A stretch of DNA of 33,585 nucleotides. It comes from a virus. Location: the IMG/VR virus record IMGVR_UViG_3300027861_000109, positions 1 through 33,585 of that record. One strand, given 5' to 3'. Below, piece by piece: positions 1 to 33,585 of the stretch (within the stretch, counting starts at the first letter, position 1; the number at the start of each line of letters is the position of its first letter). Both the position numbers and the translations under genes were made by a program. The notes beneath the pieces are model-generated. The model ran no database searches and was not told the origin of the DNA. It saw nothing but the letters and a program-made list of their open reading frames with translations.

Positions 1-582
1 CGGTCTGACCTGACGGCGGAACTGCCCAACTTTATCAACAAGGGCGAGGCGATCCTGAACAGGGAATTGCGCCTGATGAATATGGAAACGTCGTCAAGCG
101 AAACGCTGGCCGCTGATGCAGACACGTTGTCACTGCCTACAGGCTTCCTTGAGCATATCAACTTGCGTCATTCGTCAGATAACTGGTTGCTGACACAATC
201 GGCATGGGATGACCTGGACGATTTGAAGTCCACTTCAACAGGTCGGCCAAGCGTTTACGCAATCGGGACAAGCATTGAATTTGATCAAGCTGCAGACACT
301 GAATACACGATCAAGCACCGCTATTTCAAAAAGTGGGATATTGCGACTGATACCACAAACGCATTGCTGACGAACAATCCAGACATTTATATTTATGCCT
401 CACTGGTTGGCTCACTTTCACGCACAGGCAATCACGCAAGGGGCGAAGGCTGGATAAATCTACTTGACGCGGCCATTAAGGGCTTGCAACGGGTTGACGG
501 ACGGACGCGCCGCCAGAAGGTCATGCGCGTTGATCGTTCACTGCTTACAAACCGCAAATTTAACATCAACAGGGGCTGGTAA
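1..582 (+). CDS. Tail adaptor (P22 gp4 / gp6-like head-tail connector), 5' end outside window
   Basis: The frame is open from base 1 (R-S-D-L-T-A-E-L-P-N-F...), so the gene begins before the window; 193 residues are visible. The helical N-terminus with NKGEAILNRELRL, followed by LPTGFLEHINLRH, is what I know from short-tail phage adaptor proteins that bind under the portal ring and extend the head-tail channel. The C-terminal basic stretch (GRTRRQKVMRVDRSLL) is also usual. It ends in TAA directly followed by the ATG of the tail hub gene. Its missing first codons are most likely the partial gene at the window's right end. Family assignment is by sequence feel and gene order, not a search. Confidence 0.8.
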   Translation, partial: RSDLTAELPNFINKGEAILNRELRLMNMETSSSETLAADADTLSLPTGFLEHINLRHSSDNWLLTQSAWDDLDDLKSTSTGRPSVYAIGTSIEFDQAADTEYTIKHRYFKKWDIATDTTNALLTNNPDIYIYASLVGSLSRTGNHARGEGWINLLDAAIKGLQRVDGRTRRQKVMRVDRSLLTNRKFNINRGW

Positions 583-2082
583 ATGGCGATGGTTCCCTTT
601 GGCCCTTGGTTGCCAGACCAGTCGGATTATTCCAATCCGGGCGCGACCATTGCAAAGAATGTCATTCCGCGCACAGCGGGCAGCTACGCCCCGTTAGGTA
701 GCCTTTCAACCGTATCCAATGCCATGACGAACAGGGCGCAGGGTGCGGCTGCATTTCGTGATGATGATGGCAACGTTCACACCTTTACTGGTGACGCAAC
801 AGACCTGTTCAAGCTAAACACAACGTCCCTCGACTTCGACGAGGTGACAAGTTCCAGCGCGGCTATGACTGTCGCTGAAGATGACACTGTTGAATTTATT
901 CAATACGGCAACCGGGCAATCGCCTGTAACGGTCATACAGACGCTATTCAATCCTATGTTATGGGAGCGTCCACAAAGTTCGCTAACCTCGCTTCTGGTG
1001 CGCCACGGGCGCGGCATTTGGCGGTCATTAAAGATTTTGTGTTCGCGGGCAATACTTGGGACAGCACAGACGGATCAAAAGGCAACCGGGTCTGGTGGAG
1101 CGCCATAGATGATCCAACGTCATGGCCTACCATTGGCACTTCTGCCGCTGCGGCTGTTCAGTCTGACAGGCAGGACTTGCCGGTCGGAGGTTGGGTGCAA
1201 AAAATAACTGGTGCATTGGGCGGTCTTGATGGCGCTGTTTTCATGGAACAGGCGATTTATCGTATTCAATACGAGGGACCGCCTACAGTTTTCGGCTTCT
1301 ATCTGGTTGAAGAAAAACGCGGGACGCCTGCACCGAATAGTGTTGTAAACGTCGGAACACACGCCTTTTATTTGGCTGAAGAAGGTTTCTTTGCCTTTAC
1401 GGGTTCAGGGTCCACAGCCATTGGTGATCAGAAGGTGAACAAGTGGTTTTTCAATGAACTGGACCAGACTTATTTCAACCGGATTTATGGTCACTCTGAC
1501 CCACTCAATCACGTTGTCTTTTGGGCGTTTCCGGGCGCAGGTTCGGTGAACGGAACACCGAATAGATTAATCATGTATAACTGGTCTGTTGACCGCTGGA
1601 GCTATGCAGAGGTCGATACTGAGTTGCTGTTCAGGGATTTAACGACAGGCTACACGTTGGAGCAACTGGACGCCATTAACTCAAACCTTGACCTGCTGAC
1701 GCCTTCACTGGACAGTCGGGCATGGACTGGCGGGCGTTTAATCCTTGCCGCAATGGATACAAGCAACAAGCTGGCACGATTTACCGGGGCGAATATGGAA
1801 GCCACGATGGAAACCGCAGAGACAGGCGGGCCGGGAATGACAATGGTCAACGGCATCCGGGTTTATGTTGACGGCGGCACTGTAACGGCTGGATTGAAAA
1901 CCAGAGACTTGCAGACCGCTTCAGAGGTCTTGATTGGCCCTAATGCGATTGATGCAGACGGTCAGGCACACTTCAACAAGACGGCGCGTTATCATCGTGG
2001 CCAAGTCGTTGTTGCGGCAGGCGGTACGTGGTCACACGCTCAAGGCATTGAATATGATGCAACGCCGGAGGGTATTGTCTGA
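583..2082 (+). CDS. Tail hub / packaged-DNA stabilisation protein, P22 gp10-like
   Basis: 499 residues. The opening MAMVPFGPWLPDQSDYSNPGA and the next block, with PRTAGSYAPLGSL, match the beta-propeller-like tail hub proteins of podoviruses that plug the portal-adaptor channel. Repeated short beta segments with GNR, DFVFAGN, RVWWSAIDDPTSW and FMEQAIYRIQYEGPP are typical. The ATG follows the upstream TAA without a gap, so the two tail-channel genes are translationally linked. No membrane segment or signal peptide is seen. Length is close to that of the P22 protein. A tail hub role is confident from content and position; exact equivalence to gp10 is inference. Confidence 0.8.
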   Translation: MAMVPFGPWLPDQSDYSNPGATIAKNVIPRTAGSYAPLGSLSTVSNAMTNRAQGAAAFRDDDGNVHTFTGDATDLFKLNTTSLDFDEVTSSSAAMTVAEDDTVEFIQYGNRAIACNGHTDAIQSYVMGASTKFANLASGAPRARHLAVIKDFVFAGNTWDSTDGSKGNRVWWSAIDDPTSWPTIGTSAAAAVQSDRQDLPVGGWVQKITGALGGLDGAVFMEQAIYRIQYEGPPTVFGFYLVEEKRGTPAPNSVVNVGTHAFYLAEEGFFAFTGSGSTAIGDQKVNKWFFNELDQTYFNRIYGHSDPLNHVVFWAFPGAGSVNGTPNRLIMYNWSVDRWSYAEVDTELLFRDLTTGYTLEQLDAINSNLDLLTPSLDSRAWTGGRLILAAMDTSNKLARFTGANMEATMETAETGGPGMTMVNGIRVYVDGGTVTAGLKTRDLQTASEVLIGPNAIDADGQAHFNKTARYHRGQVVVAAGGTWSHAQGIEYDATPEGIV

Positions 2083-2417
2083 TGACCGTCACAGAGTTCC
2101 CCACACCCGCAGAGAAATACCCTGATCAGGAACAATACAACAGGGTAAACGCGCAGGCTATCAGGTCAATCTTGCATGGGAAGTCAAACAACGTCCTGGA
2201 CGTAACTTTGGCAACAGGCGGGGCAACCTCGACAACCGTCACAGACGCCCGTATAGGCATTAACACCGTGGCGCTGTGTATCCCGACCACAAGTAACGCA
2301 GCAGCCCTGACGCCGCCTTACAGAGACTTCAGCAGCCCGGTAAACGGGTCTATGAGCCTAATTCACGCAGCAGACGCAGACAGTGACAACACCTTCAAAG
2401 TTATATTGATTGGATAA
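2082..2417 (+). CDS. Small probable virion protein, function unknown
   Basis: 111 residues. The ATG overlaps the upstream TGA by one base (TGATG). The N-terminus is polar and helical (PTPAEKYPDQEQYNRVNAQAIRSIL), and the rest is a Thr/Val/Ala-rich beta-type region (LATGGATSTTVTDARIG...ALCIPTTSNAAAL) that resembles short beta-sandwich domains in phage surface or fibre-attachment proteins. It sits between the tail hub and the internal virion proteins and is probably structural. No catalytic motif is visible. Confidence 0.7.
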   Translation: MTVTEFPTPAEKYPDQEQYNRVNAQAIRSILHGKSNNVLDVTLATGGATSTTVTDARIGINTVALCIPTTSNAAALTPPYRDFSSPVNGSMSLIHAADADSDNTFKVILIG

Positions 2418-2421
2418 GACA

Positions 2422-3579
2422 ATGGCAGTTTTCGGACAACCAAAAGCATACAACAAATGGTTCGGTAATCAGCTTGTCATTCCAGAGGCACAGCGTAACC
2501 CTCTTGTGAATGTCGGCAATACCGGCCCTGTCTATCCCGGCTTTGGTCATTCGGCACAACTTGCGCCACCTCCGCCACCTGTTCCGGGCGCTGTTCAGTC
2601 AGATCGTCAGCGGCAGTATCAGGAGCAACAGCAGGGCGGCGATAATGGCCCCGATTTCAGCGCAGGTCCATCCGAGGGCACCGGCAGCGCCCCCGACTGG
2701 CTGGGCACGGTGGGCAAGTACGCCGCTTCCGGATTGCTGGGGGGTATCCCCGGACTGGTCACGCAGGGAGCAAAAGACATTTACGGTAACCTGACATCGG
2801 ACAACGACCCGGTTGCGGCAGCCACGGCAGCTAACCGTGGGCCTCAGCAGATGACCGGCGTCGGTGGGGCAGCTATCCCCGGAGCGCCGGGGTCCATGGA
2901 CACGGGAGCCTTCCCGGATGCTGCGGCTAGGGCGGCGTACGGTGAGGCCATAGCCGCTGGTCTGTCTTCTGATGAGGCGCAGACTGCAGGCTGGAACGCG
3001 CATGATTTCGGTGCACCTACGTATGCCGGGCCTGAACTGGACGTCGAAGACTACAACAAACAGTTTTCAAACAACCGACACGGCGCGGCTGCATCAGGGC
3101 ATGGCTCTCATGCCGGGGCAGGCACAGGACCCCAAAACCCCCACGGCATCGCCGTGGAGGCAATGGGACAGGCAGCAAACAATGGTGTGGGGTACTCCGG
3201 CACCGCAGCCGACGTCGAAGCCTACAACAATTCAATGGCCGAGCAGGGGATCGAAGGCTACAGCATGAGTGAAGGGGCTGCGGGGGAGGGCGACCCCGGT
3301 ACCGTCATCTGCACAGCCCTACACGCTCAAGGCTTCCTGCCTGATGAGGTATTTCTTGCTGACGCCGCTTATGGCCGCACACTGGACCCTGCCGTCTTGG
3401 ACGGGTATCGCAAGTGGGCAACGCCTATCGCGAAACTGATGGAGCGCAACAGGACATTCGCCGCAATTATGGCCCCGATTACGGTGCCTTGGGCGCAGCA
3501 TATGTACGGCAATAAAAACTGGCTTGGCGCACTATATTTGAAGGTCGGTGTACCGATTTGTCGCTGGTTGGGTAAATGA
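2422..3579 (+). CDS. Pro/Gly-rich probable internal virion protein with conserved C-terminal domain
   Basis: 385 residues from ATG 2422; an in-frame TTG at 2410 is a less likely start because it overlaps the preceding gene. The first roughly 270 residues are low-complexity Pro/Gly/Ala/Gln, including PPPPPVPGAVQ and QEQQQGGDNGP. The paired segments AGPELDVEDYNKQFSNN and SGTAADVEAYNNSMAEQ look like an internal repeat. The last 95 residues form a compact domain (GTVICTALHAQGFLPDEVF... RKWATPIAKLMERN ... GNKNWLGALYLK) that I recall as a widespread unnamed module in phage structural proteins. It overlaps the next gene by ATGA. Role inferred from position; function unknown. Confidence 0.75.
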   Translation: MAVFGQPKAYNKWFGNQLVIPEAQRNPLVNVGNTGPVYPGFGHSAQLAPPPPPVPGAVQSDRQRQYQEQQQGGDNGPDFSAGPSEGTGSAPDWLGTVGKYAASGLLGGIPGLVTQGAKDIYGNLTSDNDPVAAATAANRGPQQMTGVGGAAIPGAPGSMDTGAFPDAAARAAYGEAIAAGLSSDEAQTAGWNAHDFGAPTYAGPELDVEDYNKQFSNNRHGAAASGHGSHAGAGTGPQNPHGIAVEAMGQAANNGVGYSGTAADVEAYNNSMAEQGIEGYSMSEGAAGEGDPGTVICTALHAQGFLPDEVFLADAAYGRTLDPAVLDGYRKWATPIAKLMERNRTFAAIMAPITVPWAQHMYGNKNWLGALYLKVGVPICRWLGK

Positions 3580-3977
3580 CACACCTTTGGGGTGTTCAAA
3601 AGGACGAGGTAGACAAAACATGGCCTCTGGTCACAGACTTGATAACTGCGGCTCTTGATCGTGGCGAACGTCATACAGAGGACGAAATACGGAAGGATAT
3701 TGAAAGTGGTGAAGGCCAATTGTGGATTGCGTGGGATGGTGAAGGCGTCAAAGGCGTTTGCATCACGTATGTACTCCAACACACGAAATCGAAGGTCTGC
3801 CGCATTTGGCTATGTACGGGCACGGAAATGAATTTGTGGCATCACCACTTAGCTACAATTGAGGCTTGGTCAAAAGAGCAAGGGTGTGATACAATCGACG
3901 CGGTTGTTCGGCCTGGCTGGGAAAAGATTATGAGCAACTACAGAAAAACCCATGTGGTTTTGGAGAAAAAGTTATGA
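3576..3977 (+). CDS. GNAT-like small protein of the virion module
   Basis: 133 residues. Central segments GQLWIAWDGEGVKGVCITYV, KVCRIWLCTG and LATIEAWSKEQGCDTIDAVVRPGWEKIM follow the beta-beta-alpha layout of GCN5-type acetyltransferases, but the acetyl-CoA loop (Q/RxxGxG/A) is not clear, so enzyme activity is doubtful. Similar small GNAT-fold proteins sit beside internal virion proteins in T7-like and other podoviruses, where they may have a structural role. Coupled at both ends by ATGA overlaps. It could be a host-modifying acetyltransferase, but the location favours a virion or assembly role. Confidence 0.65.
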   Translation: MTHLWGVQKDEVDKTWPLVTDLITAALDRGERHTEDEIRKDIESGEGQLWIAWDGEGVKGVCITYVLQHTKSKVCRIWLCTGTEMNLWHHHLATIEAWSKEQGCDTIDAVVRPGWEKIMSNYRKTHVVLEKKL

Positions 3978-4930
3978 GTTCCAGCAAACCGTCAGGCCAA
4001 GCGACCACTGTTGTCAGCAATGATCCGTGGTCAGGTCAGCAGCCTTATCTTGAAAGCGGGTTCAAGGACGCCGAAGTCCTGAAGAACCAGCCGCAATCAT
4101 TCTACCCAAATTCCACTGTCGTACCTTTTCACAGTGCCACCACTGACGCCCTTTCCGGTATGGAACAGCGGGCGCGGTCAGGCAGCGACTTGTTGCGAAC
4201 AGGACAGGCACAAACACAGGCAACGGCGGCAGGCGCTTACGAAAGCCCTTCTGCTGGTGGCTTCGGTATGTTCGGCCAAGGTCAGGGCGGCGGTCAAAGT
4301 CACCTGTCAAATGTTGCGGGCGGCGGGATGCTGGGTTCTAACCCTTACCTCGACAACGTGGTGAAGCAGGCTCAAGACACTGCGGGCGCTGGTGTAGATG
4401 CAAGGTTCTCAAGTTCAGGCCGGTATGGTTCTGGTCAACACGCCAAATCCATTGCAGACACAGGCGCGAATATCGCCTCACAGATTTACGGTCAAGAGTA
4501 CGGCGCAGAGCGTGGTCGTCAGGATGCCGCTGCCGGTAACTTGGCACAGACACAGCTTTCAGGTTTGCAGGGCGCACAGTCAGGGTTCGATGCAGAACGT
4601 CAACGCATGATGGGCGCTGCCGGAATGGCTCCGGGTATGGCGCAAGCTGATTATCAAGACCTGTCACAACTTGGGCAAGTCGGTGCAGCTTATGAAGGCC
4701 AAGGTCAGGCAGAACTGCAAGACCAGATCAACCGTTACAATTTTGAGCAACAGGCACCTAGAGACGCCTTGCAGCAATACATGGCGACAATCGGCGGGGG
4801 CTCATACGGTAACAGTCAGACGACTTCACAGCCCATCTACTCCAATCCGTTTGGTGAAGGTCTGGGCATGGCTTCGACGGCTGCGGGCATTGCTGGCAAC
4901 CTTTGGGGCAAGGGTGGAGTGTTCAAATGA
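3974..4930 (+). CDS. Internal virion / DNA ejection protein, Gln-Gly-rich
   Basis: 318 residues, very rich in Gly, Gln, Ala and Ser and poor in hydrophobics. Blocks such as NPYLDNVVKQAQDTA, SSGRYGSGQHAKSIADTGA, GQEYGAERGRQDAAAGNL and QDQINRYNFEQQAPRDALQQY are characteristic of ejection proteins common in marine podoviruses. Such proteins are packed in the capsid and pass through the tail into the host envelope. The C-terminus has an Ala/Gly-rich, mildly hydrophobic stretch (LGMASTAAGIAGNLWGKGG) that could insert into membrane. The start is set by the ATGA overlap with the GNAT-like gene. Confidence 0.75.
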   Translation: MSSSKPSGQATTVVSNDPWSGQQPYLESGFKDAEVLKNQPQSFYPNSTVVPFHSATTDALSGMEQRARSGSDLLRTGQAQTQATAAGAYESPSAGGFGMFGQGQGGGQSHLSNVAGGGMLGSNPYLDNVVKQAQDTAGAGVDARFSSSGRYGSGQHAKSIADTGANIASQIYGQEYGAERGRQDAAAGNLAQTQLSGLQGAQSGFDAERQRMMGAAGMAPGMAQADYQDLSQLGQVGAAYEGQGQAELQDQINRYNFEQQAPRDALQQYMATIGGGSYGNSQTTSQPIYSNPFGEGLGMASTAAGIAGNLWGKGGVFK

Positions 4931-6150
4931 TTGATCTGAAGAAATATGGCCTGATGATTACAGACGCCGATAAGGCGCAGGCGGCATATAAGGGCTTGAT
5001 GAACGCTGGCGCACAGCTTATGGCAGGCTCCGCACCCTCGACCCGTCCTGGTGGAATGATGCGTGGCTTGGCCGCTGGCGGTCAGGCGTTTACGAATACG
5101 TATGATGATCAGATTGCCAAGCAACGCGCCTTGGGTATGCAGGAGTATCAGTTAGGGCGTCAGTTCAAGCAAGACCAGCGGGCCGACGCTGAACATGATT
5201 ACAATGAAAATCAACGGGCGCAACAGGCCCAAGCCATCCGGGCTATTCAGAGCGGTTATGGTTCTGCATCTGGTATGCACCCATCTGTTGAGCGTGATAT
5301 GGGGTCTGTTCCTGCTGGATTGGCTATGCAGAAGTATCAGGCAGACCAACAGCGCAGCCTAGCCGTTGAACAAGCCGCCGCCAAGGAAAAGCAACGCCTC
5401 GCGCAATTAATGGAAGGTCGGCGTTATAAAGAGGGCTTGACGGATGAGAAGATTAAACGTGACAAGATTGAGCAGGAGCGCAAAGAGGCCCTAGCCAAGA
5501 AAGTCAGAATGGAGCCTTTGTCAGAAGCCAGACAAAACCAAAAACTTGCCTTGGCAAGAGAGGCTGCAAAGCATAAGCCCTTGACGCAAGACCAATCTAA
5601 ATCTGGCAAGTTTGCTTTGAGGATGGCCGAAGACAGCGACACGCTCCAGACTATTGTTGCTGGCCCTGATGGTATCAAAGGCACTGCTGACGATTACGAC
5701 CCGACTAATGCGAAGGACAGCGCCGCAGCTAAAATGCCCGCTGCGTTGGGTAATGTTGCGATGTCTGACGAAGGACGGCAGTATCGTGCGGCTCAAAGCG
5801 ACTGGATACGGGCGAACTTGCGGCAAGAAAGTGGCGCTGTTATCGGGGCGCAGGAAATGGCTGATGAAATAGTCAACTATTTCCCTCAATACGGCGATGA
5901 CCCGAAAACAATTAGGGACAAAGCCAAGAGGCGCAGCCTTGCAGAAATCGGAATGGAAGTCAGTTCTGGTCGAGCATTTAAGGAAATGTCTGAGGTAAAA
6001 GCTGCCCGCGCTGCTGAGTTAGCAAAGAGGGATGAGCCGTTGCCGCTTCCTCCCGGCGTAACAGAAGAAAATGTTATTTATACAATGAAGCTGCGTAGTC
6101 TGACCCGAAATCAAGTAATCTCACAGCTTCTTTTGTTGGGAGACGATTAG
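4927..6150 (+). CDS. Internal virion / DNA transfer protein
   Basis: 407 residues from ATG 4927 (ATGA overlap with the preceding gene). The N-terminal 60 residues are small and Ala/Gly-rich. Residues about 70-230 are highly charged with long Gln/Lys/Glu helices, likely coiled coil (KEKQRLAQLMEGRRYKEGL, DEKIKRDKIEQERKEALAK). The C-terminal block around RAAQSDWIRANLRQESGAVI, then EMADEIVNYFPQYGDDP and KAKRRSLAEIGM, is a signature I recall from phage DNA-ejection and internal structural proteins. Probably forms part of the trans-envelope channel with its two neighbours. Confidence 0.75.
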   Translation: MIDLKKYGLMITDADKAQAAYKGLMNAGAQLMAGSAPSTRPGGMMRGLAAGGQAFTNTYDDQIAKQRALGMQEYQLGRQFKQDQRADAEHDYNENQRAQQAQAIRAIQSGYGSASGMHPSVERDMGSVPAGLAMQKYQADQQRSLAVEQAAAKEKQRLAQLMEGRRYKEGLTDEKIKRDKIEQERKEALAKKVRMEPLSEARQNQKLALAREAAKHKPLTQDQSKSGKFALRMAEDSDTLQTIVAGPDGIKGTADDYDPTNAKDSAAAKMPAALGNVAMSDEGRQYRAAQSDWIRANLRQESGAVIGAQEMADEIVNYFPQYGDDPKTIRDKAKRRSLAEIGMEVSSGRAFKEMSEVKAARAAELAKRDEPLPLPPGVTEENVIYTMKLRSLTRNQVISQLLLLGDD

Positions 6151-6151
6151 C

Positions 6152-7762
6152 ATGGCTGGTGTTGATCTTTTGGCTGGAACGCCAATGCCTAAAAAGGGTG
6201 TTGACTTGCTCGCACAGCCTACACAGGCTGCGGTTTCTGCGCCTGTTCAGCAAGTGCCTGTCGCGCCCCCTATGTCTGGCGCTGGCCCCGGTGGTTCTGA
6301 CTTGCGTTATGATCAGCCCGGATTTCCCCAGCCTAAACAGCAACAGCGTCCTGACCTGAAGTGGGGCGACGTTCCCGGTCAGGCACTGGAAAACACACCA
6401 GAGAGTGCAAGCAAGTTCGTCAGCGCCTTGACACATATGGTCACGCACCCTTACGGCACAGCGAAATCAATTACTGATATTGTCGCGGGCGTAGCGCAAA
6501 AAACAATTCCCGGCCTTGGTAATGATCAACAGGGCAAGGCTGAAGCTGTCGGAAAATTCTTTGCTGACCGCTATGGCGATGCTGAAGGTTTGAAATATAC
6601 ATTGGCGACTGACCCCGTTGGCGTTGCCGCTGACTTGTCTATGTTCCTCACAGCAGGGGCAACAGCTATCGCACCAGTAGCGGCGAAGACAAGCAAGGTC
6701 GCGTCTTTTGTTGGACGGTCCATTGATCCATTGAACGCCGCTGTTATTGCCCCTGCAAAACTTGCTTCTAAAGCTGTGCCGCATATTTTGGGTGGCGCAA
6801 CTGGTGCTGGTGGCAGAGCAATCCAAGAGGCTGCAAAAGCCGGGGCCAAAGGCGGGCGAACAGGTCAAGCGTATCGAGATCAATTGCGAGGCATTGCCCC
6901 GGTTCAAGATGTCGTAACAGACGCCAAGCTGGCCCTGTCAAATATGAAACAGCACAGAGCAGCGCAATACAGGGAAGGGATGGCTGGCGTTAAGGTTGAC
7001 ACAGCAGCAATTGATTTCGGGCCGATTGACCTTGCACTTGATAAGGTTTCAAAAGTCGGCAAATTCATGGATCAGACGATCCGCCCTAAAGCTGTTGAAG
7101 CCATGAACGAAATCAGGGCTATCGTTGATGAATGGAAAACTCTTGATCCAGCAGTATACCACACGCCTGAAGGCATGGACGCACTGAAACAAAAGATTGG
7201 CTCTGTCGGGGAAAAGTTCGACCCTATGACAGCGAAACAAGCGCGGGTCATTACAGATCAGGCTTATAGTGCCGTCAAAGCTGAAATAGTAAATCAAGCC
7301 CCGGCATATGCCAAAGTAATGAAAGACTACGAGCGAGCGAGTGAGTTAATCAGGGATATTGAAAAAACGCTTTCTGTAAACCCTAAAGCCAATGTTGATA
7401 CAATCGTTCGCAAACTCCAGTCTGTTATGAGAAACAACGCCACAACAAACTATGGCCGACGCGTTGACCTTGCAGAAAAACTGTCTGATGCGGGCGCTCC
7501 TGAATTGATGCCACGGCTTGCCGGTCAGGCGCTATCCAGCCCAATGCCTAGAGGTATTCAGGGCGCTTTGGCAATTCCCACAGGTTTGGGAATGGCGGCA
7601 ACAAATCCATTGTTTCTCCCTGCTATGGTCGGAACTTCCCCAAGGATTGTTGGTGAGGCTGCGTATTATGCTGGCAAGGTCGGAAACAAGCTAAAACAAA
7701 CAGGTATAACGCCTAGAGGCTTGATGGCGACAGGCTATCAGGGCCGGAATAAGGATCAATAA
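6152..7762 (+). CDS. Large internal virion / ejection protein
   Basis: 536 residues; the ATG lies one base after the upstream stop. The N-terminus contains a repeated short motif, GVDLLAGTPM and GVDLLAQPTQ, then a Pro/Gln-rich stretch. A hydrophobic Ala-rich section follows (TDPVGVAADLSMFLTAGATAIAPVAA, residues about 155-180) that may cross a membrane. Then come long charged helices (around LVNPKANVDTIVRKLQSVMRNN) and a second hydrophobic Ala/Pro section near the C-terminus. This arrangement fits a third ejection protein. No lytic transglycosylase motif is apparent. Confidence 0.7.
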   Translation: MAGVDLLAGTPMPKKGVDLLAQPTQAAVSAPVQQVPVAPPMSGAGPGGSDLRYDQPGFPQPKQQQRPDLKWGDVPGQALENTPESASKFVSALTHMVTHPYGTAKSITDIVAGVAQKTIPGLGNDQQGKAEAVGKFFADRYGDAEGLKYTLATDPVGVAADLSMFLTAGATAIAPVAAKTSKVASFVGRSIDPLNAAVIAPAKLASKAVPHILGGATGAGGRAIQEAAKAGAKGGRTGQAYRDQLRGIAPVQDVVTDAKLALSNMKQHRAAQYREGMAGVKVDTAAIDFGPIDLALDKVSKVGKFMDQTIRPKAVEAMNEIRAIVDEWKTLDPAVYHTPEGMDALKQKIGSVGEKFDPMTAKQARVITDQAYSAVKAEIVNQAPAYAKVMKDYERASELIRDIEKTLSVNPKANVDTIVRKLQSVMRNNATTNYGRRVDLAEKLSDAGAPELMPRLAGQALSSPMPRGIQGALAIPTGLGMAATNPLFLPAMVGTSPRIVGEAAYYAGKVGNKLKQTGITPRGLMATGYQGRNKDQ

Positions 7763-8905
7763 ATGTCAACTCGGATCGTAGACTACTCAGCAACCCCCGG
7801 CAGTAACTCGACAGTCGATAGTATTTCGATTGCGGAGGGTATGTTGCCGTCAAACGTTAACAACGCCCTGCGGGCCATTATGAGCCACCTGAAGGAAATC
7901 ACGGACGGCACAGCCCCAATCGGCTATTCCGCTGTTGCAGACGCCGCTGCTGGACCTACGCTGGAACTTCACAGGAACAGTGCAAGCCCTGCCGACAGTG
8001 ACCTGATCGGCAACTGGATTTTCACTGGTGAGGACGACGGCAGCAACAAGACGACATACGCTGAAATCGCCGCAAAAATCATCGACGTAACGGACGCCAC
8101 TGAAGACGGTGCTCTGCTTCTGAAGGCAATGGTCGCCGGAACACTGACCACGATTGCCACGATTGACGCAACTGGCCTGACCGTTGTTGGTACGGTTACG
8201 GGTACAGGATTATCAGGATCAAACACAGGCGACGAAGCTGCTGCGAGTGTTACCGTTTCCGGCATTTCAGAACTTGCCACCACGGCAGAGACAACAACAG
8301 GGACCGATACCGCCCGCACAATAACGCCAGCGGGTTTGCATGGTGGTTTGGCTGCTCTTGGTGACGCGACAATTACAGCAAGTGATAAAATCGTCTTTGC
8401 CGATGTTGGGTCCAGTGACGCTTTACAGACAGACACGGTTCAGGGCATTCTTGATCTGGCGTCGACTGGTGTCGTAGGTGACGCGCTGGTTCATGCCTAC
8501 GTCAGTTCCCAGATAAATAACGGCTGGGGCGATAATGCCGAATACACAGTGATATTCGACACTGAAGTTGCAGACGTCGGCGCAGATTACAACACAGGAA
8601 CAGGCGTATTCACTGCTGAAGCCACTGGGTACCATCTCGTCACCTGGCATCTTGGTCTGGTCCCCGGTTCACATGCTGGTGGATACACACACGTAAACAC
8701 TTCAAACCGCGAATATTATACCGGCTATATGAATACCGCCAATTCTGTGAACGCTTCCGGTATACGTAGCATAGGCGGCGCTCTCCTGATTGATATGGAC
8801 GCTGGCGACACGCTCACGATTGACCAGTTGCTTGCCGGGGCATCCAAGGACGCTGATATGGCTGCATCGTCTACAACATGGCTTTCAATTATCCAACTGA
8901 CATAG
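7763..8905 (+). CDS. Tail fibre / receptor-binding protein with C1q-like tip
   Basis: 380 residues. The N-terminus (TRIVDYSATPGSNSTVDSI, NNALRAIMSHLKEITDG) is the virion-attachment type common in short-tail phage fibres. The middle is Thr/Ala/Val-rich beta structure (VTGTGLSGSNTGDEAAAS, TTGTDTARTITPAGLHGGL), typical of trimeric fibre shafts. The last 120 residues (VIFDTEVADVGADYNTGTG, FTAEATGYHLVTWHLGL, LLIDMDAGDTLTIDQLL) have the C1q/TNF jelly-roll pattern known from phage and eukaryotic binding heads. It likely contacts the host surface. The ATG directly follows the preceding TAA. Confidence 0.8.
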   Translation: MSTRIVDYSATPGSNSTVDSISIAEGMLPSNVNNALRAIMSHLKEITDGTAPIGYSAVADAAAGPTLELHRNSASPADSDLIGNWIFTGEDDGSNKTTYAEIAAKIIDVTDATEDGALLLKAMVAGTLTTIATIDATGLTVVGTVTGTGLSGSNTGDEAAASVTVSGISELATTAETTTGTDTARTITPAGLHGGLAALGDATITASDKIVFADVGSSDALQTDTVQGILDLASTGVVGDALVHAYVSSQINNGWGDNAEYTVIFDTEVADVGADYNTGTGVFTAEATGYHLVTWHLGLVPGSHAGGYTHVNTSNREYYTGYMNTANSVNASGIRSIGGALLIDMDAGDTLTIDQLLAGASKDADMAASSTTWLSIIQLT

Positions 8906-8912
8906 GTGGAAC

Positions 8913-9248
8913 ATGATCACCCCGACACAAGAAGAATTTGACGAACTGGACCTGATCTGTGACGCGCAAAAATGGATTGTTGATCTGAATGAAAATCCGA
9001 AGTGGACAGACGAGCGTATTCAAATTGCCCTGGATAAAAAACTAGCTCGTCACAAAGGAAAGTTCACTGAAAAGAAATCAGTGCGTGACCCAAAAAGGGT
9101 TCCCGACCCCTGGACAGTTTCGGATGAACGCAAGGTCGCGTATGGCTTCGTTCAGGACCAGCTTGATATGCTGTACTGGGATCAGGTGAATGGCACTTCC
9201 AAGTGGAAGGACCACATTACCAAGGTCAAAACGGATCATCCGAAATGA
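8913..9248 (+). CDS. Conserved small protein following the fibre; possible fibre-assembly factor
   Basis: 111 residues. The ATG has a Shine-Dalgarno-like AGGTGG just upstream. Acidic and Trp/Lys-rich, with no membrane segment. The C-terminal segment QDQLDMLYWDQVNGTSKWKDHI resembles a motif I recall at the end of small proteins encoded after tail fibres in many marine phages (DQLD.L...NG). A chaperone or accessory role for the fibre is a guess from position. Confidence 0.7.
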   Translation: MITPTQEEFDELDLICDAQKWIVDLNENPKWTDERIQIALDKKLARHKGKFTEKKSVRDPKRVPDPWTVSDERKVAYGFVQDQLDMLYWDQVNGTSKWKDHITKVKTDHPK

Positions 9249-9529
9249 CCATCCTCATCGCCTGCCTTATCATAACACTAGGTGTTACAGATGTCTGGCT
9301 CACAAACAAGATCATCGACGCTGGTGGTCGTGAGGCCAACCCCTTGATGGCATGGCTTCAGTCCGTGGTCCCGTTCTCATGGGAGTTCGTCAAGATCATC
9401 GTGCATGTGATGGTGGCTATCGCTGTCCTGACCTATCCCGCCTTCATCTACGGCGGTGTCTTGTTCGCTACTGCATACATCGGTGTGTGTGGCTGGAACG
9501 TCCATATCTTGAAAAGGATAAATCCATGA
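9245..9529 (+). CDS. Small membrane protein, DUF5658-like
   Basis: 94 residues from ATG 9245, which overlaps the preceding stop as ATGA. Three hydrophobic segments are visible: residues 1-18 (ILIACLIITLGVTDVWLT), 45-62 and 63-82. The motif TDVWLTNKIIDAGGREANPLM is characteristic of small membrane proteins annotated DUF5658 in bacteria and phages; function unknown. Location in the lysis region makes a holin-like or envelope role possible. Confidence 0.7.
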   Translation: MTILIACLIITLGVTDVWLTNKIIDAGGREANPLMAWLQSVVPFSWEFVKIIVHVMVAIAVLTYPAFIYGGVLFATAYIGVCGWNVHILKRINP

Positions 9530-9636
9530 ACAGTTACATCCCGCCTTGGTATATTCCGATTGCAGTTGAGAAAGACTTTGGATTCATCGGTGGCGGTCAC
9601 GCTGTTATCGACGGCTCCGGAGGCTTCAAGCCATGA
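9526..9636 (+). CDS. Tiny coupled gene, 36 residues, unknown function
   Basis: Starts with an ATG overlapping the upstream stop (ATGA) and ends with a stop overlapping the next ATG (ATGA), so it is translationally coupled on both sides. The product begins MNSYIPPWYIPIAVEKDFG and ends in a Gly-rich tail (FIGGGHAVIDGSGGFKP). No signal or membrane segment. The perfect double coupling is the main evidence that it is translated; no family is recognised. Confidence 0.6.
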   Translation: MNSYIPPWYIPIAVEKDFGFIGGGHAVIDGSGGFKP

Positions 9637-9956
9637 AAGCCATCGGCACCTTTCTGACGACACTCGCACTTGCGGTCACGTTATCTGGTGCCGTGTCTGC
9701 CAAGGGCATCAACTTGCTCGTCAACTGCAATCCCAAAACCCAGACCTTCAAGCACTTCATCGAAAAAAAGCAAGCACCGTCTGCTTGGGGTGTTTCAGAA
9801 AGCGGCAAGGTCACAATTCATTTGTGGCGCAACCACGATGGCAGCGCCTTCACTGTTATCGCCACAACATCGGACGGCATAAGTTGTGTTCTCGCCGCAG
9901 GCAAAGACTGGAATTCAATGATCTGGCATCTAAAACCAAAAGGCCCAGCGACATGA
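9633..9956 (+). CDS. Secreted small protein with Sec signal peptide
   Basis: 107 residues. A clear signal peptide is present: MK, a hydrophobic core FLTTLALAVTLSGAV and an A-x-A cleavage site (VSA) near residue 23. The mature part is about 84 residues with two cysteines (NCNP and ISCVL) that could form a disulphide in the periplasm. It is coupled by ATGA to both neighbours. A lysis accessory or superinfection-exclusion protein is plausible, but no family is recognised. No lipobox, so it is not an obvious outer spanin. Confidence 0.7.
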   Translation: MKAIGTFLTTLALAVTLSGAVSAKGINLLVNCNPKTQTFKHFIEKKQAPSAWGVSESGKVTIHLWRNHDGSAFTVIATTSDGISCVLAAGKDWNSMIWHLKPKGPAT

Positions 9957-10228
9957 GTGAGTCATACGAGCGCCATCAAGGAGACCACGAAATGCGGGAT
10001 CGCCTGACCAGATTGGAAGTCACCAGCGAACAGACCCGCTCTGACGTTTCTGAGATTGCTACGGATATGAAAGACATATCAAAGCAAATCGGTAAGATTG
10101 CTGAAAGTCACACTATTTTCGCAACCGACATCAAAGGGAAACTGACAGGTATCAAATGGGCTTGGGCTGCTATCGTTGGCCTTGGTGCTGCAATCGTCAA
10201 ACTAAACCTGTTTGGGACACACACATAA
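9953..10228 (+). CDS. XhlA-like holin accessory protein
   Basis: 91 residues from ATG 9953 (ATGA overlap). Residues 1-60 are a charged heptad-like helix (MRDRLTRLEVTSEQTRSDVS, ATDMKDISKQIGKIAES), followed by a single membrane span, IKWAWAAIVGLGAAIVKLNL, and a very short tail. This is the architecture of XhlA/haemolysin-type membrane proteins that work with holin and endolysin in host lysis. Its place near the endolysin and holin supports that role. Confidence 0.7.
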   Translation: MSESYERHQGDHEMRDRLTRLEVTSEQTRSDVSEIATDMKDISKQIGKIAESHTIFATDIKGKLTGIKWAWAAIVGLGAAIVKLNLFGTHT

Positions 10229-10255
10229 TCCATAAGCCGACAATAAAGGTATACT

Positions 10256-11431
10256 ATGGTTGATGAGCGATTACGCGAGTTCGCAACAGACCGGCAATGG
10301 CAGATATTATGCGCCTACGATGAAGCCGGAAGTCATGCCGCAGCCGCAGAGCTTTTAGGCTGTTCACGCAATCTAATAGCGCAAGCCGTACAGGCGGTAA
10401 ATAACAGGGCTGCGAAATCCGGGTGGTCGCCGGACTATGACCTGACGAGGCCCACAGCCCCCGGCTTCAATCTCAAGGGAACGTCAACTTTATACGGCGA
10501 AGACGGGCAAATTAAAGTCCAGTGGGTTAAAACACAGGCCGATCAGGAAAGCCGCTTAGAGGCTGTTAGAGAGGCAGTGGCGTCTCTGACTGCTGATGCC
10601 CCCCGGATGGCCCCTGTCCCCCCTCCAGACGCCTGTATGACCGATCTAGCTAACCTGTACGTGATAACGGACTACCATATGGGCATGTTGGCTTGGCGCA
10701 AAGAGGGCGGCGAAGATTATGACCTGAATATCGCCAAGGATTTGCTGGTTAAAACATTCGCGCAAATGATGGCACAGTCTCCTGCGGCAGAAACAGGGTT
10801 TATCTGTCAACTGGGAGATTTCCTGCACAGTGATTATCCCGCTTTAACCGGATTAACGATGTCCGGGCATAATCTTGATGTCGATGGGCGTCCCAGTAAG
10901 GTAATCGACGCGACGATTGAAGTTCTCAGGGCGCTGGTTGATATGGCGCTGACGAAGCATGAAAAAGTCGTTGTCCTGATGGCTGAAGGCAATCACGATA
11001 TGGTTAGCAGTATCTGGCTTCAATGTCTTTTCTCTGCCTTATATGAGAATGACCCAAGGGTTGAGGTAATCAAGTCGCCGCTGCCTTATTACTGCCACCA
11101 ACATGGCGACACTGCCTTATTCTTTCACCACGGCCATTTACGCAAGATGCCAAACTTGGGCGCTGTCTTTGCAGCACAATTCGCACCAACTTGGGGATTG
11201 ACTAAATACAGATATGGTCACTGCGGGCATTATCACCACAAAATCCGTATGGATGAGAAAGAGGATATGGGGATCAGCTTGACGCAGCACAGGACACTTT
11301 CCTCGAAAGACGCCTATTCAAGCCGGGGCGGTTATTTCTCAGAGCGCAAGGCAGAGTGTTTGACATACAGCAAGCAAAATGGTCTTGTCTCGACAGTTCA
11401 CGTAACGCCGGGGATGGTTGAAAATGTATAA
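10256..11431 (+). CDS. Calcineurin-like metallophosphoesterase with N-terminal HTH
   Basis: 391 residues; ATG 10256 has an AAAGG ribosome-binding site about 7 bases upstream. Residues 10-50 look like a helix-turn-helix (AYDEAGSHAAAAELLGCSRN followed by LIAQAVQAVNN). The catalytic domain from about residue 133 shows the two-metal motifs in order: D139-x-H141, GD187-188 with H191, GNHD 245-248, HHGH 291-294 and GHYHH 324-328. Such phage phosphoesterases may act on DNA ends, cyclic nucleotides or phosphoproteins; the substrate cannot be read from sequence. It lies between the XhlA-like gene and the endolysin and overlaps the latter by 8 bases. Confidence 0.85.
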   Translation: MVDERLREFATDRQWQILCAYDEAGSHAAAAELLGCSRNLIAQAVQAVNNRAAKSGWSPDYDLTRPTAPGFNLKGTSTLYGEDGQIKVQWVKTQADQESRLEAVREAVASLTADAPRMAPVPPPDACMTDLANLYVITDYHMGMLAWRKEGGEDYDLNIAKDLLVKTFAQMMAQSPAAETGFICQLGDFLHSDYPALTGLTMSGHNLDVDGRPSKVIDATIEVLRALVDMALTKHEKVVVLMAEGNHDMVSSIWLQCLFSALYENDPRVEVIKSPLPYYCHQHGDTALFFHHGHLRKMPNLGAVFAAQFAPTWGLTKYRYGHCGHYHHKIRMDEKEDMGISLTQHRTLSSKDAYSSRGGYFSERKAECLTYSKQNGLVSTVHVTPGMVENV

Positions 11432-11804
11432 GTATTCTGACAGATCGCTGAATAACTTGAGCCAGTGCCACCCAAAACTGAAGGCGCTTATGGAAACCGT
11501 CATCAAAGGTTATGACGTTACAATCATATGTGGTCACAGGGACCGGATTTCGCAGGATAAAGCCTATTCAGAAGGCAACAGCAAGGCCAGATGGGGCGAG
11601 AGTTTGCACAACAGCTTGCCGTCACGCGCCGTCGATATTATCCCGTCGCCGTTCAAGGGGTGGGATGATTATGAAGGATTCGCCCGAATGGCAGGGTTTG
11701 TCCAGGCCGTTGCTATGGCGCAAGGTATAGAAATCAAGTGCGGTCGGGACTTCAAAGGCTTTAAGGATGCTCCGCACTTTGAATTAGGTCGAAAGGAAAT
11801 CTGA
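11424..11804 (+). CDS. Endolysin, M15-family peptidase
   Basis: 126 residues from ATG 11424 (a TTG six bases upstream is less likely). Contains the M15 (VanY / L-Ala-D-Glu peptidase) zinc motif S-L-H62...A-V-D71 and the distal H118 in DAPHFEL, plus GHRD at 38-40 and AYSEGNSKARWGESLH. It should cut peptidoglycan cross-links or stem peptides at lysis. No signal peptide, so release should depend on the adjacent holin. It overlaps both neighbours: eight bases with the phosphoesterase and one base (TGATG) with the holin. Confidence 0.85.
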   Translation: MYKYSDRSLNNLSQCHPKLKALMETVIKGYDVTIICGHRDRISQDKAYSEGNSKARWGESLHNSLPSRAVDIIPSPFKGWDDYEGFARMAGFVQAVAMAQGIEIKCGRDFKGFKDAPHFELGRKEI

Positions 11805-12214
11805 TGTTCAATATTATATCTGCGCTGGCAGGACCGCTAATCAGTGGTGTGTCAGGCTACTTCACAAAGAAGCAAGAGGCCAAGACCGCGAAGGCAACAG
11901 GCGAGGCCAAGCTTGCCCTGAAGAAACAGACCGGCGACGAAAACATAACCTTGACGGATGCGGAATGGGAAAACCTGACAGCCAAGACCCTTGGCGGATC
12001 GTGGAAAGATGAATTTGTCACGCTGGTTATTCTCAGTCCTGTGATTTCCATAATGGTCGGTGCGGTTTGGAACAGCTTTACCGGCAACCGCAAACTATTG
12101 GACGGCACCCTTGAGGGTATCGACGCCCTGATTAATCTTGGTCTTAACTGGGAGCTTCTGACGACCGCTGTAGTGCTTGCAGCTATCGGCTTGAAAGTTT
12201 GGCGGTCTAAATAA
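11804..12214 (+). CDS. Holin (3TM / GTA-type)
   Basis: 136 residues. An N-terminal hydrophobic or amphipathic segment (IISALAGPLISGVSGYFT) is followed by a charged Lys/Ala helix (KKQEAKTAKATGEAKLALKK). Two hydrophobic segments follow, FVTLVILSPVISIMVGAVW (about 73-91) and WELLTTAVVLAAIGLKVW (about 115-132). This matches the 3TM holin family common in alphaproteobacterial phages and gene transfer agents. It is the last gene of the rightward late block. The next gene is convergent and ends 52 bases away; no clear terminator is seen between them. Confidence 0.75.
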   Translation: MFNIISALAGPLISGVSGYFTKKQEAKTAKATGEAKLALKKQTGDENITLTDAEWENLTAKTLGGSWKDEFVTLVILSPVISIMVGAVWNSFTGNRKLLDGTLEGIDALINLGLNWELLTTAVVLAAIGLKVWRSK

Positions 12215-12266
12215 TTCAGGTTGTTCAGATATTGCCAGAAGACCGCCAACAGTGTGGCAACCTCGC

Positions 12267-12506
12267 TCATTTGATGGACAGGTCGCGCTTGATCTCGGCT
12301 ACGCTGTCCATAATTTCTTGTGCGTGTTCAGTCACCATATAATTGACGCGAAGACGGAAGCCCAAACCTATGACGATAATCGTTGCTTCGATCCCGCCCA
12401 TAAGCCTGTCATCTTCGATTTCAATTTGGATCAGGTGAAACGTGCGCCAGTTGTAATCCGGCCCAAGCTGACACCATTCCTCAATCCATTCAATGAACCA
12501 GTTCAT
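12267..12506 (-). CDS. Small early protein, unknown function
   Basis: 79 residues. Start chosen at ATG 12506 because GAGGA lies 8 bases upstream, the same arrangement as in the next two genes of this leftward operon. The N-terminus is acidic and Trp-rich (MNWFIEWIEEWCQLGPDYNW). The centre has a hydrophobic stretch (GGIEATIIVIGLGFRLRVNY) that may be a membrane span, and the tail is charged. It is the last gene of the leftward operon. No family recognised. Confidence 0.6.
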   Translation of the reverse strand: MNWFIEWIEEWCQLGPDYNWRTFHLIQIEIEDDRLMGGIEATIIVIGLGFRLRVNYMVTEHAQEIMDSVAEIKRDLSIK

Positions 12507-12525
12507 CTGTCTATCCTCACGCTGG

Positions 12526-12675
12526 TTAATCATGGGGTTTAATGCCACGCCATCCAATCCGAAATGGACCAAAAGCAAGCATTGGATGGAGGGCGTCATC
12601 GGAAACATTCTTGAGTTGCCACCAGAAGGGGCAGAGTCCAAATCCGATTGAAATGCCTTTGAGTTTTTTAAACAT
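12526..12675 (-). CDS. Short early gene, 49 residues, unknown function
   Basis: ATG at 12675 with GAGGA 8 bases upstream, identical in spacing to its neighbours. The product begins MFKKLKGISIGFGLCPFWWQ and ends with FGPFRIGWRGIKPHD. It is short, basic and aromatic-rich. It fills the gap between two other leftward genes and ends 19 bases before the next start. The ribosome-binding site and fit in the operon are the evidence; function unknown. Confidence 0.55.
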   Translation of the reverse strand: MFKKLKGISIGFGLCPFWWQLKNVSDDALHPMLAFGPFRIGWRGIKPHD

Positions 12676-12695
12676 CTGTATTCCTCGCTCGTTGG

Positions 12696-12935
12696 TTACA
12701 GGGTGTAATAAGAAGGTTCATAGCCATTGGCGTACCAGCAGCGGCAGAGCTTGGAGCCTGTCACTGTGCCGTCGGTATTCAAAATAAGTTGACGCCCTCG
12801 AACAACGGCACCTGTCAAACCATCGCTTCTCAAATATGCACGACGGCGAACGTGTTCTATGTCAGGGGTGCCGGGGATGTTCATATGAATGACAATCGGC
12901 ACACCGGAGAAGAAGGACAGCAGTCTTCTGATCAT
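12696..12935 (-). CDS. Small early protein, unknown function
   Basis: 79 residues from ATG 12935, which has GAGGA about 9 bases upstream; an upstream in-frame ATG at 13034 would overlap the preceding gene and has no such site. The N-terminus is hydrophobic (MIRRLLSFFSGVPIVIHM) and the rest is Arg-rich with two cysteines (KLCRCWYANGYEP). Possibly membrane-associated or exported. No family recognised. Confidence 0.6.
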   Translation of the reverse strand: MIRRLLSFFSGVPIVIHMNIPGTPDIEHVRRRAYLRSDGLTGAVVRGRQLILNTDGTVTGSKLCRCWYANGYEPSYYTL

Positions 12936-12951
12936 TTCAAAAATCCTCGAT

Positions 12952-13158
12952 TTATGTAGATAGCGCCGCTTTGAGCAGGTTCCCGGCGTCTTCCGGGGTC
13001 CATTGTGGCGGTGAATTTTCTGGGTCAAGATCAAGAGCGATTAGCGCGATACCTGCAGCATGGTCGAGATTGTGATTCTTGGTCTTCAACACCCTGTTTT
13101 CAGAGCGCAGCTGCTCATTTTCTTTTTCCAGTCTCTTGGCTGTTAGTTCATCCATCAT
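12952..13158 (-). CDS. Small coiled-coil protein
   Basis: 68 residues. Two adjacent ATGs (13158 and 13155) follow an AAAGGAAAG site; the first overlaps the upstream stop as ATGA, the second has the better spacing. Residues 4-30 form a clear heptad coiled coil (LTAKRLEKENEQLRSENRVL). The C-terminal half (DPENSPPQWTPEDAGNLLKA) is a short helical region. Possibly a small regulator or assembly partner; no family recognised. Confidence 0.65.
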   Translation of the reverse strand: MMDELTAKRLEKENEQLRSENRVLKTKNHNLDHAAGIALIALDLDPENSPPQWTPEDAGNLLKAALST

Positions 13159-13355
13159 CTTTCCTTTCGGCTCGTTTTATGTAACTGGCTAGTGCGCTTC
13201 CACATATCTTCAGCCACACCGATAGCAACCGGTATCATCGCGCGTAATTCATTCATTTTCTCAAAGCCCACTTCGCCAACCAGTGCGCTAACGCCAAATT
13301 CAGCCTCGCCGTTTTTGTCAAAGCCGATGGTGATTATTTCAGTTTGTACGCCCAT
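13155..13355 (-). CDS. Small early protein, unknown function
   Basis: 66 residues; ATG 13355 has AAAGGA about 8 bases upstream. The sequence shows a beta-type N-terminus (VQTEIITIGFDKNGEAEFGV) and helical remainder (EKMNELRAMIPVAIGVAEDM) with a basic tail. No recognised family. Coupled to the next gene by ATGA. Confidence 0.6.
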   Translation of the reverse strand: MGVQTEIITIGFDKNGEAEFGVSALVGEVGFEKMNELRAMIPVAIGVAEDMWKRTSQLHKTSRKER

Positions 13356-13406
13356 GCTCGTTTCCTTTAATGCTGGTCTAAATAGAGTCTGTTTCGGGCA
13401 AGGCGA

Positions 13407-13505
13407 TCAGGCGATATCTACACATGCCCATGCGGTTTCAGATTTCATCTGTCGTGCCCTCCGGTACTGGAAGAAAGGGAAGTTTTCTGCATAGTCATTC
13501 TCCAA
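13407..13505 (-). CDS. Possible short gene, 32 residues from TTG
   Basis: Reading leftward from TTG 13505 gives ENDYAENFPFFQYRRARQMK and then SETAWACVDIA before TGA. The composition (aromatic pairs, balanced charges, Trp, Cys) looks like real protein rather than antisense shadow, and it fills an otherwise empty gap in the operon. The start is uncertain: there is no ATG and only a weak GGCGG upstream. It overlaps the end of the tiny membrane-peptide frame at 13495-13566. Not supported by a family. Confidence 0.3.
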   Translation of the reverse strand: MENDYAENFPFFQYRRARQMKSETAWACVDIA

Positions 13506-13566
13506 AAAGAACCGCCAGTGTCGCTAGCGCTGTGGTCAGCCAGATCACGAGGCCACTGGCGGTCAA
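13495..13566 (-). CDS. Possible tiny membrane peptide, 23 residues
   Basis: A frame from TTG 13566 to TGA 13495 encodes one hydrophobic span (ASGLVIWLTTALATLAVLFG). It starts 4 bases after the stop of the preceding leftward gene, so re-initiation is possible, but the AGGA before it is too close to be a normal ribosome-binding site. Listed because the hydrophobic profile and operon position are suggestive only. Confidence 0.25.
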   Translation of the reverse strand: MTASGLVIWLTTALATLAVLFGE

Positions 13567-13570
13567 GTTC

Positions 13571-13732
13571 CTACGACTGCGGAGCCGCAGGGTGGGAGTT
13601 CATTGCTTCATGGATCATTCGCGTTGCAGTCAACAAAGGCATTTCTGACAGCCCGACAAGGCGGTGAATGGCGGCGGCGAAGCCAAGGCGTCCGGCTTTG
13701 ACTTCGGCGGCGAGTATTTCTGTGATGGTCAT
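13571..13732 (-). CDS. Short early gene, 53 residues, unknown function
   Basis: ATG 13732 follows a GAAAGGG site with about 8 bases spacing. The product begins MTITEILAAEVKAGRLGFAA and ends SHPAAPQS. Mostly helical and Ala-rich. It is separated from the upstream gene by a strong hairpin (13749-13774). Real because of the good ribosome-binding site and position in the operon; no family recognised. Confidence 0.55.
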   Translation of the reverse strand: MTITEILAAEVKAGRLGFAAAIHRLVGLSEMPLLTATRMIHEAMNSHPAAPQS

Positions 13733-13748
13733 AATCTTTTCCCTTTCA

Positions 13749-13774
13749 CCCCGCCACAGCGAACCGCAGCGGGG
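13749..13774 (-). other. Intergenic RNA hairpin
   Basis: In the leftward transcript the sequence CCCCGCTGCGG, TTCG, CTGTGGCGGGG can form an 11-bp stem (three G-U pairs) with a UUCG loop. No U-run follows, so it is not a standard intrinsic terminator in this direction. It lies between the putative ssDNA-binding gene and the next ribosome-binding site, where it could stabilise or process the transcript. Confidence 0.5.
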
Positions 13775-13793
13775 ATTAAGTCAGGAGCCTACA

Positions 13794-14438
13794 TTACCAT
13801 GCGGGCTTGTTGAGGTCTTGTGCAGGAACTACCGCAGCAGGCTCCACAGAGGCCGCAGGAGGCGGTGGGACGCTTCCTGATGCTTCTGGGGCCGCTGGTG
13901 CAGGAGTGGGCGCAACTGGCCCCGTCTCCGCTCCAAAGGCCTCTGGACGGTCTGCCCAATCAACAATGGACAACTGAGGCTCGTAAACGTCAGCCCGGCC
14001 CACCGTTTTCTTCAATACACCGGTACATGCGACCACTGGCAACTTGCCTGCGGCCTTTTCCGGTGCCGCTGCATACGCTTCAAAGATCGTGTTGACAGCG
14101 GTTACAACAGTTTTGGCGGTAGACGAAAACTCACGCAGCCCGCCAAGGTTCTTGTCCGAAAACATGCGGAGTTTGAAGCCTCGCTTGTGTTTGTCGGAAG
14201 GGCGAGGGGATGGCTGGCCGTTCATATCCATCTGATAGTCTGGCCCCATTCCCTCAAGATATGCAATCCATCCACCTTCTGCGGTAGCCAAATCCCAAAT
14301 TGCGACGGGGTTGGTGATTTCGTCCAGATCGTCCTGGCCTTCAACCCGATTGTACCAGCGACCTGCCCGCGCATCGTACTTGATGTATGGTACGAAATCG
14401 CCGCCGTCGCCTTCACTTACGCCTGTTACTAATGCCAT
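13794..14438 (-). CDS. Putative phage ssDNA-binding / recombination partner protein
   Basis: 214 residues from ATG 14438, preceded by AAGGA about 8 bases upstream; the frame is open further but would run into the exonuclease gene. The N-terminal part (FVPYIKYDARAGRWYNRVEG) and the segment LPVVACTGVLKKTVGRADVY followed by EPQLSIVDWADRPE could be OB-fold-like strands. The last 45 residues are a flexible Pro/Ala linker (PTPAPAAPEASG, PPPPAASVEPAAVV) ending in DLNKPAW, which resembles SSB tails in form but is less acidic. Adjacent to a PD-(D/E)XK exonuclease, so a recombination or replication role is likely. The family was not firmly recognised. Confidence 0.55.
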   Translation of the reverse strand: MALVTGVSEGDGGDFVPYIKYDARAGRWYNRVEGQDDLDEITNPVAIWDLATAEGGWIAYLEGMGPDYQMDMNGQPSPRPSDKHKRGFKLRMFSDKNLGGLREFSSTAKTVVTAVNTIFEAYAAAPEKAAGKLPVVACTGVLKKTVGRADVYEPQLSIVDWADRPEAFGAETGPVAPTPAPAAPEASGSVPPPPAASVEPAAVVPAQDLNKPAW

Positions 14439-14466
14439 TTTACGTTTTCCTTGTTCTAGTTTCCAA

Positions 14467-15321
14467 TTAAACCAATTTAGCGGGCTTTTCTTTCGCCCAT
14501 TGGTCACAAAATGATGCGACATTGCAGAAATGTTCACACCTCGTACAGCTACCCTCTGTGACTTCGACAACCAAGTCTTCAGCACTTTCGGCTAACTGTT
14601 CGGCAGCGTCCCTGTCTTCAAAGACACCACCTGAGACGGCGCGTTTGCCGCCTTTCTTTTTCACCTTGTACAACGTCGGTTTCTGCCAGCGTTCTTCAGG
14701 TGTACATTCTGGTAACTCCCTTGCGGCATTTCCATGCGCCATGAGCCTATCCTTTAGAAATTCTTCAGCTTCGTCAAGCCCCCAAACGCGCACAGGGATA
14801 ATATCAGTAAAATCAGGGTAGCTTTCTGGCTTGATTTTCGACTGCATGATTTTCCAGTCAGGAAAGAACCTGACGATTTCCAGTGTCTCCGCAACCTCAC
14901 CCTGATCCGCCAACATAAGGCGGTAAAGGTTCAACTGTTGCTCCCACTCAGGCTTGTCCGTAAAGCCCGCAGAGGTCACGCCCGCCGTCTTGTAGTCCTG
15001 TATCATCGTCGGGATGGGGTTGCCGTCGTCGTCGTGCCTGACGATCCTGTCAACGGCACCTGAGACTGTCCAGCCGTGGCGCTTGATAAAGAACCTTGTC
15101 TCACACTCGCCAATCGTGTCGGCCTTCTGGAAGGCGTCATGGATCAGGGTGCCAAGCCAGCTTGCAACACGGTCCTGCGGTGTTTCGTCGGCCAACTGCC
15201 CCTCATACATCCTGCGAAGTTGGGCCTGACGGGCCGGGGCAATCAGTCCAGTAACGCTAATGTCTGCGTCACCTTTCGTGTAATTGTCAGCCAGCAGGGC
15301 GTCTCGTATTGGTTTCAACAT
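14467..15321 (-). CDS. PD-(D/E)XK exonuclease, Cas4/RecB-like
   Basis: 284 residues. Start chosen at ATG 15321, with GGGA 9 bases upstream; a TTG 15 bases further is an alternative. The core shows an early conserved LGTLIHDAF helix, GAVD (first metal-binding Asp) and IQDYKTA (the D-x-K half of the motif), as in RecB/Cas4 nucleases. The C-terminus has a cysteine cluster, CTRCEHFCNVASFC, that could bind Zn or an Fe-S cluster, as in Cas4/AddB relatives. It likely resects DNA ends for recombination, with the neighbouring putative ssDNA-binding protein. Confidence 0.8.
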   Translation of the reverse strand: MLKPIRDALLADNYTKGDADISVTGLIAPARQAQLRRMYEGQLADETPQDRVASWLGTLIHDAFQKADTIGECETRFFIKRHGWTVSGAVDRIVRHDDDGNPIPTMIQDYKTAGVTSAGFTDKPEWEQQLNLYRLMLADQGEVAETLEIVRFFPDWKIMQSKIKPESYPDFTDIIPVRVWGLDEAEEFLKDRLMAHGNAARELPECTPEERWQKPTLYKVKKKGGKRAVSGGVFEDRDAAEQLAESAEDLVVEVTEGSCTRCEHFCNVASFCDQWAKEKPAKLV

Positions 15322-15325
15322 ATCA

Positions 15326-15421
15326 TCAGTTCCCAAAAACCAGACCTGCGAACAGGATCAGCAACAGACAGAGGGTAAACATAAACCCTTCAATGAAATA
15401 ATAGAGTTTGCTTTTTCTCAC
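15326..15421 (-). CDS. Small single-span membrane protein, 31 residues
   Basis: Starts at GTG 15421, overlapping the upstream TGA (GTGA), with AAGGGG 8 bases upstream. The product MRKSKLYYFIEGF leads into a hydrophobic span MFTLCLLLILFAGLVFG ending in N. The basic N-terminus suggests it faces the cytoplasm. It ends 4 bases before the exonuclease ATG. Good ribosome-binding site plus coupling make this convincing despite its size; function unknown. Confidence 0.6.
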   Translation of the reverse strand: MRKSKLYYFIEGFMFTLCLLLILFAGLVFGN

Positions 15422-15705
15422 TGGTAGTCCCCTTGATGTTCTGCTGCGAAGGCAATTAATTCTTCTGAAATAACCTCAAGGCCGTGAAAATACAGGTCCA
15501 TGCACTTTTGTCCTAACGGCACAACAAAATCACCTTCGTCATTCATCAAGAGTACGCCGCCCAAAACAAGTATTGGATGTTCATATTCCTGGCCGAAAGG
15601 GTTAGATGCGGTTGCGGCTTCCTCACTGACTGACGCAATGACATTGTATTGAAAAATCACTTCTTCGTCATTCACTGTCGCCTGATACTCATGTTCCATT
15701 TTCAT
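15418..15705 (-). CDS. Small early protein, unknown function
   Basis: 95 residues from ATG 15705, which overlaps the preceding stop as ATGA; the longer frame upstream is antisense to nothing but fully overlaps the preceding gene and is rejected. Acidic, beta-rich sequence (YQATVNDEEVIFQYNVIASV, HPILVLGGVLLMNDEGDFVV), possibly a small beta-barrel. No family recognised. Confidence 0.65.
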   Translation of the reverse strand: MKMEHEYQATVNDEEVIFQYNVIASVSEEAATASNPFGQEYEHPILVLGGVLLMNDEGDFVVPLGQKCMDLYFHGLEVISEELIAFAAEHQGDYQ

Positions 15706-15962
15706 GTTCTGTACTTTCTGCTGGGCATATAGCCGGTTGAAGTCATCTTCATGGGGTTGGGCTTGAACTTCTTCGGAATGATCGTCACGAACTCTGTACC
15801 AACATCCCCATCCTGAAACTGGCGGCACTCTTTGAAGCCGATAATTTCGTCCTTGAACCTGATGGGCCACATTCTCGCGGCATAAATCCACCTGGACGAC
15901 TGCATGGTGATGCGAATGAAGATGTAATTGAACTCATGGCGTACCCGGTGGATTTCAGTCAT
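15702..15962 (-). CDS. Small basic early protein, unknown function
   Basis: 86 residues; ATG 15962 overlaps the upstream stop (ATGA) and its stop overlaps the next ATG. The product is rich in Arg, Ile and Phe (MTEIHRVRHEFNYIFIRITM) with a Lys/Met/Ser/Thr-rich C-terminus (KKFKPNPMKMTSTGYMPSRK). Possibly nucleic-acid binding from its charge. No recognised domain. Confidence 0.65.
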   Translation of the reverse strand: MTEIHRVRHEFNYIFIRITMQSSRWIYAARMWPIRFKDEIIGFKECRQFQDGDVGTEFVTIIPKKFKPNPMKMTSTGYMPSRKYRT

Positions 15963-16198
15963 TGCTCTGGCACCCGGTTGCGGATTTCCTGTTCAATGAT
16001 GTCGTTCAACATCACAACATTATGCCCGTCGTCAATGCCGTAAAGGCCGGTCAGGTCCAAGGTGGGAAGGTCTGTCACCTTGCCGTCAGTATAAACCAGA
16101 CGAACATGGTATTCGTAAATCTCGCCGTCCCGGTCTATGTCAGCGTAAACGATGGCCTTGTTCTCGCCAATCGTGGTGGTGAACTCTATATCAAACAT
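15959..16198 (-). CDS. Small acidic early protein, unknown function
   Basis: 79 residues from ATG 16198, chosen because it follows the same purine-rich leader (AGGAAA directly before ATG) as the first gene of the operon. The sequence is beta-type and acidic (FDIEFTTTIGENKAIVYADI, HVRLVYTDGKVTDLPTLDLT), then helical near the end. An upstream in-frame ATG at 16297 would overlap the preceding gene. No family recognised. Confidence 0.6.
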   Translation of the reverse strand: MFDIEFTTTIGENKAIVYADIDRDGEIYEYHVRLVYTDGKVTDLPTLDLTGLYGIDDGHNVVMLNDIIEQEIRNRVPEQ

Positions 16199-16226
16199 TT
16201 TCCTATTTCCCTTTTCCATTTGTTCG
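16199..16226 (-). repeat. Repeated purine-rich translation leader, copy 2
   Basis: Reading leftward, ACAAAYGG, AAAAGGGAAA and YAGGAAA precede the ATG at 16198. The same 25-base block occurs before the ATG at 16487 (16488-16512) with two C/T differences. Both put AGGAAA immediately before the start and AAGGG about 11 bases upstream. Confidence 0.6.
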
Positions 16227-16274
16227 TCTACGCCCTTAACCCCGGCGCTAAACTTTGCCGGGGCTGGTTGGGTG

Positions 16275-16487
16275 CTATCTATCGACCCCTCTGTCAACTT
16301 CTCCGGGCCAAGTGCAAGAAATGTTTTCCATCATGGCTTTTTTGCTTTTCCAGCTTGCCTGCCATTTGTACCAAATTGTGTTGTCGTAAAACTCAACGTC
16401 TGCACACCAAGGGCGGGAAGGTGTAAAATCGTCTTTGTAGATTGTGACCCTTGCAACTTGCTGCTGGATTTCTTCTGCGTATGCCAT
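16275..16487 (-). CDS. First gene of leftward early operon, unknown function
   Basis: 70 residues; ATG 16487 with the purine-rich leader. Begins MAYAEEIQQQVARVTIYKDD; the centre has many aromatics (FYDNTIWYKWQASWKSKK). It is the promoter-proximal gene, so likely expressed early and strongly. No domain recognised. Could be a host take-over protein by position only. Confidence 0.6.
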   Translation of the reverse strand: MAYAEEIQQQVARVTIYKDDFTPSRPWCADVEFYDNTIWYKWQASWKSKKAMMENISCTWPGEVDRGVDR

Positions 16488-16678
16488 TTTCCTGTTTCCC
16501 TTTTCCGTTTGTCTCTGTACCCATCATATGATCACAGATCAGAAATCATGTAAAGCATAAAATGAAGTTTTTTTCAGGTTTACACAAATTAATTTATATG
16601 GTACTTATTCTATATAAGATGTCAAAATCCGGCACCTTAAAAAGAATAGAGTAAAATCAACAACTTGGAGCTATAAAC
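16488..16678. promoter_or_regulatory. Divergent early control region
   Basis: This 191-base AT-rich stretch separates the two early operons. Leftward, TTTACA (16554-16549) and TCATAT (16531-16526) are 17 bases apart; the -10 is weak, while TATGAT (16528-16523) is a better hexamer but 20 bases away. Rightward, TATAAG (16613-16618) is a good -10 without a convincing -35; TTTACA at 16579-16584 is another candidate. The leftward copy of the repeated leader occupies 16488-16512. The Cro-like gene has GGAG 9 bases before its ATG. Confidence 0.55.
16529..16541. promoter_or_regulatory. Inverted repeat, candidate operator
   Basis: TGATC-ACA-GATCA is a perfect 5-3-5 inverted repeat between the proposed -35 and -10 of the leftward promoter. 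It is flanked by ATCAT/ATGAT half-sites (16523-16532 and 16545-16549). Position and symmetry suit binding by the adjacent HTH protein; binding is inference. Confidence 0.45.
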
Positions 16679-16867
16679 ATGATCGACGACACTGAAATTC
16701 TCTCACTGAAAAAGATCAGGGATGCCCTGAAGGGCCAGCGGCTCCTATTGGTGGCAGACGCAACCGGCCTGAGTTTCCCGACAGTCAACAAGCTGGCGAC
16801 GGGCGAGGTCAGCAACTATTCCTATGATACGGTCAAGCGGATCAGCCAGTGGATACACGCACAATGA
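16679..16867 (+). CDS. Cro/XRE-like HTH regulator
   Basis: 62 residues, GGAG 9 bases before ATG. It contains a helix-turn-helix: LLLVADATGLSFPTVNKLAT, with the recognition helix around SFPTVNKLA and an XRE-like tail (YSYDTVKRISQWI). It is the first gene of the rightward operon and faces a palindrome in the shared control region, so it probably represses one or both early promoters. Too small to be a CI-type repressor with a cleavable domain. Confidence 0.75.
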   Translation: MIDDTEILSLKKIRDALKGQRLLLVADATGLSFPTVNKLATGEVSNYSYDTVKRISQWIHAQ

Positions 16868-16897
16868 TTTCGTGTCTTTTCGTGTCTTTTCGTGTCC
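16868..16897. repeat. Three tandem 10-bp repeats
   Basis: TTTCGTGTCT is repeated at 16868, 16878 and 16888 (last base of the third copy differs). It starts directly after the stop of the HTH gene. The exact 10-bp period places each copy on the same face of the helix, as in protein-binding arrays or iterons. Confidence 0.8.
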
Positions 16898-16928
16898 ACC
16901 TAAAAGACTTGACAGCATTGGAGACTAA

Positions 16929-17414
16929 ATGATTATCCTTGGCATTGACCCCGGCATTAACGGCGCTGTCGCTTTATACGACACTGGCAGCAATACCATC
17001 GTAACAACGGGCTACCCGCACAAGACGGAACCATATAAGAAGACCACAAGAAAAATCATTGATGGCATTACCCTGCACAGATACCTGTCAGCCTTTGCCA
17101 TTGATGAGGTCTGGATGGAAAAGGTCAACGCCTTCGGGATGGGCCGCACCAGTGCCTTCAGGTTCGGTGAAGCCAACGGGGTTGCAATCGGGGTCATATC
17201 TGCTTTAGGCTTGTCAATCAATTTCGTGACCCCGCAGAAATGGAAGTACCATTTTGCACTGGATAACGACAAGGCCAGATCAAGGGAACTAGCACAACAG
17301 TTCTGGCCTGACGCCGCTGACCAGTTCGCAAGGGTGAAAGACACAGACAGATCAGAGGCCGCACTAATAGCGATGTATGGAGCATTGACTAATGGATACA
17401 CAACTAAAACCTGA
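16929..17414 (+). CDS. RuvC-like Holliday junction resolvase
   Basis: 161 residues, GGAG upstream of ATG. RuvC fold motifs: MIILGIDPG with D7, VWMEKV with E64, and DTDRSEAALIAMYG with D140 and E143 in place of the usual D/D pair. The phage enzyme would resolve branched DNA before packaging. The primase-helicase gene starts inside its last 23 bases, so the two are coupled. The fourth acidic residue being Glu is a small deviation from the E. coli protein. Confidence 0.85.
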   Translation: MIILGIDPGINGAVALYDTGSNTIVTTGYPHKTEPYKKTTRKIIDGITLHRYLSAFAIDEVWMEKVNAFGMGRTSAFRFGEANGVAIGVISALGLSINFVTPQKWKYHFALDNDKARSRELAQQFWPDAADQFARVKDTDRSEAALIAMYGALTNGYTTKT

Positions 17415-19596
17415 TACCAACAGCATCCTGTCGCACTTGGAAACCATATTCGGTGACCAGATGACGGGTCTGGTGGAACTATCATGGACAGACCCCTTTG
17501 GGCCACTCAAACACGCCCAGTTATTTGAACTCGACAATCTCGACAGCATGGCAGAAAAGGCCGAAAGCCTTAATCAAACAGAAGGCGTCAACGTTTATTA
17601 TGGTCAGGCATTAAGAAGCCCAAACTGTGCGCCGTTCGGGCGTACCTCTGACAGTGACGTTATCGCCCTCACAGCCGTCTATTGCGATCTGGATGACGCA
17701 GGTGCCGCAGAGGCCGCAAGGGCCATCTACACGGCAATAGGCATAAAGCCCACCAGTATCGTCATCACAGGTGAACACCCTCACGTTCGGGCGCAGATGC
17801 ACTACAGGCTACTGGAAGCCATCACAGATCACGCCCAAATGCGAAATATTAACAGTGCAATATGTCGCACATTCTCAGGCGATCCTACAGTTGTTAATCC
17901 CTCAAGGGTTCTGCGATTACCCGGCACAATAGCGTGGCCCCACAAAAAGGGCCGTGTTGCAGAAATGACGCAACTTATTGACAGCTTCCCTGATAATAGG
18001 CCAAAATCACTTGCGATTGAACATATAGAAAGAGTTTTTTCGGAGAGCAGCGACGGCGGGCCTTCCCTCCCGTTTCAGTCAGCAGCCCCGGATAGTGGGG
18101 TCCAGACATTGCCTCCATCATTGTCTGGCCCCACACCCCCTAACAGGCTTGTCGCAGGTGTAGAAGGTCAGGAGTACTGGCTAGAACGCATCAAGGCCGG
18201 GGACCACTGGCATAACAACATGATCAAGCTGGTTGGGTCCATGATGGCCCAAGGCATTGCAGACGACGTTATACTGTCACTCGCCCCCACAATAACCCTG
18301 CCGGGATATGCCTTGCCGGATACCCTCAGAGAAATGGGGGTTGCCATTCAAGGCGGCAGAAAAAAGGGTTTCACAGAAGGCGTATCACCTAGTGGTACAC
18401 CAGAACAGTTAATCCCTGAAGGCGACTTGATTGCCACACCACTTAGAAAATTCGACCCTGCCACAATACCGCCACGGCCTTGGATCGTCAGCGGGCTACT
18501 CCTAAAGGGTAAGGTTTCAGTCATTATCGCCCCTCCCGGTGTTGGTAAATCCACACTGACCATCCAGATCGGCATTGCCATCTGCACAGATAAAGACTTT
18601 GGCACACTGGTCATCAAGGATCAGGGCAAGGTCTGGCTATACAATAACGAAGACGATCAGGAAGAACTGGAACGCCGTGTTGCTGCCGCAGCTATTCACG
18701 TTGGTATGCAAGCCAGTGACCTGACAGATGTGATGTTCGTCAACTCAGGAGAAAACAGGGAACTCCTAATAGCAAGAGAAGACCCAAACACCAGCTACGT
18801 CATCCCGGTTGACGTTGATGCCGTGGTCGAGCAGATCAAGGCCAACAATATCAAGGTGCTGGTCGTTGACCCATTCGCAGAGACGCACACGGTCAACGAA
18901 AACTCTAATGATCATATCAAGCAAGTGGGCCGTATGTACCGCCAGATAGCCCAGCGCGGTGATTGTGCCGTCTTATTGGTGCATCACACCCGCAAGCCCT
19001 CACAGGCCGCTGGTGACACTCATATAGGTAATATGGACAGCGGGCGTGGCGCTGGCGCACTGTCAGGCGTTGCCCGTGTCGTCACCACATTGTACGGCAT
19101 GACAGAAAAAGATGCTGACCGGTTCGGAATACCCGCAGAAGAACGCAACCTGTATATCCGAATGGATGACGCAAAGGCCAACCTTTCACTGGTATCAAAT
19201 GAGGCTAGATGGTTCAAACGGACCTCCGAAAACCTTGGGAACGGCCCCATCGGCGCAGGTGATGAGGTCGGCGTTCTCAGCCCCGTTGACCTGTCCAGCA
19301 ATGAACAAAAGGCCAAAAAACAGAAGGCTGACGAAGAATCGCAGATGATGTTTGATGTCCTTCAGGTCGTCAGAACTGAGCCAGCAACGCCAAATTACAT
19401 TGCCGGGATCATGGCGAAAGGAGACGTTTACACCACCTCCAGCGGCACGAATTTGAAGGCAAACGCAGTGGCAAACAGGATCGTTACCAGCCTGACTTAT
19501 GGCTCGATCAGGGTCGGAGATTGGGTCATAAATATGGAAATTTTCCCTGATGGAAAGAAGAAATATCGGGTCTTCGCAGAGGAGAAAAAGCTGTGA
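17392..19596 (+). CDS. Primase-helicase (RepB-like primase domain plus RepA-like AAA ATPase)
   Basis: 734 residues. The N-terminal region has a primase-type core: TAVYCDLDDAGAA (D-x-D at about 102-104), SIVITGEHPHVRAQMHYRLL and the conserved NPSRVLRLPGTIAWPHKKGR found in RepB-like and AEP-related primases. A Pro-rich linker follows at about 225-250. The C-terminal RecA-like domain has Walker A in IIAPPGVGKSTLTIQIG, a NNEDDQEELERR box, Walker B VLVVDPF and a LLVHHTRK sensor, as in RepA/AAA_25 helicases. It is probably the replication initiator and helicase, with the iteron array directly downstream. Confidence 0.85.
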   Translation: MDTQLKPDTNSILSHLETIFGDQMTGLVELSWTDPFGPLKHAQLFELDNLDSMAEKAESLNQTEGVNVYYGQALRSPNCAPFGRTSDSDVIALTAVYCDLDDAGAAEAARAIYTAIGIKPTSIVITGEHPHVRAQMHYRLLEAITDHAQMRNINSAICRTFSGDPTVVNPSRVLRLPGTIAWPHKKGRVAEMTQLIDSFPDNRPKSLAIEHIERVFSESSDGGPSLPFQSAAPDSGVQTLPPSLSGPTPPNRLVAGVEGQEYWLERIKAGDHWHNNMIKLVGSMMAQGIADDVILSLAPTITLPGYALPDTLREMGVAIQGGRKKGFTEGVSPSGTPEQLIPEGDLIATPLRKFDPATIPPRPWIVSGLLLKGKVSVIIAPPGVGKSTLTIQIGIAICTDKDFGTLVIKDQGKVWLYNNEDDQEELERRVAAAAIHVGMQASDLTDVMFVNSGENRELLIAREDPNTSYVIPVDVDAVVEQIKANNIKVLVVDPFAETHTVNENSNDHIKQVGRMYRQIAQRGDCAVLLVHHTRKPSQAAGDTHIGNMDSGRGAGALSGVARVVTTLYGMTEKDADRFGIPAEERNLYIRMDDAKANLSLVSNEARWFKRTSENLGNGPIGAGDEVGVLSPVDLSSNEQKAKKQKADEESQMMFDVLQVVRTEPATPNYIAGIMAKGDVYTTSSGTNLKANAVANRIVTSLTYGSIRVGDWVINMEIFPDGKKKYRVFAEEKKL

Positions 19597-19880
19597 AAAT
19601 ATCCCATTTCTATCCCAGCAATCTATCCCACCACAGTATCCCATCTATCCCAGCAAAACCCCGTGGGATAGGTCAAACCCTTATCCAGCAACGGTTTCGC
19701 TATCCCACGGGCATTTCTATCCCAGCAGATTTGGTGGGATCGCAAGTCATTGATATCAAACGGTTATTTCTATCCCACTATCCCACCTATTACATAGGAC
19801 AAGCCTTTTGCTGGGATGCAAGGCAATCCTCTGCCAAAATGGCTACTGGGAAACAGACAAAATGGAGAGTAAAAAGATGA
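19593..19880 (+). CDS. Coupled 95-residue frame lying over the iteron array
   Basis: Starts at GTG 19593 overlapping the primase-helicase stop (GTGA), with AGGAG 8 bases upstream, and ends with TGA overlapping the next gene's ATG (ATGA). The product begins MKISHFYPSNLSHHSIPSIP and ends TKWRVKR. Its first half is composed of translated TATCCCA repeats in all three frames. The double coupling and ribosome-binding site suggest translation. The out-of-phase repeats suggest selection for DNA sites rather than protein. It may act mainly to carry ribosomes across the origin, or may make a small basic protein. Confidence 0.45.
   Translation: MKISHFYPSNLSHHSIPSIPAKPRGIGQTLIQQRFRYPTGISIPADLVGSQVIDIKRLFLSHYPTYYIGQAFCWDARQSSAKMATGKQTKWRVKR
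19600..19817. repeat. TATCCCA iteron array, candidate replication origin
   Basis: The heptamer TATCCCA occurs exactly at 19600, 19611, 19624, 19637, 19646, 19701, 19718, 19771 and 19779 on the plus strand, and once inverted at 19664-19670. Near matches (TATCCA at 19682; inverted TGGGAT at 19735 and 19812) add to the cluster. A longer 16-base unit, CATTTCTATCCCAGCA, is repeated exactly at 19605-19620 and 19712-19727. Located just after the primase-helicase, it fits an iteron-type origin bound by that protein or a partner. Confidence 0.75.
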
Positions 19881-20344
19881 AAAAGAACACCCCTGAAAAA
19901 CCCATCGTTAATTTTCATTCCGAAACACCAATTTCGGAAAAAACAAAGTTGGCACACTACGTCCACCAGCTTGATGCTTTCCTGATTGATCGTTGGGGAA
20001 TTGGCTGGTCGGAGACTTGGGCGACTGATATTGTCTTGCTGAAGGTGTGGGAGCAGAGAGGGCTAACTTGGTCGTCTTTGGCACTTGGCACCATCGAACA
20101 GGCCAACATACACGCAGAGGCGTATAGCCGGGCCGTGAAGGCGCTTGATGACAACGCCCACCAGACAGGCCACGTATCCAAGGAAGGCACAGAGTTCGTC
20201 AACGCTGTCCTTCAGACGTTCCCCGGAGCGCAGGTCGTCGGCGTCAGGGATGCACAGGCACCGCTGCCAGATAACGGCGACGATTTACCGTGGGATTTGT
20301 CTGACGTACCGCTTCCGGGTAAACAAACTGAATTAACTTGGTAA
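19877..20344 (+). CDS. Protein of unknown function downstream of the origin
   Basis: 155 residues from ATG 19877, with GGAG about 9 bases upstream and an ATGA overlap with the preceding frame. Helical and Trp-rich in the middle (RWGIGWSETWATDIVLLKVW, EQRGLTWSSLALGTIEQANI), with an acidic, Pro-rich C-terminus (LPDNGDDLPWDLSDVPLPGK) that could bind a partner protein. Position beside the origin suggests a replication accessory role; no family recognised. Confidence 0.65.
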   Translation: MKKNTPEKPIVNFHSETPISEKTKLAHYVHQLDAFLIDRWGIGWSETWATDIVLLKVWEQRGLTWSSLALGTIEQANIHAEAYSRAVKALDDNAHQTGHVSKEGTEFVNAVLQTFPGAQVVGVRDAQAPLPDNGDDLPWDLSDVPLPGKQTELTW

Positions 20345-20355
20345 TGGAGGTTACT

Positions 20356-21126
20356 ATGAAAAGATTTGATTTTGATGGAGCGTTAAAAGCTGTTGCGGTC
20401 GGTGTTGTTAATGCCAGGCCGGGGATGGTTTTAGCCAAAAATGAAAGTGAGATAGCCCTTGGAGAAATGGAGGATATTATATTAAACGCGATAAAACCTG
20501 ATTTTGCACATTTTGTTTTGGATGTTGGCGCGCCGGATGATGGTCTTCATGCTGCGTATGAGGCCGCTAAAATTGGTTTGCTAAACCCGCCATTTGAAAG
20601 ATGCGTTTTCCATTGCGACAGGTCTTCTGATGGTGGCAGGGATTTAATCCTGATGGTTTGCGATGAAAAAGGCGTGAGAATTATTGCGTTTAACGGCTCT
20701 AGTTATTCTCCGTACCCCGTTCGAGTGATTGTCGAAGATGGGGCGTTTGTTATGCAAATGGTAGAGGGTGCGGGGGAAGACCAAGAAGACTGGGGGAATT
20801 ATATTGCGGCTCTCTACACGCATGTAATATCAATTGTTTCTGCCACAGGAACTGAGGAAAACATAATTCCAGCCCCTGAAAAGCTGAACCGCCGACGCAT
20901 GAAAAAGGGCAAGACGCCAATCCCTGAATACCGTGAAATCATCATAGGTGGTACAAAGAGCCAATCAGGAGAACATCAAGGCGGAACACACCGATCACCA
21001 ATCCCGCATATGCGGAGAGGCCACATCAGGGAACTTGAAAGCGGCACAAAAACATGGGTCAGGCCATCATTTGTCAATAGTGGCGCTAATCCAAAAACAT
21101 ACATCGTGAAGGGAGCAGAAGCATGA
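20356..21126 (+). CDS. Conserved phage protein, unknown function
   Basis: 256 residues from ATG 20356 with GGAGG 5 bases upstream. The first 180 residues are a compact alpha/beta domain (PDFAHFVLDVGAPDDGLHAA, RDLILMVCDEKGVRIIAFNG, IAALYTHVISIVSA). The basic C-terminus (LNRRRMKKGKTPIPEYREI, then HRSPIPHMRRGHIRELESGT and KTWVRPSFVNSG) is a motif I recall from many phage early proteins of unknown function. The first 500 bases look more AT-rich than neighbouring genes, a hint of separate origin. Confidence 0.7.
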   Translation: MKRFDFDGALKAVAVGVVNARPGMVLAKNESEIALGEMEDIILNAIKPDFAHFVLDVGAPDDGLHAAYEAAKIGLLNPPFERCVFHCDRSSDGGRDLILMVCDEKGVRIIAFNGSSYSPYPVRVIVEDGAFVMQMVEGAGEDQEDWGNYIAALYTHVISIVSATGTEENIIPAPEKLNRRRMKKGKTPIPEYREIIIGGTKSQSGEHQGGTHRSPIPHMRRGHIRELESGTKTWVRPSFVNSGANPKTYIVKGAEA

Positions 21127-21611
21127 CAACACCGAAAGAACAGCGCGCAGGGTTCATGAAGACCCAACAGGAAAAACAGGATAAAGATTTCCCGCCATTA
21201 CATCATCCGGCTTGCCGATTTCCTAATTTTGAATGTGAGTGCAGCTATGAAAATGTCACGCCAAAAAAACAACAAGCTATGAAACGGTCAGGCCACAAAG
21301 CCCCGATTTCAATGTTACCGCCTCACGCACTTGTTGAAATCGCCAAGGTCAGAAAGATGGGAGCAGAGAAATACGCAACGTGGGATTGGCTCAACAGCCG
21401 GGAATGGTGCGACTACATGGACGCAATCCAGCGCCACCAGCTTGCATGGCTGGCAGGAGAAAATCTTGACAGTGAGAGTGGATTAAGCCATCTTGCTCAC
21501 GCAGCCTGCGGTTTGATGTTCCTTATGGAGTTTGAGGCATCCGGCGCAGGTACAGATAACCGGGGCAAAGGTTTGATGGTTCCTGACTTTGAGGATAAAA
21601 CTGATGACTGA
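21123..21611 (+). CDS. dATP/dGTP diphosphohydrolase, MazZ-like (DUF5664)
   Basis: 162 residues, coupled by ATGA to the upstream gene. The core matches the all-alpha MazG-related family: PISMLPPHALVEIAKVRKMG, AEKYATWDWLNSREWCDYMD, AIQRHQLAWLAGENLDSESG and LSHLAHAACGLMFLMEFE. Members of this family clear dATP/dGTP, notably in phages that put 2-aminoadenine in their DNA together with PurZ. No PurZ-like gene is visible here, so the role may be nucleotide-pool control only. The N-terminus (residues 1-50) is an extra Cys-containing extension (ACRFPNFECECSYEN). Confidence 0.8.
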   Translation: MTTPKEQRAGFMKTQQEKQDKDFPPLHHPACRFPNFECECSYENVTPKKQQAMKRSGHKAPISMLPPHALVEIAKVRKMGAEKYATWDWLNSREWCDYMDAIQRHQLAWLAGENLDSESGLSHLAHAACGLMFLMEFEASGAGTDNRGKGLMVPDFEDKTDD

Positions 21612-21792
21612 TCAAGACCTGAAGCAAATCAACGCTCAAGTGGCATGGGAGCAGGACAGTCATGCCAGAACCCGCAGGCTCTTGGACGACACAAAGGCAC
21701 AGCTAGACGCCGCCCTGACAGAGCTTGCAGCCTTGAAACTTCAGGCCAAAGAACTGGAAATCCAGCAGACACGCTTGGGGGGTGGGCTATGA
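21604..21792 (+). CDS. Small coiled-coil protein
   Basis: 62 residues from ATG 21604, overlapping the upstream stop by 8 bases. Almost entirely a helix with heptads (RRLLDDTKAQLDAALTELAA, LKLQAKELEIQQTRLGGG). Its stop overlaps the ATG of the Arc-like gene. Probably a dimeric accessory protein; function unknown. Confidence 0.6.
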   Translation: MTDQDLKQINAQVAWEQDSHARTRRLLDDTKAQLDAALTELAALKLQAKELEIQQTRLGGGL

Positions 21793-21953
21793 GAGGCAGG
21801 CCACCAAAAGCAGAAGCAGACCGCAAGCTGGCGTCACTAGGATTTAGGCCAACACCAGACCTTCGCGCCAAGCTGGACAAGGCAGCAAAGGACAACGGGC
21901 GGTCATTGGCCCAAGAGATTAGCTCAAGGCTGGAAAGGTCGTTCTATGACTGA
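21789..21953 (+). CDS. Arc-like ribbon-helix-helix DNA-binding protein
   Basis: 54 residues from ATG 21789 (ATGA overlap). The sequence MRGRPPKAEADRKLASLGFR then TPDLRAKLDKAAKDNGRSLA and QEISSRLERSF follows the Arc family: short beta strand (GFRPTPDLRAKL) and two helices with the NGRSLAQEIS turn. A basic N-terminal arm could reach the minor groove. Likely a phage transcription regulator. Confidence 0.75.
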   Translation: MRGRPPKAEADRKLASLGFRPTPDLRAKLDKAAKDNGRSLAQEISSRLERSFYD

Positions 21954-22149
21954 CATAGTACCCAACATTCTGGTTGACGGCGAGGAAGCGCACTGTGCCA
22001 AAGACATGAGCATTATGTGCACCGGTTCGGAGTGCATGGCGTTTGTATGGCTCGACATTGAGAATGAACTGGGTATTTGCGGCAACGTCCCGACAAGTGT
22101 GGAATTTGTCCGCAGGGCGTTGACCAGAGAGACTTTGAAAGTTGTCTAG
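21946..22149 (+). CDS. Small Cys-containing protein, unknown function
   Basis: 67 residues; ATG 21946 lies 8 bases inside the Arc-like gene. Four cysteines (HCAKDMSIMCTGSECMAF and GICG) could bind a metal or form disulphides. Ends TRETLKVV. No family recognised; translation is supported by the overlap and the short gap to the next gene. Confidence 0.6.
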   Translation: MTDIVPNILVDGEEAHCAKDMSIMCTGSECMAFVWLDIENELGICGNVPTSVEFVRRALTRETLKVV

Positions 22150-22168
22150 GATTATGGTATAACGGAAT

Positions 22169-22474
22169 ATGGAAGTTAAACAAACACCCCTTGCAGACAT
22201 ACTGCCCTATGCGGCAAACGCCAGGACACACAGCGTTATTTGTGCTATGTGCGGCACGACAGACGGCTTGCAGGTCCACCACATTGTTCCGTTCCGCCTT
22301 ACCAGAGACAATACGCAGAGCAATCTTGTCCCGCTTTGCTTGAAACATCATAAGCACGTTGAAACTGTTACGCATGACATTGAGGCTGTAACCGAAGATT
22401 TTGAGGTGATGAAGTTATTTATGGGAAATATAATCAGGGAACATCAAGACAGGTGGAGGCTGGCGCATGGATGA
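22169..22474 (+). CDS. HNH endonuclease with ParB-like N-terminal leader
   Basis: 101 residues. The HNH zinc finger is complete: CAMC (25-28), LQVHHIVPF (HH about 36-37), N at about 50, and CLKHH (56-60). The first 22 residues, with PLADILPYAANARTHS, resemble the start of ParB-type methyltransferases, and the next gene has the equivalent LSADEIRPYKNNSRTHS. It looks like an HNH cassette joined to the beginning of a methyltransferase gene, next to an intact copy. It overlaps that gene by 8 bases. Possibly a free-standing homing or packaging-associated nuclease. Confidence 0.75.
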   Translation: MEVKQTPLADILPYAANARTHSVICAMCGTTDGLQVHHIVPFRLTRDNTQSNLVPLCLKHHKHVETVTHDIEAVTEDFEVMKLFMGNIIREHQDRWRLAHG

Positions 22475-23708
22475 TAAACTTGAAATAAAATATCTGTCTG
22501 CCGACGAAATTCGACCATATAAAAACAACAGCAGGACACATTCCGCTGACCAGATTGATAGACTGAAGCGGTCAATAAAGCAGTTTGGCATGTTGACGCC
22601 TATCGCTATTCACAATGGCGATATTGTTTATGGACACGCGAGGTTTACAGCCCTGAAGGCATTGGGCTGGACGGAGTTCCCGACTGTAGATGTTTCGCAC
22701 TTAAGCGATGAAGACAAACGCGCTTACATAATCGCTGATAATCGCCTTGCACTTGACGCCGGATGGGATTTGGACCTGCTCAAGATAGAACTGACGGGGC
22801 TGGACGATGAAGGCTTTGACCTGTCCCTGATTGGCTTTGACCCCGACGAGTTAGCTAACCTGATGCAAGAGCCGACAGAAGGGTTGACCGATCCCGACGC
22901 CGTTCCCGACATACCTGACGACCCTGTTACAAAGCCGGGGGATGTCTGGATTATGGGCAAGCACCGATTATGCTGCGGAGACAGTACGAGCGCAGACGAT
23001 GTTGCGAAGGCGCTTAATGGTGTTGAACCGCACTTGATGGTTACTGACCCGCCTTATGGTGTCGAGTATGACGCCGAATGGCGCAAGGAGGCGTTGCCAG
23101 ACACAAACCCCGGAAAGACGGGTGGTATGCATGGCAAGGTGTCAAATGATGACAACGCAGACTGGTCAGAAGCTTGGTCGCTATTCCCCGGAGATGTTGC
23201 GTATGTTTGGCACGCTGGGAATAAGGCAAATATTGTTGCTGATAGCCTGTTGAAATGCGACTTGAACATTAGGGCGCAAATAATTTGGAACAAACACCAG
23301 CACGTTATTAGCCGTGGCGACTACCATCCGAAACATGAGCCATGCTGGTATGCTGTGCGGAAGAACAAAGTGGGGCATTATTGCGGAGGGCGGAAGCAGT
23401 CAACAGTTTGGGATATTCAGAAGCCGCTTAATTCAGAAACAGGCCACAGCACGCAAAAGCCTGTCGAATGTATGCAGCGCCCTATAGAAAACAATTCAAG
23501 CCCCGGTCAGGCGGTTTATGACCCGTTCCTTGGTTCCGGCACAACAGTCATTGCCGCAGAGCAAACGGGCCGCGCTTGTCACGGTCTGGAACTGTCCCCA
23601 GCATACTGTGACGTTATCGTAAAACGCTGGCAGGACTTCACTGGCGAACAGGCCACACTTGAGGCAGACGGGACCGTTTTTTCCCCTGATATAGCAAATG
23701 CCCCGTAA
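22467..23708 (+). CDS. ParB-N domain DNA methyltransferase (beta class, N6-adenine or N4-cytosine)
   Basis: 413 residues. Residues 1-100 are a ParB/Srx-like domain (SADEIRPYKNNSRTHSADQI, IVYGHARFTALKALGWTEFP, IIADNRLALDAGWD). From about 155 comes the methyltransferase: GDVWIMGKHRLCCGD, catalytic DPPYG at 194-198, then the SAM-binding DPFLGSGTT at 352-360 and GLELSPAYCDVIVKRW. Motif IV before motif I is the beta-class order. No restriction partner is visible apart from the HNH proteins. Likely protects phage DNA or marks it for packaging or regulation. Confidence 0.9.
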   Translation: MDDKLEIKYLSADEIRPYKNNSRTHSADQIDRLKRSIKQFGMLTPIAIHNGDIVYGHARFTALKALGWTEFPTVDVSHLSDEDKRAYIIADNRLALDAGWDLDLLKIELTGLDDEGFDLSLIGFDPDELANLMQEPTEGLTDPDAVPDIPDDPVTKPGDVWIMGKHRLCCGDSTSADDVAKALNGVEPHLMVTDPPYGVEYDAEWRKEALPDTNPGKTGGMHGKVSNDDNADWSEAWSLFPGDVAYVWHAGNKANIVADSLLKCDLNIRAQIIWNKHQHVISRGDYHPKHEPCWYAVRKNKVGHYCGGRKQSTVWDIQKPLNSETGHSTQKPVECMQRPIENNSSPGQAVYDPFLGSGTTVIAAEQTGRACHGLELSPAYCDVIVKRWQDFTGEQATLEADGTVFSPDIANAP

Positions 23709-24051
23709 ACCAAGAGGCAAAGCACACGGCAGGCCAGCGTTCAAGCCGACTGACGATGACCGCAAAACGGTTGAATTGATGTGCGCTGTAGGCATACCGC
23801 ATGAAGGCATTGCCCGCTGTATTCAGGGCGGCATTGACGACAAGACGTTACGCAAGCACTTCCCCGAAGAACTGGAAACCGCAGCTATCAGGGCAAATAC
23901 AAAGGTTGCCGGGTCAATGTTCCAGTCAGCTATCAGCGGGAATGTTGCGGCGCAAAAGCACTGGACTTCTGCCCGCATGGGTTGGAGCGAGAACCTGAAG
24001 CTGGACGCCACAGTTAGAAAGATCAGCATGTTTGGTGAAGAAATAGAATGA
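23698..24051 (+). CDS. terS: Terminase small subunit
   Basis: 117 residues; ATG 23698 lies inside the end of the methyltransferase gene and the stop overlaps the large-subunit ATG (ATGA). The N-terminus is basic (PRKPRGKAHGRPAFKPTDDD). An HTH follows: RKTVELMCAVGIPHEGIARC then GIDDKTLRKHFPEEL. The helical remainder (AIRANTKVAGSMFQSAISGN) is typical of small terminases. It should bind the pac site and hand DNA to the large subunit. Confidence 0.8.
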   Translation: MPRKPRGKAHGRPAFKPTDDDRKTVELMCAVGIPHEGIARCIQGGIDDKTLRKHFPEELETAAIRANTKVAGSMFQSAISGNVAAQKHWTSARMGWSENLKLDATVRKISMFGEEIE

Positions 24052-26120
24052 TTGGTGCTGCGTCTGACAAGTTCAAGCCAATGCTGGCCCGCAGCCGTTA
24101 TAAGGCTTTATACGGTGGACGCGGAAGCGCCAAGAGCCACTTCTTCGCAGAGGCGTTGATTGGTTGCGCTGCTGACAGTATGGGGTTTCGTGCCGTCTGT
24201 ATCCGCGAAGTCCAGAAGACACTGCGGGAATCGGCCAAGCGACTGTTAGAGGACAAGATTGAAGCCTTCGGCCTGCAAAACAGCTTTCAGATACTCAATG
24301 ACAGGATTGTAACGCCGGGCGGCGGCACGATCATCTTTCAGGGTATGCAAGACCACACGGCGGAAAGCATCAAGTCGCTGGAAAACTTTCAGGTGGCTTG
24401 GGTCGAGGAAGCGCAGACATTATCGCAGAAGTCCCTTGAACTGTTGCGCCCAACGATCCGATCAAAAGGCTCTGAGTTATGGTTTAGCTGGAACCCGCGC
24501 TCTGCAAGCGACCCTGTAGACAAGTTCTTTCGTGGCCTGACCCCGCCTGAAAGTTCAATCATTATCGGGATCAACTACCCGGACAACAAACTATTCCCGA
24601 CTGAACTGGAAGCAGAACGCCAGCACGACTATGCCACGAACCAAGGCCGCTATGATCATATCTGGCTTGGCGGTTACGAGCCTGAAGCCGTGGGTGCTAT
24701 CTTTAACCGGGCCAACATTCACGAAAACCGCAAGGCAGAAGCACCTGAACTTGAACGCATCGTGATTGGCATTGATCCTGCCGTCACAGACAACGAGAAC
24801 AGCGACCATCACGGCATAGCAGTCTGCGGCCTTGGCAGCGACGGACGCGGCTATCTGTTAGAGGACGCCAGCTTACAGGGTGGGCCGCACCAGTGGGCAA
24901 CCAGAGCCGTTGCAATGTTCGATCTGTACGAGGCCAACGCCATAGTGATTGAGGTCAACCAAGGCGGAGACCTTTTGAGGCATACACTTGAAACTGTACG
25001 CAAGGGTATCCCGATTATTGAAGTCAGGGCGACGAAAGGCAAGCACGTTCGGGCAGAGCCTATATCAGCATTATACGCTATCAACAAAATCAGCCATATC
25101 GGCACGTTTAACGACTTGGAAAATCAGCTTTGCGTAGAAGAAGGAACACTAATCGAAACAGACCGTGGGCAAGTGCCTATTGAGGATGTTACCTTGAGCG
25201 ACAGGGTTATGACCCGTAACGGCCTTGCGTTAATTGACTGGTGTGGCTATACTGGTGAAGCAAGCAGTCTTATTGAAATTGAGACTGTAAATTCAGTCTT
25301 GAGGGTTACGCCATGCCATCCGATATATCTACCAGAGACAAACGAGTTTGTGACTGTGGAGAGTGTTCTGATTTCCCACAACCTACTAGAAAGCCGCAAA
25401 TGGGCAAGAATGGCCAGCCTGTTGCGTGGCGAGGTAGATGGTATGGGAAAATGCCAAGAGGCCACTATCGCAACTCACATACAGGATTACTTCACAGAGA
25501 AATATTTGAGGCGCATACAGGCCCAATCCCTGAAGGCTTCCATATTCACCACGTTAACCACGATCCTGAAGACAATCGCCCTGAAAACCTTGTCGCACTT
25601 TCCCACGCCGATCATCATGCCTTGCATGAGCGCATGGGGTTTGATGTCTTTGACGGCACAATCACAGTCGGCAAATGTGTCGAGTGCGGAGCAAGCACCG
25701 AAACAATACGACTTCACGCCAGCGAATACTGTTCGCAAAAGTGCTATATGCGGAGATACAGACGCAGCAAACCCAAGACAACATTCGTCTATGGATGCGC
25801 TGAGTGCAGCCAAATCATTGCAACAACCCATAAGAACGGCAAGAAATATTGCTCTCCGAAATGTAAGGCGCGTGGATTTAGGAAAAGACACAAAGCGGGT
25901 CTATAATATTACGGTTGCAGAAAGTGGCCTTCCAGAGTATTATGCTAACGGTATCCTGACCCATAATTGCAAATTCACCAATGTGGGGTATGATGGCGAC
26001 GACAGCCCTGATCGTGCTGAAGCTGCAATTTGGGCGTTTACAGAATTATTCCCGGCGCTGGTCAAACAGAAGCCGAAGAAGCAACACCAGAGGCCACGTA
26101 AAATTAGCTGGATGGGCTGA
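24048..26120 (+). CDS. terL: Terminase large subunit interrupted by an intein
   Basis: 690 codons; 411 residues after intein removal. ATPase motifs: Walker A GGRGSAKS at 23-30, Walker B VAWVEEA at 116-122, coupling motif FSWNP at 146-150. RuvC-like nuclease: D243 in IVIGIDPAV, E302 and D308 in VIEVNQGGD, and the last motif SPDRAEA with D655 after the intein. Joining residue 361 to 641 gives FNDLENQL-CKFTNVG, the expected terminase sequence, so splicing appears essential for the nuclease. The protein should cleave and pump DNA into the prohead. The start overlaps the small subunit stop (ATGA). Confidence 0.92.
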   Translation: MIGAASDKFKPMLARSRYKALYGGRGSAKSHFFAEALIGCAADSMGFRAVCIREVQKTLRESAKRLLEDKIEAFGLQNSFQILNDRIVTPGGGTIIFQGMQDHTAESIKSLENFQVAWVEEAQTLSQKSLELLRPTIRSKGSELWFSWNPRSASDPVDKFFRGLTPPESSIIIGINYPDNKLFPTELEAERQHDYATNQGRYDHIWLGGYEPEAVGAIFNRANIHENRKAEAPELERIVIGIDPAVTDNENSDHHGIAVCGLGSDGRGYLLEDASLQGGPHQWATRAVAMFDLYEANAIVIEVNQGGDLLRHTLETVRKGIPIIEVRATKGKHVRAEPISALYAINKISHIGTFNDLENQLCVEEGTLIETDRGQVPIEDVTLSDRVMTRNGLALIDWCGYTGEASSLIEIETVNSVLRVTPCHPIYLPETNEFVTVESVLISHNLLESRKWARMASLLRGEVDGMGKCQEATIATHIQDYFTEKYLRRIQAQSLKASIFTTLTTILKTIALKTLSHFPTPIIMPCMSAWGLMSLTAQSQSANVSSAEQAPKQYDFTPANTVRKSAICGDTDAANPRQHSSMDALSAAKSLQQPIRTARNIALRNVRRVDLGKDTKRVYNITVAESGLPEYYANGILTHNCKFTNVGYDGDDSPDRAEAAIWAFTELFPALVKQKPKKQHQRPRKISWMG
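25313..25906 (+). CDS. HNH homing endonuclease nested out of frame in the intein
   Basis: 197 residues in the -1 frame relative to terminase. ATG 25313 has GAGGG 7 bases upstream; ATG 25400 is a second candidate, since 25313-25400 also encodes conserved intein strands. The HNH_3 core is intact: HREIFEAHTGPIPEGFHIHH, DPEDNRPENLVALSHADHH, with HH/N/H residues in the usual places. Two C4 zinc-finger-like motifs follow: CVECG...YCSQKC and CAECS...YCSPKC. The stop TAA at 25904-25906 is formed from intein block F bases. It likely makes a free endonuclease that promotes homing of the intein. Confidence 0.85.
   Translation: MPSDISTRDKRVCDCGECSDFPQPTRKPQMGKNGQPVAWRGRWYGKMPRGHYRNSHTGLLHREIFEAHTGPIPEGFHIHHVNHDPEDNRPENLVALSHADHHALHERMGFDVFDGTITVGKCVECGASTETIRLHASEYCSQKCYMRRYRRSKPKTTFVYGCAECSQIIATTHKNGKKYCSPKCKARGFRKRHKAGL
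25445..25451 (+). promoter_or_regulatory. Candidate -1 ribosomal frameshift heptamer
   Basis: In the intein frame the bases read ATG GGA AAA TGC, giving G GGA AAA, an X XXY YYZ heptamer. A -1 slip moves the ribosome into the HNH frame at GGG AAA ATG, a few residues before the HNH core. Only a short possible hairpin (GCC-AAGA-GGC) lies downstream. Chance occurrence cannot be excluded. Confidence 0.3.
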
Positions 26121-26124
26121 CAAA

Positions 26125-26144
26125 GCAGCGTTGTGAAACGCCGC
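26125..26144 (+). other. Intergenic hairpin with GTGA loop
   Basis: GCGTT-GTGA-AACGC forms a perfect 5-bp stem closed by a GNRA-type loop, extended by two more pairs after one mismatch. It lies in the 41-base gap between terminase and portal. No U-run follows, so it is more likely an RNA processing or stability element than a terminator. Confidence 0.45.
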
Positions 26145-26161
26145 AACCCTTGGATGGACAG

Positions 26162-28360
26162 ATGGCACACGATCAAGACGACGACAAAATCTTAGAAGAA
26201 GCCAAAGACCTCTTTGAGCAGTGTGTCGAGGCTGAGAAAGAAAACCGCATTGAGGCGCTGGCTGATCTGAAGTTTGGCCGGATGGGTGATCAATGGGATG
26301 ACGCAGACCGCGAGGCCAGAGAGCAAGACGGTCGCCCGATGCTCACAATCAACAGATTGCCTAGCTTCATTCGCCAGATTGTGAACGAGGCAAGGCAAAA
26401 TAAGCCATCCATCAAGGTTCACCCGGTAGACGACAGCGCCGATCCGGACACAGCCGAAATCCTGAACGGCATTATCCGTAACATTGAAATCCAGTCAAAA
26501 GCTGACGTTGCTTATGACACTGCCATTGATAGCGCCGTGTCGAATGGCTTCGGCTATTTCCGCATCGACGTTGATTATGACTTCGGAGATACGTTTGACC
26601 AGTCAATCAAGATCAATCGTGTTGGCAACCCCTTCACGGTCTATCGCGACCCCAACAGCACCAGCGCAGACACTTCCGACTGGAACCATGCCTTTGTCAC
26701 TGAAATGGTACCAGAGGACGAGTTCAAGCGGCAGTATCCAGACGCAGAGCCTGTAGACTTTGAAAGCGACGAGCGCGACGAAAAGACCCGGCTATGGTAT
26801 GAAGATAAGTCTGTACGTGTCGCGGAGTATTGGGTTCGTGAAGAAGTCCAGGCCAATCTGGTAAAGCTGTCAGACGGTCAGTCCATGATGGAAAGCGATT
26901 ACATTGAGAACCAAGAGTATTTTGAAAGCGTTGCCATTCAGGTCGTCGATAGCCGCCCAATCCCGACGCACGAAGTCACGCAGTATCTGATTTCAGGCGC
27001 TGAAGTGCTTGAAACTAATCCTTGGGCCGGTAAGTTCATTCCGATCATTGATGTGATAGGCGATGAAGTCAATATTGAGGGCAAGCGATACTTCCACAGC
27101 CTGATCCACTTCGCCAAGGACAGCCAGCGCATCTACAATCACTGGCGCACCGCTGAGACAGAGTTGATTGCATTAAGCCCCAAGACGCCATTTATCGGCA
27201 AAGAAGGCGCGTTTGATAACGATGACCGCTGGGCCACGGCCAACACAACAAGCCATCCGTATCTGGAATACAGCGGCGAACATATGCCGCAGCGTCAACC
27301 GTTCGCAGGACCGCCCGCTGGTGCCATTACCGCAGCCCTAGCCGCCTCTGACGATATGAAGTCAGTCATGGGGATGTATGACGCCAGCTTGGGCGCAAGG
27401 TCAAACGAGACAAGCGGTGTTGCTATTCGTGCAAGGCAAGCTGAGGGCGACGTTTCCAACTTCCACTTTCTCGACAACATGAGCCGCGCCATCCGTCACG
27501 CTGGCGTTGTGATACTGGACCTGATCCCACACGTATACCATGAGCCAAGAGTGATGCGGATTATGGGCGAAGACGAAACCCCTGAAGTAGTACGGGTTAA
27601 CCAAGAATTTCCAGTAATGGGTCGGGGCGGTCAACCACAAATGCAGCCGCCACAGATGGACCCTATGGGCCAGCCATTGACGCAAGAGCCAGTGATGCAG
27701 ATTTATGACCTCACTGCTGGCAAATATGACGTAACAGTAAAGGCTGGCCCATCCTTCACAAGTCGCCGCGAAGAAGCCGCGCAACAAATGACGCAGCTAT
27801 TGCAGTCATTCCCACAGGCCGCGCCGGTTATTGGCGACATATTGGCTGAAAGCCTCGATTGGCCCCGCGCTGACGAGATTGCCAAGCGTCTTAAGTCAAT
27901 GCTACCCCCCGGTATCGGTGCTGACGATGACGAAGAAGGCAACCCGGAGGCCGAAGCCCTGAAGCAGCAAATGCAGCAGGGTATGCAGGCGTTCCAACAG
28001 CTACAGCAAGAACACGAAGGCATGAAGGTTGACAAGTCGATTGAGCAACAGAAACTGCAAATTGACCAGATGAAAGCCCAGGGCGAACAGGTCAAAATCC
28101 AGATCGAGCAATTCAAGGCTGAAACTGATCGTATGGCCGCAGAAGCCGAAGCCATGAAGGATCAGGCAGAAGCCGCGCACAAGACCGCTGAACTGCAAAT
28201 GAGTATGATGGCACCCGCAGAAGCCCCAACGGCCCCTGTCGCGCCTCCTGAAGCCTCTGAGCCTGTTGTCGTCAACGTAAACGGCAGTCAAGCCAAGGTG
28301 GTGAAGGTTCATCGTGATGAAATGGGTGTAATGCAGGGTGCGGAGGTGTTTGAACAGTGA
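26162..28360 (+). CDS. Portal protein, P22-like
   Basis: 732 residues from ATG 26162; a TTG at 26150 is an in-frame alternative. The N-terminal block EKENRIEALADLKFGRMGDQ, then QDGRPMLTINRLPSFIRQIV and NEARQNKPSIKVHPVDD, is characteristic of P22-type portals, as is NPFTVYRDPNSTSADTSDW. After about residue 570 a long Gln/Lys/Glu helix (KQQMQQGMQAFQQLQQEHEG, QQKLQIDQMKAQGEQVKIQI) forms a probable barrel or coiled coil inside the head, followed by an Ala/Pro-rich tail. Forms the 12-fold ring through which DNA passes. Confidence 0.9.
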   Translation: MAHDQDDDKILEEAKDLFEQCVEAEKENRIEALADLKFGRMGDQWDDADREAREQDGRPMLTINRLPSFIRQIVNEARQNKPSIKVHPVDDSADPDTAEILNGIIRNIEIQSKADVAYDTAIDSAVSNGFGYFRIDVDYDFGDTFDQSIKINRVGNPFTVYRDPNSTSADTSDWNHAFVTEMVPEDEFKRQYPDAEPVDFESDERDEKTRLWYEDKSVRVAEYWVREEVQANLVKLSDGQSMMESDYIENQEYFESVAIQVVDSRPIPTHEVTQYLISGAEVLETNPWAGKFIPIIDVIGDEVNIEGKRYFHSLIHFAKDSQRIYNHWRTAETELIALSPKTPFIGKEGAFDNDDRWATANTTSHPYLEYSGEHMPQRQPFAGPPAGAITAALAASDDMKSVMGMYDASLGARSNETSGVAIRARQAEGDVSNFHFLDNMSRAIRHAGVVILDLIPHVYHEPRVMRIMGEDETPEVVRVNQEFPVMGRGGQPQMQPPQMDPMGQPLTQEPVMQIYDLTAGKYDVTVKAGPSFTSRREEAAQQMTQLLQSFPQAAPVIGDILAESLDWPRADEIAKRLKSMLPPGIGADDDEEGNPEAEALKQQMQQGMQAFQQLQQEHEGMKVDKSIEQQKLQIDQMKAQGEQVKIQIEQFKAETDRMAAEAEAMKDQAEAAHKTAELQMSMMAPAEAPTAPVAPPEASEPVVVNVNGSQAKVVKVHRDEMGVMQGAEVFEQ

Positions 28361-29745
28361 CGACAGAAGGCGTCCTCCCCGTCCCCGGAACTGGTGAGCT
28401 ACTGGATACGACTGTTGTCACGCAAGAGAATGGTGAATCACAGGCGCACCGTGAGGTTGTTGTCCTTGCTGATCCTGATGATGCCGCTGCAAGAGCCGGT
28501 GTTACAAACGCAACGCCGTCTTCAACAGATTACGGCAGTCTGATCCGGCAGATAGAGCATCCTGCGTCGCGTGGTGCTTTCGGCTGGCTTCGTGTAAGCG
28601 CACCGACAACGCTGTTCGACAGCAAACAGCTATTCGACAACGCGCCCCTGTACTGGGATGACCAAGAGGTCAGCGGCAGCGGCACGACCAGCGTGCATTC
28701 AGCACTAAAGGCTTCATCCACCCTCGGAGTTGCCCTGAACACCGCAGGCAAGCGGGTGCGGCAGACTTTCCAGAGCTTCAATTACCAACCGGGCAAGTCA
28801 CAGCTTGTGATGATGACAGGCAACATGGGGGATAGTGGCGGCGGTTCCGGCATTGATGCAGGCATGGGTTTGTACAACGGGACTGATGGTGTCGCCGTCC
28901 GCTCTGTTGATGGCGTCCTTCAGTTGTTTGTTTCGAGCGGCGTGTCTGGTTCCGTTGTCGAGGACAGCGTCAGCCAAGGCAGCTTCAACGGAGACAACCT
29001 CGACGGCACCGGGCCGTCCGGCCTGACACTGGACCCGACACAGACGCAAATCTGGTGGATGGATATGGAGTGGCTCGGCGTCGGGACCGTTCGCACAGGG
29101 TTTGTTATCAACGGCGAGTTCATCCTGTGTCACTCGTTCCACCATGCCAACCTTGTCGGCAATGTCTACATGTCAACGCCCAACCTGCCCTTGCGCTACT
29201 GGCTTGAGAACGACGGTACGGGTGCGGCGACGACATTGCAGCATATTTGCTCGACAGTAATCAGCGAAGGCGGCGTTGAGCGTATCGGCAACCTGCACTA
29301 TCACTCGACAGAGGGGACGCACATCAACGCGGATACTGCCAACACCCTCTATGCGGTTGTCGGCATCCGTCTGCAAGCCGCCAAGATCGGGCAGGTGGTT
29401 GACCTGACAAACATATCCCTGATTAACGCGGCTGCGGACGACTTTGAGTGGATTGTGATGTGGAACCCGACCGTTGCCGGGACGTTCACGTACACTGACC
29501 ACGTAAACAGCGCCATTCAGACGGCAGTCGGTGCAACGGCTAACACAGTAACCGGGGGCCACGAAATGAACGGCGGCTTTGTCAAGGCAGGCAATACCAC
29601 CGGCTCAGTGTCTGTCGAGATAAGCAACGCATTGCGGCTTGGCGCTGCCATTGACGGTACCCTTGACGAGATTGTGTTGTGTGTCCGGCCTCTGACAAAC
29701 GGCGCAGACATTGATGGCGGCGTGTCGTGGCGTGAGCTGACCTGA
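28357..29745 (+). CDS. Probable virion surface (head fibre/decoration) protein
   Basis: 462 residues; GTG 28357 overlaps the portal stop (GTGA) and has GGAGGTG upstream. After a 60-residue linker comes a large beta-sandwich-like region rich in Gly, Ser, Thr and Asp (RVRQTFQSFNYQPGKSQLVM, GGGSGIDAGMGLYNGTDGVA, TQTQIWWMDMEWLGVGTVRT). The last third (ADDFEWIVMWNPTVAGTFTY) is also beta. This composition fits exposed capsid or fibre proteins of marine phages. Placed between portal and scaffold, a head-associated role is more likely than tail. No enzymatic motif seen. Confidence 0.65.
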   Translation: MTTEGVLPVPGTGELLDTTVVTQENGESQAHREVVVLADPDDAAARAGVTNATPSSTDYGSLIRQIEHPASRGAFGWLRVSAPTTLFDSKQLFDNAPLYWDDQEVSGSGTTSVHSALKASSTLGVALNTAGKRVRQTFQSFNYQPGKSQLVMMTGNMGDSGGGSGIDAGMGLYNGTDGVAVRSVDGVLQLFVSSGVSGSVVEDSVSQGSFNGDNLDGTGPSGLTLDPTQTQIWWMDMEWLGVGTVRTGFVINGEFILCHSFHHANLVGNVYMSTPNLPLRYWLENDGTGAATTLQHICSTVISEGGVERIGNLHYHSTEGTHINADTANTLYAVVGIRLQAAKIGQVVDLTNISLINAAADDFEWIVMWNPTVAGTFTYTDHVNSAIQTAVGATANTVTGGHEMNGGFVKAGNTTGSVSVEISNALRLGAAIDGTLDEIVLCVRPLTNGADIDGGVSWRELT

Positions 29746-30146
29746 TGCTGGCCGCTTTACTCTTATCAGAACGTCCCGGCGGTGTGGGCAAAAAACCGGG
29801 CAAAAATTTGCCCACTTGGCACGTATTCAAGACAGATCAAGATAAACGTGAAGACGCCAAGCTAGACGCCTTCATTGACGAACAGGAAGCCATAACGAAA
29901 TCGGCAGAGGTTTTTGTTCCTTTCCCCTCTGTTGATGCCGCGCAGGCAGAAGTATCGCCAGCGCCGAAGGTCGCGGCAACTCCCCAGCCTGTCGCGGCCT
30001 TCCCGACACAAGACGACCTGAGAGCCTTGCAGCGGTTACACGCACTTGAGGCCAGACAGATGATAATTGACATGCAGGCAGCGTATTCTGCACAATTATT
30101 AGACGACGAGGAGACGTTGATTGCGATATTGCTTGCGATTGACTAA
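29745..30146 (+). CDS. Small head-module protein, unknown function
   Basis: 133 residues; ATG overlaps the upstream stop (TGATG). The N-terminus is Gly/Lys-rich (GGVGKKPGKNLPTWHVFK), the middle Pro/Ala/Val-rich (VSPAPKVAATPQPVAAFPTQ), and the end a helix (DDLRALQRLHALEARQMIID). Looks like a flexible linker protein; possibly a capsid accessory. No family recognised. Confidence 0.65.
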   Translation: MLAALLLSERPGGVGKKPGKNLPTWHVFKTDQDKREDAKLDAFIDEQEAITKSAEVFVPFPSVDAAQAEVSPAPKVAATPQPVAAFPTQDDLRALQRLHALEARQMIIDMQAAYSAQLLDDEETLIAILLAID

Positions 30147-30221
30147 AAAATAGGCAATAATGCCTTAACCAGATTGAACGTCGGATGACGTCCAGTCCCA
30201 TAGATGGAAAGTATACTGGTT

Positions 30222-31121
30222 ATGTCAGATACGGACGACTTTGCAGAAGATGCAGAACCCGTTGAAGCAGAAACCCAAGACGCCGAAGAATATTCGGATG
30301 ACGTTGCGGACGAAGCTGAAGACGAAAACCCAACAACAGATGATAGTGATGATGATGCAGAGGCAGATGAAGCCGACGCTGAACCTGAATACAAAACTAT
30401 CAAGTACGGTGGTAAAGAGTACGAGGTTCCCCCTGAGTTAGAAGACGGCTTTATGATCAAGTCGGAATTTACTCAGAAAACTCAAAGCCTCGCTGAACAG
30501 CGCAAGGCTGTTGAAGCGCAGCAGGCCCATTTGCAGCAACAAGAGCAAATGCGGTCGGTCAACTTCCAACAGGCCGCTGAAGTCAGCGCAATGGATCAAC
30601 GACTGAACCAGTACAATCAGATTGATTGGGTTCAACTGAACCAAGAGGACCCTGTAGAAGCCCAGCGTTTGGATTTTGAACGTCGCGGCCTTCAACAGCA
30701 GAGAGACGTAGCCAGTCAACGGCTCCAACAGCAGGTCGATCAGGCCTCTGCCCATCAAGCGGACGCAATCCGCAAGACGGCAGAGCGAACCAGAAGCGAA
30801 CTGAAAGCGGAAATTGACGGTTGGTCGGATGAGCTAGAGGAAAACATGGCGCAGTTTGCCATTTCCGAAGGCATAAATGAGCAGCAACTCAGGACGACTG
30901 TAGACAAGGCAACCCTGAAGATTTTGCACAAAGCTTATCAGTACGACCAAATTCTGAAGCAACGCGCAGCCAAGGGCAAGGTAAAACCCAAGCCCACACC
31001 AGCAAAGCCTGCGGCCAAGATCAAAGGCCGGAAGCAAGGTGTAGCCAAAAACCCGGACCAAATGTCGGTCAAGGAATGGACGGCATGGCGTGAAGCACAG
31101 ATAGCCAAGAAAGCGGGATGA
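30222..31121 (+). CDS. Scaffolding-like protein
   Basis: 299 residues from ATG 30222; another in-frame ATG at 30204 lacks a ribosome-binding site, though neither is strong. The first 60 residues are very acidic (VEAETQDAEEYSDDVADEAE). Then YKTIKYGGKEYEVPPELEDG leads into long Gln-rich coiled-coil helices (KAVEAQQAHLQQQEQMRSVN, DQRLNQYNQIDWVQLNQEDP). The C-terminus is strongly basic (KGKVKPKPTPAKPAAKIKGR), as scaffolds use to bind coat protein. It lies just before the coat gene, as expected. Confidence 0.8.
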   Translation: MSDTDDFAEDAEPVEAETQDAEEYSDDVADEAEDENPTTDDSDDDAEADEADAEPEYKTIKYGGKEYEVPPELEDGFMIKSEFTQKTQSLAEQRKAVEAQQAHLQQQEQMRSVNFQQAAEVSAMDQRLNQYNQIDWVQLNQEDPVEAQRLDFERRGLQQQRDVASQRLQQQVDQASAHQADAIRKTAERTRSELKAEIDGWSDELEENMAQFAISEGINEQQLRTTVDKATLKILHKAYQYDQILKQRAAKGKVKPKPTPAKPAAKIKGRKQGVAKNPDQMSVKEWTAWREAQIAKKAG

Positions 31122-31154
31122 CCTGTTTTCTAATCAATTTCATAGGAGGCCATA

Positions 31155-32366
31155 GTGGCTAACACAAACCTTACCCCCACAGCAGTAACGCGGGAAGCCC
31201 TGCGTATTCTGCATCAAAAGCTGAACTTCATTGGCACAGTCAATCGCCAGTATGATGACAGCTATGCCAAGTCCGGCGCAAAAATTGGTGACAGCCTGAA
31301 AATCCGGTTGCCTAACCAATTCACAGTTCGTACTGGTGCCGCCCTGAACGCACAGGACGTTACCGAAACTTCTGTCACAATGCAGGTTGCCACTCAGAAG
31401 GGTGTTGATCTTAACTTCACCTCTGAAGAGTTGACAATGGACATTGACGACTTCAGCAAGCGCATGATTGAGCCTGCAATGGCCGTCTTGGCTGCGAACA
31501 TTGAGAACGATGCAATGAGCATGTATCAGAGCGTTTACAATGAAGTTTCTGACGTTGGTGCTTCATTCTCGACTGCTGACATTCTCAATGCAAATAAGGT
31601 GCTGACCGATAATCTGGCCCCTTATTCAGACCGCACCCTGAATATGTCAACACAGCAGAACGTTGATCTGGTAACTGATTTGAAGGGTCTGTTTAACGAC
31701 CAGTCAAAAGTTGCACAGAACTATCGTGAAGGCCGCGTTGCCAACAACACGTTTGGCTTCCAGTCGCTTATGGAAAACAGCCTCTGGCCGACCCATACGA
31801 CTGGCTCTGACGACGGTACCGGCGATCACCTTTGCACAGGCACTGTTTCCGGCGGAACCATTACACACGGTTCTGAAGGTTCGGGCACTCTGGCTGTTGG
31901 TGACATCGTGGTTATCGACAACGTTTTCCGGGTTCACCCTGAAACCAAAGCCTCAACAGGCGTATTGCAGCAGTTCGTTGTAACCACTGCAATGTCGGCA
32001 ACTGATACAACTATGGTTGTTTCTCCGGCTCCTGTTGCCTCTGGTGCCACGCAGAACGTTGATGCCTTGCCGGTTAATACTGCCAAGATCAACAAGGTCG
32101 AGAGTGACCGTTCAACTGCAATCGGCGCTTCTGCTGATTATGGTATCGGCATGGCTTACCACAAGGACGCGTTTGCCTTCGCAACTGCTGACTTGATCAA
32201 GCCTTCCGGTGTTGATTTCTGCGCCCGTCAGATCATGGATGGCATCTCAATGCGTATCGTACGAGATTACGATATTAATAATGATGCTTTTCCGTGTAGA
32301 CTGGATATTTTATACGGCTATAAGGCGATCCGCCCTGAACTGGCTTGCCGCATTGGCATGAACTAA
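31155..32366 (+). CDS. Major capsid protein, P22 coat-like (HK97 fold)
   Basis: 403 residues; GTG start with a strong AGGAGG 7 bases upstream, suggesting high expression. The N-terminus (NLTPTAVTREALRILHQKLN, RQYDDSYAKSGAKIGDSLKI, RLPNQFTVRTG) matches P22 gene 5-type coats. The inserted domain is the Gly/Thr-rich part around residues 215-310 (GTVSGGTITHGSEGSGTLAV). The C-terminus (DYDINNDAFPCRLDILYGYK, AIRPELACRIG) is the conserved end of this family. A hairpin follows the gene. Confidence 0.9.
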   Translation: MANTNLTPTAVTREALRILHQKLNFIGTVNRQYDDSYAKSGAKIGDSLKIRLPNQFTVRTGAALNAQDVTETSVTMQVATQKGVDLNFTSEELTMDIDDFSKRMIEPAMAVLAANIENDAMSMYQSVYNEVSDVGASFSTADILNANKVLTDNLAPYSDRTLNMSTQQNVDLVTDLKGLFNDQSKVAQNYREGRVANNTFGFQSLMENSLWPTHTTGSDDGTGDHLCTGTVSGGTITHGSEGSGTLAVGDIVVIDNVFRVHPETKASTGVLQQFVVTTAMSATDTTMVVSPAPVASGATQNVDALPVNTAKINKVESDRSTAIGASADYGIGMAYHKDAFAFATADLIKPSGVDFCARQIMDGISMRIVRDYDINNDAFPCRLDILYGYKAIRPELACRIGMN

Positions 32367-32371
32367 TCGAC

Positions 32372-32395
32372 TGGGGGTGGCTGACGCTGCCCCCA
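32372..32395 (+). terminator. Hairpin after the capsid gene, possible partial terminator
   Basis: TGGGGG at 32372-32377 pairs with CCCCCA at 32390-32395 across a 12-base loop. The following CTTGGTTCTCTT is only moderately T-rich, so read-through to the downstream head genes is likely. Such attenuators after coat genes keep coat expression highest. Confidence 0.4.
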
Positions 32396-32424
32396 CTTGG
32401 TTCTCTTAATAAGGAAATAGTCAA

Positions 32425-32628
32425 ATGGCTGTTGAAGAAATCGGAAAAAATGCCCCTGACGGTATGCGTCTTGGCAATTCATCGTCTGAGAAAATCGCTT
32501 TTCTTGGCGCAACCCCCTCGGCTCAGGTGGCAATCGCTGCTCTGGCCTCTGCTGCTACTATTGCGACGGCAGTAGCTCAAATCCAGCTTATCCAAGAAGA
32601 ACTGGAAAGCAAAGGCCTGATCGGCTGA
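32425..32628 (+). CDS. Small conserved head protein
   Basis: 67 residues; AAGGA upstream of ATG. The sequence MAVEEIGKNAPDGMRLGNSS then SEKIAFLGATPSAQVAIAAL follows a motif (IGKN.PDG..LG.S...KI.F.G) I recall in short proteins next to coat genes of many tailed phages. The second half is an Ala-rich helix. It may form a surface trimer or fibre; exact role unknown. Confidence 0.7.
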   Translation: MAVEEIGKNAPDGMRLGNSSSEKIAFLGATPSAQVAIAALASAATIATAVAQIQLIQEELESKGLIG

Positions 32629-33365
32629 TGACGAAAATCAACTTTGTATCGCTTGACCCTGTTTCACAGGAAACTCTTGCGGAACATCGTGATTACAGTC
32701 GCGGGTTGGGATTGCCGGAAATCGGTTCCCGACCCGTAACTGATCGTCTTGCTATTGTTGGTGGCAGTCCTTCTGTTGTTAACCACATTGAAGAATTACA
32801 GAATTTTGATGGCGAAGTATGGGCCATTAACGAGGCTCACGAATGGTGCCAGAATAACGGCATTGTTGCCACATTCTATTGCATAGACCCGACAGATACA
32901 TTTGAATATTTAAGCACAACGACAAAAGCCGTCCTGGCTGATATTGTTGCACCTTCTGTATTTGATGACCTGATAGCAAATGATTGCGACATTGAATTGG
33001 TCCGGCTTGATGAGATTATGCATGGCAGCGCGGCAGCATCCAGCGGCCCACAGATAGCCCTTAGACGCGGCCACAAGCATGTAACAATGTTCGGGTGCGC
33101 CCAGAGCTTCACAACGTCCACACACCTTTACAAAGACGTATCAAGACACAACCAGTTATGGGTTGAGTGCGGCGGGACTGAATACCGGACAACCTCGCAG
33201 AACGTAATGCAGGCCGAATTGTTAGCAGAACTGGCAACGGCTTTTCCATCATTTATCACAGTCAAGGGCGAGGGGTTTCTGCCCGCACTGATCAAACATG
33301 GCGACTATGACGTTTCGCACGTTTCCAGACATATCCATGATGCACTATTCGGAGAAGCAGCGTGA
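32628..33365 (+). CDS. MptE/DUF115-like Rossmann protein
   Basis: 245 residues; TGATG overlap with the upstream gene. The core RLAIVGGSPSVVNHIEELQN, GEVWAINEAHEWCQNNGIVA and FYCIDPTDTFE follows the DUF115/6-hydroxymethylpterin pyrophosphokinase-like family (GGGPS loop and a D-P motif). Phages carry related genes among structural genes; some are thought to modify glycans, but the substrate is unknown. GPQIALRRGHKHVTMFGCAQ supports a Rossmann-like second half. Confidence 0.7.
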   Translation: MTKINFVSLDPVSQETLAEHRDYSRGLGLPEIGSRPVTDRLAIVGGSPSVVNHIEELQNFDGEVWAINEAHEWCQNNGIVATFYCIDPTDTFEYLSTTTKAVLADIVAPSVFDDLIANDCDIELVRLDEIMHGSAAASSGPQIALRRGHKHVTMFGCAQSFTTSTHLYKDVSRHNQLWVECGGTEYRTTSQNVMQAELLAELATAFPSFITVKGEGFLPALIKHGDYDVSHVSRHIHDALFGEAA

Positions 33366-33538
33366 GAATTTTCAAAGATAAAACCGTTCACGGCATTAAA
33401 AAGCTGATGGTCATGGAAGCTGATACCTGCCCTGAAGGCTGGCGCACGACCAAGGTGCCTGAAGTTTTCACGAAAGTTGAAGCCCCAAAAGAAACTATTT
33501 TCTCCAAGCCGAAACGTGGCCGCAAGAAAGTCAAGTAA
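33362..33538 (+). CDS. Short basic protein, 58 residues
   Basis: GTG 33362 overlaps the preceding stop (GTGA), with GGAG a few bases upstream. The product contains MVMEADTCPEGWRTTKVPEV and ends in a strongly basic tail (SKPKRGRKKVK). It is followed without gap by the ATG of the adaptor gene (TAAATG). Possibly a DNA- or capsid-binding accessory; no family recognised. Confidence 0.65.
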   Translation: MRIFKDKTVHGIKKLMVMEADTCPEGWRTTKVPEVFTKVEAPKETIFSKPKRGRKKVK

Positions 33539-33585
33539 ATGACGATACCCACAAATTACACCACGTTGCAGACGGCTATCGAAGA
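33539..33585 (+). CDS. Start of the tail adaptor gene, cut by window end
   Basis: ATG at 33539 follows the preceding TAA directly. The 15 complete codons read MTIPTNYTTLQTAIE, the usual N-terminus of adaptor proteins (TLQ.AI..WL.RSDLT). The natural continuation RSDLTAELPNF is exactly what opens the window at base 1, so both fragments are probably one gene. Confidence 0.7.
   Translation, partial: MTIPTNYTTLQTAIE

Follow-up and report, generated by a model that had tools for sequence, protein, structure and literature searches.

The window analysed here, a 33,585-bp IMG/VR virus record with a P22-type portal (phrog_156) and a terminase, contains a dense cluster of the heptamer TATCCCA directly behind the gene for a 734-aa primase-helicase. 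The locus raises the question of whether this cluster is the site at which the phage begins DNA replication and, if so, which protein reads the repeats. The initial annotation had proposed a probable phage replication origin on the basis of the repeats and their position.

The exact count agreed with that annotation: nine direct copies (+ strand; 19600, 19611, 19624, 19637, 19646, 19701, 19718, 19771 and 19779) and one inverted copy (− strand; 19664) occupy the 186 bp from 19600 to 19785, which form the proposed origin core. The array begins 4 nt past the stop codon of the ORF at 17392–19596, so it does lie directly after the primase-helicase gene, as had been stated. Its first block (19600–19652) consists of five direct iterons with the spacings of 11, 13, 13 and 9 already noted, followed by 18, 37, 17, 53 and 8. 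The exact 16-base repeat CATTTCTATCCCAGCA was recovered at 19605 and 19712. Inverted copies with one mismatch occur at three sites, 19735, 19812 and 19847; the first is GATCCCA (19735–19741, − strand), and the second lies inside TTTTGCTGGGAT (19806–19818, − strand), of which 12 nt are complementary to 19647–19658. This 12-bp inverted repeat, TTTTGCTGGGAT / ATCCCAGCAAAA, accounts for the end at 19817 given in the initial annotation.

The density of the repeats was far beyond chance. TATCCCA is found exactly only twice more in the window, for which 2.5 copies in total would be expected, and no heptamer in the window clusters more densely, the array having ten copies and the runner-up four. When the 700 bp 3′ of the gene were compared with 300 dinucleotide shuffles, no shuffle exceeded four copies (0/300 reached ten), and elsewhere in the window 45 stretches of 700 bp held at most three (0/45). 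A coding repeat was ruled out because the spacings are mostly not multiples of three and break the reading frame. An iteron origin comprises several short specific repeats, more than chance would give, next to an initiator gene; here, ten copies in 186 bp stand 4 nt from the stop codon of a putative initiator gene, a place that is kept in relatives.

Further structural elements were located within and beside the array. An iteron palindrome, CTATCCCA-GCAAAACCCCG-TGGGATAG, lies at 19645–19671, 49–75 nt 3′ of the stop codon; many relatives also possess a palindrome flanked by iterons, roughly 70–110 nt past the gene. A perfect 12-bp inverted repeat, CCCGTGGGATAG/CTATCCCACGGG (19660–19671 and 19700–19711, 28-nt spacer), folds as a hairpin at −15.3 kcal/mol (z −5.4) when 19640–19725 is treated as single-stranded DNA. 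By analogy with the ssi sites, the priming hairpins for RSF1010 RepB′ (PMC4234260), it could be a candidate priming or initiation hairpin. The most AT-rich 100 bp beside the array (19850–19949, 34% GC) represent a weak candidate unwinding element, which extends into the beginning of the next ORF.

GC skew favoured an origin at the array weakly. Within the 13–24 kb stretch the skew minimum was found at 19,982, a weak signal confounded by gene orientation and by the global pattern, and the global minimum of the cumulative skew lies at 995, away from the array. At four-fold sites of co-oriented genes the skew was −0.31 to the left of the array and 0.00 to the right, values that gene orientation likewise confounds.

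The 734-aa protein (+ strand) combines three parts. The helicase part matched Pfam AAA_25 at residues 354–537 (E 1.8e-39) and, in the PDB, RSF1010 RepA (1g8y, E 9.4e-14, residues 357–611), and is therefore of the RSF1010 RepA type. Residues about 80–190 form a PrimPol/RepB′-like N-terminal domain, for which a profile built with four relatives matched the PrimPol AEP 6zp9 (E 1.1e-6); its RepB_primase match (E 0.0042) was below the cut-off. The variable C-terminal domain (residues about 611–734) gave no confident fold match and no significant match to known DNA-binding folds, and one relative's C-terminal domain matched MarR_2 weakly (E 0.25). This domain diverges fast throughout the family.

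A single-sequence search of viral and genome contigs returned no close relative of the primase-helicase. No relative above about 30% identity was found, and at that distance the conservation of TATCCCA itself is not traceable. Protein similarity was the sole criterion for choosing relatives, which comprised 26 IMG/VR records from an alignment of four RepA-type proteins and more with L206 as the query; their arrays were scored blind to the motif against 300 dinucleotide shuffles. An irregular, mostly two-strand heptamer array was present within 700 bp 3′ of the gene in 18 of 21 members tested, the window included (p ≤ 4/300; 17 arrays at 0/300 shuffles and one at 4/300), some of these members being mutually related and thus not all independent. 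The remaining three have an array farther off, between +685 and +1300. Array starts were often at +2 to +44, i.e., within 50 bp of the gene.

The arrangement is thus conserved with a heptamer specific to each lineage, among them TCCACAC, CGCACCT, GCCCCAG, GTGCTAC, GTGTGTC, CTGCTAC, GGTTCCA and ACTCACA. As regards the search for 7-mer clusters in related phages proposed in the initial annotation, heptamer arrays occur at the same place, but TATCCCA is replaced. With a different word in every lineage and no privileged status for TATCCCA, its enrichment in relatives was the wrong test. A heptamer that changes with the lineage is what would be expected of sites fitted to a protein, not of a site for a host factor, and initiator and sites seem to change together across lineages.

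The array was found in several forms of the system. Three relatives (L190, L191 and L199) carry three to four direct repeats at intervals of about 10 bp, the first of them 8–10 nt past the stop codon, comparable to the first block of the window, and alphaproteobacterial plasmid records with terminase genes (Rhodoplanes and Caenibius) carry 8 and 12 copies from +21 and +9, respectively. Long forms have the fused AEP-like domain and short forms lack it, the helicase and the C-terminal domain being common to both; some short forms have a separate Toprim gene. Arrays were clear in the short forms L195, L199 and L200 and weak in short-form plasmid records (L230–L232), and the more distant AAA_25 phages L172, L176, L177 and L142 showed no array close to the gene. 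Replication modules are mosaic among portal-family phages, and those with a RepA-type gene have a heptamer array between this gene and the terminase gene. In a phage with a VirE-type replication gene, L184 (ctNMl277), GTTTACA (ten copies) and CTACCAA (seven copies) form two separate arrays, at 28224–28485 and 28784–28987.

A second palindrome, CCC(C)TTTAGGGG / CCTCTATAGGGG, recurred in or beside the iteron arrays 3′ of the helicase gene, with differing surrounding iterons (L190, L191, L194, L198, L199, L200, L203, L205, L206, L222, L224, L228 and L231). A regular expression of this type, picked post hoc, had matches in 14 of the 27 members, the background rate being 0.16 per 1200 bp; a few matches, e.g., in L204, are less specific. 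The palindrome is absent from the window and was for that reason kept out of the claim.

TATCCCA was also followed as a word across viruses. Scanning for three close copies gave many clusters, and among the matches listed most were regular tandem arrays with 9-, 11- or 15-bp periods. A stricter bidirectional pattern, requiring an inverted copy, was found at 11 loci, and the reversed control heptamer at 19, so that a universal viral iteron was rejected. One further TATCCCA array (G006/L060) sits after an unrelated AAA_25 protein and was attributed to coincidence or convergence rather than kinship. Bidirectional arrays of the word were seen in four other phages: L145 (3225–3531), L056 (789–1135), L083 (129–414) and L012 (2596–2952). 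That of L012 lies directly 3′ of a DUF5906 primase-helicase gene, and those of L056 and L083 enclose long alternating purine-pyrimidine tracts.

As to which part of the protein reads the iterons, the pair L205 and L206 was informative. Their ORFs are 95.5% identical in DNA and the 736-aa proteins differ at 18 positions, 15 of which fall within the last 107 residues (P 6e-11). Six of seven L205 iterons coincide with L206 iteron positions, although the words differ (GTGTGTC vs. GTGCTAC), and identity between the aligned arrays was 0.63 in iteron columns compared with 0.81 outside. The pair is suggestive of the C-terminal domain as the putative iteron reader, possibly swapped along with the origin in a single module. 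As a counterpoint, P26218 and L210 share one heptamer at 79% C-terminal identity. Given this case and the generally rapid divergence of the C-terminal domain, the L205/L206 switch was regarded as one suggestive natural experiment, perhaps a recombined module.

When all these results are considered, the TATCCCA cluster is very probably the place where the phage begins DNA copying; the arrays 3′ of the homologous gene in relatives support the annotated origin strongly, and the skew minimum at 19,982 adds weak, confounded support. It also appears likely, judging from sequence comparison, that the upstream primase-helicase is the initiator of this origin and that its own C-terminal domain binds the iterons. 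In such a mechanism, the TATCCCA iterons would serve as binding sites for the variable C-terminal domain, the predicted hexameric helicase of the RepA type would open the DNA at or beside the array, and primers would be made by the PrimPol/RepB′-like domain, perhaps on the 12-bp-stem hairpin.

The strongest competitor retains the origin and assigns the reading of the iterons and the loading of the helicase to another protein, as RepC does in RSF1010; it was judged improbable. Possible readers of this kind are a small DNA-binding protein of the phage, such as the 62-aa HTH protein encoded at 16679–16867 or whatever the ORF beginning at 19877 encodes, and a host factor. In favour of this view, RSF1010 binds its iterons with RepC, a protein distinct from the helicase RepA and the primase RepB′ (PMC4234260), a gene for a small regulator-like protein lies shortly before the primase-helicase gene of the window, and in P26218 a small gene separates RepA from the array. 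However, the array is often less than 50 bp from the helicase gene while the next gene varies among relatives, the L205/L206 iteron switch goes with changes inside the helicase protein itself, and a fixed host factor would not yield a new heptamer per lineage. Among the window proteins scanned (a subset of the ORFs), no match to the RepC family was obtained.

Much less probable is a role of the repeats as operators through which a regulator or Rep controls downstream transcription with no origin involved. Iterons can double as autoregulatory sites, and the array does lie between two co-oriented genes. Nevertheless, no promoter-like or terminator-like site was detected in 19400–20100, and the array as a promoter or terminator was rejected on this basis; moreover, the array is downstream of the rep gene and not upstream, its position tracks this gene and not a fixed downstream gene, and five to twelve copies in mixed orientation over 100–300 bp are origin-like. 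A DNA packaging or partition site is very improbable, even though repeats in phage genomes may function as pac or cos sites and a methyltransferase with a ParB_N domain is encoded in the window, since some 4.3 kb separate the array from the terminase large-subunit gene, since it adjoins a replication gene, and since such arrays were found via rep-gene homology, portal-family relatives with other replication modules having repeats elsewhere (in PBR31, inside the annotated replication gene).

Two of the genes in this region showed features of their own. The ORF at 22467–23708 fuses the ParB_N domain to an N6/N4 DNA methyltransferase. The terminase large-subunit ORF (24048–26120) contains an intein-like insertion at about residues 363–640, which matched Hint_2 (E 1.5e-5) and the intein C-terminal splicing region TIGR01443 (E 9.8e-5) and is lacking in the portal/terminase relatives L121–L124. 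Within the coding region of this insertion, in another reading frame, a 197-aa HNH endonuclease ORF (25313–25906; HNH_3, E 3.1e-16) is a predicted nested, out-of-frame homing endonuclease.

Returning to the origin read by its own primase-helicase, a broader reading is possible but doubtful: a lock-and-key family in which each lineage re-spells its iterons along with the C-terminal domain, so that related co-infecting phages, satellites and phage-plasmids could not cross-use initiators. If this were true, L205 and L206 would capture a natural switch of the code that happened recently. The family supplies many natural initiator-site pairs of different specificity, which makes a recognition code and origin incompatibility testable. 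The origins of most uncultured phages are unknown, and the results suggest a simple rule: an irregular heptamer cluster just 3′ of a RepA-type helicase gene marks a probable origin in most members of this widespread family. The literature searched, which included few subscription journals, held no account of iterons downstream of RepA-type phage primase-helicases.

The closest phages in arrangement are Rhodoferax phage P26218, whose genome paper does not mention iterons, and Podoviridae sp. ctfPj964. Both have a P22-like portal and carry an array between a RepA-type gene and the terminase gene; unlike in the window, their heptamers are CTGCTAC (at 33349–33648 in P26218) and ACTCACA, respectively, and the array is 0.3–0.7 kb from the RepA-type gene.

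With the RSF1010/IncQ oriV the window shares a helicase homologous to RepA (1g8y), an N-terminus weakly similar to RepB_primase/PrimPol, and iterons with a hairpin. The IncQ origin has long tandem iterons, in contrast to the irregular heptamers in mixed orientation found here. In addition, RepA, RepB′ and RepC are three proteins, and the window system resembles this tripartite system fused into one.

The assertion in the initial annotation that the array resembles plasmid-type iterons rather than a usual phage origin was too strong, as the phage satellites SaPI and P4 have iterons beside the initiator gene (PMC7581432, PMC4234260). SaPI Rep and SCCmec Cch2 of the staphylococcal islands use the C-terminal domain to bind iterons that immediately follow their own genes (PMC7581432). 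The placement of short iterons directly downstream of a helicase gene is the same in the window, and it is the L205/L206 pair that points to C-terminal reading here. In contrast, the island helicases are of the D5 type, and the present arrays belong to phage genomes with their own capsid genes. The alpha protein of phage P4 is a single polypeptide with primase, helicase and origin-binding domains, the last a winged-helix domain that binds the origin repeats (PMC4234260), and the same union is proposed for the window protein. The alpha primase is of the Toprim type (PMC4234260), and no sequence link between the two proteins was seen. In plasmid pRN1 and phage BIP-1, an AEP-helicase protein with C-terminal DNA binding is likewise followed immediately by the origin and a stem-loop, in pRN1 54 bp downstream of the prim-pol/helicase gene (PMC4234260), but the pRN1 origin is without iterons and its helicase belongs to superfamily 3. 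The window protein would thus act in the manner of SaPI Rep or P4 alpha while standing outside those families, its helicase being not of the SF3/D5 type but a RepA-like AAA_25.

Follow-up and report, generated by a model that had tools for sequence, protein, structure and literature searches.

An HNH endonuclease frame overlapping a terminase intein out of frame, and the recurrence of this layout in diverged phage and prokaryote genes

Can one segment of DNA be maintained both as an intein and as a separate homing endonuclease read in another frame? The question is raised by the large terminase gene of a viral stretch of 33,585 nucleotides (IMG/VR record IMGVR_UViG_3300027861_000109, positions 1 to 33,585), referred to here as the window. 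The gene (24048-26120; this and the other terminase, intein, and HNH features of the window are on the + strand) is a single uninterrupted frame of 690 codons that matches Pfam Terminase_3 (E = 7.6e-30) and Terminase_6C (E = 5.8e-9). The original prediction had placed in this frame a canonical class 1 intein with Cys1, TPCH, HN, and Cys+1, which we found at 25131-25967 (279 codons). Cys1 lies at 25131, Asn279 at 25965-25967, and Cys+1 at 25968-25970; the intein starts with CVEEGTL, carries TPCH in block B, and ends in THN/C, its block F/G end reading ...YYANGILTHN. All intein catalytic residues common to the family are present. NCBIfam TIGR01443 (intein_Cterm) exceeded its own cut-off, and Pfam Hint_2 (E = 1.5e-5) fell slightly under its own.

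Modeling of the intein frame with AlphaFold gave a Hint fold with confident residues 1-90 and 240-279 (pLDDT >90 at both ends) and mostly disordered residues ~105-235, and Foldseek matched the model to Ssp DnaB, gp41-1, and other mini-inteins. The N-terminal splicing segment (blocks A and B, including TPCH) spans 25131-25400, with pLDDT 94-97 over residues 1-90. The C-terminal segment (blocks F and G) spans 25884-25967, as placed by intein_Cterm, N- and C-intein profiles, and AlphaFold. The predicted spliced terminase of 411 residues aligned without gaps across the junction with the TerL of MW091528, an intein-less homolog with no in-frame insert. Because the intein frame is continuous, splicing in cis would be expected, and the continuous 690-codon ORF rules out for the window a split intein with its halves on separate ORFs. 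A group I intron carrying the HNH was also rejected, as the window had no Rfam match and the host frame is open and spells an intein. Other features of the window are a fusion of a ParB_N domain and an N6/N4 DNA methylase located directly before the terminase genes (22467-23708), a weak C1q-like domain (E = 4.7e-5) in what is possibly a fiber or tail protein (7763-8905), and a 734-residue AAA_25/DnaB-like protein whose long N-terminal part has no Pfam match (17392-19596).

The endonuclease lies in a second frame. As had been predicted, positions 25313-25906 encode a complete homing-type endonuclease of the HNH_3 family that carries two C4 fingers; its frame is -1 relative to that of the intein (197 residues; Pfam HNH_3, E = 3e-16). 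Its catalytic domain aligns with Pfam over residues 60-102 (25490-25618), finger 1 (Cys122/125/140/144; 25676-25744) is invariant in 21 relatives, and finger 2 (Cys162/165/180/184; 25796-25864) is at least 90% conserved. The H/N/H motif is invariant among relatives, and the window has all HNH and zinc-finger residues of the family. AlphaFold predicted an ordered protein from this frame (mean pLDDT 84.8), for which the best Foldseek match was the homing endonuclease I-HmuI, at a weak E-value of 0.048. ATG 25400 had been offered as a possible start; ATG 25313 is most likely the start instead, because the added N-terminal residues are conserved in relatives. Both proteins are conserved over 25313-25399, where the block B region of the intein overlaps the N-terminal CxCxxC extension of the HNH, and the TAA stop of the HNH (25904-25906) is formed across the TAT AAT that encodes Tyr-Asn in intein block F. 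The intein frame itself contains no endonuclease, so the window departs from the classical nested in-frame arrangement.

Whether an open second frame at this locus is surprising depends on the null. The probability of chance opening had been put at (61/64)^160, or about 0.0005, which is too small because it ignores the constraint imposed by the HNH protein. When we fixed the HNH protein and redrew synonymous codons, 2.2-2.4 stops were expected in the intein frame of the window, and the probability of an open frame was 0.076 with the codon usage of the locus and 0.029 by codon shuffling. The region is stop-poor, and a 134-residue antisense ORF spans the same stretch. By itself, the window is only suggestive of dual-frame maintenance, and the comparative evidence is decisive.

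No close relative of the window was found among 50,697 phage records, and querying IMG/VR directly with the window intein alone or the HNH alone also returned no relative. TBLASTN with the HNH as the query hit three terminase genes, those of Rhodobacteraceae phage LS06-2018-MD07, Tetrasphaera phage TJE1, and Acinetobacter phage Highwayman, each of which encodes an intein in the terminase frame and has its HNH out of frame at the offset seen in the window. An HNH alignment used as the query retrieved 80 IMG/VR loci, and a single-protein search added one more. Searches with N- and C-intein profiles placed most of the retrieved HNH loci in inteins with the same offset. Most related loci are metagenomic assemblies, and the sample was collected by similarity to such HNHs, so it describes the layout and not its overall frequency.

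Across 59 ORFs with the same offset, the intein frame contained 10 stops, compared with 224 expected, and was open in 57 (2.9 expected). Retaining one locus per cluster at 80% HNH identity gave 49 independent clusters, with 10 intein-frame stops against 182 expected. The intein frame was open in 47 of these clusters, compared with 2.8 expected and a maximum of 11 in 200,000 simulations. All 10 stops fall in two split-intein loci, L018 and L080. Intein ends are canonical in nearly all loci, and diverged loci retain Cys1, TxxH, (H/S)N, and Cys/Ser+1. The unused third frame showed no avoidance over all loci (968 stops, 909 expected). Likewise, 22 control HNH ORFs without a detected intein carried 83 stops in the same frame against 95 expected, and the three of them that were stop-free in the intein-equivalent frame may be missed inteins. 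Rfam detected no group I intron in 16 loci having an HNH without a detected intein. A matched pair shows the contrast: in Acinetobacter phage BP10, the free-standing HNH, which is 50.5% identical to the intein HNH of Highwayman, has 12 stops in this frame, whereas the Highwayman intein copy has none. We rejected these two phages as a full/empty intein pair, as their terminases are too dissimilar. Four HNH ORFs (L049, L051, L094, and L096) are stop-free in the +1 frame with no detected intein and are perhaps missed inteins or inserts resembling the ShiLan domain discussed below.

These comparisons, of the kind suggested with the original prediction, support its proposal that both frames are maintained and would give an intein and a free endonuclease: stops are avoided in the inteins and occur at the null rate in HNH controls, and the HNH frame evolves as coding sequence. 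The two-frame layout is thus a maintained design in ~50 diverged phage and prokaryote genes and no accident. The contrary reading, that chance left the second frame open or that the HNH was recently shifted by two indels or a sequencing error, draws on the window-only probability of 0.03-0.08. However, it must contend with the near-universal opening among independent clusters, including contigs of 32% GC, with an offset that is the same in all but one clade, and with the presence of the layout in GenBank phage genomes as well. At the level of the family this reading is refuted, and we give it practically no weight.

To compare the two frames, we measured divergence by codon position. HNH codon position 3 was the most variable in every codon-aligned pair, and in nearly all pairs divergence followed the order position 3 > position 1 > position 2. 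This pattern in the sequences identifies the HNH frame as the constrained frame, under purifying selection. Since HNH position 3 corresponds to intein codon position 2, the middle of the intein would tolerate any substitutions except those that create stops. Fourfold-site rates over the whole overlapped intein frame gave no consistent signal of amino-acid constraint. As modeled, most of the overlapped intein is probably not a conserved protein domain but a disordered linker on which the main constraint is to stay free of stops. In L007-L010, and partly in L006, the block B region of the intein coincides with an HNH N-terminal motif resembling the DKRVCDCGEC of the window. The segment at the HNH start changes at 17%, compared with 33% elsewhere in the N-intein (Fisher P = 1e-4; four related loci).

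These data also bear on whether the intein alone is at work and the HNH ORF is defunct or seldom expressed. A decayed HNH in an open intein (L034) and the loci without a ribosome-binding site speak for this, but the catalytic His/Asn and the Cys residues are invariant, divergence follows the coding pattern just described, and the start codon is maintained. We consider a dead or silent HNH quite unlikely.

We propose instead a mobile intein whose splicing element and homing endonuclease would be two separate proteins made from overlapping frames, a reading to which we assign a probability of about 0.86 from sequence and structure prediction. Ribosomes starting at the terminase start codon would produce a 690-residue precursor. 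The Hint domain formed by the ends of the intein frame would excise itself to leave the 411-residue terminase, with the intein middle serving as an unstructured linker. On the same mRNA, an internal start at ATG 25313 would yield a free 197-residue HNH endonuclease with two zinc fingers. This enzyme would cleave terminase alleles that lack the intein, whose repair would then copy in the whole segment.

Several features bear on how the HNH would be translated. In the window, a probable Shine-Dalgarno sequence, GAGGG (25301-25305), lies 7 nt before ATG 25313, with an anti-SD duplex of -6.1 kcal/mol. The HNH start codon, located at the N-intein end, is ATG in 55 of 57 loci and GTG in the other two, and an in-frame ATG upstream of the HNH core is present in 55 of 59 ORFs, compared with 34 expected. 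Strong anti-SD pairing (-7 kcal/mol or better) was found at 21% of HNH starts and 7% of control starts; several related loci have no recognizable ribosome-binding site. In 42 of 57 loci, the HNH frame has a stop no more than 30 nt before the start, and the HNH stop is made from Tyr-Asp/Asn codons of intein block F in 26 of 57, including the window. A canonical -1 slippery heptamer (X XXY YYZ) was found in the usable stretch of none of the 57 loci.

Could the HNH instead arise through -1 ribosomal frameshifting out of the terminase frame, fused to the N-extein and N-intein? Its position in the -1 frame in all clades but one would fit, but this offset is explicable otherwise, because far fewer stops are expected across the HNH coding sequence in the intein frame (224) than in the remaining frame (909). 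Moreover, the loci L052, L053, and L055 have the opposite offset. Together, the ATG starts, the enrichment of ribosome-binding sites, the upstream stops, and the absence of heptamers favor internal initiation, leaving frameshifting highly improbable. A further alternative is that the insert does not splice and remains in the protein. This has been proposed for the ShiLan domain, whose hidden HNH has the same frame relationship (PMC11855218). However, no splicing motifs were detectable around the HNH in ShiLan, whereas the splicing residues are conserved here, the predicted fold is Hint, and the inserts sit at functional motifs of an essential gene. We regard a non-splicing insert as very improbable indeed.

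How widespread is this layout, and how does it vary? By Pfam, most host proteins carry terminase domains and four carry a portal domain. The layout is present in phage genome records, including GenBank, and in bacterial and archaeal MAGs, possibly as prophages, with carriers in Bacteroides, Acidobacteria, Patescibacteria, Nitrospiraceae, and a Thermoplasmatales archaeon. The last of these (L115) is a MAG chromosome with the same dual-frame intein. Three loci (L007, L037, and L085) have two inteins in one host protein, each with its own out-of-frame HNH. In L052, L053, and L055 (inteins at L052:2739-3626 and L055:2664-3572), the HNH takes the opposite offset (+2), with 0 stops there against 12-16 expected. 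These loci form one clade in the HNH tree, which suggests that the dual-frame layout probably arose at least twice. At L034:2956-3396, the HNH frame is broken into two ORFs and the intein frame is intact, consistent with a decaying endonuclease and indicating that the HNH can be lost. One clear relative (L106) has an intein with an in-frame HNH.

Apparent split inteins with an HNH gene between their halves were found in the terminase genes of L018, L080, L088, L095, L101, and L116. Six of seven split loci fall in one supported HNH clade, together with L097, L113, and others, in a tree of low resolution (open at 50 of 105 branches). Related free-standing HNHs adjoin terminase genes in Pseudomonas PAE1, Lactobacillus CL2, Exiguobacterium EauM-23, and Acinetobacter BP10. 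In the proposed order of events, which the low resolution of the HNH tree leaves tentative, a free HNH would have entered a mini-intein and splitting would have come later.

Dual-frame inteins may constitute a class of mobile element in its own right, both widespread and long-lived. They would have formed when free-standing HNH genes linked to terminases moved into mini-inteins in a different frame, with the HNH start and stop kept inside blocks B and F. Breakage of the intein frame would then give rise to natural split inteins, and the class would bridge free-standing endonucleases, inteins, and split inteins. We see about as much reason to accept this broader proposal as to doubt it. On the main reading, a whole group would uncouple splicing from endonuclease function by dual coding, freeing the endonuclease from splicing, and the layout suggests how free-standing endonucleases, inteins, and split inteins interconvert. 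Dual coding may also hide the endonuclease from annotation; for L002, L003, and L004, terminase is the sole annotation of the stretch. In addition, the loci are a clear example of maintained overlapping genes, replicated in large number, in which dual-frame constraint can be measured.

Standard descriptions place the endonuclease in frame inside the intein (PMC2814812, PMC6801210). The window shares with classical mobile inteins a Hint domain, an endonuclease between blocks B and F, and insertion at a conserved motif (PMC6801210); unlike in those elements, its endonuclease would be a separate protein from another frame and not part of the excised intein. The free-standing HNHs of PAE1, CL2, EauM-23, and BP10 belong to the same family and are 35-50% identical to the Highwayman intein HNH, but they lie by terminase genes outside inteins and have stops in other frames, unlike the HNH of the window. 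Dassa and colleagues reportedly described, in 2009, fractured genes in which a homing endonuclease gene lies between the halves of a split intein. There, as here, the endonuclease is a separate protein between intein segments, but the intein frame of the window is unbroken.

We found no functional-looking intein with an out-of-frame endonuclease in the open literature searched. Among open papers, the closest published precedent is the ShiLan domain, an out-of-frame HNH hidden in methylases of mycobacteriophages (Arsenault et al. 2025, PMC11855218); a hidden HNH insert also occurs in phage Applejack (PMC12613952). As in ShiLan, the insert in the window contains an HNH with zinc fingers out of frame, the host frame is open, and the host frame is the HNH frame + 1. 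In ShiLan, the sequence around the HNH shows no detectable splicing motifs and the insert is believed to remain in the protein, whereas the host frame of the window encodes a complete class 1 intein.
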